NCBI GenBank assembly: GCA_947579605.1 | Contig: OX388305.1 | Span: 20,039,542-20,103,541 of the forward strand | Direction of reading: 5' to 3' | Source of the DNA: Athripsodes cinereus | Lineage: Eukaryota; Arthropoda; Insecta; Trichoptera; Leptoceridae | DNA length: 64,000 bases | Part shown: positions 1 through 64,000 of the stretch, piece after piece | How positions within the stretch are numbered: the first letter of the stretch is position 1 | Layout: each line of letters begins with the position of its first letter | Notes under the pieces: generated by a model | The model's input: the letters and a program-made list of their open reading frames with translations, nothing else | Databases searched by the model: none | What the model was told of the DNA's origin: nothing | Translations under genes and position numbers: made by a program

Positions 1-120
1 CCAATGATCAGAGAATTTCTTTGTCCGAAAAAAGTCGTCTGTGCATCCCAGCAATTTTTATTGCTATGAGTTGTCAATGTTTGTAAAATTAACCGCAGTT
101 TGCTGAAGGCTTTTTTGGCA

Positions 121-414
121 TCAGATTCTCAAAAATCGATGATGATTTCCTTTGCACTCTAATTTTCTAATCTCCGTCACCAAATTTCCGAAATGGTACA
201 GAAACTTAACATGTTTCACATTTCCTCGTTTAGAAATCCGAAATAATTGGTTACACTGTAAAGGAATACGAATTTGGTTTGAAAGTTCTAATATCGAAAA
301 ATAAGACGAAACAACAATCTGATCTTCTAATTCTTTGAATGGTTTGGCACTATTTGATCTACGGACCGGTGTCGATCCGTATGGTGTAGATTGGGGACGG
401 CTGATCAAAGCCAT
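121..414 (-). CDS. Unrecognised 97-codon open frame
   Basis: A 97-codon frame opens with ATG at 414 and ends at a stop near 121. It is long for DNA this AT-rich and locally less AT-biased than its surroundings (a proline, serine and arginine-rich start, then a basic, hydrophobic second half). After the stop the same frame stays open for about 18 more codons, which could mean a nonsense mutation in a longer decayed frame. I recognise no family, signal peptide or membrane segment. It could be a mobile-element remnant, part of an exon cut by the window edge, or chance. Confidence 0.25.
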   Translation of the reverse strand: MALISRPQSTPYGSTPVRRSNSAKPFKELEDQIVVSSYFSILELSNQIRIPLQCNQLFRISKRGNVKHVKFLYHFGNLVTEIRKLECKGNHHRFLRI

Positions 415-1440
415 CAGCTATTTTATTTCCTTTTTGTCAATTTTACTTATTTATTTTGAAAATATCAGGTAATTTTGTTGTTACATATTCTATCAAACTA
501 TTAATGTATATTTGCTAATAACACGTTTCAATTTCAATATAATTTAATAAACGGAGCTTCTCTATGTTGTCCTAACGTAATTTTAAGCAGAAATGTACCA
601 ATAAGTAGGCACGTGTATTAAAATGTATTTTGTATGAACGCTTATCTCATTACAGCCTCACAAATAATATAACCTTTATGTATGCAATCAGAAACTTTCA
701 GATGTCATGGGCTGGATGAGAGTAATGTTAATAGATTTAATTTTAAATTCTCATAACTTTCATTTTTGAGAATTTTATTTACAATTTTTGTCAATTCATT
801 TTTCATTCTTGACATAGTGACTAAAATTAATTGTCAATAAACTTTTTTGTTAAAATAAGCATGTATGTATGTTCCATATTATTATCTTTATTTCTAAGAT
901 GAATGCTATGGACGCATGGTCGATGTATTGGTACAGGGGAGCTTGTTGTCAGTCCAATTAATATTTGGTACCTTACTTAAAAATGTTCATATTAATTATG
1001 ATAAATAGATAATAATAATTATGGGAATAAAAATACGTAAGCAAACTCTTTGTAGGGACTTCAGTTTTGATTCATATTTCAAATCATAAATTAGTCGTCT
1101 TCATGTAAATACTTTGATGATTTTGTTCGTGCTTAGACACGTAAATATGCATTGCGAAAAATTTACCAAAGCTTAAATTTAATGATGAGTCTTAGATATC
1201 AATCTTGCATGTTTATTTCATGTACATTGTCTTCTGGGTGATTTTAAAGTATTAAAAGCATGTGTCAGACGGTATAAAATAGCTTATTTGCGATGCTTAG
1301 AATTGAAGGACCACCTATGATGAGAATATGTATGTAATAGGAAAAAAATAACGTTAATGAAACTACATTCTTCTTTGAATGCGTGGTATAATTTTAATAC
1401 TTAAGCAGAATAAAATAGCAATACTGAGAATGTTATCAGT
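415..1440. other. AT-rich spacer, nothing recognised
   Basis: No coding frame, RNA gene or clear repeat seen; only simple AT-rich sequence and scattered GGTA/TACC words. Confidence 0.6.
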
Positions 1441-1580
1441 ACAATATTTAGGCTTTTTTTTTGTAATGAGGAGAAATCCTTCATGGACACCTAGGTAGTG
1501 CCGGACTCCTGCCGGCTAAAACCCCTCATTCTTTTTTCAGCCCCGGTTCCCACCTTGCGGTCTACCCGGGGGTGCAATTT
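1441..1580. repeat. GC-rich block, probable decayed mobile-element fragment
   Basis: About 100 bases (roughly 1475-1575) are far more GC-rich than anything around them and include CCTGCCGGCT, CCCCGGTTCC and CTACCCGGGGG. There is no long frame on either strand. The sharp composition change suggests a piece of a mobile element, family not identified. Confidence 0.35.
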
Positions 1581-1669
1581 GTCTTAGATTTAGGCTGTAA
1601 CAACAATACCTAATGTATTATTCACTGTGTCAGTATTCAGGTAGTAGAATTCCATATCGAAATAAACAT

Positions 1670-1807
1670 AACAAGCGTTTTATTCTACTAATGATTTAAT
1701 CGGTGAGAGAGACGTCTTTCGTCTTATGAGGACATTGTCAATCGTCCTCATAAGACGAAAGACGTCTCTCTCACCGATTATATCATTAGTAGAATAAAAC
1801 GCTTGTT
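1670..1807. repeat. Long near-perfect foldback (MITE-like)
   Basis: Left arm 1670-1733 and right arm 1744-1807 are 64-base inverted copies with a single mismatch, around a 10-base centre. Weaker arm similarity (GAAATAAA) continues a few bases outward. A 16-base direct repeat, TACCTAATGTATTATT, occurs outside at 1607-1622 and 1819-1834. There is no coding capacity. It looks like a young foldback or MITE. Confidence 0.8.
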
Positions 1808-1834
1808 TAATTTATTTCTACCTAATGTATTATT

Positions 1835-4192
1835 TTATATGGCATACCAATTAAGATATTCTAACATTGCATCCTAAACTAGACTTGATCATTCTCTATA
1901 CCACGTTTCACATCTAATAATGCTCAAATTGATATAATGCATGTTACCCACTAGGTATATCTCGTACAAACTTACAGCTGTATTCACAAGCGAAAATGAA
2001 ATTGTTATTCCAATCGTTAGGCTTGACTTAGTGAAAACTTAATCATAATATGCAGAAATTACCACATTTTAATCTTGATTAAATTTCATCTTATATACTG
2101 ACCAACCGCAAAACAACATTTGAACGATTTAAAACCAACACAATGGATGAGTATTTACATTAACGAAAAAGCAAATGTTCAGTTAGTATGGATAACATTT
2201 TTTGAATTAGGTTTTTCAAATTCGGGATGTTTTAATGCAAATGTGATTTTGACAAAGTATTTTTATTTATTTATTTAATCAATATTTAATAAAAGTTTTT
2301 TTTATATCTCGCAAAATAAGGGTTAACTTTGATTATGCCAAGTTAGCCATGTATAACGTGTATTTTCTTTGTTATTACTGATGCAGCTGTACGAGTATAA
2401 TAATATTATTATGTAATTCACTCAGCTGTTTGTAAAGTCTGCAATTTGGAATTTCATACTGTATAGGTACAATAGAAAGTAGATATACCTAGGTACCTAC
2501 ATAATATCAATTTAATATGATTTTGTGTCAGGTCCCTGTGTAATGAAGTTCACACTAATGTAGCTACCGCTTTCGATGGATACATTAATATAATGGATTT
2601 TAATATAATTATATATATGAATGGAAGAGATGTAAACATGTGAACCTAACTATCTATGGTAGGTATAAACAGAAAAAAATGGTATTCATGTAATTAATTA
2701 TGCGTTGTTGGTTTGGTTCAATAAAGAAGTGCATTTCTAAGTCACTTGGCAAGTTTTTTTCGCTTAGGGTATGTAGATATTTTTATTTGATGTCATATTT
2801 GACAAATACTAATAGTACCTAATACTTATGTGGGTGCTTATGTACTTCTTTTGTTCTAGGTAAGTTTGGTTCCATTGTATCCGGGTTCTTCCTCCTACTG
2901 AAACTTTCGTCTTCTTCCATTTATATATGACCCACTGGCCACTTCGAACTAACTGTTTCACAACAAAGATTTGACACCTGTTCACACCAGCTTCTCTTAT
3001 AACGACCCCCTGGTGATCATCCTTCCTATAACTATGGAAACTTATAGGCTCACTTCAGGTACAAAAAGTATATACTCGCGTATGGAAACTATCGAAATTT
3101 GTTCTTTAAAGATAGTATATTTTATTTTTTATTTAAATGTATCGGACAGTATTGTTCATAAATTAAAATCTCCTTAAAATCTTCGATACTCCAGTCAGGA
3201 AAACATTCATAATCAGATCACAGACTTGTACAAGAATGATATGTTTTGATAAAAAGACATTCAAACATAACAGCAATTGGAACTCCTTTTTGCAAAGAGA
3301 TTGAAAATGTGAATAGTAAAAAATAAATCTGAAATGGACTCGTTTCTTTAAACGAGTCGATTTCGAAATTATCTTTATTTTCAGAATATTATTTATGGGT
3401 ATGATATTATACGAGTATGTCGAATAATTGTAGGATGATATTGGATTTCTATTCTATTCTTCTCAAGGCCATCCACTCGTTTGCGAGTGATTTAGGGATA
3501 TTGGATTTAGACCGACAAATAATTTATTAATATTACACAAAACTCAATCCATTGATGCATCCGATCACTGAAATATTCCAATAGTAACATAATTAACATC
3601 CAGCTATCCGTACAAATATGACTAACCTTCACTGTAGATTACGCTCTCATTGTACATAAAGGTCCTTTGTGGAATAGGGATGCCGTATTGAATTACTGCA
3701 AATACAGGTGTTCTTTGTTTAGCCTTAAATTATATTGAATTGAAAATAATTATACCTACTTCAAATAATACAGAATAAAAACACCTACATTTTTATGAAA
3801 TCCTTTTTTTTATGCAAATTTATATTTTCGTTAATTACTTATTTATGCTCTCAGGCAGCTGACATTATATGACACATTTGTAGAGCACTTAAAAACATGT
3901 TTGAAGAATGTCATGCTGCAGAGTTGAACGATTGTTTTGAGTGAGATTTTGTGTTGATTATGACGTGGTTTGTTTTTGTAGGAGTTGTGAGTTGTGACTG
4001 ACGTGTCTGTCTCTTGTTGCATTATTTTTTTAATGTTGCTTTAACTTGAAAATTTTACCTTTTTTCACATGGTTTTTTATGTTTTTGTTTTGTGCTTTTC
4101 TTCTGTTTTGATGATGATTTTGATGATGATATAATTATCTCCACATGGTATTGTTTTTTTAAAGAAACCCTTCCTATCACTTGTGTTGAAAT
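1835..4192. other. AT-rich spacer
   Basis: No gene recognised. It contains only a short perfect hairpin near 3340-3361 (GACTCGTTT paired with AAACGAGTC) and TAGGTACC-type words. A 68-codon frame at 2971-3177 shows no coding character. Confidence 0.6.
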
Positions 4193-4642
4193 GTGTGTAA
4201 GTAGATATATTTTACTGATGCTCGCTCACTTGTTGCCTTGTCCTTTTTTACATACCTATTAAGACACTCGTAGAAATTTCTGTGTTCCACTTTATGATTA
4301 ATTATTATCAGCATTGTTTTGCAATAGTGTGTAAGTAGATATATTTTACTGATGCTCGCTCACTCGTTGGCTTGTACTTTTTAACATACCTAGTAAAACA
4401 CTCGTAGAAATTTCTGTGTTCACTTTTATGATTAATTATTATCAGCATTGTTTTGCAATAGTGTGTAAGTAGGTAGATATATTTTACTGATGCTCGCTCA
4501 CTCGTTGGCTTGTACTTTTTTACATACCTAGTAAAACACTCGCAGAAATTTCTTTGTTCCACTTTATGATTATTAGTTACACTTTATGATTATAAGATAT
4601 GTAGTTATATAGTTATAATTATTATCAGCATTGTTCTGCAAT
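4193..4642. repeat. 134-bp minisatellite, about 3.3 copies
   Basis: Units begin with GTGTGTAAGTAG at 4193, 4327 and 4461, a constant spacing of 134 bases. A partial fourth copy (TATCAGCATTGTTCTGCAATAGT-like) ends near 4642 after a small rearrangement. Copies differ by single bases and short indels. The 84-codon minus frame inside it simply translates the repeat. Confidence 0.9.
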
Positions 4643-4980
4643 AGTCTGTTTCACAAAACAGAAATTCCCATATTAAATCAAGAAAACAGTATCGGCACAG
4701 TAAATCAATTTGATTCGTAGAAAAATACTTAGGTATATATTTTCATGAAAATGAAATCAAATATGAAATTCGATATTATTCATACGATTTCTTTTGAAGA
4801 TCATACACATGTTTATTTTTTTTATTTTACATAGTTTATTCATCGTGAGTATGAAGTGTTAACTTACATAGATACCTACCTACTTGAAAAACACGTGTTT
4901 ATCAAAAAAATATTGAAATGCGAATAAACTTTATCGCTTTAGTAGGTATGTATTCCCTTTGAAATTTGATAGAGGATGTT

Positions 4981-5166
4981 TTTTTTTTATTTTAAAAAGA
5001 GTATATCTGGGTTTTACTTATAAACCCAAATACAACCTTATACACCTTTCACAGTAAGCTACTAAAAGCTTGTGTCGTGAAAGGGGAGTTTGTCGGCACC
5101 TGGTATCGAACCACGGACCCCATGTTCACGAGGCCGAGACTCTACCTCCAGGCTACCGACGAACTC
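4981..5166 (-). mobile_element. tRNA-derived SINE, family S1, copy A
   Basis: On the minus strand it starts GAGTTCGTCGGTAGCCTGG, followed by a pol III box B-like GGTTCGATACC, then a conserved body with a CTTTCAC...GTGAAAG stem and an end reading AAACCCAGATATAC before an A-rich tail. Other copies lie at 15762-15815, 26260-26386, 30365-30560, 30854-31037 and 61854-62038. Confidence 0.8.
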
Positions 5167-5830
5167 ATTATTATTTATATGTGTAAAGCGTGAAAGCACA
5201 AATAAATTTTGAACGCGTCGTATTCATAGTCGATCTACTGAAAAATATACAAAATTTAATTTTTTTAATATTTTGTTTAAAAACATACAAAATAAATTAA
5301 CTTAATTGAGAAATATTTTAAATTTTAGAACTTATATACATTTTCTAGCGTCAATACCTACTCCAGAAAGTGTCCCAACACTTATGTAAGAGGGACAAGC
5401 AATGTATTATTACATGTTATATGATTACCTACTCTCGCATTCAATAAATACTTAACTTTCCTGAGGGAAATTCGATCGTAGCTTATTTTGTTTGTGGGAA
5501 ATCACCACTGTACATGCACAGTGAGTAGTTATTATTGGTAACTGAAAGCTCAACCCTAAAGTTTGTACTCCCAATTGCGATACAACTACTCATATTCCAA
5601 ATGTTAGGTATGTCTGGCATAAAAATACTCACTCATAAAGAGATATTAGAGTTCTGCCGACTTTGATGTATAGTTTAAAATACATATTCCCGGTTGTAAT
5701 TTTTTTTTATTTCATCATGACACAAAAATATACGTAAACCAATGAAATAATTATCTATCCATCCATCTAATTAAAGCAGTTCTTATTAGTTAGGTAGTCA
5801 GGAGGCTTGATGCATGTAATAAACGTACAA
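5167..5830. other. AT-rich spacer
   Basis: No gene, RNA or repeat boundary recognised. Confidence 0.6.
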
Positions 5831-5835
5831 ATATT

Positions 5836-5995
5836 CCCATTGATTTGCGAACTCTGGAGAGTGTGGAGGTGTTCAAGACGAGGTTAAAAACCCATTGTTC
5901 GGGAGGTGTTATGATTCTTAAATGGGCCCTTGCGGTGGTTTTTTCACAAAACGGCGCATCATAAATAAGTTGTCTAGTTATTATTATTATTACAA
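5836..5995 (+). mobile_element. LINE 3' end, family J, copy 1
   Basis: The frame CGAACTCTGGAGAGTGTGGAGG... resembles the end of a jockey/CR1-like reverse-transcriptase gene (SVEVFK then LKTH), followed by a conserved 3' untranslated block (GGGCCCTTGCGGTGG, CACAAAACGGCGC) and an ATT-repeat tail. Related copies: 7664-7745 (+), 26630-26725 (-) and 49648-49850 (-). Severely 5'-truncated, with frameshifts relative to the 49.7-kb copy. Confidence 0.6.
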
Positions 5996-6889
5996 CGTTG
6001 TGTTTGTTATAAGAAGATATTCGTTTAATTGAACACTTTAAAAAAAATTAAGCAAGCCTTATGTTGAGTGGGCACACCCGTAAACATATTGTTTTGCAAG
6101 AAAGCGTACTTTGTTCTAATCGAGATAAACTTATTCTTATTTTAGACACGGCTAGTAACTCGGCTAACTATGATTTTATGTATTTTGTTAGCACGAGCAG
6201 GTATCTATAAGTGTACATTTACAACACGTGTTTTCGATTTTATTTACTTCGTACGTATGTATATACATATCAGAATAATAATATGATTATCACTGTGTAT
6301 GTATGTATATCTACGAATAAAAACCTTATGAAATTGGAGATGGAAAAAATCTACCTCAGATGTGAATTTATCTAATGAAGGGTCGAAAAGGTAATAATAT
6401 TATGTTGGGTGGGTATATGGAGATATCTCTTTTGGACATTGTATGAAGAATAACAAATAGAAATGTAGAAATCTAACTCAATCCCTAATTAGTTTATTAT
6501 TATTTTTTTGTTCTTTGTTTTGAATATGAAACCGTGGAGTGTTGTCGGAATAAATGTCATTATATTTATTGTAAGCTTACGAGTGTTATATGGAAGGTAG
6601 GTAAAAAAAGTCACGTATAAAATAATAAACTATGACATCTACAATAATTAACAATCAGGCATACCTTAGTGTTTAATGTTTACATATTGGAACAAAAATA
6701 ATGACTTTCGTGTCTTTTTACTTTATTTAAAGTCAATTTTGTATATTTCATACAAACGTAGGCTACGGATGTAAAATTAAACATTTTATAAAATAGTTCA
6801 AAATAAATTAATTGAAGTAAACTTAATGAAAAGTGCAAGATCTATTGTGTCTAAAAAAATCAAAATAACGTGTGAAATACTTTTCAAAT
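5996..6889. other. AT-rich spacer
   Basis: No gene or repeat boundary recognised. Confidence 0.55.
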
Positions 6890-7050
6890 GTGATACACAT
6901 TATAATAATAATAATAAACTTTATTGTACAAAATATATGGATACAAATAATAAGGTTACATGGTATAAACGAATAATTTTGCACAATGGGCGAGTTTATC
7001 GCAGGGAAGCGATATCTTCCAACTAACCCAAAATAAAATCGCGAAAAACC
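6890..7050 (-). mobile_element. Retroposon 3' end, family T, copy 1
   Basis: Read on the minus strand: GGGTTAGTTGGAAGATATCG, then a short stem (ATCGCTTCCCTGCGAT), CGCCCATTGTGCA, and an end reading ACAATAAAGTTTATTATT. This is the common design of insect SINE/LINE 3' ends with a polyadenylation signal. A diverged relative lies at 52447-52630. Confidence 0.5.
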
Positions 7051-7663
7051 GTGACTATCGTCAGGCTACCGAGAAACTGGTATGTGAACATAATTATTAT
7101 TATTTTTTCAAATAATCTGTGGGTAAATCAAGGTGCACCCCTTACCTACGGTACCTACATAAAACGTATGAAATACCTAATGGCGAATATGGCTACAGGA
7201 AATTAACATGACTGCTTTATTTTATAAATGACGAGCTTTTCTTATATGATTGATGGGATTCTTTTATTTATCTTTCATCGCATCGTCGTTGCATATTCAA
7301 AATAGACATGTGCGCACATTTTTATTTGGGCATACTCTTTTAAAACCATTCATTAAGGCATAAAAATTGTAGTTTGGACTTTTTATTGGCATGTGATATT
7401 ATTCCTTAAGTATTGAATTTTAATATTTGATACTAGGAATCACTTTATAAAATGGTTATGATGTCATTATAAGCAGTTTATTCTGGAAATGTTAAAACAT
7501 TTATGAATTCACATGTCCCTTTTTGAATATGCAACGACGGCATATTATTTAGAAAAAAAAAATTATATTAAATGTGTATTCAGATATTTGGTATCATCTA
7601 TTGAAGGCACCTAATATTAAACTTGTACTACAACAAATCCAGACACAACCTTAGTTAGCAAAG
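7051..7663. other. AT-rich spacer
   Basis: No gene or RNA seen. Confidence 0.55.
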
Positions 7664-7745
7664 AGCGCCCTTGAGGTGGATTTTTTTCACAAAACGGCGC
7701 TTTACAAATCATCCAAATAATAATAATAATAATAAATAACAACTT
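7664..7745 (+). mobile_element. LINE 3' end, family J, copy 2
   Basis: Only the 3' untranslated block remains (GCGCCCTTGAGGTGG, CACAAAACGGCGC), followed by an AAT-repeat tail at 7719-7736. Confidence 0.55.
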
Positions 7746-7767
7746 AAATATTACCACACCATTTTAG

Positions 7768-7845
7768 CATTCCCGCAGGTACCCAGCAGACCAGCCTAGT
7801 AAATTAACATGCAGATCGTCCTATCTGTGTCAATAACAAAAATAA
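7768..7845 (+). repeat. Dispersed repeat, family D, degenerate copy
   Basis: The blocks CAGCAGACCAGCCT and AACATGCAGATCGTCCT match the family best seen at 53671-53900 (ACCATCACGG, then AAACATGCAAGG and GTGTCC). Confidence 0.45.
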
Positions 7846-8861
7846 TATTGCATATGTCTTTGAAAGACGTTTCTCTAGCAATAAAAAATCAATGCAGTAG
7901 AAATAAATGTGTTTAATTATTAATATTAAGAATGAGTATGGCTTCCTTCATTGCTGGATTTCAGAAGTAAAATGTGCTATGTGAGAGGTTTGTGTACATA
8001 ACATTTTATCACGAGATCGATAATTGGCAGTTTTGGAAATAGGTCAATTTGTCTCGTAAAATCTATTGAAAATAATTGTTTCTTGTATTTTTGCCAACAA
8101 AAACCATATTTTTCTTTCTCCTCATTTCAAATAAATTCTTGTCTTGTCAATGATCATTATTCCTTGAAAGCTCCGCAGTCCTCTGCTCAAATCAAGTTCT
8201 GCTGCCCTCGAGTCTCTATTTACGGTTGACAACCAGAACATCACAAGAATCTTCTTGATTCTCTTCCATACCGCTCTTTGTAATATTTCTGGAGTGATTC
8301 ATGATACTATGACTATAATAACTCAAAAAAGGTATGATTAAAAACAACTAAAGATATCAAGTCAGTTTGTATGTCACTGAAATAAATCCGAAACATTCAT
8401 GAACATGTGCATTTTTCACCTTATCCATTTTTTGACTACAATAAGCTATTATTGATTGTGTTCGATGTTGGTAGATAACTATTATTATTTTATTTATTAC
8501 AATGTGTTTGTTCTTTTACTAATTATATGTGTGTTCTCAAACAATGTTCATTCAAGCGCCAGCACATTATTCCATTACAATAATTCCTGCTGATATGAAA
8601 CACATAAACATAATGTAAATGTTTATTGTTGTTTGTAAACATTGTGTAACATTTCATATTATTACAGTTGACCATATATTATATGTAGGTACCTACCTAT
8701 ATCTTTGTATTTATGCAGACTTTCTATTAATAACTTGCATGTAGGATTTAAACCTACATAGTGTATGTATACTCTTGGAGCGTTTCGCTTTTATTTGTGA
8801 AAAGAAGACAATATTTTACTATAGACAAATTTATGAACGTCCTTTGTTTCAGTAATTTAAA
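7846..8861. other. AT-rich spacer
   Basis: No coding frame or repeat boundary recognised. A slightly GC-richer patch near 8165-8290 is unexplained. Confidence 0.55.
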
Positions 8862-9439
8862 TCTTATAAATAAAATTCTCGTGTCACGGTGTTTGTAATC
8901 ATACTCCTCCGAATCGGCTGGACCTATTTGATGAAATTTTGTGTGCTTATTGGGTAGGTCTGAGAATCGGCAAAGAATTTTTATTTTTTATTTTTATATA
9001 AATTTTAAAATGTTATACCAAAACACTGTTTAATTTTTACGGATGATTTTGTATTTAGTCAATTAATAATGACTAAATGCTTATTGTCAAACGCTTTCGC
9101 TTTGCGGCATCTTCAGGGCAAGAGTTACATAAAACTCCTGAAGATGCTGCAAAGCGAAAGCGCTTGGCAATTTTGTATTTAGTCAATATTTATTGACTAA
9201 ATACAAAATCATTCGTGAAAATTAAACATTGTTTTAGTATAACATTTGAAAACTTACATTTAAATGAATTTTCGCAACGTTAACGCACCTCCTTTAATTT
9301 ATTTTTATGGTGAGGCATTAACAAACACATACAGCCCTAAATTTTCACCCTTCTACCATCAACCCCTTTTTTTAATAGCGATATTAGTAGGTATATGACA
9401 TAATGTTTATGGCAAAACAACGTTTGCCGGGTCAGCTTG
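8862..9439 (+). mobile_element. Non-autonomous Helitron, about 578 bp
   Basis: It starts with TC at 8862 after a host A. Near the 3' end is a hairpin GGCAAA/TTTGCC (9411-9428), followed by GGGTCAG and a terminal CTTG (a CTRR variant) at 9436-9439, then a host T. This is the Helitron layout with A-T insertion. The first 100 bases (CTCGTGTCACGGTGTTTG, CATACTCCTCCGAA) recur in antisense at 28610-28727. There is no Rep/helicase coding. The interior is one long imperfect palindrome (9008-9247). Confidence 0.7.
9008..9247. repeat. Long imperfect palindrome inside the Helitron
   Basis: Arms 9008-9117 and 9137-9247 are inverted copies (AAAATGTTATACC outermost, CATCTTCAGG innermost) around a ~19-base centre. 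Each arm contains its own smaller palindrome built on TTTAGTCAAT...ATTGACTAAA. Confidence 0.75.
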
Positions 9440-10717
9440 TTTTATTATAAATTCATGTTATTATGAACTAAATTAATTTAATTTTTTAATGTTACTTTTA
9501 AAAAGTAGGTTGAAGAAATAATTGATTTCACTCTAAAAATTGTAGATAATCGATGTGATTATTTTTTGGGGTCGAAACGAAAGACTGCACACTTCAAAAA
9601 GATGCAAATATAAGAAAAATAGTTTTAATTAGTTACAGTCTTTAAACGATGGGGACATATTTCGTGTGTTTTGTGTGTCGTTCTTTCCGATTAAATATCG
9701 ACTGTTCATACCTCAAGGAGTATAATTATATATTATTTTCATTCACGTAGGTATATGTAAAATGTATATATATATATATGTTTTTTTGCTTAGACACTTC
9801 AAAGGACAAATAATAAAGGGACAGATTATTTCTATGAATTATTTCGTCAAAATATTTTTTTTCAATTAATACATTCACAAATAGACAGTTGTGATCACAA
9901 TAATTTAATTACAAACGCCATACATAAGTTAAGAAATATTACTCAAAATTACTTTGACTCAAGATAAAGTATCCCTGACCCATTATAATTTAAATAAAAA
10001 TAATTTAATTCATGGTTCCTAGATATTCCATATACTCGTGTTCATGTATAAAGCGGTGCCAGGTGATTTACCTACTTTATTCTAACATTTACTTCTTACT
10101 TTTCGGGTCCGGATTTTAAACCTTGCCACTCCAGTATGCAGCGACGTATATCGCCTTGTCATTCGCCATCATCAGGTCCCTCACATTACATGCATTCCGC
10201 ATCAGCGGACATTGCATTCTAACACTTCAAGAATCATCAATGTTGCTTTTGATAACCTATCGAAGGATTTTTTAAACAATGACCACAAAATTTTCTTACT
10301 GATGCCGTGTTAAAAACTCGTTAATTACCATTATAAAGTTAGCATATTTCTATAATAATACCAGAGTCCTTGACTTTAATCCACGGTTTTAACTGTTAAT
10401 CCACAATCACTCTGATTTCTGAATCGTCCTAAGCTTAAAAGTTTTGTAATATACCTACTACACGTTTATCACGATTTTATAACTATTTAAAAGGTATTTT
10501 TTATAAGGTATTAATTATTTTTCTTCATGAATATAGGAAACAGGTATACTTTTATTATAATAATTAGTATTCCTAGCTTATTAGCACTCAAATATTTGAA
10601 TGTTTTTTACTGCAGTTCATCCACTGGTTATACCCAAAAGTGAGACATACCGTGATTTATTAATGAATGAATGAGTTACTTTACGGTTTCTTTATTAACT
10701 GATTGATTCCCAATTCA
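9440..10717. other. AT-rich spacer
   Basis: Contains a short TA dinucleotide run near 9762 and no recognised gene. A patch at 10100-10260 is less AT-rich but has no sustained frame. Confidence 0.55.
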
Positions 10718-10727
10718 GGAATTAAAT

Positions 10728-10853
10728 ATGGAAGGAAATGGAGGTGGTCTTATTCCAGGAGAAGATGAAAGTGGACTGAGAATACATAGAAAGAGAGAGA
10801 TAATTCTGCGATATACTAGTAGGTATATGTCAATAGTTCATTGGTTAGGTTAA
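10728..10853 (+). CDS. Exon-like 41-codon frame, unrecognised
   Basis: An ATG at 10728 opens a 41-codon frame beginning MEGNGGGLIPGEDESG and continuing with a basic stretch (RIHRKRE). A plausible splice acceptor (ATTCCCAATTCAG, ending 10718) precedes it. Candidate donors are AG-GTATAT near 10832 and TTAG-GTTAAG near 10848. The composition is protein-like, but no family is recognised. It could be a first coding exon, a decayed fragment or chance. Confidence 0.2.
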   Translation: MEGNGGGLIPGEDESGLRIHRKREIILRYTSRYMSIVHWLG

Positions 10854-13340
10854 GGGAAAGAGATTGAGAGGGCGGAGGAGGGGAGGAAATTTTAGCCATA
10901 ATATTAGCCATAATTTATTCAGGTTTTAAAAAGTAACTTATTACTAGGTACTTCACATGCTTAAATTTTGCAACATTATTTTAATATTTTAGTAATTTTA
11001 CATCCGTTTTCGAAGTTGAACTTCCTATGTGGTTCCAATTTTAGCTTCAAATCATAACAATATCCAAATGTTTTATTAGAAATTAGAACTGTTGCTTTTA
11101 TTAAAAATATCAACATATATCTATATCAAACTGCCAGTTGTAATACAACAAATTTATTTTGATGTGGGCACCAAATATGTGGTGGTCAAAGCGCACGCCA
11201 GTCAAATTAATCACTTTTTTGTTGGGCCGGTAAGCAGATAAAATTCATGGTAAAAAATAATGAATTTGCGCTGCATATTGTTGAGAGTTTCACTAATTGA
11301 AGTAACTAAAAGGTAGTGAAACACAATAATTATTATGTTTTCCACGTTGCCTTCAAAACCGCCGAAATAATTTCGTTTCAGAGATCTTCAGCTTTCAGTC
11401 ACGTATATTTCAAGAACCAATACTCACCTGTCTAGGCAATTTTCTATTATTTGAGTTGGTATCTATAAATATACAAAGCTTGGTAGTATATATTTATAAA
11501 AAACATATTTTATTCAGTAAATATGTGTAGTTATTTATCATTTATGGACACATTTGTTTGACAAGAATGAAAGAATAATAATTATCCACTGTACAATGGC
11601 ATCATCCTTCAGACGTATTTCTGGGAAACAAGGTCGTAGGAACGTGTGTTTTTGTATTTACGAATACAAATATTGCAGTTTAATTGACAATGTCTTAAAA
11701 TATTATTATAGAATAATAAATAGGTATCATTTTAATTTTTTTACAAAAGAGATAAAATTAAATTAGCTTTTCAGCAAGGACAGTGAGTGCACATGTTTAT
11801 TGCATGCAACTGGTGTGTTGGCTATCCCACATGTGAGATATGCCGTGATAGTATAAAAGAAATAGCGCTATTTAAAAAAAATAATCACTTTCATGGAATA
11901 AACATAAATTACCAAAATTACCTAATGCTGGTTTTGCTGTATATTTGCAATTTTTTTCAGTTTTTCGAATATTTCTCACAAGGTATCGAATTTAATGCTA
12001 GTGAAACAATAATAATTTCTTCTCAAAGCATAATCCCATCCCGTTCTCAAAAAGAATTGAAAAACATTTTGCGCAGAAGATAAAAAATATTACAAGGAGA
12101 AATATTCATATTTTACACAGAAAAACTAACAAAATAATATCTACGTGATCGAACTACCAAATAAATCAAAATATCCGTGATAGTAAATAAACGGGCAAAA
12201 CCGGTTTTATAATTCAGTCATTTACTTATCAGGGTTAGGTTGCTGTACTGCAAACTGTTAAATAACTCAAATATCACCTATATCGTTTCTCATAAATGGG
12301 GTAGTCAGCAAAATAAATTAATGTTCAAAATATCGAGATGGTTTTCTTCATGCCGATAAAAAAAAAATCAGAATGAACAACAAATGTCTGTAATGTAAAG
12401 TTTAACAAATACCTTTCTATAACTCGTAATGTTCTAGGTATATTAGTTAAGAAATGAATAAAAAAATGAAATAATCCATAAACATGTAGGTACATACTTA
12501 GGTACCTACAAATTGTTGGACTGCATACTATAAGGAAGGAAATCAATTAAAATTCAATTTCAATTCAAATATATTTATAATTGATAAATATACAGTTTAT
12601 AATAATAATCATTTACTTATAATTATACAGCAAGCAAAACAATTCATTCCCTTAAATATGAGCAAAGCTCGTGCTATTAAATAAGTTTGGTGGATATTTT
12701 CAAGTATTTTTGATAAATCAAAATGTAGGATCAAGTAATTTAGATAACAATTTAGATTTTCATAAATGAAACCGGTTTTATATGTTTTTTTTTATGTTAC
12801 AGCTCGTTGCTTAATACAAATGTAATATTTCCTCATTAAATTTAATCTTTTTTGCAGAAAAAAGTTTTAATATAATAATTATGATATATGGACGATTGTA
12901 AAAAGTAAAAACTTATCATCTCAATAAAAATATAAAAATAAATAGGTATCTTAGTTTATGATCTTCCATCTTAGTTCTAATACACATACCTACCTAGACA
13001 TATTATTTATTATCTTAAACTTTAAATGTTTTACAACCATACTTCTGAGCATGTGAAATATTGTTTTAAATTGTATTTCAGAAAAAGTAATTTTTAGTTC
13101 ATACCATTGATAAGAATTGAAAAAAATGTTTGTATTGTTATTGCGATTTATCTATTTTTCTACATATGAGAGGAAACAAACGAGAAAAGCTAAAAATCCG
13201 AAATAAACCAAATGTAAGGTACTTTTTTACTTTTAAGTCCAAATGCTTTGAGAAAGCTTTTTATTTTTTCTAAATAAAAAACGTCCACAAAAGTGAGAGG
13301 GATGTAAAATAAACCGGAGCAAAAAAAAGATTAATAATTT
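10854..13340. other. AT-rich spacer with a degenerate family D copy
   Basis: At 11773-11858, on the minus strand, lies a diverged copy of dispersed family D (TTATTGCATGCAACTGG, GGCTATCCCACATGTG). Frames at 11787-12083 and 12325-12546 translate as low-complexity AT-rich sequence and are not supported as genes. Confidence 0.5.
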
Positions 13341-13382
13341 TATTTTTCAAGAAGAATTGTTAACATATATGTACATAAAGAG

Positions 13383-14442
13383 TTACAATCCATTGGATTG
13401 GTCTGCAACGAGTTTTGTCTTTCTTCTCCATTCGTCCCTATTCTCAGCCAGTCTTTTCAGCTCTACGCATGAGCCACAGTTCATGTCTCTCTTCAGTTGG
13501 TCCATATATAGCGTCTCTTGGTCGGCCTCTGCCATTTGTCCCCTCGGTCTTACCCTCTGCGATGGCGATGAGTAGTCCTGGGTGCCTGATGTTGTGGCCA
13601 ATCCATTTAGCTCGTTGTTGGCTGATTCTCTTAAGGAATTGTCTTTTTTCGCCTACCCTGGTTAACACCTCTTCATTTTCGACGTGCTCCAACCAATGGA
13701 TCTTAAGCATGCGTCTGTAGCACCACATCTCAAAGGCCGCCAACCGTCCGCTTTCACTCTTGCTGATGGTCCATGTCTCACAACCATAAAGCTGAATGCT
13801 CCATACAAAGGCTTTAGTAAGGTTCTTCCTTACGCTTAAGTCAATATTTGGGGATTCCAATATCTTTGATATTTTGTTAAAGGCAATCCTTGCCTGGTTT
13901 ATTCTGCTTACAATTTCTGCTTTGGAGCGTCCATCCTGGTTTATTCTGCTGCCCAGGTACACGAATTCACTTACTTGTTTGATGCTCACTCCATTTATGG
14001 CAATGTTCGCAGTCGCTTCCTCTCTTCCAACGACCATACATTTTGTTTTTTCTTTATTTATTTTCATGTTGTACTTTGACAACAGTATACTTTCCATTTT
14101 TCCTTAGGCTTCGTTCAGCTCCATCTCGGAGTCTACGAGCAGTGCTATGTCGTCAGCATATCTGATCATGTCGACCTTTTTCCCATTTATTTTTACTCCT
14201 GTCCAGTTCTTCATTTCTTCTCTGAGATCATCAACAGTTCGCTGTATATAGCAGTTAAAGAGAGCTGGCGACATTGAGCATCCTTGTCTTACGCCTTGTT
14301 CGACCCTTGCTTCTGCGCAGCTCTCTCCGCTTTTGATCACAGCCATTTCGTTCTTGTATAAGCTCCAGATTGCTCTTCTGTCTTTATAACTCATTACATG
14401 TAAAGTAAATTCTGTCTTTACATGTAAAGTAAAAATATGCAT
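13383..14442 (-). pseudogene. LINE reverse-transcriptase fragment, family L1a
   Basis: Minus-strand remnant of a non-LTR retrotransposon polymerase covering the last part of the reverse transcriptase and the C-terminal region. Visible in order: RQGCSMSPALFN (palm/fingers), the catalytic YADD box (MIRYADDIALL, near 14160), NKEKTKCM, the FVYLG block, LYGCETW (near 13790) and a basic C-terminal tail ending SNGL. An in-frame TAA stands at 14104-14106. One extra A near 13510 shifts the frame, because the related copy at 51574-51861 reads straight through as GRPRDAYMDQLK. The 5' part is missing. The clade looks RTE-like, but this rests on motif memory. Confidence 0.85.
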
Positions 14443-14783
14443 ATTATTTGAAGTCTTAAAAACTTAAAATAATTTGTTTCGTTGAGGTTCTCGGGTTTGC
14501 TGCGTGGATCTCCGTCGTTCTTTCTTCTAGCTTTCGGCTTCTATGTTGAAGCCATCTTCATTCCTTGGGATACGGCGTGAGGGAATTGTATTCTTTAGTT
14601 ATAATTGTAACAAAACAACAATAAAATATGGAAAAAATTACAAGACGTAGTAAATAAAATTCGTGTTTCTTTACCCAGTCTAATGGCAACTTTGTAGGTT
14701 AGTATTTACCCACCTGACACTAAGTTTTTTCACAACCCCTCCAAGGCAATTCCTTGCGGACGTCTCCTCCACAAAGTACCTAG
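14443..14783. other. Spacer with short repeats
   Basis: At the LINE 5' boundary a 15-base word TACATGTAAAGTAAA occurs twice (14395-14432). A GC-richer patch at 14480-14590 contains the self-complementary pair GGCTTC...GAAGCC and is probably a repeat fragment. Confidence 0.4.
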
Positions 14784-14852
14784 AATATATCTGAAAAGTT
14801 TGCGTCTAAGGCAAACGACACTGACAACTACGCCGAAGTCGACTTGAAGAGG
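14784..14852 (+). CDS. Exon-like 23-codon frame with consensus splice donor
   Basis: A 23-codon frame ends in NDTDNYAEVDLKR and abuts a full consensus donor, AGG-GTAAGT (14853-14858). Its third positions are rich in C and G (AAC GAC ACT GAC AAC TAC GCC GAA GTC GAC), unlike the AT-rich background. The upstream acceptor is weak: CTAG at 14780-14783 with little polypyrimidine. No family is recognised. It may be an internal exon of a gene whose introns fill much of this window, or a fossil of one. Confidence 0.3.
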
Positions 14853-14858
14853 GTAAGT

Positions 14859-15761
14859 ACCTACCTGCAATATAACATAATGGAATTGATAAAGGTGGCG
14901 CTTTCTAAGGTAGAAAAAACTTATTGAAACAGTATTACATGATTGCATGTCTCTGGTACCTACCAATAGATTCGATTTTGTTTTTCATACATTCATAGTT
15001 TAAAGTACATTTGACATTCAATTCCTCAAGATTCAACATCAATTTTTTTTTATCAGTTGGATGCGTCGGTGGTTACATTATGTAGGGCCCCCAACCAAAC
15101 TCAAAGCCATACATAGGACACTCCACATAATGGTTCAATGTCTGGTATTATGAGCCGTCTTGTCATTCAAGTCTGCGGGACAAGCCCCTTAGTTGTCTAC
15201 TGCCTACATATAGTATCTGCCTTGTCCTGTTTGAGGACTATTTAGCTTTGACCATTGTTTGAGTGGTAGACTGAATCATAAAGAATATGTTGGAAGTAAC
15301 AAAGTTATATTTATAATTGTATGTATTTTAGACATATGATTAGTATTGGCATTCATGTTGGCATATTGGGATAGTTTTTGATGCTATTTCAGTGACATTT
15401 TACTGAATAGGTACTATAAACATTGATCTATTATGTTAACACATTGATCTATTATGTTTGTGTTATATCAATGACTATAAATGAGAAAATGATTGTTTAC
15501 CAATCGAACTAAATGTATTGATTATTATTGTGCACTGTCAAAGTAAGCTTACAAGACAATAAAATTAAATTTGCCAATCATTATAAGGAAATATTTAATA
15601 GGTACAATCTTGATGTGATTTTGTTTACTTGAAAAGAATTCAACAAAATTGAACGAAATCACTTTGAGTACGTTTCTACGGTATAAAATATTTAAACAGT
15701 TTATTTTCTACCACCTAATTGCCTTTAGAAAATTGCAATCAATTTCAGCAAACCTTTACCA
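14859..15761. other. AT-rich spacer
   Basis: A GC-richer patch at 15055-15240 is unexplained. No gene or RNA recognised. Confidence 0.5.
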
Positions 15762-15815
15762 TTATACACCTTTCACAGTAAGCTAAAAGCTTGTGTCGTG
15801 AAAGGGGAGTTTGCC
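15762..15815 (-). mobile_element. SINE family S1, fragment B (stem region only)
   Basis: This 54-base fragment contains only the S1 stem region (CACCTTTCACAGTAAGCT through GTGTCGTGAAAGG). Neither the tRNA-like head nor the tail is present. Confidence 0.6.
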
Positions 15816-16805
15816 TTTTTTGTAGCTTAATGTATGCGAATTTGATAGAAAAATCAACCACGTAACGACTTAAAATGAGTTGTTTTACACATTAATAACA
15901 AATAGAAATATGATTTACAGTTTCGCTTGCTACTTTTTTAAAGTGAGCTAGATTTTGTATCCGATTGCAAGCAAATAGCAGATAAACCTAAAGAAAAAAC
16001 ATTCTTCCACGAGAAACTTATTTCCAAAAATTAAATTCATAACCACTTCTACAACATCCGTTATGCGTTTATCTTTGTGTGAATAAATAAATGAAACTTT
16101 TGAATTAAAAAAAAAATATGAAAAAAAAAAAAAACTTAAACTTATTTTTTTGGTGAAAAAAAATAAGTTATACAATATAAAGGGAAAAACTTTTCTGAAT
16201 CTTAAATGTCTTGTGTCAACCCAAAGGTCACAACCATCAACTACTTTTTATTGATTGTCGAATATTGTTTGCTCACCCAAAGAAGATACTTAGCAATAAT
16301 AAAATGAACCCTTTTATAGAAGTAAAAGAACAACCTTGTTTGAATAAGTACATTTAATTCAAAATACATAATGGAGACATTTTATATGGTGAAAGAGAAT
16401 AGTATATACGCGATAGGGTAAATATATAGTGTAATATACCTACATTTTTTCAATTATCCGCTGTTGATTTTCCTTGAGAAAACAGTACCTAATAATGAAA
16501 GAATCTTATTTTTTTTCCTTAAATCCCGGGCATAACACTCAATATCTGCGACCCACTCAAACGTAAGCCTTCCTGTCCTCTTCTGGATAAAACAGCTACC
16601 CCAGATTATGTATATCCATCAGTTCCCTGATATTTCCGAGTCTGATTATTCACATTCAAATAATAATCCGATCCACGCTTTGAAGACAAAAATGCAGTGA
16701 TATGATAGCCAAAAAGTAGAAGCAAGATATCACAATCACTGTGTTTGTCATTCAGATGTGTAAATTAAAACCTAGGGCATACCTACCTTCATTACTTATT
16801 TTTAT
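15816..16805. other. AT-rich spacer with poly-A runs
   Basis: Poly-A runs lie near 16100-16165. The patch at 16520-16640 is less AT-rich and may be a decayed mobile-element fragment, family not identified. Confidence 0.45.
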
Positions 16806-16862
16806 CCGAAAATATTTATTTATTTATAATAATACATACGGCTTACGCCTTTAATACACAGT
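16806..16862 (-). mobile_element. Retroposon 3' end, family G
   Basis: Minus-strand reading TATTAAAGGCGTAAGCCGTA followed by TAAATAAATA. The same 3' end lies at 33201-33254 on the plus strand, and a short diverged piece at 61821-61848. Confidence 0.5.
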
Positions 16863-18441
16863 AAAAAACAATAATTTCAAACGAAATATACCTACACAAA
16901 GATATATTTTTTTTAAAGATATCTAAGTATGTAATAATTGTCATCACGTTTAACATAATTTGGGGTATCTTACAACTTTGGAACGACGGACAAATTTAAA
17001 TAATAACAATTAACATTTTGAATAGACATGTCCAACTTATTTTGTGACCTTGAACCACGAATAAAAAAGTTAACCTTTTAAAAAAATGTAAAAAGTAAGT
17101 CGTGTTTGTAAAAATTTTGCACTTACCCACTTTTCTTTTCACTTTCCATAAATAGGTATAATTACACAAATTCTTCTCAATGTTTACCTGTTTGTACACA
17201 GAGTTTATCAAGCAGAAAACATTGTAAGAAAAGCCAGATATGATGATTTCAGTAATAAAGGAGAGAGCGAAAAGACATAATATACAAAAACACATTAAAG
17301 TAAAAAAAAATGGTGAATTTTATAACGCAACCGTCGTAATATTTAAGAAAACTTTAGCGATTTTTGCGACAGAAAAGTCGTAAACTATTTCAAAAAAGAG
17401 AAAAAACTTTTTTACAGGAGGCCAAATCTCATTCAGCGATATATTGTTTCATCATTTTTTATTAAATTTATTCCGATCCAAATGTTTCTTTTTACTTTTT
17501 TTAACAGGTCACAGCAACAAAATACTTTGAAAATTTTGAAAATAAATAGTAATATTAGATATTATTTTTTGAAAACACAGCATCTCGCATTCAGCGCTTT
17601 TTCTGTTTAAATATTATTTAAGATAAGGGAATGTAAAAAAATGTTTAAATATATTTTGTAATGTGAATCTTAAGTGATTGACTGTATTATGAAATAAAAA
17701 ATCATTACATCTACTCTTTTATCTCCATTTTTACATAGTTTACATCACAAAGTATGCCAGAATCCATTTAATTTACGTACTCTATTTAATTATTTAATCT
17801 TCTGTGATACAACATACACACTCACCCACATACACAAATACACCTATATACATATACACGTATAGGTTCATATTAAATATTTTTTAGCTTTTTTTCTTTT
17901 CGAAATGTAATCATAATTTTAAATAAAAGCAAACCAATTTATTTTCAGATTATTTTTTCCTACATTGTTATCTCAAAAAGTTCTCTCGTTAAAACTTTGA
18001 AGTCTGGACATATTATTTTAATTGTCTTCCGAGAAAGTCACATAAATTTCATTTTGTTTATTTATGAAGCCATTGCATTTATTTTGAGATGTTTGTATTG
18101 TGGAAAAACATAAAATATTTTTTAAAAAAATGACCAAATTTATTTACTGTAGAAAACTTCTTTTATAATGTAAAGTAAATTTTTTTATGATACAATGATA
18201 AAGTTCGTTTCTGTATGGCTAATATAATATGTAATATGCAAGTCCTTTTATTTGATAGAAATATAAATATTTGCTTTTACAATCATGGCCCACTCCACAA
18301 GTAGGGACGCCAGTGGATTTTCTGCAATACTATTTATAATATTCAGGATGTGTGGCATTTAAGTCAATGAAAGTTCAAGTTGTCACATGTCTTATTTGTA
18401 ATGTTTTTATAGTAATGTAATACAGTTAAACCGTAAATTGA
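16863..18441. other. AT-rich spacer
   Basis: No gene recognised. The 99-codon minus frame at 16996-17295 is rich in Phe, Leu and Lys from AT-rich DNA and shows no family signature. A degenerate family D fragment lies near 18283-18320, and a CA-rich low-complexity patch at 17815-17865. Confidence 0.5.
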
Positions 18442-18960
18442 ACCATCATGGCACATCACAGGAGTAACTTAGCCAACAGACCAGAGGCCTGAGTCAACAA
18501 CACACTATCGCGTCACGTTCCCGCTCCGCTAGCGTTCGGGTGCAGACGATGGTGCGCCAAAGTGTTAATTTTCGAAACACTTTGGCGCACCATAGACGAA
18601 AGTGTGTTGTTGACTCAGGCCTGAGTCAACAACACACTTTCGTCTCACGTTCCCGCTCCGTGAGCGTTCGGGTGCAGACGATGTTGCAAGAAAGTGTCAA
18701 TTTCGTTGCTAAGATACACAATAGTTACGAAAATTAACACTTTGGCGCATCATCGTCTGCACCCGAACGCTAGCGGAGCGGGAACGTGAGGCGATAGTGT
18801 GTTGTTGACTCAGGCCTGTACGTAATAAACATACAAGCTGCCCTTTTCGTTTCAACATGCAAAATACTACATTTGGGACGGATGACAAACCTCATCACTG
18901 AATTTAAGATGTTAAATGTCTTTTTTATTCCATGTACTTGACTTTTACAGGACACTAGGA
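18442..18960 (+). repeat. Dispersed repeat family D, interrupted by a foldback
   Basis: The left part (18442-18484, ACCATCATGGCACATC...CAACAGACCAG) continues after the foldback at 18815 (CCTGTACG...AAACATACAAGC, GATGACAAACCTCATCAC). Copies at 53671-53900, 30228-30290 and 30592-30700 show the same order without the insertion. Confidence 0.65.
18485..18817. repeat. Compound foldback element (two palindromic units)
   Basis: Outer arms 18485-18574 and 18728-18817 are inverted copies about 90 bases long, with two mismatches seen. Inside is a shorter inverted arm (18573-18622) and a second copy of the left arm starting at 18617, so two foldback units share the hexamer AGGCCT (18617-18622). The arms are GC-rich compared with their surroundings. 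No coding capacity. It sits precisely inside a family D repeat. Confidence 0.85.
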
Positions 18961-19022
18961 AAAGAGTAGAGGAAAAATTCTTCGCCAGGCGCTCATTCTA
19001 AATTGAGAAATCTAATAATCAT

Positions 19023-19343
19023 ACTATACTATACTATACCCTCACGCCGTATCCCAAGTGGGGTAGGCAGAGAGAACGGAACGCCAAACAGATTATCTTT
19101 ACACACTTCCTTCGCTTCCTCCACATTCATCCAGTTTCTCATACACGCACGTCGATTCCTCTTACTCAACACGCGGCCGTCCTTGAGAATTTGATTCACG
19201 TGATCAAGCCACGTGGTTCTCGAACGGCCGCGTTTCCTCACACCCTTTCTTTCAGACAAGTATATCCTCTTTGTCATTCTTACTTCGCTCATTCGTTCAA
19301 CGTGTCCAAACCACCGTAGTTTATTCACGAGCAATATAATCAT
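19023..19343 (-). mobile_element. 5'-truncated LINE, family L2, copy 1, with 12-bp target duplication
   Basis: The minus-strand coding end of an RTE-like LINE, with the blocks NKLRWFGHVERM, RGRSRTTWLDHVNQIL and RRACMRNWM. The 3' tail is a TATAG-type repeat (19021-19038 on the plus strand). The insertion is flanked by a perfect 12-base duplication, TCTAATAATCAT, at 19011-19022 and 19344-19355. The reverse-transcriptase core is absent, so the copy is inactive. Close relatives: 22112-22612 and 33766-34076. Confidence 0.85.
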
Positions 19344-19355
19344 TCTAATAATCAT

Positions 19356-20169
19356 TTACTATCCATTATAATATTATGAATGAATTCTTAAGAATTCTGG
19401 TCCAAGTACCTACGAGTCTTTTACGAGTGCGAGGGATGTTCTTTGTGTTATTTCACAACAATTCTTTGCCGGGAGCTCCACGGTATTGTTTATGGTTTAC
19501 GTTGCATACACTTTTGTTTGACAAAAAACAGTGTTAATTTTATATTTTAAAATTATTCATAATACTGTTTCACAACGTTTACACTGATACATTTAATTCA
19601 ATTATATACAAGAGTATATTATTTGCTTTGCCAGGATCTCTAGAGACTAATTTTAATTTGTGTACATGGTGAATAGAATTGTAATACTAAAATTTATTTT
19701 TGTGGTGTAGCATAAATTTCAGTTATATAATTTAGATATTTTATTAAAATATTAGTGGGAAATCTATTGTTTACAAACGTTTACACCAACCTTGTCATAA
19801 ACTTGTTCCGGTAAATTTTGATAAATTATTATGTAAGAGAATTCTGCATACGATACTTGTTATAGAAATGTGTGTATATTGTATTCCTGAGGTTGGTCAA
19901 ATGCCAAGTGTAAGGTTTTGTTAACATGACTATACCTATTATGTATGACAAAATGTAGATATTTTGACAAGATAGTAATAATATATTGTATGTATATGTA
20001 AATAGTTCAGTAGAGATGTATGGCACTGTATGATATTTTTATTTATGATTTTGGGTTTGTTTTGACTATGACGAATGTAAGCAAATATAAAATATTTTAT
20101 TAGAATATTTGTTTTGAGAGAAATGTAATAAAATACAATTTTATCTAACAATCATAAAACAAAGTTTTT
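19356..20169. other. AT-rich spacer
   Basis: No gene recognised. Frames at 19829-20151 are AT-driven and not supported. Confidence 0.5.
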
Positions 20170-20352
20170 TCATACGTTTATATTTATTGAATACCTAAAT
20201 TGTAGAAACCAGTCAATGTCTTTGTCATTGGGTCGGTTTACAGTAAAAGAAGAAAATCCAGGCCGTTTCAATTTTTGTAGATGAATGAAAAGCGCTTTTT
20301 GCCCTTTTTGGTGCAAAACGCTATTTGCAATCATTGGAATTACTCCAAACAT
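20170..20352 (-). CDS. Exon-like 60-codon frame, unrecognised
   Basis: The minus-strand frame reads HLQKLKRPGFSSFTVNRPND and continues KDIDWFLQFR, a composition unlike the AT-driven frames nearby. It could be bounded by an acceptor (TTGCAAATAG upstream) and a donor (AG-GTATTC after WFLQFR). No family is recognised. It may be a coding exon fossil or part of a transposon protein. Confidence 0.25.
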   Translation of the reverse strand: MFGVIPMIANSVLHQKGQKALFIHLQKLKRPGFSSFTVNRPNDKDIDWFLQFRYSININV

Positions 20353-20495
20353 AACATAATTTTTTGTTAGTACCTACCTAAACTTAGTTCTTAAAATTAC
20401 TTTGTTAAAACAATATTCGACTCAGAAGCCACCCATCGTTAGTAATTTTTTTTATTAGCACCATTGCACAATGAATGAAAATATTAAAGTTATTT

Positions 20496-20713
20496 CATCA
20501 TCATCATCATCATCGCCCTCAACGCTCCTCTCGGGAGCACAGGGCAGAAACCAGCCTCCTCCATTCAGAGCGTCTCTGTGCCAATTGCGTCACCTCTTCC
20601 CACGACATTCCTTGCGCTCTGATATCGTTGTCATAGGAACGGTGTATTGTGAAAGAGGGACGCCCGGGCCTACGGAACCCCTGCGGACGGAAGAACAGTG
20701 CTCTTTTTGGCCA
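20496..20713 (-). mobile_element. LINE 3' end (3' segment of a twin-primed insertion), family L3
   Basis: On the minus strand, from 20713 down, the frame reads ALFFRPQGFRRPGRPS, then SYDNDIRAQGMSWEEV and WRRLVSALCSREER before a TGA near 20525, followed by a GAT-repeat tail at 20498-20515. This is the normal end of an RTE-like LINE polymerase. Its 5' neighbour at 20720-21019 is the preceding part of such a protein but in the opposite orientation. A decayed copy of this 3' end lies at 57535-57652. Confidence 0.8.
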
Positions 20714-20719
20714 ACTATC

Positions 20720-21019
20720 ATTGGACTAATGGTTGGCAATTCCCAAATATCTCAGGTTAGTAAATTCAGGTACCTGGGAGCAACCATAACGCCAGAGGGT
20801 GATCTCCGGTCGGAATTACCAATCCGCATAGGAGCAGCTAGCGGGGCTTTCAACAACATGAACAAAGTTTGGAAGGCGTCTGGACTCAGCATCAGGACAA
20901 AATGTCGCTTGTTCAATGCGTGCATCATCCCAATCCTTCTATATGGCTGCGAGTCTTGGCACTTAACCAAGGCTCAAGAGCGGAAGATACTAAGCTTTGA
21001 AAACAAGTGTCTTAGAAGG
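20720..21019 (+). mobile_element. LINE polymerase C-terminal region (inverted 5' segment), family L3
   Basis: The plus-strand frame contains FRYLGATITPEGDLRSE, LLYGCESWHLTKAQE and SFENKCLRR, blocks that lie just downstream of the reverse transcriptase in RTE-like LINEs. It ends abruptly after CLRR at 21019, where the candidate target duplication AAAGTTGTTT (21020-21029) begins; its partner AAAGTTATTT is at 20486-20495. Inverted relative to its own 3' end, as expected from twin priming. Confidence 0.8.
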
Positions 21020-21029
21020 AAAGTTGTTT

Positions 21030-21958
21030 AGGAATGTATTAATATAATATTCTGTTGTGAGATCTGTAACTCAAATATTGTTAAAAGTGAAAGAAATAGG
21101 TTTATCGTTAAATTTTAAATCTAATTCAAACTTCAATTCGGATAATTACTTCATTAAAAACAGTTAAGACACATAGTATTTTTTTCTTATATTTATTTAT
21201 TTTATTTCTCTTGCACATCATCATACACATAACAAAGTAACAAATCATTTTATATAAAAAAAAGAATGTGATGATATGCAGTGGCGAGATTATCACTTTA
21301 TAGTGATATTGTTTATAATCGTAGTATCTACTGATGTGTCATATTGATAATGATTTAAATAAATCCATCAATCTTACAACCATCAATCAATCAATCCGTA
21401 TTGTCAATTAGGGGTGACTTGTTCAAATTTCGAATGAATGTTGAAAGCAGGTACAAATCGTAGTAGTAACTGACCCAAATTAAAAAGAAATCACAAAAAC
21501 TATAGTAAACATAATATGCTTAGTTAAGTACCTACTGTATTACCTCTTCAAGTTGGTAGATAAGTAGTAGTGATGGTCCCGAGTTTCATATTTTTACGTT
21601 CGCCAATAAGAACATAATATAAACGTTTTTTGTCCTAAGTTTTCAAGATTCAGTAAAGGGTGTTTAGTAAATACCTACCTACTTATTATTTCAAATTTTC
21701 TACCTCCCGTCGTCGTCGTCAAATTTTTATGTTGGTAAAAGATTTTGAAATTGGTATTTGATTTTTTTTTATTTCATTTCCATTTTTTTATTATAAGTAA
21801 AATAAACTGTTTTTTTTTCATTTTTAATTTGGTAGCTAAAGGAATTTAAAATATTCCACGATCTCATCGTTTTTGTATGATTTTTTTTATGAACTTAGCC
21901 GAGCTTAAAAGCATAATTCTCAACATTCACATGTTTGAATATACATATAAATACTGGG
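21030..21958. repeat. AT-rich spacer with a retroposon 3' end (family V)
   Basis: At about 21213-21325 lies a block (GCACATCATCATACAC, CAGTGGCGAGATTATCAC, TAGTGATAT) recurring at 25876-25990; probably a minus-strand retroposon 3' end. The rest is AT-rich with no gene seen. Confidence 0.45.
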
Positions 21959-22098
21959 CAATTGTCGCCAAAATATTAAAGACGTGAAGAAGAATGGTCG
22001 ACAAGTGTTATCAAAACGGTTGTTCTTCTGTTCAAAAGCAACTGGCTGGATAGTGTTACAAAACTTTTCTTTATTTTCATTTTTGATATTAAAACATT
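21959..22098. repeat. 140-bp direct repeat, copy 1
   Basis: Nearly identical to 23137-23276 (one substitution and one T indel seen). The first copy abuts the LINE fragment at 22112; the second does not. The word TCGCCAAAATATTAAAGACG lies near the left edge. Nature unknown. Confidence 0.8.
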
Positions 22099-22111
22099 GT
22101 ATGCAAGCAAG

Positions 22112-22612
22112 TGAGTATGCAAGTGAGACGTGGACATGGATGCAAGTGAGACGTGGACATGGTTAAAGAAGGATGAAAGTGGCATAAATGCAGTGGAAAT
22201 GAGATCGTTGAGAAGGATGTGTGGTAAAAGTCTGAGAGATCGTGTGCGTAACATTGATATACGAAAGGAATGTGGAATGAAAGTTGGTGTAATAACAAGG
22301 ATGAATGTAAATAAGTTAAGATGGTTTGGGCACGTGGAAAGAATGAATGAGGACAGAATGACTAAAAAGATATATTTGTCTGAGAGGAATGGTGCTCGGA
22401 GACGTGGACGTCCGAGGATTAAATGGCAAGATCATTTAAATCAAATCCTACAGGACGGTCACGTGTTGAGCACATTGAACAGGAGAGCATGCATGAGGAA
22501 TTGTATGACAGTGATGGAAGCGAAAGATGTATGCAAGTATAGAAGGAAGTGGCGCTCGATCCTTTCTGCCTACCCCGCGAGGGAAGCGGCGTGATGGTAT
22601 GTATGTATGTAT
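22112..22612 (+). mobile_element. 5'-truncated LINE, family L2, copy 2
   Basis: An open frame of about 154 codons (22130-22594) covers the LINE polymerase C-terminus: AVEMRSLRRMCG, KLRWFGHVERMNEDRM, RGRPRIKWQDHLNQIL and a terminal SAYPAREAA, with TGA at 22592-22594, then an ATGT-repeat tail (22598-22612). A 23-base tandem duplication (22117-22139 and 22140-22162) sits at the 5' edge. No catalytic domain is present. It is nearly identical in protein to the 33.8-kb copy, so the subfamily was active recently. Confidence 0.85.
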
Positions 22613-23136
22613 GCACATCACTAGAAAGTATGTAGTTAGGTACCTACTTAGGTAGGTTTCTAGTTTGACGATAATTACATCCTTCAAAGTTGACAAAGGT
22701 ACGACAGATCCTTAAAATCAATTTGTCTCTACGATGACCTATGTAGGTAAGAATATAACCTGGAACGTGTAGGCTGATTCTATAAGTGGGATGGCATAAA
22801 TCATAAATTAAGTTGACATGTAGGTACTCACATAATTATATTGAAAGTAGTACTTGTTTTTTCTCTAGACGAGTATTTAATAATAAACGTGTGATAAAAT
22901 ATATTGTCTTTGACAGACAAACTGCGAACTGATTGATACTACGAATCACTCTTTAGAGGAATGAGAGAAAGTACAATGTGTTCCAATGCTTACGAATTGG
23001 CAATCGACTTGTATAAGGGTGCTTTACTTCTCGGTAACGTTCACCTATTTTACCATTTCAATCTATGTTTTCAGTACTAGTTCTATTCATAACGGTTTAT
23101 TACACCCAATGCTGTAAAAAACATTTCGTCAAACCA
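22613..23136. other. AT-rich spacer
   Basis: No gene or repeat boundary recognised. Confidence 0.55.
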
Positions 23137-23276
23137 ATTGTCGCCAAAATATTAAAGACGTGAAGAAGAATGGTCGACAAGTGTTATCAAAACGGTTGTT
23201 CTTCTGTTCAAAAGCAACTGGCTGGATAGTGATACAAAACTTTTCTTTATTTTTCATTTTTGATATTAAAACATTT
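23137..23276. repeat. 140-bp direct repeat, copy 2
   Basis: Partner of 21959-22098, about 1.18 kb away, same orientation. Confidence 0.8.
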
Positions 23277-23991
23277 ATATCAAACACACCTACAATGTGT
23301 TTCTTAACGATATTACATAATATGTTATTCGTTTACACGTTGTAGCAACTATTCCACTTGGTAAATCGTTGTAGTAATTGACACGCAAATATGTGTAATG
23401 GCGTTGCGCAACATGCATATTAAATATTAAATTTAAGTCCGTAAGTACGAATATATTTATAAGTTTTTTTCAGGTGAGATATATGTAGGTAAGTGATAGT
23501 TTCATATCTCTAGAATTATTATTATTATTTAAGTCTTATCACTTTTCTACTTTATTCTCTAAGCACGTAATGAATTTTCTTGTACGATATAGGTAATCAT
23601 ACATACACACACACAAAAATATATGCGTAGAGGATCAATATTAGCAGAATAATGGTGAAATATATTTCTAGGTAACAATTAAGTTTGCTTAAATTGTTTC
23701 CCTTCGGGTACATGAAAATTCTGTACAATACTATTTGGCTCAAAATAGCGCTGTTTTTTTGCCCACAAGGCTGTTTTACCACCCTTTATACAACACTGAG
23801 ACATTTACTAAATAAATAAATAAATAAATAAACATATTGTTTTTTTTACTTTTGCGTATTACGATAGAACGTTTTCAATATTACATATTTGTCTTCTGTG
23901 CCATTGCCAATTCTAAGATTTTTTAAACTCAACTCATCCAGGATTATTATACATCTATTCTGCATAAATCTGCACAAATTACATTATTGCG
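23277..23991. other. AT-rich spacer
   Basis: Contains a short CA run (23603-23615) and AAAT repeats (23811-23831). No gene recognised. Confidence 0.55.
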
Positions 23992-24065
23992 GGGTAGGCA
24001 AGATATACGTTGGACCAATTTACCTTTGTTAACTTTTACTCCCTCCACATTCATACAAGCAAGTT
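23992..24065 (-). mobile_element. Decayed LINE 3' end, family L2-like
   Basis: The plus-strand words GGGGTAGGCA and CTCCACATTCAT align, in the same order and spacing, with the 19.05-19.13-kb copy. Confidence 0.4.
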
Positions 24066-25115
24066 TGCTTGTGGTTATCTTTTTTTGTTGGCGACATGTT
24101 AGACATTTTTTATGTATTTTTTTAATAAAGGCAACTGTGATAGTACACTCTAAGATTTTTTGATATAAAGCAATATTGTGTCACTAAGGTGAGGAAGATT
24201 TAGTAGTATTTAGCACGGTAGGTAATCACAATTGGAAACCGAAGACAGTATCATCAAACTCTCGGCCACCTCATTCTTTCAATAAAAATATTTAAAAAAA
24301 ATCGAAGACTGCAATAGCTAGTAAATGTTAGTAATATCGAAACTAGCAGCAATTCATAAAGAATGAAATTTTTTTATATGGTTTCTTGTTAAACATCAGT
24401 AAATAGTTGTACAAATACTCATATCATTCACCTTAGCTGACCTTTAGTGAACCGTAACTTTTTCAATGAAAAAAATCTAAACTCTACATATATGTACTTA
24501 TAAAGTTATATAAATATTGACAGGCAAGAGTTTTTATTAAATGCGAGTATCATATAAATATGGAGTTTATCAGCTGTTTATGCATACATAAAAATATATT
24601 AGTTTATCGTAATAATCAGAATAAATGATTATGGTACACATGCATGATATATAATGTACCTACATATGTACCTACATAGAATATAAATATAATCTGGAAT
24701 ATTCAAGGAGGTCTCACTATAGAATGTTGTCCATGTATGCTGCATAGAAATGTTTTTAACCCATACAATACCACACTTATCTATGGTGTTGTATTTATTA
24801 AAAAAATTAGTATGTCACAAAATATTTCAGGTAAAAATTACTATGTCAAACGCTTCGTTTGTAATTTATTCCAATCTTATGGGATTTATACGGGATTATC
24901 GAAAAATTCATTCATATTATTTACTTAGATATTATCAATGTACCTACTCTTCCTACTAGCCCATCGATTTGTTCTCTTGTCATTTGTTATGTATCTACTA
25001 AAAAAGCAATGTGTGTATTCTTATTAACAATCATAATATTTTATTGCTAGTGGCTTTATTTTGAAAAAAAAAATATTAATTATCTTTTCACATATTACAC
25101 CACCACCACCTACAG
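24066..25115. other. AT-rich spacer
   Basis: Frames near 24737-24959 overlap one another, are AT-driven and are not supported. Confidence 0.5.
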
Positions 25116-25261
25116 TTGAAGTGGTTACTGGACTAACCACACAAAATAAATATAAACATGATACGTTTGAAGCTATAAATGTTACAACAAGAAGTTTGGA
25201 TTGGGAGGCATACTACATCACAGAATTGAAGATGTTAAATGAATGTGTTGAACGTACCTAA
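25116..25261 (+). CDS. Exon-like 48-codon frame, unrecognised
   Basis: A good acceptor (CACCACCACCTACAG, ending 25115) precedes a frame reading VEVVTGLTTQNKYKHDTFEA, then SLDWEAYYITELKMLNE, ending at TAA 25259-25261. The composition (acidic and aromatic residues mixed, few Lys/Phe runs) is protein-like. It would be a terminal exon. No family is recognised; a transposon protein fragment is an alternative. Confidence 0.3.
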
Positions 25262-26259
25262 TAATTTATGTAGAGTTTATAATTCACCAAAAATAAGAGA
25301 GAAAAAAACTTATCTGTGTCCAATGATTTCACTGAAGAGGAGAAACGCATATTGATGGGTTAACAATAACATTCACTAAAAAGTAAAAATGTTCGTCATA
25401 TTCTGTGTAAGGTATGCCTATGATAGAAGGCTTAGGTTGAGTGAGGTTAATATACTATACAAAGTGCATGGTTGCAGTTAGTTCCTTCCAAGTTTGCAAA
25501 TATAATACCTATTATAATAACTTGGATTATAATATAAACTACATACTTAGTCCCGTATAGGTACTGATAAATTTATTATCGCCAGAAATTGATTATAATA
25601 TCACTAATAATAATGCTAAACACTTTGAGTTAAATTGATAGTGTAGTAAAATATTTTAATAATTCAGACACAGCAAGTTGTGAATTTCTGAAATGTAGGT
25701 TTGTTACTTAAGAAACTAGTTTTCTAAAACTAGTTAATCAATTTTGTGTGCCTGCATTGTCGATTATTAATGTTCCTCTCATGTAAAAAAGGAAATAATT
25801 TCCCACATTTTTCATCTCCAAGTTTTCGAATGCTCTGTGAAATAATATTTGTTTATTATTATTTTTTATTCATTTTGTACATCATCATCATAATATATAC
25901 CTAACAGTGACAACAGAACGATATAAAATTTAAAATACTAAGACGACATTCAGTGGCGAAATTATCACCATGGAGTGATATAATCACAAAATATATATTC
26001 AATTTCCTCAATTCAGCAATGAGATATGCCACTCAACCTGAAAGTCTTTAATTTTTGATGTCATGTTAATTATCCATGCATGTATATATTAGGTACTTTG
26101 TAGATGGTACGATAGACAGCGGCCATCTTCTCCCTACTAAATTTTCGGCAAAGCCGTGATGGTTTGAAAGTGGAAGCCATCAGACAGACTAAATGTAGGT
26201 ATGTAATAATAAATAAGCAAATTGTTCTCTCCAATAACGAAATCACATAATATCATATC
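25262..26259. other. AT-rich spacer with a family V 3' end
   Basis: 25876-25990 matches 21213-21325 (GTACATCATCATCAT, CAGTGGCGAAATTATCACC, GAGTGATAT). No gene recognised. Confidence 0.45.
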
Positions 26260-26386
26260 AATCCCGGTTCTTCGATCGCAGGTACCGGCAAACTCCCCTT
26301 TCACAACACAAGCTTTTAGCTTACTGTGAAAGGTGTATGAGATTGTATTTGGGTTTAAAACAAAATATAGATATAATCTTTAAAAC
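26260..26386 (+). mobile_element. SINE family S1, copy C (head truncated)
   Basis: Starts inside the box B region (CGGTTCTTCGATCGCAGG), keeps the CTTTCAC...GTGAAAG stem and ends with the TTGTATTTGGGTTTA block and an A-rich end. Confidence 0.75.
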
Positions 26387-27149
26387 AGATTGGTAGGTAT
26401 ATCTATCATAACTAACTTTTTATCATTTTTTGTCTATTTTCAATCCAACCATGAGCTAAAAGCAACATTGTGAAACAAGATATTGTAAGTTCTATGTTGT
26501 TTGGAAGACGCAGACTTTATGAAATATTAAATAGGTTTTATGATAATAATATGTTTGTAGGTTATCCTGGCATAAGTATAAATATTAAATTCCGTTCATA
26601 TGAATGTATGGATAATAACGCTAACCTAGATTTTTGAATATGTCGTTTTGTGGAAAACCATCGCAAGGCCGTTTTTTATGAATCATAATATGTCTTCTTA
26701 TTTTTAAAAGCTCCACATATTATTATTATCCCGTTGCGCAAGACAATAGAAAAACGAATGACTCAAATACGTTTTTCATGTTTCAGTAGGTACACATTAA
26801 TTATGCGCGTATATTATTTAAGAAAAAAAAATAAGTAGGTATACTAAAGTTAAACCAATCACAAATACTTAGTTAGTTTTTATTTTTGGGAGACAATGTT
26901 AAAGAAAGGTAAGTAGGTACTTTTTAAAAACATTAACACATAATTTTTATTATTCTCTAGGCGTTCTACCCAATATTGAGTGATAAAGTATATTTAAACT
27001 TTTTTTTAAAATATTCGTTTTCGTACTAACTAAATTTGTCATTGTTTAAGCCATAATTATACAATTTATTACTCAATCATAGTGTTTTGTTCATTCTGCA
27101 TTTATTATATTGAATCGTGTCTGCTTTTTATACAATATTATATGATTTA
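26387..27149. other. AT-rich spacer with LINE 3' end, family J, copy 3
   Basis: 26630-26725 on the minus strand keeps the 3' untranslated block (CGTTTTGTGGAAAACC, CGCAAGGCCG, AATCATAATATGTC). The rest is AT-rich with no gene. Confidence 0.5.
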
Positions 27150-27230
27150 TTTTTTCAATGCCTCACCATAAAAAAAAAAAAACAAAAATAAAGATTTTGT
27201 CCAAAAAATAAAATTCGGGATGGGCCACCT

Positions 27231-28594
27231 TTAACCTTCTGCAGCTGAGGTGGTAGTCTACCAGACACCACATCACAAAATTGTCCTTAACATGTATATA
27301 TTTAAAGTTACGATCCCGGCATGCTTAGTACCTTCGTATTTCGTCAACATGGATCAGTTAGCAATGAGCGGTTGAGATGAGTATAGGTTGTGTGCTACAG
27401 CAAGGAGGTGTCTACTAGTCTACCACGTCAGTGTTAAGGTATGTGTCTGTGAATCTACCACGTCAGTAAAATTGAAAAAAAAACCATAGTGTCTCCCAAG
27501 CTACAGGTCAGTAAGACCGTTTTTAGATGTTGTTATTTCATAGTAAAATTGTTATTTGTATGTTATTGTATAGTTGTAGGTATAATGCATCGGTGTATAG
27601 GTGTGTTCATGACGATAGCCGGGTTTGAATTGCAGGTGCATACTTATAGAGATGATGTGATGATGATGATGACCCGTATTTTGCCTTTATTTCTCCCTTC
27701 TGTATAATATAATAATAATCTTTATTCAACAACAAAATATTTACAAAAATATTTGTCAATGGTAATAAGTACCTACATAACGGGTGTTGGTCAGCTTCAT
27801 CCTCTCAGTTTTTGTGGATGAAATTGATAAAAAATGCTCAATATATTCTTGATTCTATAAATTGTTTAATATCAAGCGTGTGATATTAGCGACAGTAAAA
27901 TGAAAAGAAGTACCTTTTTATTGAATATGTCACGTATGTAGCTTAGTACTAGATCACATGAAGGCGCGAGCGTATAATGAAAGACTGCCAAGAGAACTGC
28001 GAATAACAGTGAGCAGAGTTTTGGGCATAAATCTGCCTCTTCCACCTCCAAAATCACAATCTGCTTCTACAAGTGCACGAAAGTTTTGTCATATTTGCTC
28101 AACAAAAATAAAAAGACAAACCAAATACATATGTTGTGATTGTTTCAAGCCGATTTGCCTGCAATGCTCAAAGCCAAAATTTGAACTATGTCAAGAAAAA
28201 ATGTAAAAACTTAAAGCTGTGTATTTTTTTATTTGACCATAAGATTTTATTCAAATTTTTATCTATGATTACTATTAGTGTTAAATTTAATAATAAATGC
28301 AAGTTGTTGTTATTTTTAGTTATGTTATTTTTGTTAATATTTTTATAGTAGTCGGTTGATTTTGCGAACTGATTTTGACCAAAAACAATAAATGGTGTTA
28401 TTAATAGAAATTTTTTATTTTTCTATTTTTAAATGAATAGAAATATAATATATGAATATATTTTTTAGACAATACCAATTAATTAGGTATTTAATACTAA
28501 TTTGACAAAAAAATATGACTTTAAAATGGTGTCCAACAGTCTACCACGTCAGTAAATTTGTGAAGTTTAAGGCACGTCAGTTGCAGAAGGTTAA
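27231..28594 (+). mobile_element. piggyBac deletion derivative with TTAA target duplication
   Basis: Flanked by TTAA at 27231-27234 and 28591-28594. The ends are inverted: left CCTTCTGCAGCTGAGGTG, right (reversed) CCTTCTGCAACTGACGTG. The interior, 1356 bp, keeps only the transposase C-terminus. Subterminal copies of TCTACCACGTCAGT lie at 27419, 27454 and 28540. The core catalytic domain has been lost, and a retroposon tail-like AATAATAATAATCTTTATT sits near 27708. Confidence 0.85.
27958..28206 (+). pseudogene. piggyBac transposase C-terminal zinc-binding domain
   Basis: An 82-codon frame ends with a cysteine-rich domain: CHICSTK, then TKYICCDCFKPICLQC. The CXXC pairs spaced by a TKYxC segment are typical of the C-terminal RING/PHD-like domain of piggyBac transposases, which follows the nuclear-localisation region. 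The preceding RELRITVSRVLG and a PLPPP stretch fit the linker. The frame upstream soon meets a stop and the catalytic DDD domain is absent, so this is a relic inside a non-autonomous element. Confidence 0.75.
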
Positions 28595-28727
28595 CTTTTA
28601 GGGGTATGAAAAATAGATGTTGGCCAATTCTCAGACTTACCCGATAAGAACTCGAAATTTCATCAAAATCTGTTTCGGAGGAGTATGATAACAAACACCG
28701 TGACACGAGAATTTCATAAATATTAGA

Positions 28728-29359
28728 TTATTTTCATGGAAACACTATTTTTACGACATTATTTTTACACTTTATCCTAAGTCTTGTTTTTCTATACCTA
28801 TTTTTATTGAAATTTTGTCATTTTGAATATAGGTATTTACGAGAAAAGCTTGGTTTGAAACTAGTGTTTTATATCTGCGTTTGCTTCAATCTCTCAAGTA
28901 GGTTTTAAACGTAAAAAATAAGTGGATATTCTAAGTATAACGTTATGATGAATTCTTAAAACAAAGTAGATTATATGGTAAGAAAAATGCTTGCGCTACG
29001 GAATTTATTGTTAGGAAGTTGAATTCCATTTCTACTTTTTTGAAAAATAATAAACAACATAAAAAATATGAAAGTGCTTTTAAAATATGTACATATATTG
29101 AACAATTATTTATTTTTACACGTCGACAGAAAATTTATCAGAAGCTTGGTCAAATGTTGACACACCTCAGAATCCCAATCAAGAGATCCTGGGTTCATAA
29201 CCATCAGCTGTATCGATCAACTCCACCTTCGCCAAACGAGCACTTTACTTTCTGAGAGGATGTTCTGAGGCCTTTTAGAATCAGTCTCTTATCCAAATTC
29301 ATGACTTTCAAATAAAAATGTATCAAATCACAAAAACCTCAAACTGAATAAGTCGATAA
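28728..29359. other. AT-rich spacer
   Basis: No gene recognised. The 78-codon frame at 29019-29255 has no family signature. Confidence 0.5.
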
Positions 29360-29545
29360 AATAATTATATGTCGGTCGGTGTGGCGCGGAGGTAATATTA
29401 TTGCCATTGAGTCATGAGATCCCGAACTCGATTACCAGTCAGGGCAAATGAAGGATTACCTTTATCATAGTATTCTACATATGCATTTTATGTCTCCTAG
29501 CATAAGCACCTATAATACAAGATTCATGCTGAATTTGGGACAAGC
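29360..29545 (+). mobile_element. tRNA-derived SINE, family S2
   Basis: The head TGTGGCGCGGAGGTAA...GAGTCATGAGATCC...CTCGATTACCAGTCAGGG matches the layout of tRNA-derived SINEs with a decayed box B. The body continues with ACAAGATTCATGCTG and GGGACAAGCTCGAGTGTCATT. Confidence 0.55.
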
Positions 29546-29658
29546 TCGAGTGTCATTTGTTTATATATATTACGTTATGTTAAATCAACACTAACAATTT
29601 AATAAGTTGTGGGTTAACTTGAGACACTAATCCTTAATTTTTGATGCATCAGTGTTAA
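29546..29658. other. Short AT-rich spacer
   Basis: Nothing recognised. Confidence 0.5.
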
Positions 29659-29762
29659 AACCTGGTGTGGGTCTTGTCCTCCTCAAGAACTTTTCGCCAA
29701 TTCTTTGCATCCATCTCAGCACTGACCTTGTATAACTTCTCCTGCCACTGGGCTTTTATGTG
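29659..29762 (-). pseudogene. LINE-like C-terminal coding fragment
   Basis: A minus-strand frame of about 33 codons reads KAQWQEKLYKVSAEMDAKNW, then RKVLEEDKTHTRF and a TAA. Such W/E/K-rich ends occur in insect endonuclease-reverse transcriptase proteins. The link to a LINE is inferred from style and context, not from a catalytic motif. Confidence 0.35.
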
Positions 29763-30364
29763 TATTTTTTTGTTTAGCAACAATATTGAAGTTATATTTA
29801 GGTACTTAAATAAGAAGGTTTGAGTCATTTATTCATACAAATAATATAAATAGACTTATCAAGTAAGATTTTCAAAAAGCACCGTAGACTTAATTTTTAA
29901 AAAATATTTAAATATTCATATTTTCAACGGCCAAAAGTTAATAAGGATTATCTTCTTTATAAATAATTCACTCTTCTTTATTTTTATTATTCAACATTAT
30001 TACATAATCTTTAGGAAAAGAGAATTATAAGGATAGAGGGAAATGTCATGAAATAAGGAACGTCTCATCAGTCAACGTAATGTGTCAAAATTATAATACC
30101 AAATCATGGAGACTTTACTTATTCATAATGAAATAATCAGTGCGTGACTTTTGTGCGAAGTAAGTTATACCAAACACGTCATAATATGGATTTTATAATT
30201 TGTCCTTATTCTACTAATACTACTTTTATACCATCACGGCACATCCCACAATTGGTGTAGCCAGCAGACCAGCTGTATATTGTCCTTATTCAAATTCACA
30301 TATTGATGTTCGGAAACTATCGGAATCGCTTGGTCAAAATGCGAACACTCATGTTTATATTATT
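29763..30364. other. AT-rich spacer with a family D fragment
   Basis: 30228-30290 (ACCATCACGGCACATCCCAC, CAGCAGACCAGCTG) is a family D copy. Nothing else recognised. Confidence 0.5.
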
Positions 30365-30560
30365 GAGTTCGTCGGTAGCCTGGTGGTAGAGTCTCGGCCT
30401 TGTGAACAAGGGGTCCGTGGTTTGATACCAGGTACCGGCAAACTCCCCTTTCACGACACAAGCTTTTAGTAGCGTACTGTGAAAGGTGAATAAGGTTGTA
30501 TTTGGGTTTATAACAAACAAAACCCAGATACTTAAAATAAAAAAATAAATAAAAATTGGT
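30365..30560 (+). mobile_element. SINE family S1, copy D (near full length)
   Basis: Complete head GAGTTCGTCGGTAGCCTGG, box B-like GGTTTGATACC, the CTTTCAC...GTGAAAG stem, the TTGTATTTGGGTTTATAAC body and a tail of A-rich AAATAAATAAAA. Confidence 0.85.
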
Positions 30561-30591
30561 TAAATGTAGGTATATTTTCTTTATCATTATT

Positions 30592-30700
30592 TTACCATCA
30601 TGGCAAATCTCGCAAGTGCCGGCAGACCAGCTTCATTTTATAAACTTGATGTCAATTGTCATCGCTGAATTGAAATCCTTCTACAGGTCATTCGGAAAAA
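30592..30700 (+). repeat. Dispersed repeat family D copy
   Basis: ACCATCATGGCAAATC, CGGCAGACCAGCTTC, TTATAAACTTGATG and CATCGCTGAATTG follow the family order. Confidence 0.55.
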
Positions 30701-30853
30701 ATGGGAGACAAATTCATTTTGAGGTGTTCGAAATAAAAAAAAAAATTATATAAATAATTGATAATAATTACGAATAGATCATTCAATATCTCTATTTTTT
30801 GGTATCTATGAGATATGAAACTCATCCAGGAATTTTACATTTGAACTTAAATA

Positions 30854-31037
30854 GAGTTCATCGGTAGCCTGGAGGTAGAATCTCGGCCTCATGAGCAAGG
30901 GGTCCGCGGTTAGATCCCTGGTGCCAGCAAACTCCCATTTCACGACACAAGCTTTTAGCTTACTGTAAAAGGTGTATCAGGTTGTATTTGGGTTAATAAC
31001 AAAATCCAGATACTGTATATCTTTAAAAAAAAAATGA
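30854..31037 (+). mobile_element. SINE family S1, copy E (near full length)
   Basis: Head GAGTTCATCGGTAGCCTGG, a mutated box B (GGTTAGATCCC), the stem with one changed base (TGTAAAAGG), the body, and an A-rich end at 31024-31034. It lies about 490 bases from copy D in the same orientation. Confidence 0.85.
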
Positions 31038-31681
31038 TGGAAGTTGGAGATTTTTTCAACTACGGAGACTTAGCTAGGAAATTTGAAATCAAATACAGAT
31101 GTGTTAATGTACCGAAATGTAGGTATGTTAAGTTTATTGCTGAATTGGGATATCTCCGCAGGCTTTGTCCGCAAGCTTTGTCCTGAAGTTTTCCACCTTG
31201 TAATTTCGCAGAAAACTTTGAAGATTTGACGGAATAAAAAAATCTTTATTTTAGGAATATGTGCCAAATATTTTTATCATAATATTGTTCTCTCAAACAA
31301 ATTTGCTACGAGAACATGAAATAATAAATTGCTTGAATTTTTTATAAGGCAAAATTCGTCAACAGAAAACCCAAAACTCAGCACTGTCAACAACAACATT
31401 ATGAACATAACTGGAGTGGTGTTATTATTTAGCAAAAAAATATTTTGATTGTCATTCTTACTCAATTAAGTATGTAGGTATTGTGTCTTCTGTAGACAAT
31501 AAGTTGTTATATAATATGAGATGTGTTGACACATCAATTTATTATTGTAGCTGACCTACAAAATGAAATCGGGTTGCAAGTATGAGAAACTATATAAATG
31601 TAGCGGAAGCAATAAAAAAAGATATGTAAGGATAAAACAATATGGAATTCTGACTTTTCTGCTTACCTCTCTAGGATTCGG
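31038..31681. other. AT-rich spacer
   Basis: No gene recognised. Minus frames at 31070-31267 and 31277-31465 are not supported. Confidence 0.5.
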
Positions 31682-31825
31682 CATGAATATAGGCTGTAAT
31701 AAATAATTCTTCTTCTTCGCCCTCGCTTTTATCCCATTTACTTGGGGTCGGCACTCCTTGTCCTCGTCTTCCAAGTTTTCCGGTCCCTTGCATCCTCCGA
31801 GCGCAACTCTGCGGAATTATTTAAA
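31682..31825 (-). mobile_element. LINE 3' end, family L4
   Basis: The plus-strand block TTCTTCTTCTTCGCCCTCGC, then TCCCATTTACTTGGGGTCGG, is much more GC-rich than its flanks. On the minus strand it reads as the end of a LINE-like coding region followed by a GAA-repeat tail. Confidence 0.5.
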
Positions 31826-33200
31826 AAAAAATCAATCAAAACTATGTATGCAAATTATCTCAAACGTTGTAAAAGATTATGTTTTGAGTTAGACATTTGT
31901 TTATCGCATAACCATAAAATTGATAGACATATTTTCTCTGTTGGAAATAGCAACCCCTTTCTTGTCAATAATCGTCAAGTTGATTATATGGATTCATGGC
32001 TAGATTAATAGCATGCGAGAATCATGAATAATGTTATATTTTACTTTTATTTTTTATATATTTGTTCTTATTTCCATTTAAGTTAGTCAGTCACATCTTA
32101 GAAATCAAATATTTAAATAACAATGAAGTTGAGTAAATTACAAGATATTTTATTGATTTTATACAGTTGAACTTATTGGAGTTCATAAATATTTTAAAAT
32201 TATTGTATTGGAACTTCTTACTTGTATTATAAAAATTCTAATCCTTCTCGAATGGGATAAAAAATACATATTGACACCTTTTTTTAATACTCTTTGCTGT
32301 AACTAGTGAGTCTTATGGTAACTTTTTTCATTGTGGAAGATATTTATGGTCTATATTCGTCATGACTATAACTTAATTATTATATTAGTTATATATTCGT
32401 CACGATTGCCACTGCATGGAGAACTTCAAACTCAAAACCCCATACCCGAGGTTCTTTTGTCTCATGCTAGGTACGAGTGTTGCAACGTAAGTAAGTACAA
32501 AATTTGATATCGTTCAACAAAAAGCTTCTATACGGCGATCGATTAATAAGACTTGTACTGAGATCGGTTTAATATGAGAGTGTATTTAGAAAGCTATAAT
32601 TTTCACCTTTTACGTCTCAAGGGAATCCATTACAGGTTGACAAAAAATTGCACGTGGATTTGCAATGTTGTATATTAATTTCTTACTATCTTTATAAGCC
32701 GTTTGAATAAAACTTTATTATATTCTGTTTTATATTTTCCCCCCATACATTCTTCTCTTTGATTGACAGCTTTTCATGTACTATTTTTTCTTTTGCGTAC
32801 CTACCTAAAAAATAATATCTTCTCGATCTTTTAACATTATTATTAGCCGTCATACATTGGTAGCAAAATATTGTTTTTATTACCTATCAAGTTAGGTACC
32901 TACTTCAGGAGATAAAGTTCTTTCTTCTAGTCAATTTATTGTTGTATACTTAAGTTGGAAATAATAAAAATATTGTTATAGGTAATGTTTTAGTATTTTA
33001 GTTTTATGATTTTTATTTAAAAAGATTGTCGTAAAATAATGCTTCTCCCACAGGTCTCAAGTGGATTACATCAATGAATTTTAAACTAAACTTCAACTGT
33101 TAAAATATAAATAAATAAGAAGGCTTATAATATTTTTCGGATATTATAATTATTATTATTTGATACGATGGTGGTGTTGTACAATTGTTGTTTATAACTA
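31826..33200. other. AT-rich spacer
   Basis: A partial direct repeat around TATATTCGTCA(T/C)GA occurs near 32352 and 32392. No gene recognised. Confidence 0.5.
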
Positions 33201-33254
33201 TGTATTAAAGGCGTAAGCCGTATGTATTATTATAATTAAATAAATAAATAAAAC
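33201..33254 (+). mobile_element. Retroposon 3' end, family G
   Basis: TATTAAAGGCGTAAGCCGTA and a TAAATAAATA tail, the same as 16806-16862 in opposite orientation. Confidence 0.5.
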
Positions 33255-33489
33255 AATACACTTCTCTTAAAATAAATGTTCTTCAGCAATTTTGAGTCCA
33301 TATTCATCCACTTTTCTTCAGTAATTTTGAGTCCATATTCATCCACCACTAGAAGGACCCAGGTTTTCCTACATTATCTTTCATTTCTTTATGTTCTGCA
33401 CTTGTTAGGTATATCCATTTTTTAAATTTAACAAAATAGAAATAAAATGAAAATCGTTTACGTTGTTGAAATATCAACTGCCCTAAAAT

Positions 33490-33660
33490 GAAGGTCTGGC
33501 AAGTTTGGTAGCGCTGACAAGTGCTCCGGCACAAGATGAAATATGAAAGTTCTGGAGGGACAACCAAAATTAGGTAAGAAAAGTCTCGGAAGGCGCCAGA
33601 CTTAATGATTGGATGATGTAATGAAGAACAAAATACAGAAATAATGCAAGGTATTGATAT
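33490..33660 (+). pseudogene. Decayed LINE C-terminal fragment
   Basis: The frame VLEGQPKLGKKSLGRRQT, two stops, then LDDVMKNK matches the pattern VLxGxPxGxRxxGRPxxxWLDDV seen near the ends of RTE-like LINE proteins. Confidence 0.4.
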
Positions 33661-33765
33661 TTTTTCCATGGATGTCACTGTTGTGAGATATGAATAGGAA
33701 CGAGCAAACTCTTATTAATTTCCGTGACGAAATCACTTTAAAACTAAAATGTTAGTCCAAATATA

Positions 33766-34076
33766 CATACATACATACATACATACCATCACGCCGCTTC
33801 CCTCGCGGGGTAGGCAGAAAGGATCGAGCGCCACTTCCTTCTATCCTTGCATACATCTTTCGCTTCCGTCACTGTCATACAATTCCTCATGCATGCTCTC
33901 CTGTTCAATGTGCTCAACACGTGACCGTCCTGTAGGATTTGATTTAAATGATCTTGCCATTTAATCCTCGGACGTCCGCGTCTCCGAGCACCATTCCTCT
34001 CAGCCAAATATATCTTCTTAGTCATTCTGTCCTCATTCATTCTTTCCACGTGCCCAAACCACGTGCCAAAACCCAC
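33766..34076 (-). mobile_element. 5'-truncated LINE, family L2, copy 3, with 13-bp target duplication
   Basis: The minus frame (33789-34076) contains FGHVERMNEDRM, RGRPRIKWQDHLNQIL, RRACMRNCM and SAYPAREAA, then an ATGT-type tail (ACATACATAC on the plus strand, 33766-33785). A perfect 13-base duplication, TAGTCCAAATATA, flanks it at 33753-33765 and 34077-34089. Nearly identical to the 22.1-kb copy and more complete at its end than the 19.0-kb copy. Dead on arrival: no catalytic domain. Confidence 0.9.
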
Positions 34077-34089
34077 TAGTCCAAATATA

Positions 34090-35406
34090 AGATCAAAATT
34101 TGGTCAAATCTCATCTGAGATTGTAAATTGTCTGCTTTGAGTGTTTTTTATGCATATTTAATCTCATCTGAGATTGTAAATTGGTATTCTATTATTTACC
34201 TATTATTTTTATATACCTACCTACATAACTTTTATCATAAATAAACCTTGTGGGCTTAGTGTACCTAATTTAGCAAAAAACATATTTAAATAAATCAATG
34301 TTTCTTTGTATTAGGAATCTACGCAATATCTACTTAAATAAATATATCAAATTTCTATTCGAGGATGTTAATATACACACGTACCTACTTAGGTAAACAT
34401 CTTTTTTTCTGTTTGCACTTGTAAAAATATAGGTCTTCTCATTAAACAAAGGTATTGATGTACCTATCTCTTCTTCGTTGTTATTTGAACGCCTCCAGGG
34501 AATGTATAATAGAATTTTTGATGCTTAGAATATTAAGAAGGCACGCAGGTAATTATTTTATTTTTCATAAAATACACTTTTTTTTTGCGCAGAAATTTTA
34601 ACAATACAAGCTTCAAAGATGTTTGCCTGTTAATAATTGAATACTTTTTAAAACGTAGTTTTCACATTTTGCTTAATTTTTCACACCTGCGGGATTAGTG
34701 AACATACCATGGGTAAAGTGAACTTCAAACAGTGTACTTTGATTTTCACGCATAGAAACAACTTTCCTTTTTTTAGATTAAAAGAAATAAAATACTTTTA
34801 GGTATTTAGTACTTCCACAATGACATTTTTAATCGTGAGCCGGCGTCCAAAAACTTTTGCTCTCATGATCAAGTAAACGTGAAGTGAAGTGAAACAAAAG
34901 TGAAAAACATTTCAATTTCTTTCATTATCAACTTGATAATATAATCACAATTGAAGTGCTCTTTGTATAAATGTTTTATTTTTATTCATTTCCAAAATAT
35001 GTGTTATGCAAATGATGTTTCATGTGTACACATGATAGTTCGTTGTCGTGCCGGACACATATTGTCTTAATTAATAACTGAAGAAAAACCCGGACATCAA
35101 TGTTCCTATGTACTTGAGTAGCTTTAGATATTACACATTTTCTTAAACAATTTCATATTATTATCAATTTTATACGAAATGTGACATTATGAACCTCAAT
35201 GTTTGAGCTTTCATATAATGTGAAAAAAGTCTTGAAACCAAACCAAAAAAAGTTCAATGTACATAGGATAATTTTGTGATAGTTTCGAAAGATACCTAAA
35301 TCAGAAGACATTTATTTGTTGGATTAAAAAATAAAAAAAGTGTTTTTTATTACATTTTTAACACTATACACGTGATATATGATATTTCAATCTACCTGAC
35401 GGATTC
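34090..35406. other. AT-rich spacer
   Basis: The word ATCTCATCTGAGATTGTAAA occurs twice, near 34107 and 34161; its core ATCTCATCTGAGAT is self-complementary. No gene recognised. Confidence 0.5.
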
Positions 35407-35410
35407 CTAC
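35407..35410. other. Target site duplication (CTAC), left
   Basis: CTAC immediately precedes the element; the matching CTAC follows it at 43760-43763. Confidence 0.8.
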
Positions 35411-35459
35411 TGCGACGGACTTTTGCATATACTTTTTATTCTTGCGCTCGCATGCGCTC

Positions 35460-35493
35460 TTTTACCTTGTACCCCTCATGGTACAAGGTAAAA
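35460..35493. other. Perfect 14-bp hairpin in the LTR
   Basis: TTTTACCTTGTACC (35460-35473) pairs with GGTACAAGGTAAAA (35480-35493) across a 6-base loop, 50-83 bases from the LTR end. The second LTR has it at 42174-42207. The position corresponds to the U5 side in element orientation. Confidence 0.85.
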
Positions 35494-35526
35494 TAATCAA
35501 TTATCACAATCTCAAAAAATAATTTT

Positions 35527-35621
35527 TAGCTCAGTCGGTAGAGATTTCAAAAATAAAACAAAGAGTATTGGAAAGTACAATTGACTATACGATAAATGCT
35601 CAGGGTCGAATGGGTTAACCC
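35527..35621 (+). other. tRNA-Lys-like segment within the LTR
   Basis: TAGCTCAGTCGGTAGAG (35527-35543) is an exact eukaryotic tRNA D-arm/box A sequence. CTCAGGGTCG with GGGTTAACCC (35599-35621) resembles the variable-loop and T-arm part of tRNA-Lys, but the box B is damaged. The middle is about 40 bases longer than in a tRNA and no acceptor stem is clear, so it is not a functional tRNA gene. The same segment is at 42241-42335. Confidence 0.5.
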
Positions 35622-36219
35622 AGATTTTATCACAAAGACTTCAAGACTTTTCTCTCTATAAATTCAACAATGCATATTGCCATTAAATCAACGGTGCCTT
35701 CCAACAATCCCCAATAAGAAGGAAAGATTCAGAAACAAAATAAAATTGCTATTTCATTATTTTCTTTTCAATTTATTCCAAACCTCCAGTATTCGATGAC
35801 ACCTTTGGTATGGTCAATGAATTTACATACATTTTATATAAACTTTCTCGACAGTAAAATAGTAAAAGATTAAAACCTTGTTAATCATTTGCTATGTGGC
35901 AATCTAACTAACCCTTAGATTAAAAGTTTAAAATTAAACAATGATTGTGGCACATCATCCTTAACTCCTACCCTTTCTTTTCAGAAACGACCTACATATA
36001 TCATAAAGTTATCAAACTCTGTTTGATTATACAATTTACATTAACTTTAGAACAAAATATTTATATATAATTATGAATGAATGAGAACAACCTGATCAAG
36101 TTATCTTCCTTCGAGTTCCACTTCACTTCCCGTTTCCCGAAATTGAAGGTTCCTTCCTGATAGGTACATAAGGTTTATTCTGGTATAAGAGGAAGTCAGC
36201 ATCTTGATAATTGAAAAAG

Positions 36220-36590
36220 ATTTATTCTCTTGTTAACTGAAGAATTTATTTTGGTCACAAGATATATCCTGAATAATTGAGAAATTCATTCTGGTACTAC
36301 GACATAACCTGAATTCATTCTAGTACTGAGGCGTATCCTGAATAACTGAGAAATTCATTCCGGTACTGAGACATAACTTGAATTCATTCTAGTACTGAGG
36401 CGTATCCTGAATTACTGAGAAATTCATTCCGGTACTGAAATATATCCTGAATAACTGAGGAATTCATTCCGGTACTGAGACATAACTTGAATTCATTCTA
36501 GTACTGAGGCGTATCCTGAATTACTGAGAAATTCATTCCGGTACTGAAATATATCCTGAATAACTGAGGAATTCATTCCGGTACTGAGAG
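36220..36590. repeat. Tandem repeats inside the LTR
   Basis: Subunits of roughly 35-40 bases built on TGAATTCATTC(T/C)(A/G)GTACTGAG and TATCCTGAATAACTGAG. Higher-order units starting ACTTGAATTCATTCTAG are spaced 109 bases (36376, 36485). The same block is at 42934-43304. Confidence 0.85.
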
Positions 36591-37045
36591 CCGTACATCC
36601 TTAAACATTAAAGGACAACGTAATTAGTATTTATCAAACTATGTTTCGGTTTATTTTATTAAACAACGAAATTTCTCTCATCGAAAATATAATTGTAACA
36701 ATTTAGACTCACCATATTTTTGATGACGGCCTGAATTACCACTGATTTTAATAATTAAATATGATTAAACTGTCAATCGACAAATAGAACACATTTCTAC
36801 AACTAATTTATACATTAATCAACCATTTTAAAATGGTAAGGTTTTTTTTTAAACCTTAATATTCACTATCGCATTTTGCGATCTGCCAATTTGGAATGTC
36901 GAATACAAAAAAAGGAAGCATTCCTGCTTTCGACCGCCAATATTGAGAAATCCTCCCACCACGCATGCGCGGCGTCGCGTTATCAATTTCTGTCTTGCCA
37001 ACGAACAAAATCATTTTTCTATAGTGATATAAAAATATCGCTACA

Positions 37046-39035
37046 TATTACCACCCACGCCCACCAAAAAAAATAGTGAAGCTATTTTTTTTTTATATCA
37101 GGTTATTCTCGTTCTATGTTCTCATCAACCCTATAACTGACTCTACCTTTTTTTTTTTTAAAGATTAATCTAAGCACTGCACTGGGCCCAGCCTTTTCTT
37201 TTAAAGAAAAACTGCAATTCCATAGGCGCCAATCTTGGTTTCGTTTAAATTTTAAAACTTTAATTTACATTCGTTTCCGAATATTCGGGTCAAACGACTT
37301 CCAAAATGAACAAAAATACCCGTAAATAATAAGTACTTAATGATAAAAAAATAATTTCTAAACCAGTGCAGGTCTCATCTTATCTTTGCATTTATAAATT
37401 ACACTTATATGTTAAATAATACATTTCCATTTTGTTACATTTACTAAATATCTTTTCAGATCTACTACATTTATTTTAAATTGTTTTGTGCCACAATATT
37501 CAAATATCTTCTACTACAAGCTCATATGATTTGCCACATTTTCCTTAGCTACATAACAAATTATATTAAAATTTCTTATATCTAAACTATATACATTTTG
37601 TGCCTTCTTTTTTTTTATTCAACATTCAAATACATTAAAATCTGTCTGTATATTATGCATTTATATTTTATATAACATTAAAAATATTTGATTCAACCTT
37701 TTGAATTGACTCACTTCAACATCATGTCATTTTCCTTTCTATTTTCATGTATGAAAATATCAATTTATCATCAATTCCATTTTCCTGCCATGTCTTATTC
37801 TCCCATCTCTCCTCAGATAAGCACATGCAACTACAACCAAAGGTTCTCAATCCCTTTCCTTTTTTATTTCCCTTTTATCCGTAAAATTACGTACTTCACT
37901 AATATATTTTCTTTCGAAAATTTCTAATCAACGACCCCATTTCATAATATAAGTTTCTCTACTTTGTTAAATGAATTTAACAATCGTATACACAATTATT
38001 TCGTAATTACTCGTTTTTTTATGGAGATAATTAAGGATTCTCTTCTTTACCACCGTATCCCCGATTTAAATTATGTATACTATAACTCCATTATCTACAT
38101 TTTCTCACATTACCTATCTCTATTTTTTTTTTTTAATATTTCCACTTTCATATTGAAAATTACATAGTCAATATACTCACAAAAGAGATATAACGAACAT
38201 CAACATTTGACCTTCTCGACATATTTCATTTTCAAATTCCTTTTTTATTATCTGACTTTACATCGCGAGACTATTGAGTACTACAAACCTATCATTTATC
38301 AACGTTGCAAATCCTTACTTTCATTCTATTACAATCATTCACTTTCATCCTTCGTCTATCTTTTTCCCCTTTCACCGCCTATATACCTACTACTTTCATT
38401 TGATTCATAATTAGACCCACAAAACGTTTTGATAAGACGGAATGATCAACTCTCATCTTAGATTACAAACTTCTCTTATTGGAATTCATAAACCATGACC
38501 CAATACTCATTCCTTGAGCATGAATCCAATTCACTACCATATCATATAAGCACTACGCATACTTCTATATACGTCTTGCTAACTCGTATCTCTAGTTTAT
38601 AAATGTATACACCGCGTATAGCTTGACACACTCGTATAAGAGATTCTGCCTTTATGCATACTACAAACTTTCAATACAAATCATTACACATCCCAGTAAT
38701 GACATTATAACACATGACCCATCTTACAGAGAATCATATTCTTACCTCACCTTTTTATCTGACCCTTTCTGTATTATGTACTCGCGTAGAGTTCATATTA
38801 TCGAAGAATCCAAATAATTTTTGCGAAGCGATTTTTTTTTCTTTTTAATTTTATCCAACCCTACTCTTTCGTAATTCTACGTACTATTTACTACGTAAAT
38901 TTTTTTTTTATCAAATTCATCTCCTTTTCCCCATTTCATTAAACTTAAATAGCTATATCCTATGAATACCTAACTAAAATTTATACAGTTTTTTTTTATT
39001 TACATTATTTTTCAATTTTCAGACGTCTTCGTCTT
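37046..39035 (-). other. Non-coding 3' region of the element (no pol)
   Basis: In the place where pol should follow gag, no minus-strand frame of 60 codons exists. From about 37600 to 39000 the plus strand is strikingly poor in G and rich in C and T, so the element's sense strand is purine-rich. Plus-strand frames here (37688-38817) are low-complexity by-products. A G-rich tract, GGTGGGCGTGGGTGG on the minus strand (37051-37065), lies 5 bases before the 3' LTR and is a possible, impure polypurine tract. Confidence 0.7.
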
Positions 39036-40178
39036 CTAATTTTCTCCCTTTCTTTCATCTTGTCGTTGCATTTCTGTTTTTACGTTATAAAATTTGTTAT
39101 TGGGATTCACATCCCTGTTTTGCCTTAGTCTTGCAAAACAATTTATATATACATGTCCGGGTTTGTTACAAAATCTACAAATTATATCCTTCCTATTTGA
39201 CCCTTGTCGATCAAAAACTCCTTTATTTCCATTCTTCTTACCATCTTCATGTTGGTACCTTTGATTACTGTCACAGCCATTCCGTGTTTGTTGTCTCTCC
39301 TCATTTTCGTTGTTTGAAGATCTGCAAGTTCTACTGCAACAAGCTCTGAACCCTGTGTCGTTGTCTTTATCTGTCAACGTCCCAGACACTGCTTCGTCCT
39401 TCTTTAATTCAAATAATTTTGTCTTATAATTAGATTTCTTCAGTTCGTTATTCATTGTCAACGTCTCGAACCTGGTACAGATCGTCACCAAATCTTCCAT
39501 ATCGTCAACTCTTGATGATGTCACAATACTTGCATATTCCGTATTCAAGCCGTGAACTGCAATATCTAGCAATTCTTCCTCATCTATTGGTGGACTTAGG
39601 TAGTTATTTTTATTGAGTAAATCGATTATGTAATCTGAAGCACTCTCACCGTTTCTTTGCTTGGCTGTCATCAAATTAATTCTCAGTGTGCGTTGTGTGT
39701 TTGTTCCTTCAAAACGTTTTAAAAATTTCAATTCAAAAACATCCCAATCATTCTCTATACCTATAGTTCTGAACCATGTTAATGCTTTATCAGTTAATAA
39801 AATGGGTAAATATCGCAATAATGTTCCATTATTTACGTTATATACTTTAGCTAATTCTTTCAATCTTTGGATAAATTCAATTGGGCTTTCTGCACCACTG
39901 TATGTTATATTGAACTTTCTAGGATCAATAAATTTTTCTACTGGTTCTGCATTTGTTTTCACAAGAGATTTACTACTATTCGTTTTCTTAATTGTTTTTC
40001 TGTTATTATTTAACTTCCTGATATACGATTTTACATTTATAAATGAATTACTCGTTGACGGTTTACTTTCCACTTTGCTTTCTTCCATCTTCTCTTCTTT
40101 ATTATCATTAGACGAACCAGCAACTTCCCTATTCATATTTTCTTGTACTTCTCCTTTATTTAATTCCTTATCCGCCAT
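39036..40178 (-). CDS. gag: Gag polyprotein of the LTR element, intact
   Basis: 380 codons, uninterrupted. ATG at 40178 in a good insect context (CAAGATGG). Residues 1-80 are charged and Ser/Asn/Lys-rich. About residues 82-240 form a Ty3/gypsy-type gag (capsid-like) domain: FIDPRKFNITYSG, LRYLPILLTDKALTWF, FLKRFEG, SASDYIIDLL and a helical stretch to FETL. A basic, Asn-rich linker follows, then a single CCHC zinc knuckle, CRFCNKPGHVYINC (residues 334-347, about 39138-39179), for RNA binding. It ends at a stop with no fusion to protease. It should assemble particles and package the element RNA, while the enzymes must come from elsewhere. The 176-codon plus frame at 39661-40191 is its antisense shadow. 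Confidence 0.9.
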   Translation of the reverse strand: MADKELNKGEVQENMNREVAGSSNDNKEEKMEESKVESKPSTSNSFINVKSYIRKLNNNRKTIKKTNSSKSLVKTNAEPVEKFIDPRKFNITYSGAESPIEFIQRLKELAKVYNVNNGTLLRYLPILLTDKALTWFRTIGIENDWDVFELKFLKRFEGTNTQRTLRINLMTAKQRNGESASDYIIDLLNKNNYLSPPIDEEELLDIAVHGLNTEYASIVTSSRVDDMEDLVTICTRFETLTMNNELKKSNYKTKLFELKKDEAVSGTLTDKDNDTGFRACCSRTCRSSNNENEERQQTRNGCDSNQRYQHEDGKKNGNKGVFDRQGSNRKDIICRFCNKPGHVYINCFARLRQNRDVNPNNKFYNVKTEMQRQDERKGEN

Positions 40179-41775
40179 CTTGAATTTCTAAATTATCTAT
40201 CTATTGCACTAAAATATGCTAATCCACAATTCAAAACTTTACAAAAAAATATTTTAAAAGAAATAATACATTAAATATTAAAGTCTTCCGTTATTCAAAA
40301 TTACTCTTAAATATCCCCATATCTATATAAACTAATATCATTAATATTAAAGTTTCAATCTCCACATTGATTTAATATATCCATATTAGAATTATTTGAA
40401 ACGACTTTATCGTATTAAATTGATTATGTAAAAATATCAACAATCTACTACGTCCATAATAGTATAGTTTACCCTATATATAAATATTATCATTCGATAT
40501 TAAAACATTGAAATCCAAACCTTTGTATCTTCCGTCCGCTTTACAATCTTCCGTCTCTTTCTAACTAAAGTGATTAACAATTATTATGCGTTGGAGAGAA
40601 AAGTACCTTCCTATCACAGTATGTACGGAATAGCATCAGAATAATAATAATATTATTTTCGTATAAAAATTCTAATCATACATATTTATTTCAGAATCGG
40701 ACAATGCTCAAAATAAATTATTTTCTTTATTTTTTTTTTTTTTTTATTTAAAATTAAATCTACTTTGTTCAACGTATTCCTTAGTTGTGAGTTGCAATAG
40801 CCGTACCAGAAGTATGAGAAGAATTCAGACAAGGCAATCAATCAAACAAATTTTCAATTTAAAATATAATAAAAACTCACCAGAAGGTTGTTTAATAAGT
40901 TAATAGGTATACTCCTTTTTGAATAAAATTAAAACTCGCAATCAGCTTTCTGTATTTTGACATGATGTTGGGTTTCGTCTTTCCATATCCTATCACACAT
41001 TTCCAATCAGCAATTTGAGCTAGAACATATTTTTTTAAAACTTATTAAATATCAAATTCAAAATCATTTTTCACACTTCTTTTACTTTTCTTTAACAAAA
41101 TTTTATTTTTTTGACTATGGTAATACCATTCAATTTTATACAAACTCAAAATAAAATCCACAAAATAAATTGATAAATAGATAACTTTTATCTACCATTT
41201 TTCAAATTAGGTATTCCACGAACAAAATTATTTTAAAATATTTTCAAACAATTTAAAAATTGACATATATTTTTTTTGACTAAATTCCTTTCTTCAATCA
41301 ATCATCTCAAAGCATGCAAAATAATATTAACTCAACAAATTAAAATAATGATAAAATATTGAGTCTACCCATAAATATTCTTTTTTTTCATTATGTTACA
41401 TATTCAATAAATATATTTAACTACCGCGACTCTGAAAAAAATGTTTTGTTACATATTCAAAATTTTTCATTCATTTCAATTTACCTACAGTATTTTTTAA
41501 ACATTATGTTACAAATTGTTTTATACTGATAACAAAATATAATTTTTAAAATTAAAATCGAAATACAATTTAACCCTTCTGCCACCAAAATTCAAATATT
41601 AATTTTGCCACATAAATTAAAATTTAAAAAAAAACTTTTTTTTTTTTTAAAACAAAACTTATTCTACTTATAACTATTAATGAATGCTCTTTTGTATTCA
41701 AGACACCAAATTAGACAATTAATAAAAAAATCTTGAGTCTAAGTAATAAAATTTTTGGGTTCAGCGCGTCTTTAC
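40179..41775 (-). other. Long untranslated leader of the element
   Basis: About 1.6 kb between the repeat block and gag with no usable minus frame; very AT-rich, with poly-T/A runs near 40733 and 41637. A copy of the repeat word CCCTTCTGCCACCAAAATTC also occurs alone at about 41575. Confidence 0.65.
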
Positions 41776-41782
41776 ATTTTAC

Positions 41783-42124
41783 AAAGGTTGACCGACATCT
41801 TGGGTGACATGAATATGCGACCCTTCTGCCACCAAAATTCAATTCAACTTAAATTATATAAAGGTTGGCTGACACTTTGGGCAACATGAATATGTGACCC
41901 CTCTGCCACCAAAATTCAATTCAACCTAAATTATATAAAGGTTGGCTGACACTTTGGGCAACATGAATATGTGACCCCTCTGCCACCAAAATTCAATTTA
42001 ACTTAAATTATATAAAGGTTGGCTGACACTTTGGGCGCCATGAATATGTGACCCTTCTGCCACCAAAATTTAATTCGTCTTTAAATTCTATAAAGGTCGG
42101 CTGACACTTTGGGCGCCATGAATA
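41783..42124 (-). repeat. 77-bp tandem repeat carrying the primer-binding site
   Basis: Units recur at 41802, 41879, 41956, 42033 and 42111 (position of the GGG of the primer-site motif), spacing 77, 77, 77 and 78. Each holds a version of GGCTGACACTTTGGGCGCCA and CTGCCACCAAAATT. The two units nearest the LTR keep the exact GGGCGCCA; the others read GGGCAACA or GGGTGACA. Confidence 0.9.
42101..42118 (-). other. Primer-binding site, tRNA-Lys type
   Basis: On the minus strand TGGCGCCCAAAGTGTCAG starts 6 bases after the 5' LTR. It matches the complement of the tRNA-Lys(CUU) 3' end (TGGCGCCCAACGTG) at 13 of the first 14 positions. Confidence 0.75.
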
Positions 42125-43759
42125 TGCGACGGACTTTTGCATATACTTTTTATTCTTGCGCTCGCATGCGCTCTTTTACCTTGTACCCCTCATGGTACAA
42201 GGTAAAATAATCAATTATCACAATCTCAAAAAATAATTTTTAGCTCAGTCGGTAGAGATTTCAAAAATAAAACAAAGAGTATTGGAAAGTACAATTGACT
42301 ATACGATAAATGCTCAGGGTCGAATGGGTTAACCCAGATTTTATCACAAAGACTTCAAGACTTTTCTCTCTATAAATTCAACAATGCATATTGCCATTAA
42401 ATCAACGGTGCCTTCCAACAATCCCCAATAAGAAGGAAAGATTCAGAAACAAAATAAAATTGCTATTTCATTATTTTCTTTTCAATTTATTCCAAACCTC
42501 CAGTATTCGATGACACCTTTGGTATGGTCAATGAATTTACATACATTTTATATAAACTTTCTCGACAGTAAAATAGTAAAAGATTAAAACCTTGTTAATC
42601 ATTTGCTATGTGGCAATCTAACTAACCCTTAGATTAAAAGTTTAAAATTAAACAATGATTGTGGCACATCATCCTTAACTCCTACCCTTTCTTTTCAGAA
42701 ACGACCTACATATATCATAAAGTTATCAAACTCTGTTTGATTATACAATTTACATTAACTTTAGAACAAAATATTTATATATAATTATGAATGAATGAGA
42801 ACAACCTGATCAAGTTATCTTCCTTCGAGTTCCACTTCACTTCCCGTTTCCCGAAATTGAAGGTTCCTTCCTGATAGGTACATAAGGTTTATTCTGGTAT
42901 AAGAGGAAGTCAGCATCTTGATAATTGAAAAAGATTTATTCTCTTGTTAACTGAAGAATTTATTTTGGTCACAAGATATATCCTGAATAATTGAGAAATT
43001 CATTCTGGTACTACGACATAACCTGAATTCATTCTAGTACTGAGGCGTATCCTGAATAACTGAGAAATTCATTCCGGTACTGAGACATAACTTGAATTCA
43101 TTCTAGTACTGAGGCGTATCCTGAATTACTGAGAAATTCATTCCGGTACTGAAATATATCCTGAATAACTGAGGAATTCATTCCGGTACTGAGACATAAC
43201 TTGAATTCATTCTAGTACTGAGGCGTATCCTGAATTACTGAGAAATTCATTCCGGTACTGAAATATATCCTGAATAACTGAGGAATTCATTCCGGTACTG
43301 AGAGCCGTACATCCTTAAACATTAAAGGACAACGTAATTAGTATTTATCAAACTATGTTTCGGTTTATTTTATTAAACAACGAAATTTCTCTCATCGAAA
43401 ATATAATTGTAACAATTTAGACTCACCATATTTTTGATGACGGCCTGAATTACCACTGATTTTAATAATTAAATATGATTAAACTGTCAATCGACAAATA
43501 GAACACATTTCTACAACTAATTTATACATTAATCAACCATTTTAAAATGGTAAGGTTTTTTTTTAAACCTTAATATTCACTATCGCATTTTGCGATCTGC
43601 CAATTTGGAATGTCGAATACAAAAAAAGGAAGCATTCCTGCTTTCGACCGCCAATATTGAGAAATCCTCCCACCACGCATGCGCGGCGTCGCGTTATCAA
43701 TTTCTGTCTTGCCAACGAACAAAATCATTTTTCTATAGTGATATAAAAATATCGCTACA
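42125..43759 (-). repeat. 5' LTR (1635 bp)
   Basis: Sequence-identical by reading to 35411-37045, including hairpin, tRNA-like segment and tandem repeats. It should hold the promoter for gag transcription toward lower coordinates. The 65-codon plus frame at 43590 is incidental. Confidence 0.95.
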
Positions 43760-43763
43760 CTAC
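43760..43763. other. Target site duplication (CTAC), right
   Basis: CTAC follows the LTR end CGCTACA; partner at 35407-35410. Confidence 0.8.
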
Positions 43764-44346
43764 ATACCAGTGCTCCTTATTTCTTGAGCTTGCCAAATGC
43801 CACATAACATGCACAATTGGCGATTTTCTTGATATTTCCCCAGCCGTTTTGTTTTAAATGACTCAATTCTCAAGACATGATACTAACAAGAAATATGTGG
43901 GTAAATAAATTCTTCAAAAGTCATTATAATATTCAATATTGTTTATTTTGATATTAAAAGCTTCATAGACATTCGTGTATTATTGTAATAATGTAGCTTT
44001 TATATATTTTAAGCTAAAATATTGCTTCCGGAAACCGGATATTGCGAAATTGAAAATGTACGTCTTTATCTTACGACGTTCAAAGCTATTCCTTCGATAT
44101 AATCATCAATATTGATTATCTCTTACATATGTATCTTCTTAGTTTATTACAAAAAAAAATAGTAATAATATTTGTTTTTTTTACGTTTTAACAGTTTTTA
44201 TATTAACTGCTAGTAAAAATGTTTCCATAAACTCCCTGGGAGAAAATGTAGTCAACGTCGGCAAATACCTTTCTATCTAAATGTTCATTTGGAAATTGGT
44301 TTTAATTCTACAATTTTACATAATTTTGACAGATAATACAGTATGT
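43764..44346. other. AT-rich spacer
   Basis: No gene recognised. Confidence 0.55.
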
Positions 44347-44385
44347 TTAACCCGAATTTTCGTAGTGTCCTCATATATGAGGACG
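44347..44385 (+). mobile_element. piggyBac-like left end (candidate)
   Basis: TTAA (44347-44350) followed by CCCGAATTTTCGTAGTG and the palindrome TCCTCATATATGAGGA. TTAA followed by CCC is the usual left boundary of piggyBac elements. A similar, inverted sequence lies at 46594-46626. Confidence 0.45.
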
Positions 44386-45805
44386 GAAACAATGTATGTA
44401 CATTAAAATTGACCATAACAACTAAAAAATAAGCGTGAGCATGTCGAAACATGATGTAACGAATTTATTTATTAAAAAGAGTTACTTGTAGGAAAGAGTG
44501 TCAGTAGCCATAAAAATATATATGTAGTGTTTTTAGCTTGGTAGTCTTTGGTCAGGCAGCGGCCATGTTGTATTTCCGGCTTGAACAGGAGAGCTGTGTT
44601 AGTTGTTCGCTCCATAGTTAAGTTTGATAAAATCCACACATAAATATTTGAGTCGGTTCGTATGTGCGTATGTCCTCAATGGACTCTGAAATAAGGAAAG
44701 ACAGAAGTAAAATAATACACTCTATACGAGGTCTCATCTCCTGGGCAGGTTTAAGGCTAAAAACATTTTAAATATCTTATGTATTGATAAAGATATTACA
44801 ATTTTAATGAGATTCCCATACATTCGCTTGACAAAATTGCCAAGCGAATGTATGAAAATCCAATATTTATAGTCAAACATTTTTCATTGTATTGAATTAA
44901 TTTCAAAATGGATGTAACAATAAATAAAACAATACTGAAACTAAATAATTAGGGACTGTTTACATAATGAAACATTGTGATTGCTAATGACAAAAAATCC
45001 TGAATTATGTGAATAAAAATTGCATATTTTTGACATTTTGAGCTATTTTCATAATGGAGGATATTATGAGACCATAGAAATCCATACTGTAGAATAAGAA
45101 AAGTATGATGTAAAAAATCCATAAACAATGTTAAATGATTTTTTGTATAAATAAATACAAAAGTACCTCGCTGAACCTATTTATTTTCGTTAAATATGGG
45201 CATGTGGGGAGTCAAACATTAAGTATTCTCATTGGTCATAACTTTTTATTACTTTTTTCCACGTAAGCACATACTCCATTTTAGTCCAATAAGGTTATAG
45301 AATTTAAACCCATGTATATGCACGGTTTCTGTTTATTTAAACCCGAGCAATGCCGGGTTACAAAAGCTTGTATTAAATAATCGAGTAAATCTCACAAATG
45401 AGTGAGTTATTTAGATGAATAAAACCAACATCAATCGCTGAGGCGATGTTATAATTAATTATTTCCCGCATAAGGTAATGATCATAATTGTAGAGAAATA
45501 TGTTACATAGTCACATTGCTGTTTGGTAATAAATAGATTAAAAGTTAGAATTAATAGTAGATTAATTCAATTGCGTGTTTATTTTAGCGGGTCTTACATT
45601 AGCCGTAAAAAAAGCATAGCCGGATGATTCAATAATACCCATCTGAAATAGAGGAATGTGGAAACAGGGCCATCCATGGACACATGTCTTCCATAAAAAA
45701 AAAAGAATTTCTTATCAAGTGAGGTATTACAGAACACACTATTAATGACGCAAGGAAGATGTCAGCGTAAAACAGTCAGTACATATTACAATATGTAATA
45801 TAATT
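44386..45805. other. AT-rich stretch, possible piggyBac 5' region
   Basis: A GC-richer patch at 44540-44630 precedes a short frame from 44669 (MSSMDSEIRKDRSK) that ends after about 33 codons. A perfect 14-bp hairpin lies at 44817-44854 (CATACATTCGCTTG paired with CAAGCGAATGTATG, 10-base loop). Nothing else recognised. Confidence 0.4.
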
Positions 45806-46075
45806 GTCAGGAGACCACCATTTAATATTATCGCCGCTCAAGTTATGTAAGTGACGGAAGGTAGACCAATTTGTTATAAGTAGATTGAATTCACTGCTCT
45901 AGTTTTTAGGTGAAGTAAAATAAGTTAAAATAGATAAGTATTGTAGAATTAAGATTTTTAAAGTAATCATCACTGTTTAGTTTGTAAGTGATGGAAAGTA
46001 AACCAATTAATGTTATAAATAGATTGAAGTCACCGCTCTAGTTTTTTAAGTGATATAAAATAAGTTATACTTTAA
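45806..46075. repeat. Diverged tandem duplication, 137-bp period
   Basis: GTAAGTGACGGAAGGTAGACC (45847) and GTAAGTGATGGAAAGTAAACC (45984) begin two homologous units that also share CTGCTCTAGTTTTT / CCGCTCTAGTTTTT and AAAATAAGTTA. Confidence 0.75.
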
Positions 46076-46593
46076 ATTAAAGATTAAAAGTAGTGCACAG
46101 TTTATTTAATATAATTTTGGAATGAAAATAAATGTTAATTTTCTTAATATAATTATGGTATAATTTCACACCTTTGTATGGGTTCACATTGAAAGAGGTT
46201 AGAGAATGAAGGGACATGTTACCCACAACCTGAGAGGTTATGTTTAGAATCAAATGCTCTAACGACAAATTCCCATAACCAGGAGGAGTTACCGTTGCAA
46301 TGAACTATCCTACAAGCAAGACGTTCCTCTTTATAAACAAATCATTGTATCTTTGATTTTAGACGTGGGTGGATGTGTGCATCATTTCAAAATAGCCGTA
46401 TTTTAAAAATTCACAAAAATGACGACCTCTTCCCGAAAGTTTATTTATTTATTTTTATAATATTTATTTTTTACGTTTCTAAATCTATAAAATATATATG
46501 TACGTCAATTCATATATCATTAGCGGATTTGGTAGCACAAATAATGTTTAATTATGTATAACTAGTGATGATATAACCTTCTTCAACTTTTAC

Positions 46594-46626
46594 TCTCCTC
46601 ATATGAGGACACTAGGAGAATCCGTG
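46594..46626 (-). mobile_element. piggyBac-like end (candidate), inverted relative to 44347
   Basis: Reversed, it reads CACGGATTCTCCTAGTGTCC and then the palindrome TCCTCATATGAGGA, paralleling 44351-44385. No TTAA is preserved beside it. Confidence 0.4.
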
Positions 46627-46702
46627 TAGTTTTCATGATATTTTTTCCTATATTATTGTTCATATTGTTTTCCATGTTATACTTTGTTTGTATTTTTATC
46701 TC

Positions 46703-46987
46703 GTTTTAGACGTTTAAAGTTAGTAGAAATACTAGTTCTACTAGAAAACGGTGATGAATATGATCAGACTCCTTGAGATATATACATAGAACCTCCTGAA
46801 GTCAGCCAACTTACTGATGAAAATTCATACAAGGAAGATGGAGTGAATAACAATTGCCTGCCTAAAAACCAATTATGAGCACCTGCGGAGAAACGGCAGC
46901 TTTTGAACCAAGACGCAGGATATATTTTTGATAACAATACAATAGAAGAAGCCATTTCAAGGCCTAAATTCGGTAATCTTCCATAAA
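46703..46987 (+). pseudogene. Decayed piggyBac transposase N-terminal region
   Basis: The plus-strand frame reads LVEILVLLENGDEY, a stop, then DIYIEPPEVSQLTDENSYKE, later APAEKRQLL and TIEEAISRPKFG before a stop. Acidic stretches with IxPP(E/D)VxxLTDEdS precede the catalytic domain in many piggyBac-like transposases. At least three stops interrupt it and the DDD catalytic part is not found downstream. The relation to the candidate ends at 44347 and 46594 is unclear, since this segment lies outside them. Confidence 0.5.
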
Positions 46988-47700
46988 GAAACCGACCTAC
47001 GTCTGATCTTTTAATGCTTATTCATTTGATAGTATTACTTCTTATCTTAGAGGTTTTGTTTTAAGATTCTTTCTATAACGTATTGGTCCTTCATATTATA
47101 TACAGCATCATTAAAGTTGCTTTAATAAAAGTAATATAAACAAGTTTTAATGTTTACCATACATAAGTATTACTTATACATTTACTACCCCAAAGAAACG
47201 CGTAATGAATATCTAATAATATTTCATCAAATTAAGCAAAGATAGTATTAAGTTTAGTACATTAGAAGCCTCAACGAATGCGGATATTATTATTTAGCCC
47301 GAAGCTTCATCGTAACCCTTTTAAGTGTAGCATTGGTACCTACACTACATACTATGATGCTATGAACTCGGCAAATTTGTTGCGTAGTGTACGTACAAGT
47401 AATTTATTATTACATCACCAACTGTCATCGCAGCTTGAAAAGTTGTAATAAAATTATACGAAGAATAATAATTACTTTCGATAATTATTGTGCGTGTATT
47501 GACAGAGTGATAATGACGAGAAAAATATCCACTTCGGTGGTGTTTTCATTTCATTATTATTTTCTTAGTTCATTTTCTTATATATACCTATGCACATAAT
47601 CAGATTAAATTACATACCTACGTTATGAGCATAAATGAATTGGTATATATATCTAAATATATTGAATTTTTTTGATATTTATTTCGTAAAACTCCATTAT
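46988..47700. other. AT-rich spacer
   Basis: No gene recognised. Confidence 0.55.
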
Positions 47701-47854
47701 ATACAAATAAATAATAAGATATTATTCAAGGTTTTACATATACCTACTTTATTACGAGTTACCCGAGTCTCGACATGCAATGTCTTTGTCAAAACAACAA
47801 CTCGTAATAAAGTATATGTAAAACCTTGAATAATATCTTATTATTTATTTGTAT
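47701..47854. repeat. Foldback element
   Basis: Left arm 47701-47760 and right arm 47799-47854 are inverted copies that differ only by a 4-base indel (CTAC present in the left arm), around a 38-base spacer. The frames on both strands here repeat the same arm translation. Confidence 0.85.
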
Positions 47855-48035
47855 CTCAATATATGTTTTTTGGGCGTTCTCTGGGAGTGAACCATATGTT
47901 AAGATAAGTGTCTGGGTATAAAGATGCTTCATCGAAATGTCTTGGAAAGCCCTCTGCCAGTAGGCATGGTGACGACACACAACCGGAGGTTATCCAGAAA
48001 CCTAATTCACACAGATTGAGTTTGTTTCAAACGAA
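47855..48035. other. Spacer, GC-richer, unidentified
   Basis: The patch at 47875-48010 is less AT-rich than average and may be a decayed mobile-element fragment. No frame supported. Confidence 0.35.
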
Positions 48036-48039
48036 AGAA

Positions 48040-48142
48040 TGAATCTTTTCCCTTTAATTGGCATAAATAATATTTTGAGTTCGAACTCGGAACTTTGTGA
48101 CTCAAGGGCATGAGCAGTTGCGCCCTCACCAGAATGGTCATG
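48040..48142 (-). mobile_element. tRNA-derived SINE head, family S3 (candidate)
   Basis: On the minus strand: CATTCTGGTGAGGGCGCAAC, CTCATGCCCTTGAGTCACAA and a box B-like GAGTTCGAACTC. Spacing is compatible with a tRNA-like pol III promoter. No full tRNA cloverleaf is claimed. Confidence 0.4.
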
Positions 48143-49647
48143 TTTTTATTTTCTTATCTAATTTATATAAGTACTCTTAAATTTTTTTTTTTTAATTAAC
48201 ATTCTTTAATTAGGCAGGAATCAACTATATACATTTTGATATTTTTTGTACTTATTTGATTTGTACATAAAATCAACTCCAATGATCTGAAAGTACAATA
48301 GACACAACATTCACCTACAAGGAAACAAATCCTAAGTTTAAGAAATATGAAGGAAATAAAATTGGTGCAGAATAGGTTAAAATGGAGAATACTCACTGCC
48401 ACACACAGTTGTTAATTTTTTGTTGATTGAAGTGGACTACTTTCATGTTTTTTTATATGCAGCTTTTCTGCTGGCTACCCCACTGGATAATAGTAGTAGT
48501 AATTATAGTTAGTTATCGTGAAGAGCATCTCAGGTAATAGCAGAAGAGGAATTTAAAGGTACTACAATTAATTTATATGTAATATTATATACCTACCTAT
48601 GCCCTATTTTCCAATCACACTATGAACTTTGGTATAATATTATAATTATGGTTATTACATAAGTTACATAATAGATCTTGTTTGAGAGAAGTTGAAGTAT
48701 TCATACCCGGCGGCTGTTTGACGTCGAAACTTACATATTTCATGCATAAATTCAAATTCATAAAGAAGGAATTTAATGAATGCCTATAATAATATAAGTT
48801 GGTAAACCATATGATGAAGATTGCTTCAAGTAGGTTACTAAGTTGATATAGGTACCTACTCATAGTTATATTACCGTTAGTACTTTTCATTATGTGGTAG
48901 ATATTTGTCTCATATAGTGTAACGCATGATCATTTTTGATGTCTTGTAGGTATATACCAAAACATATTTGGGAACGATTTTTCACTAAATTTACTGAAAT
49001 TCCTGTTCAGCTTCGTAGGCCTGTGTCGTCAATCGAATTATTTATACATAAAATACATGTAACTTGTAAGATAATTATTAATTTAAGTTTATAACACATA
49101 TTTTCGCTCCAGCAACGGTTCTCAGTTGCCTCGGTAGAGAGCTTTTATGTTAGGTATATGTTTAAATAATTATGTGTATAAGCCGTTTGTCTGACAAATG
49201 TAAAGGTAGGATGAAAATACCATGACTCTATTGTCACAGATTATCTGAATTTAAACTATGGCATAAATACCATTCCAATGATTTTTTTGTATTTTATTGA
49301 AAATAAGCCGCCTCCCTTCATGCCAATTTTACATCAGCAAACCTATATACATACCTATGTACTTACTTATTACACGTATGTAATATTTATTTATACACAA
49401 TTCATTGAAATATCCATAACCATGTTATATATTATACCCTCCTTTACCCATATACCTATCTAGCCATTTACTTGATTATTATTTGGTATTTTTAAAAACA
49501 TTAAAAAACTTAAATTAAAAAATACTATCATAGACAAAACACAGCTCAATGAAACATAAATTAAGTATGAAAAATAGAGAAAAATAGGAGAAAATTATCC
49601 CTTATTTAAAAATAATCATATTTAGAGCCAGAGAAAGAATTCTATAA
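48143..49647. other. AT-rich spacer with a possible LINE C-terminal relic
   Basis: At about 48970-49090 the plus frame ERFFTKFTEIPVQLRRPVSS... resembles the C-terminal tail of a jockey-like LINE protein, without motifs that would prove it. A family D fragment (TGCTGGCTACCCCAC) lies near 48470-48485. No other gene. Confidence 0.4.
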
Positions 49648-49850
49648 AAATAATAACTAGACAACTTTTTTAAGATGTGCCATTTTGTGGAAAAATCACC
49701 ACAAGGGCCAATTCAAGAATCATAACACCCCCTGAAGAATAGGGTTTTTAATCTCGCTTTAAATACCTCCACACTCTTCAGAGTCCGTAAATCACAGAAT
49801 TTTTTTCTGCACAGCAACGGACCAGCCACACAAAAGACACGGTCAACATA
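49648..49850 (-). mobile_element. LINE 3' end, family J, copy 4
   Basis: The minus-strand frame reads SVEVFKARLKT then GCYDS, then the 3' block GGCCCTTGTGGTGATTTTTC, ACAAAATGGCAC and AGTTGTCTAGTTATTATT, the best-preserved copy in the window. Copies at 5836, 7664 and 26630. Confidence 0.65.
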
Positions 49851-49871
49851 GTTGACTAGACCCCCCTACGC

Positions 49872-50085
49872 GGCATCCGTAGAGTTACTCTTGACAAAAT
49901 CTAAACACGACCTTAATCTTAATCATACGACCCGCGAAGTGACTATTGTCCAAAAATACAAGCATACCGATCGCGCAGTAGCGGTATCGCGGTGTTTTGA
50001 CCATTGTCCCTTCGTGCGTCGTATGATCAAAATCAAGACAAGATGAAGATCGTATATAGATTGTGTCAAGAGTAGCCCTGCAGTT
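49872..50085. repeat. Degenerate foldback
   Basis: Left part (TTACTCTTGACAAAATCTAA, ATCATACGACCCGCGAAG, CATACCGATCGCGC) is mirrored by the right part (GCGGTATCGCGG, CTTCGTGCGTCGTATGATC, GATTGTGTCAAGAGTAGCC), centred near 49975. The 64-codon frame inside is incidental. Confidence 0.6.
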
Positions 50086-50577
50086 GTATATATAATGTTA
50101 AATTATTAGACAACAAAAGTGAGTATGTTAATATTTTTAGCTACAAATGAGGTATTGTCAATAATTTATTTGGAAAATACACCTAGGTAGTTACATTTTA
50201 TAAAGTCATTATTAATAAGTTTTCATTTCATATAAGTCGTATTCAAGTAGGTTGTACGGATGTAATATATTTAAAAAGCTTCTTATATGGGAAACACTAA
50301 TTTCTGAAAGAATGTTTTGCTCTCCAATGAAAAGGGTTTGCAATCTTCATAATTTCTTGTTACAATAACTAATTATACTATAAACGTAATACCTTCTTAT
50401 TCCTTCAAAATTATTAGTACGCCAGTAAGTTTTCTATGGAAATTATCTACTCACATATAGGTATATGTACATTATTCACGTACTTATATCAAACTGTTCC
50501 TAAATATACCAAAATAAATTCTGTAATTATGAAGCAAAATGGTGAATGGGGTAGATTTTATGTGGTTTTTGACGACT
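50086..50577. other. AT-rich spacer
   Basis: Nothing recognised. Confidence 0.55.
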
Positions 50578-50634
50578 TTTTACTATTTACATAATAGTCA
50601 GGTTCTTGACCTGACTATTATATAAATAGTAAAA
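50578..50634. repeat. 26-bp hairpin
   Basis: Arms 50578-50603 and 50609-50634 pair with one mismatch around TCTTG. Possibly a very short MITE or a hairpin RNA locus. Confidence 0.75.
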
Positions 50635-51480
50635 TATAATCAATGCTGTCATCCGGCAGAACCTGAAACAAACATCTTCATTTGCTGATGACGCATGATT
50701 GAATTCCATATTTTTTAAAAACACGTTTTTAAAATAAACTTTCTTTCCGATATAATATGATGCGCTCATGTCAATCTTTAGGATTCAATTGAGTTTGTTA
50801 TCAATGACTAATGAAGCTCATCTTATTGTTATTTCTATGCCTCTAGATATCCATTAATATGCCATAAATTTAAGACAATTACATTCATAGATGTGTATAC
50901 ATATTTATGCAAATTTAAACTGACTCATGCGAAAATCTTAAACGGAAACGTGTGTACCTACATTAATTTTCTTAACCGTGTCAGTATTACAGTTTCTTGA
51001 AATATTCATATGTGATGAAATATTGCAGTATTCCACTATCAACAAATAGAATGGATATTATATATAATACCTATTGTATAACTTATAATAATTATTATAG
51101 TACGACAGAATATAAAATTAGGTAAAACTCTCTAGAGAGATATTAATGTGTGGTCCCAAACACATATCTCACATTGTTTATGGTAATTAATTGCGTAAAT
51201 ATTAAAATTTTCATGAATATTAGCAGGGTATCCCTTTATATCACTATGTCTAATATATTATTGCTATAAATTTGTCATTTTATAGCAAGGAAAGTAATAC
51301 TAGACCTAAAACCTACTTCAACCAACACTCACAAAATTTAGGTTCCTAAAACATTACCACAATGTAGGTATGTATATTTCCGTTTCACGCAAATAACATA
51401 ACTCTTATTTTAACATTGTGTAATTAGACTATCCTTGTTATAAAACAATATTCCAAGGAAACTACCATTTAAAGCTTATA
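50635..51480. other. AT-rich spacer
   Basis: No gene recognised. Confidence 0.55.
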
Positions 51481-51483
51481 AAA

Positions 51484-51545
51484 GTTCCGTCGGGGGCACT
51501 ACCGAGTAATGTGACGATCTCTTTTCTAAGCCTTATGGTATATGA
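51484..51545. repeat. Short dispersed repeat, family K
   Basis: GGCACTACCGAGTAATGTGACG and TCTAAGCCTTATGG match 61757-61813 (GGCACTAACAAATAATGTGACG, TCTAAGCCTTTCAT). Confidence 0.45.
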
Positions 51546-51604
51546 TTCGTGTGTGTTTTTTTTAAATTTTATACTACATAATATGTAACCTCATACAATG
51601 GTGA

Positions 51605-51820
51605 ATTGTATATTTAATGAGTAACAATCCATTGGATTGGTCTGCAACGAGTTTGGTTTTTCTTCTCCATTCGTCTCTATTCTCAGCCAGTCTTTTCAGC
51701 TCTACGTATGAGCCACAGTTCATATCACTCTTCAGTTGGTCCATATATGCGTCTCTTGGTCGGCCTCTGCCATTTGTCCCCTCGGTCTTACCCTCCGCGA
51801 TGGCTATGAGTAGTCCTTCT
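51605..51820 (-). mobile_element. LINE family L1a, 3' end, copy 2
   Basis: The minus frame keeps GLLIAIAEGKTEGTNGRGRP, RDAYMDQLKSDMNCGS and ENRDEWRRKTKLVADQSNG, the C-terminal tail of the element at 13383-14442 without its frameshift. The homology begins abruptly near 51820 (5' truncation), so there is no reverse-transcriptase domain. Confidence 0.8.
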
Positions 51821-51861
51821 AATACATTGACGTTGGATACTTTCTGAACAAAGCGAAACAT

Positions 51862-52446
51862 AACATTTTTTTATTAACGAGTGAGATGGTAAGATTCTTT
51901 GAACAACGCTGTTTTGAATTGAATTTGGTTTAAATGGTCCACAGATATTAACTTTTTATTCGAGTTTCTAGTCTAGTATTGATGTCGTTATTCTATTAAA
52001 TGTTCTCAATTCTGTTGGTACTGTAACAGTAAAGTAACAACTACATTATTGGAGATTTGTGAATTATGTTGGGTTTGGTTGGACTTTGTAAAATATTATT
52101 TCGGGACACTAACATTTTTTAATTGAGTTATAATACTAATTAATGGAACTGGATCGTAACAGTGCTTAAAGTCAAGTATTTTATTAATACTAAGCATCAG
52201 TGTAAATATTATTTTGTCCATCTGCGCATTTTTTATTTATTTCATTAAGTATAATATGAAATTCGTTCAATAATGGTTATCTGTGTTAACACCTTGTGTG
52301 TAATTAAGTAAATTATAAATTTAATACATCTTAAGGACACAAATATTTACACAATAAAATAATCTTGAGTTGAATGAATCATTTGAAATGTAGCTCATCA
52401 AAATATAAATTGCTCTGAGAAAAATAGAGACGAAATTTCACAACGA
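51862..52446. other. AT-rich spacer
   Basis: Nothing recognised. Confidence 0.55.
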
Positions 52447-52630
52447 TTCATTGGTACGTAAATAAATAAATAAAACTTTACCGACCATAATTTTACACAA
52501 ATACATAAACAATTAGATACAACATTACAAAACGTGACAATTAAAAAAAATTAGGCCAAAAGGCGGACTTGTTGCTAGGCAACGTCTTCCAGTCAACCCT
52601 AAAACATTAACATAAAAAAAATAGGTCTAT
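52447..52630 (-). mobile_element. Retroposon 3' end, family T, copy 2
   Basis: Minus-strand GGGTTGACTGGAAGACGTTG, then the stem GTTGCCTAGCAAC, GTCCGCCTTTTGGCC, and an end reading TAAAGTTTTATTTATTTATT. Resembles 6890-7050. Confidence 0.5.
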
Positions 52631-53670
52631 GCCTACCCAAATAATAAAAAAAATAATAAAAAATACAGGAACCCAAAGAGAAAAAATTTCAAGTACAGAT
52701 TAGGACCAGAGATAGGTAGTAAAAACGATTTATTAGTACGAATCTATAATATTAACTTTTCGCAAACAAGTCGTTGGTAAATTTACATTTTCAACACAAT
52801 ATGAAAATTGTTATATAAATTTTTCACTTTGAAACTAAAACCTTAGAGCATGAATAATTTTAACTTATGCGAGTGTGTATTTAATGAAATCGATATTATC
52901 TCATTTATAAATGATATTGATCCTAGGCGCCCTTGAAGAGATATTTTTATCAAGACGCTATATAAATTGTCACACATAAATATTTAAGATTTTATTCCGG
53001 TATTGCAGGTAGCACGAGTACACGTGTCAAGTGTCAACCGTTTCAGTAACAGTTCGTAAAGTTTCACTCCTTATTGTTATCAACAAAAAAAATATCCTTA
53101 TTTAATTATTTTATAACTCAACAAAATTGAACACATAACCTTTTCAACAATAGGTTAAGTTAAAGTAATAACTTCCATTCCATAATATGAAATGACTAAT
53201 CCGTTTAGTATATAATAATATTATCTTCATTATTCCCATAGGAACAAATAACAATTATTATTAATTGTAAATGTTTCAAAACAATTATTAATAACCTCAA
53301 TGTTAATTTATTTGAGACATTTAATAGATTTGATAATATTTGATATTATTGAACTTAACGAAGACCATGTATGTAATTGTACCTACATATATATTTTCAA
53401 AAAAAAAAAAATGCGCAGATACTATAGAATTAAAATAGATTTAAAATATAACACTGTATGCTTTTACTATAAATAATGTTTGACACAAAGGCCAAATAAA
53501 AAGCATTCGTTTCAATGATACAATTAAAATTCAAATCCCCCCTATACTCTCCCATTACCTGCCTTGTTACCAATACACCCCTTCCTGCTTTCAATACTAT
53601 GCTATACCCTCCATAGATCCCAGACATATTATAGGTAGGTACCTATTAGTACTACTACTACTACTTTACC
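52631..53670. other. AT-rich spacer
   Basis: No gene recognised. Confidence 0.55.
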
Positions 53671-53900
53671 ATCACGGCTTATCCCACAAGTGTAGTAGCC
53701 AACAAACCACCTGCAAGTTATAAACATGCAAGGTGTCCTCTCCGTGCCAATATACAATCAAGAAATTTAGGATGGGTGGCAAACCTCATCGCTGAATTTA
53801 TGGTGTAAAATGTCTTAATTTTTCTGAACACTTGCCTTTAACAGGACACTCGAAAACTTACGGAAAAAGTTTGAGACCAATTACAAACCGGGTGCTCCAC
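53671..53900 (+). repeat. Dispersed repeat family D, reference copy
   Basis: The longest uninterrupted copy: ACCATCACGGCTTATCCCAC, AGCCAACAAACCACC, TATAAACATGCAAGGTGTCC, GGTGGCAAACCTCATCGCTG and TTTAACAGGACACTCG. No coding capacity or inverted termini seen; probably a non-autonomous element. Confidence 0.65.
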
Positions 53901-54485
53901 GGGATACCTTAAATGAACTTTCTCAAAGTTATTCCAAGTAGATACTATACAATCATTATGTACTATATACCTACTTAGTACCTATTATATAATGATTTAT
54001 TTATTTACATACAAATGCTTAAACGATTTTTTTAATAAATAATTTGTAGGTTCCTAAATCAATTTGCTTTTCAGTCATAAAAACATTTTTCTAATTAACT
54101 ATGTATTAAGTAAATTTTGAGATTATTCTGAAGCTGCGTTTCATATGTTATTTGTAATATTATTGATCCACCTTCACGATACAAGCACATCTTTACTAGG
54201 CTTCGGTCTCATTGTAGTATGTATCAAACAATTATAATATTCGTCTTTTCTCATTTTTCCAAAGAAAATGCTGGCGTATGTAAATTTCTAGCCATAAATT
54301 TTACCCTAAATATATTTTAAAAAGTTTAGTCTATAGGTAGGTACAATATATGTGTGGTTTGACATAAGTACTTACATAGAAACTTGATTAATTTGTAATC
54401 AAAGAGATATTTGTAGAACTCAAAAACTATTAGGTTTTGAATGATTTCTGTATTCAAACAATATTCAAAGAATTAATGTTACGTA
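53901..54485. other. AT-rich spacer
   Basis: Nothing recognised. Confidence 0.55.
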
Positions 54486-54487
54486 AT

Positions 54488-54640
54488 AAATACATTGTCG
54501 TCTTGTTCTTGTGCCACTCCCAACGGAGGCTGGTGACCATATCTTTGGCGTAATTTCTCACGATCCTGGGCCAGTTTAATAAGGATTGCTGCACCTGGTA
54601 TTCCAAACCACTGCCGCAGATTCTTGAACCATGATGCTCT
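54488..54640 (-). pseudogene. LINE C-terminal coding fragment, family L5
   Basis: The minus-strand frame reads WFKNLRQWFGIPGAAILIKL, then AQDREKLRQRYGHQPPLG. The WxKNLRxWFG block is typical of the C-terminal end of insect RTE-type endonuclease-reverse transcriptases. No catalytic part is nearby and no tail is clear. Confidence 0.65.
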
Positions 54641-54703
54641 TTTACATCACAAATCCCATCTGCCCTCTATCTTTCCCTCTACTCTACATTTTACATATTA
54701 AAT

Positions 54704-54934
54704 TCAGTGATGAAGTTTGCAGCATATATGTCTAATTTTTTTATTAGAATGGAGAGGACACCTTGAGCATTTATCACATGCAGCTTGTCTTATGACTACA
54801 TCACTTGTGGGAAATACCGTGGAAAATACAGTAGTAGTATTTAAATAATATTTTCCATCAACCCATACGTTTGTGAGTAAACATAAGAAACAACTAAATT
54901 GTTCAAGATAATCTTCAGAGCCATTCACGTACAT
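54704..54934 (-). pseudogene. Cysteine-rich frame, possible piggyBac-like relic
   Basis: A 76-codon minus frame ends with DKCSRCPLHSNKKIRHICC, then KLHH. The CXXC and the NKKIRHxC segment recall piggyBac C-terminal zinc domains, but the second half is missing and the upstream part is not conserved-looking. Chance is a real alternative. Confidence 0.25.
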
Positions 54935-56183
54935 TGTAGGTATTTGTTACTGTACAACATAAATAGAATTTCTGTTATTATTATAAGTAGTTTGTTCTAA
55001 GTTAATGACGTATTCAAATATTACTGAGAATTTGGCAATCTGGAACATAAAGATTACACAATCTAGTTTCATTGACACAAAAATATTGTTAGTTGTTTGT
55101 ATGTATCGATCCTCCAGAGTAATATACCAATAACTCGAAATTCTAATTTTTTAAGATAATTTGGTATACTGATGCTCAAAAAAATATGTGATATTCTAAT
55201 AAAAATTATATGTTTTTTTTTTATTTGTGGAAGTGAAAAAACTCATTCTTCATGGCTTTATAAGCCAAAAATTTACAAGCATTCAAAAAAAATCTAGTCA
55301 TTGGCCATTGAAACTGTGACATCTCTATGTTTGTACGGGAGTACAAAGTAGGTATGTAGGTATGTTATTATTCAATGCGCTGAATGATGATGCATCTATT
55401 TTTATAGTGCTGAGTTGTGTGTTTTATTATGTTAGTGTCGTAACATTTTTGCCATTTCTGTTATGTTAGTCATGCACGTATCATCTGCAAGGGTTTGTTT
55501 GTCAATTTGATGTTTAATTATAAAAAAACATAGCATTTTTTGATTATATGACATGTTGATTTTACTGGTTGCGAGCCAATTCAAGCGATTTCATGAGCTT
55601 GTTTTTATTGTCACGCAAGTGCAAAAAGAATACAATTTACTTTATTAGGTAAATTTAAAAATATGAAAGTTTGAATTACTTACCTTTCTGCAGTGTTGAA
55701 TAAACCATAAAAAAACTACTTCATAAATGACCAATAATATTTTTAAATAAATTTGTTCTTGAATGAAATCGAGTAAACTATGCTAGTATTCTACTAATCT
55801 TGTATTTACTTGGGTAGTCTTTATACTTATCTCAAGAAGTTATATATAACAGAGTAGGTATCTATTTGCATCAGATTCAATCAATATAAGATAATATATG
55901 AGTAGGTATGTGTGATAGTATTTATTTTGTATAATTTATAATTGTCTTTGTAGTGTTATGTTGATATTATCAAAATATGAATGATATTATATTATAATGA
56001 GTTAATATCGTGTATGTTTAGCAAAACTTGTATCAATAGTGATTTCAGTAATATTAATCAACCAATGAATGTTATCAAATTTTTTTTGTTATTAATATTG
56101 GTATTCCCGAAAATCTAATTAAACGGATGGAAAAACCTGATGAGATTATTTGCAAAAACAATATCTATAATTTTTATTATTTG
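54935..56183. other. AT-rich spacer
   Basis: No gene recognised. Confidence 0.55.
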
Positions 56184-56264
56184 AAGAGACTTTTTCGTCT
56201 TTCAAAGGTATTTTCAATTCATTCAAAAGATTGACAAAGTTCTAGTGACAAAAAAGACGTCTCT
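56184..56264. repeat. Degenerate foldback related to 1670-1807 (candidate)
   Basis: AGAGACTTTTTCGTC (left) and GACAAAAAAGACGTCTCTC (right) are imperfect inverted copies resembling the AGAGAGACGTCTTTCGTC part of the 1.7-kb foldback. Confidence 0.35.
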
Positions 56265-56930
56265 CTAAATAAAAAACACTGATGTGGAAAAAACATTTTT
56301 TACTGCATTTAAAAAAAAATCTTCCTTTATATCGACACAATTCTGCTTATAGTTATGAGATGTAGACAATCCGCAAGAGTGTATAGCAAGAGGCAAAAGT
56401 ACCTAGGTTTGAACCGGCCCCTGTATGATATCACAGGGTAACCGAAACGTATGTCTATGACCGAAACCTTATTGTTTATACAAAGATCGTCAAATCATTG
56501 GATGAAAACAGAACTGAATAAGCTGCAACATCAGCCACCCACTTCTTCACGTACAATCAACTTAGATAGTTGTCAACAAAGTCGCCCTCTAACACACCGG
56601 TATATTTACAATTTTCATGAAAGTAAATCATTAGTTAAATAATCAAATGTAATTAATTGTATAAACTTCTATTTTGAACTCGTTAGTTGGGATAAATCTA
56701 TTATTTCAATACTCATCTTAATCTAAGCACATCTCTTACGTATTTTCTTTTATTATTGTTGAATAGATTTATTTGCTTAGGAAGGAATAATAATTTACTT
56801 ATTGAGCACAGGCAAAATTTATACTAGATAAATGTGAGGAGATAAAAAACACATTCCCTCAAAGTAGTCAAATAATCTAACCGCTATTGACACATCTCCT
56901 TACCCCTACTCGATAAGTGAAAGTGAATGG
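56265..56930. other. Spacer with a possible SINE fragment
   Basis: Near 56405 a box B-like GGTTTGAACC follows AGAGGCAAAAGTACCTA. The 63-codon frame at 56451-56642 is not recognised. Confidence 0.3.
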
Positions 56931-56931
56931 T

Positions 56932-57288
56932 TGGCTGCCTTTGAAATAAGGTGCTATAGGCACAATTATGTTGAAGATTCATTGGTCGAAACATGTCAAA
57001 AACGAAGAGATGTCGATAAGGGTATTCGAAAATAAGCAACTTATTAAAAAAGATTAGCTAACAACGAGAAAACTTGGTTGACCTTAAGATCAGACACCCA
57101 GGTCTGCTCATCGCATTGCGCAGGCAGGGCATGAATGATGGAAGAAATTTAGAGGCCGACCAAGAGATACTTACACGGATCAAGAGCTGATGAATAAAGA
57201 GGAAGCTAAAAAAGTATGTAAGGGTAAATATTTATGACATTTCGTCGTTTTACCTATCCCACTAGAATACGGCATAAGAGTAGAAGAT
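56932..57288 (+). pseudogene. Decayed LINE C-terminal region, family L1a, copy 3
   Basis: Plus-strand pieces, with stops and shifts between them, align in order with the 13.4-kb copy: EWLAAFEIRCYR (versus RLAAFEMWCYRR), then a W/E-rich segment, then LKIRHPGLLIAL (versus NIRHPGLLIAI), then GRPRD-like DNA and KEEAKKVCKG. It is older than copies 1 and 2. Confidence 0.65.
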
Positions 57289-57534
57289 AGTTATTTATTT
57301 CATAGACCCAATGTACCTACTTGCCTAACATTAGGATAGAACAGAATAGGTAGGTACTTTTCCGAAACAAATGGTTATAGCCATCTCCTTTTGAATGATC
57401 TATTGGGGAACATAATCACTCTAAGCTTAAGCTCTTAATGCATGTTATAGTATATCTACCTGTATAAATGGACAGAATTATATAAGTTTTACTTCTCGAA
57501 TACTCTGGAATTGAGAATGTACCTATAATTAATT

Positions 57535-57652
57535 TCCTTCAATGCTTTTTCTGGGTACACAAGGCATAAACCAGCTTCCTTCATTCAGTTCTGCGCCAAT
57601 TCAGTCACCACAACATTTCCAGTACCTACTCTGATAACATTGTCATAATATA
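57535..57652 (-). mobile_element. Decayed LINE 3' end, family L3
   Basis: GGGTACACAAGGCATAAACC, TTCTGCGCCAATTCAGTCACC and GATAACATTGTCATA match the 20.52-20.64-kb 3' end with substitutions and small gaps. The frame still begins YDNVIRVGTG. Confidence 0.6.
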
Positions 57653-58234
57653 TAATAAAATGATGTTTATTGTACATATTGTTTTTTGAAAGAAATCGGA
57701 TTTGCATATTATTATTTTTTTGAAGAAATTGCTTGCACACTGTATCAATGCCAATAAAATTTATCAATTTTTATTTTATGTTACAAATTAATGCCTTTTA
57801 TAGATAGGAATTTTGAAAAACTTAATGTGGGTGATTTTTTATTTGCTAAAGACTCTCAGAGTTTAGGCAAAGATCTAAAAAATACACAAAAATATGCCTA
57901 GCTTTACTAATGGGCAAATCTGGGTGCCATTACATTGTATTTTGTTACTTAATATAATAATTATTACAATATAAAAATAAATAATCTTAAATATAATATA
58001 ACATTTCACCACTGTAGAAGTAATTTAGTACCGCGTACTTTCAAGAGCAGCAAGTTCTACTTGAAAAATAAAATATTCCTCTTTACACCTCCCATAAACA
58101 TTATTCATCGCCGTAAACATTAGTGTGTGTCGATTTTTTCAACTTTCGAATTTCAAAGTGCCTTAGGTATCAAAAGTTGCCTTTTCTCAACAGAATATTA
58201 ACTGATATTTTTTTTTTAATTTTGAGAACTTCCA
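57653..58234. other. AT-rich spacer
   Basis: Nothing recognised. Confidence 0.5.
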
Positions 58235-60911
58235 TTAGCCTCCTCAAATGGCCGAAAGTTGGCGTAAACGATAAATTGTAGAAATTTTGCCCTATACATT
58301 TTTTTTGTAAAAAAAATTAATAATATTTTTTTATTAAAATATTCTTGTTTATTTGAATGTAAATAGTATAATCAAACGATAAAAAAAATATTATTATAAA
58401 TAATCACTAATGATCCTTACTCTCGCACTACCGTCGTTTATCAGTTGTAAAAATAAGTCGCTCGGTTTCGGTCGTGGGTTGCAGTCGTGTACGAGTATTG
58501 TTCTGTGTCTCCTATTTAAGTGATTTAATATAAGTTAAGTACCTACTACTACAATATCTTACAATTTCAAAGCGTAAAGATACCAGATTGACCACAAAAT
58601 TAAGTATTTTCAACCAATTTCCGGAAGAAATTACATGCAACTGGAATATGCTGCTGACGTATGAAAATGTTCTAAAACATTACGAGTGGGTGAGATATAA
58701 AATGCAGCAGATTTCATCGAAAGAACCAGCTGCAGGAAATAGGAAATAGCTACGAGCGTTACGCGTATGTTGATTGAAATTTTGAAAAAAAGCTTCTATT
58801 CCCGTGCTTTTAGAGCAAAGAATAAAAAAAAATGATAATGTCATACATCATTGATTACTAGAAACTATTGAAAAATCTCAATAGAAAAAACAAAAGTCGA
58901 GCATACACGGATAAAATCGAGAACTATATATTAAACAGTCTTCGCCTTTTTGATGTTGCAGCCTGCAAATGAAAAGATTTTTCTTTACGTAAATGTGGGA
59001 AACAAAAGTCAATACCGCTACAAGAGCGTTTATTTTTTAGAAGACCAACGCAGTCAACGACAAATTTTTATAGGTAGTATCGACATCGTTGCTACGCAAA
59101 AGTTACAAAAAAAAAGTGCAAAAGACAGTGGAAAAACTGAGTAAACCAGGACCTTTGACGATGATAACGCCACTTTTATACCAAAGTGATTCTAAATCAG
59201 ACATAAGGACTCAGGAAGATGAAGATTTCCAGTGCTGTAGCTTACCTATCCCTAATAAAAAAGAAAACGCTAAGACGAAAATAAACCTTGACAAGTGGTC
59301 TCAAACCTGCGATAGGTATGGCGTATCGTGTAGAGCTGCAGCTGCCATCGCTTCTTCGATTTTGAAAGAAAATATCATAGATCACAGTAGATTGCGGAGA
59401 GCCAGAGGATTCGAACGAGAGATTCTTTATTGCTCAATCGGGAGATCATGAGCGTTCAAGGTTTATACTTTAAATAAATAAAACCATCTACATGGGTTAA
59501 AAAAGAAAACAAGTTTTACCGACAATCTAAAATTGAGAAACATGTTACACACATGCAAGAGCCTGGATCTGTTTATCTGGGACATATAACTCCGTCATCA
59601 GTAACAGCGAAAGATGTCGAAGTCTCCTTGTTTCGCTTTCAAACAGATCAGAAAATATCCTTAGAAGAAATTTGCGCTGTCGGCTGTGACGGAACGAATG
59701 TTAATACAGGAAGGAAAAATGGAATTATTTCCAGACTAGAAAAGAGACTTCAAAAACCATTACAATGGCATCATCTGTCAACTTTATGCAATTGAACTTC
59801 CATTTTAACATTTATTATCATCGCTAGATGGTCCTATTAGCGGACCTTCAGCTTTTTCAGGACCAATAGGTAAAAATCTTAATATTTGTGGAAATATGGA
59901 GGTCATAGAGTTTGTTGCAATCGGGACGTCATTGCCTAAACTTACGTGTGATAAATTAAGCACAGATCAAAAATATTAATATATTTTGTGCCAAGCAGTA
60001 TCAAATGGTAAAGAGAATGATGATTTGGCCAGAAAACAACCAGGGAAGATGTCCCATGCCAGATGGTTAACGACTGCAAGTAGGATTTCACGTTTACATG
60101 TCGCCACTGAAAGTCCTTGTGAAAATCTGAAAACATTGGCCGTTTTTGTAATGAAAGTCTATGCACCTTCATGGTTTACAATAAAATGTAATAACTCTTG
60201 TAAAGATGGGGCAGTTAATTTACGGAAAATAATTCGTTCATCACGATACCTTCCAGCAGAATTAAAAGCAATAATAGATCCTGTTATTCAACGTAATGCT
60301 TATTTTGCAAACCCAGAGCCATGCTAAGTGTTAATGATAATAGAATAAGGGAGTTGGGATGTCGAAGGATCTTGAAAGCTCACTCCATTGAAGCTCCGGG
60401 TATACGAAAATTTGTAATTCCAAAAGTTAACTTTGATTGCAACAGCTACATAGAATTGATTGACTAGCAAAAACCATCTTTAATTCTCACATCAGCTCTT
60501 TTGAGTACAATAGATTTGAAAAAAAAATCAACTGAAGGTTACATTAAAATGTTTAACTTTCCCAAATTTCCATGCCATACACAATCAGTGGAGAGATGTG
60601 TTAAATTAACTACAGAAGCATCTAGTTCCGCTGCTGGTCACAAGGCTAGAGAAGACTTTATTTGCGCCAGGCAATATTCAAGTAATATGATGCCAAAATT
60701 CAATTCTAACAAAGATTTCAAATAATTTTTTTATAAACAAATATAATGCATGTCGTTTTATTTTTGTTTTAATTATCTTAAACCCACTCTTATTTACATA
60801 AAATCACTAATACATAGCATCGTAATGATTCAATGTTTTTTCTATTTTCATTATTAGGGCACACGTTTTTTGCCTTTTTTTCAAAACTTCATGCTGCTTG
60901 AGGAGGCTAAA
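58235..60911 (+). mobile_element. Decayed DNA transposon (candidate boundaries)
   Basis: The 13-base sequence TTAGCCTCCTCAA (58235-58247) and its exact inverse TTGAGGAGGCTAA (60899-60911) flank the transposase-like pseudogene, 333 bases before its first recognisable codons and 174 after its last. No matching target duplication was found beside them. They are plausible terminal inverted repeats but could be coincidence. Confidence 0.45.
58568..60725 (+). pseudogene. Transposase-like protein, uncharacterised arthropod family, many breaks
   Basis: Pieces of one protein appear in order across several frames: KRKDTRLTTKLSIFNQFPEE and YENVLKHYEWVR (58568-58746); LFDVAACK (58950); FLEDQRSQRQIFIGSIDIVA (59030); KINLDKWSQTCDRYGVS (59280); VGCDGTNVNTGRKNGII and KPLQWHHL (59675-59780); ELPF, HLLSSLDGPISGPSAFSGPI (59805-59870); MSHARWLTTASRISRLHV (60048); RSSRYLPAELKAIIDPVIQR (60235); and FPCHTQSVERCVKLTTEASS (60565). 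I know this order from a large set of uncharacterised insect, aphid and cnidarian proteins that multiply like transposases; hAT-like ancestry is possible but unproven. At least six frame breaks make it non-functional. Confidence 0.7.
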
Positions 60912-61756
60912 GATGATGTTTGGAGTAGCGTTTTTTTGTATTTTCTTGTCATTAGTAACATCATACAACTTTTGAGTACTAAGGAGTTAAAATAAAATAA
61001 ACTTTATTTTTTTTGTATGGAGAGCGACACACCCTAGTAAACATACATACAATATTATTCTTTTCATTCTGTTTACAAGAATATAATAGGTAGATACCTA
61101 CATATTCACTTTTTTCACAGCACCCAACACTGACTGTACAAAACAACACGTGTATTATTATTTCCATTTTTAAATATTACAAAAGGCCTATGTACCTAAT
61201 TTTTTATACGAAGATGCTTGTATAACAGTAGATGTTTCTAGACACATTACAACAAAGTTTCATGCTTTGAATGTGTTTGCATAAAAAATCACATGCATTT
61301 TTAAAAAGTCTGTTCTTACTTTAAGTAAAAAAAAAAACTGTGTGAGTGAGAACAGAAATGCATTATGAAAATATTTTTTTTTATTTTTTTATTTTTATTT
61401 TATAATTTTCCCAAACATAGTTATTACAATATATAGTACCAATAGATGAGCAAAAGTTGGCACATAAACCTGCAAAGTTTGCTTACACATTACAAAATAA
61501 ATACCAAACATGACCTTAATAACGACATACCAATTTTAATATATTTAAAATTTTATGATTAATATTTTTTTTTATAAATAAATCAAATATGAAATACATG
61601 AGATAACATTCAGCATACAGTACCGGTACTAGGTATCGCAGAACAGTCCCTACACATGAAGCAGCTATCGAAGTTTATAGGAGAGAATGCCTTCGGCATG
61701 TCACCCAAAAGCTAAATTGGATAAAGCACACCTCACGAAAAGATAGGTTGCGGATT
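60912..61756. other. AT-rich spacer with a retroposon-like 3' end
   Basis: 60990-61060 (AATAAACTTTATT followed by GGAGAGCGACACACC) looks like a minus-strand retroposon 3' end. A less AT-rich patch at 61620-61756 is unidentified. Confidence 0.4.
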
Positions 61757-61813
61757 CAAGTTTCGTCCGAGGCACTAACAAATAATGTGACGTTGTATTC
61801 TCTAAGCCTTTCA
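61757..61813. repeat. Short dispersed repeat, family K, copy 2
   Basis: Matches 51484-51545. Followed by a piece of family G (GGCTTACGC) at 61821-61848. Confidence 0.45.
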
Positions 61814-61853
61814 TTTCCTATACGGCTTACGCATTTGATACATAGTGGTAACA

Positions 61854-62038
61854 AACATTTTTTTTTTTAAAGATATATCTGGGTTTTTGTTATAAACCCA
61901 AATACAACCATATACACCTTTCACAGTAATATACTTAAAGCTTGTGTAGTGAAAGGGGAGTTTGCCGGCACCTGGTATCGAACCACGGACCCCTTGTTCG
62001 CGAGGCCGAGACTCTACCTCCAGGCTACCGACGAACTC
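61854..62038 (-). mobile_element. SINE family S1, copy F (near full length)
   Basis: Minus strand: GAGTTCGTCGGTAGCCTGG, box B-like GGTTCGATACC, the stem CTTTCAC...GTGAAAG, TTGTATTTGGGTTTATAAC, then AAACCCAGATATATC and an A-rich tail. Confidence 0.85.
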
Positions 62039-62494
62039 GAACATTACATTAATAATACATCATACTTATATCTCAAAACGGCAATAACACATTATAGATA
62101 ATAAATTAAACACTGGATACACTCAAAAACATAATCACAATAAATGAATTAGAAACAAAATCATAACACTTTTAGCCTCGTTGATCTGCTAATCACATAA
62201 ATATTATATCATATTCTCCCAGTAGTCAGTGTACTCGTATAGTTTCATGTGTAATTATAAACGTAAAATAAATAACCTAAATTAAAAATTGGAAATCCTA
62301 TTTCAAAAACGTTCGTTTTTATCTTATGGACGATTAGTGTTCAGGCTTTCATAGACGGCTTGTATGTAGTTCTCAACAAACTCTAGTGTTTGATATAGGA
62401 CAATGTTGAAGTTATTGGTTTAACTACTTTCGAAATATATACCTACAAGTATTAATAGTCGTCAATTGAATGACATGCAAATATAAAAAAGCAC
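62039..62494. other. AT-rich spacer
   Basis: Nothing recognised. Confidence 0.55.
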
Positions 62495-62611
62495 GAGGCC
62501 TAAAATGGCCACATTGAGCAATTCATCTACAACTCATATTTGATGAAATATTGCCGTTAAATCGTTTTACAATTCATAATATGATTCATATAAAGTGGCC
62601 TTTTTAGCCCC
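62495..62611. mobile_element. Tiny inverted-repeat element (MITE-like)
   Basis: GGCCTAAAATGGCCAC (62497-62512) and GTGGCCTTTTTAGCC (62595-62609) form imperfect terminal inverted repeats around about 80 AT-rich bases. No target duplication identified. Confidence 0.45.
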
Positions 62612-64000
62612 CCAGTTCTCTGCGTAAACACAAAGTCACTACAATATGTTTTTTTTGTTGTTAAAATGGACGTGTAACGTCTTTACTTTAAAATCATTAT
62701 AAATGATAAGTAATAATGCATTGTTTAAATGATAAACTAGGTAAGTGTAGGAACTACACATTGTATTCGGTGTCAATATACGAAAACGTACCTACCTACC
62801 CGTTGTGAATGCAAGATCATTCTTTCAATGCTCTACTATGTATACTTAGTATACCATGTTTATGTAATACAAATAAATCTATGAACAATGGATTGATGTT
62901 CTCGTTCTTTTCTAGATCTGAATCCTGAAAAGACTGATGTTGGTGTTGTGTACGTAGGTATTTGTTCATTATTTCAGCTGAATCAACTGTAAGGAAAGAT
63001 TTCAGTAGAATACTCGCATTTACATCAGTTACATGCAAAATGTAACAATATGGTATTGAGGACAATAGCATCCAAGTAGAGTGTATTCTACACTTTATGT
63101 ACTGAATTCTGAAATTTTTATGAATGATCTATGTAAAAGTAGATATCTTATTATTCCCATGCAATGTAAGCATGCAAATCTGACAGTTTTTCAAATAACT
63201 TAACTTACATACCAATGAATAAATGACACGACCTCCACTAAAAATGTTTATCCTACAACTAAGTACGAGGCTACTGAGATGGACAGCAATGCAGAAAGGG
63301 GATCCAAACTATCGAAACGAAATTGATGCGGGGTCTGTGAGACCGCACGTCCACGGTAGAAGATTATATGAATAAAAAAATCTCAAGTTCAGCAATGAGT
63401 TTTGCTTCCCATTCAGAAGGTTTTAGTTTTTTATTTGTTGGCCCAGAGATGACAGCTGCCATGTTTATTGCATGCGGTTGGTTTGCTGGTTACCCCACTT
63501 TAATTGGATTGAAAATTTGTCTGTTTATATACCTACCATACTACAATTATTAATTCAAGAATATAACTAGTGTAACAACCCTCAGTTTTATTCATTAATG
63601 TTTCCTTTATTTACCCCTAATCTTGACAAACTTAAGTATTTACAAAATTATTTTGCATTAAATTTTCTCCGAATTCGTTAGGCCAAAGTCAGTTAGATAC
63701 CCAATTATCTTTATGACGGTTTCTGCTTTAATTTTTTAATTAATTTTATGGAGAAAAGACACATTTACGTTTCATATTTATTATAATTATATTCATCCAT
63801 TAAATTGAAAAAAATCACAATGCAAATTATAGCAATAATAATTGTTCAAACTTATAACTTAAATATTCCACTTTTTGTAAGTATGTCCCTAAATTTTCAT
63901 GAATTCATTTATGTCAAATTCTTTTTTTTATTTTCAATTAACACTTAGTTGGCAAAGTATTCTGTGAAGTTCAGTGATAAGGAAGAAAATAATTATTTAT
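62612..64000. other. AT-rich spacer with a family D fragment
   Basis: 63449-63505 on the minus strand is a family D piece (ATGTTTATTGCATGCGG, GCTGGTTACCCCAC). The 84-codon minus frame at 62817-63071 is not recognised and its codons are AT-driven. Confidence 0.45.

What the first reader, a model, noticed from the sequence alone, without database searches (positions are those of the whole stretch)
35411..43759. Very young LTR retrotransposon that carries only gag
Seen: two 1635-bp LTRs that read identically, TG...CA ends, CTAC duplication, primer-binding site, one intact 380-codon gag with a CCHC knuckle, and no pol motif or long sense frame elsewhere. Known: gag-only LTR elements (TR-GAG, BARE-2) are described mainly in plants and use enzymes from a partner. 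Inference: this is an insect equivalent that moved very recently by supplying its own particle protein and borrowing reverse transcriptase and integrase.
Basis: partly seen in the sequence, partly recalled or inferred. Interest (0 to 1): 0.85.

Follow-up and report, generated by a model that had tools for sequence, protein, structure and literature searches.

The report
Gag-only retrotransposon family with resident helper
This is a young mobile element that makes only its own particle protein; the same genome holds many copies of it beside a full-length partner with the missing enzymes, so it looks like a lineage that spreads by sharing machinery.

Summary
Two identical 1635-bp LTRs, a CTAC duplication, a primer site and one intact 380-codon Gag with a CCHC knuckle lie on the minus strand; no pol was found. 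The window's own genome shows what it is. It lists 24 intact copies of this Gag, none with a listed pol within 9 kb, all with one excision junction. It lists 10 gag-pol copies; the four read share LTR, leader and 3'UTR and carry protease, RT, RNase H and integrase. A gag-less class exists too. All 19 copies dated have 0-1 LTR mismatch, and mosaics cross the classes. A related family has a second such lineage (16 of 16 without listed pol; one partly read: clean pol excision). Most likely Gag is supplied in cis, enzymes in trans. A true two-component element is possible but unproven.

The parts
35407..35410 (.). target-site duplication CTAC, copy 1
35411..37045 (-). 3' LTR (element runs on the minus strand), 1635 bp, with internal 69/109-bp repeats
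37046..37075 (-). polypurine-like tract before the 3' LTR; the last 20 nt are the same in 19 of 19 copies
37046..39035 (-). 3'UTR, about 96-97% identical to the 3'UTR that follows pol in the four gag-pol copies read; no coding frame
39036..39064 (-). excision junction: end of gag fused to the 3'UTR downstream of the partner's pol stop; supplies the Gag stop codon. A 28-base pattern across it is found at 70 places in the genome
39065..39690 (-). C-terminal part of gag (from about residue 166 of the open frame) unlike the gag-pol partner's: capsid C-lobe 47% identical, nucleocapsid part 23%
39138..39179 (-). CCHC zinc knuckle CRFCNKPGHVYINC, absent from 10 of 10 partner gag-pol copies examined
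39036..40178 (-). intact gag, 380 codons from ATG (open frame 383); Retrotrans_gag; modelled capsid part resembles Arc, dArc1 and PNMA2 capsids
39691..40178 (-). N-terminal part of gag, about 95-97% nucleotide identity to the gag-pol partner
40179..42124 (-). 1.9-kb untranslated leader shared with the gag-pol and gag-less copies
41767..42130 (-). five 77-bp tandem units carrying the LTR end plus primer site; the two units nearest the LTR keep TGGCGCCC
42101..42118 (-). primer-binding site TGGCGCCCAAAGTGTCAG; 4 of 19 copies have TGGCGCCCAACGTGGGGC here, the tRNA-Lys 3'-end complement (recalled)
42125..43759 (-). 5' LTR, identical to the 3' LTR
43760..43763 (.). target-site duplication CTAC, copy 2

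Best explanation
It is one of at least 24 intact copies of a gag-only Ty3/gypsy-type LTR retrotransposon lineage. The lineage most likely arose once by loss of pol: the end of gag was fused to the 3'UTR downstream of the pol stop. It has since multiplied as a gag-only element. Its RNA keeps the LTR, primer site, long leader and 3'UTR of a resident gag-pol partner. It makes its own capsid and CCHC nucleocapsid protein, enters particles together with the partner's Gag-Pol, and is reverse-transcribed and integrated by the partner's enzymes. Shown: copies, shared ends, one shared excision junction, very recent insertions, the partner's domains, and mosaics across the classes. Inferred: co-packaging, trans supply of enzymes, and that the Gag is made and used.
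For:: 24 full-length intact 383-codon Gags, 96-100% identical; a listed pol within 9 kb for 0 of these 24, against 10 of 10 listed gag-pol copies; in the five gag-only copies read the absence is direct; the junction pattern is present at 24 of 24 (70 places in all, reversed control 0); the four partner copies read (C17, C6, C15, C4b) share leader and 3'UTR at about 95-97% (LTR pieces 90-99%) and carry protease, RT, RNase H and integrase; 19 of 19 LTR pairs have 0-1 mismatch, and 4-bp duplications are clear in 18 of 19; gag-pol C6 and gag-less C25 are identical over 900 bp of LTR but differ at 32/1559 in the leader and 43/1932 in the 3'UTR (Fisher 7e-7 and 1e-7); tRNA-type primer sites in one gag-pol copy and three gag-less copies; capsid part at pLDDT 80-92, best hits Arc/dArc1/PNMA2 capsids (E 2e-4 to 7e-4).
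Against: No RNA, protein or de novo insertion data. Selection on Gag is not shown from the five copies held: 10 nonsynonymous of 17 variable codons against 72.5% expected, p=0.16; pooled dN/dS 0.37, but in residues 1-165 all 4 variable codons are nonsynonymous. Gag-less copies have also moved recently, so a cis Gag is not strictly needed. Copies read were the best matches to the window's LTR (40 of 211 candidates scored), which favours young ones. The Gag and pol lists are capped (107 of 953 and 60 of 2156 scored), so a truncated pol near an unread Gag could be missed. The structure hits have low TM-scores (0.19-0.29 by query, 0.38-0.61 by target). Mosaics could in part be gene conversion.
Confidence: 0.85

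Rival explanations
1. Two-component element (a sharper form of the best explanation, so not exclusive of it): the partner encodes only a fused Gag-Pol whose Gag lacks the CCHC knuckle, so it needs the gag-only copies for free, knuckle-bearing Gag; the two are mutualists, each incomplete alone.
For: Of 10 listed partner copies, 9 are single Gag-Pol frames (1313, 1361 or 1380 codons) with no separate gag frame; the tenth, C4b, is split. CCHC is absent in 10 of 10 partner copies and present in the gag-only Gag and in 7 of 7 Gag-Pol copies of three related families. Intact gag-only copies outnumber full or nearly full gag-pol copies 24 to 10. HeT-A with TART is a precedent (passages of PMC4700185).
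Against: Some LTR elements work with fused frames (Ty5 is named so in a passage of PMC4700185) or without CCHC (recalled). The partner Gag keeps a basic tail. Splicing or protein turnover could supply free Gag. Gag-pol copies are themselves young and intact. Gag-less copies move too.
Confidence: 0.25
2. Pure parasite (also a form of trans-mobilisation) whose retained Gag is a passenger or only a cis packaging sequence, as in defective elements carried by a helper.
For: A gag-less class that shares the junction pattern (9 of 10 gag-less copies read) is just as young. The dN/dS test is not significant.
Against: 24 of 33 listed copies with this Gag keep it intact and full-length. The Gag C-half, about as diverged from the partner's as from other families', is still open.
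Confidence: 0.3
3. A simple recent internal deletion of one autonomous copy.
For: LTR, leader and 3'UTR are shared with gag-pol copies.
Against: 24 copies share the junction, and no gag-pol copy listed has this Gag C-half.
Confidence: 0.04
4. Assembly artefact that hides pol.
For: None found.
Against: The same structure recurs on many chromosomes, with different duplications in the five copies read.
Confidence: 0.01

Closest known systems
TR-GAG elements of plants (e.g. AT5TE33540 of Arabidopsis; passages of PMC8704663)
   Same: LTRs plus a single intact gag frame, a related gag-pol copy in the genome, evidence of movement
   Different: Described in plants; here Ty3/gypsy type, 8.3 kb, Gag C-half and knuckle unlike the partner's, a gag-less class with the same junction, and a second gag-only lineage in a related family
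Bovine ERVK[2-1-LTR] C and D types, and MusD/ETn (passages and section 20 of PMC10924933)
   Same: Competent and defective classes share ends and recombine; in cattle the defective class outnumbers the competent; central segment replaced
   Different: D types lack functional genes; here an intact Gag is kept
HeT-A with TART, Drosophila telomeres (passages of PMC4700185)
   Same: One element brings a Gag-like protein, the other the reverse transcriptase
   Different: Non-LTR elements at chromosome ends
BARE-2 of barley (passages of PMC3735527)
   Same: Depends on a related element's product
   Different: Reverse case: BARE-2 cannot make Gag
PbTRIM of the harvester ant (passages of PMC3532108)
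   Same: Non-autonomous LTR element in an insect
   Different: Small, no coding domain, no partner found

Membership tests
LTR retrotransposon | two LTRs, target duplication, primer site, polypurine-like tract | tested here: met
Ty3/gypsy (Metaviridae) type | Retrotrans_gag and, in the partner, order PR-RT-RH-IN | tested here: met
   (seen on four partner copies, not on this copy; no RT tree was made)
TR-GAG-like (gag-only LTR element) | single intact gag, no pol, several copies | tested here: met
TR-GAG as defined in plants | small size (under about 4 kb, recalled) | tested here: not met
   8349 bp; the size limit is recalled, from no call
TR-GAG as defined in plants | plant host | not tested
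Trans-mobilised non-autonomous element | autonomous partner with the same ends in the same genome | tested here: met
Trans-mobilised non-autonomous element | movement depends on the partner's enzymes | not testable with these tools
   needs a transposition assay
Simple deletion derivative | remaining sequence identical in origin to the autonomous copy | tested here: not met
   Gag C-half and knuckle differ
BARE-2-like | lacks Gag, keeps pol | tested here: not met
   opposite here; definition
Retrovirus-like element with env | env frame | tested here: inconclusive
   no further sense frame of 110 aa or more after pol in the four partner copies read; not searched further

The most novel reading that the evidence does not exclude
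A split retrotransposon. Free, knuckle-bearing Gag and the enzymes are encoded by two separate, co-packaged, constantly recombining genomes that need each other. The state arose more than once in related families of one genome. The two Gag C-halves are long-diverged alleles kept apart, while LTR, leader, Gag N-half and 3'UTR are homogenised by template switching.
Probability: 0.25. Interest if true: 0.9.

Novelty: new variant of a known kind. Interest (0 to 1): 0.72.

Why it matters
Here helper, gag-only and gag-less classes sit in one chromosome-scale genome, all with very young copies and visible mosaics, with a second gag-only lineage in a sister family. That makes cheating versus division of labour directly testable. 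The missing CCHC in the helper Gag is the sharp test point.

Tried and rejected
Protein-database search with Gag: 2044 candidates, none at E<=0.001. Viral-contig scan: no relative. Rfam and tRNA scans of the window: nothing. Single-sequence fold: pLDDT 33, useless; a 13-row alignment gave a usable capsid part. Rejected: simple deletion of one copy; assembly artefact; hidden pol. I first took the 379- and 373-codon Gags of families F2 and F3 for possible gag-only copies too (note). The pol listing showed that most sit beside a pol frame (8 of 8 of the 379 type, 13 of 19 of the stop-free 373 type), so only the 367 type of F2 is claimed. Six of 19 stop-free 373-codon Gags and one 369-codon Gag of F3, and 4 of 4 short Gags of F4, have no listed pol, but I could not read them. 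Families F2-F4 were told apart by identity to the window Gag and frame length, not by a tree. Paper searches with 'gag-only' plus 'LTR retrotransposon' returned 0 papers in this library. All 10 paper searches are used; of most papers listed I saw only the listing, so this is no proof that nothing is in print.
Full report
What is there. The element lies on the minus strand at 35411-43759. Both 1635-bp LTRs are identical, with CTAC duplicated outside and TG...CA ends. It has one long coding frame: 383 codons open, 380 from the ATG at 40178 to the stop at 39036. The frame matches Pfam Retrotrans_gag at 4e-8 and has a CCHC knuckle. The 1.9-kb leader and 2.0-kb 3'UTR have longest sense frames as in shuffled sequence, and 10 of the 20 other sense pieces of 30 aa or more gave no Pfam match at a cut-off. 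With a 13-row alignment the capsid part folds with confidence (residues 91-240, pLDDT 80-92; whole model pTM 0.34). Its best structural matches are Arc, dArc1 and PNMA2 capsids (E 2e-4 to 7e-4), with Copia lower (0.018); TM-scores are low, 0.19-0.29 by query and 0.38-0.61 by target for the first seven.

The family in its own genome. G000 has 716 Mb in 160 contigs and is unnamed. An LTR probe scored 40 of 211 candidates; the 40 full or nearly full hits make 19 LTR pairs, the window's included, plus two unpaired hits. Read and compared, the 19 copies fall into three classes that share LTR, leader and 3'UTR (aligned pieces about 90-99% identical): four gag-pol copies (C17, C6, C15, C4b), five gag-only copies (window, C11, C18, C8, C9b), and ten gag-less copies, one of which (C9c) also holds foreign DNA. 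Eight of the gag-less copies share one gag deletion with the same junction. The four gag-pol copies carry Retrotrans_gag, aspartyl protease, RT, RNase H and integrase; in C4b the frame is split.

Genome-wide counts. The Gag search listed 107 matches (107 of 953 candidates scored) and the pol search 60 (60 of 2156), so counts are lower bounds. The pol list runs on into four more distant families (80%, 75%, 72%, 67-68%), so full-length pol of this family is probably complete, but a truncated pol could be missed. I cross-tabulated 105 of the 107 Gag rows and left out two short fragments of this family (C17:11854461, C25:24085528). In this family (F1), 24 Gags are intact and full-length and 0 of 24 have a listed pol within 9 kb on the same strand; nine more copies are truncated or carry a stop, also without listed pol. 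All 10 listed gag-pol copies have it. Two further partial pol places were listed. A 28-base pattern across the gag/3'UTR junction occurs at 70 places with up to 2 mismatches, reversed control 0. It is present at 24 of 24 intact gag-only copies and at 39 places without a listed Gag. By coordinates, these include 9 of the 10 gag-less copies read (not C25), and none of the 70 lies at any of the 10 gag-pol copies. So the order is best read as gag-pol, then gag-only, then gag-less.

Age and movement. LTR pairs of the 19 copies differ at 7 of 27,837 positions in all, 0 or 1 per copy, in every class. At a rate of 2.9e-9 per site per generation (recalled, Heliconius) this is about 43,000 generations on average; the sample favours young copies. 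Four-base duplications are clear in 18 of 19; C17 sits in an AT repeat and shows none. In 4 of 19 copies (gag-pol C17; gag-less C20, C12, C9c) the primer site reads TGGCGCCCAACGTGGGGC; 14 of 19 have TGGCGCCCAAAGTGTCAG, and one (C1b) a one-base variant of it. The first is, from memory, the complement of the tRNA-Lys 3' end. A copy of the primer tRNA left in the primer site is an expected trace of reverse transcription, seen here in two classes, not among the five gag-only copies.

Mixing between classes. On trees of leader (18 copies), 3'UTR (19) and LTR (19) the three classes do not separate, though few branches are well supported. Some pairs are nearly identical in one part only. C6 (gag-pol) and C25 (gag-less) differ at 0/900 in the LTR, 32/1559 in the leader and 43/1932 in the 3'UTR. 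C9d and C23 (both gag-less) differ at 2/1800 in the leader and 46/1927 in the 3'UTR. C8 and C11 (both gag-only) differ at 1/1936 in the 3'UTR and 30/1558 in the leader. I picked these three as extremes; their Fisher p values, 9e-6 to 3e-11, stay below 0.05 after correction for 513 comparisons. Only the first pair crosses classes. The leader changes faster overall than the 3'UTR, so I do not rest on the count of 34 of 153 heterogeneous pairs. Retroviral recombination needs two RNAs in one particle, so this supports co-packaging; gene conversion is the alternative.

Not the partner's Gag. Residues 1-165 are 92-99% identical to the partner's and about 95-97% at nucleotide level. From there the capsid C-lobe is 47% identical and the nucleocapsid part 23%. 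The knuckle is absent in 10 of 10 partner copies examined (8; C17 and C4b), but present in 7 of 7 Gag-Pol copies of three related families F2-F4. Which C-half is the older is not settled. The gag-only nucleocapsid part is nearer to F2-F4 (20-29%) than the partner's is (2-10%), and its C-lobe is nearer to F2 (54% against 49%). Against this, its C-lobe is farther from F3 and F4 (39-44%) than the partner's is (42-49%). Pol of the partner and F2 is about 80% identical. The reading I prefer: the gag-only lineage keeps the older knuckle-bearing C-half, the partner has a different one, and both ends of the element are homogenised by recombination. No gag-pol copy with the gag-only C-half was listed. 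A separate recombination with a lost family fits as well.

A second lineage. In family F2, Gags of 379 codons (8 of 8) and the four 1428-codon fused frames have a listed pol within 9 kb; stop-free Gags of 367 codons (16 of 16) have none. One of these (L052) was read over 1495 bases, without its LTRs. It is 98.7-99.5% identical to three F2 gag-pol copies up to the last codon of its frame and then continues in the F2 3'UTR (98.8-99.1%), about 15 nt after the pol stop. This is clean pol excision with the stop codon at the junction, the same layout as in F1. F4 (4 of 4 short Gags without listed pol) and part of F3 may be further cases, unread.

How it most likely works. Gag in cis, enzymes in trans, packaging by shared leader and Gag. 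Shown are structure, copies, youth, partner and mosaics; inferred are expression, co-packaging and enzyme supply. The bold reading is a division of labour: the partner has Gag fused to Pol and without the knuckle, the gag-only element free Gag with it. HeT-A and TART are a precedent among non-LTR elements (passages). Against it, gag-less copies move too, and the test on five gag-only copies does not prove a working Gag: dN/dS 0.37 pooled, 10 of 17 variable codons nonsynonymous, p=0.16; all 4 variable codons in residues 1-165 are nonsynonymous, while residues 166-383 give 0.20.

Compared with what is known. It works like TR-GAG elements of plants, one of which moved in Arabidopsis (passages), and like bovine ERVK C and D types in its parasite-of-parasite pattern and swapped centre. 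My paper searches brought up no title or abstract that reports gag-only LTR elements in an insect, but the library holds only open-licence papers and I saw mostly listings. For the papers cited I saw passages, and for PMC10924933 also one section.

Noticed in passing
window 41767-42130: The primer site lies in a 77-bp tandem repeat that includes the LTR end; unit number varies 3-6 between copies (printed regex count minus one). Inner units have decayed primer sites.
   Followed up: partly
window 36243-36589 and 42957-43303: 69/109-bp minisatellite inside each LTR; LTR length differs between copies (1332-1635 bp).
   Followed up: partly
L032, L035, L037, L039 (F2 and F3 autonomous copies): Family F2 gag-pol copies come in two forms: 379-codon Gag plus 1053-codon pol frames, or one fused frame of 1428; that the two are in different frames is inferred from their lengths. 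A run of eight A lies near the gag/pol border of the four fused F2 and F3 copies looked at. F1 and F4 gag-pol copies are listed as fused frames, bar the split C4b.
   Followed up: partly
window 39634-40191 (+): 185-aa open frame antisense to gag; probably a by-product of codon composition.
   Followed up: no
window 13444-14103 (-), 20459-21031 (+), 22127-22594 (+): Frames that look to me like ends of LINE reverse-transcriptase genes (recalled look); only the second has a Pfam match above cut-off, DUF6451 at 9e-8.
   Followed up: partly
window 4193-4572: 134-bp tandem repeat, 2.8 copies.
   Followed up: no
G000:C1:20016495-20017643: Another intact gag-only Gag lies about 22 kb before the start of the window.
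   Followed up: no
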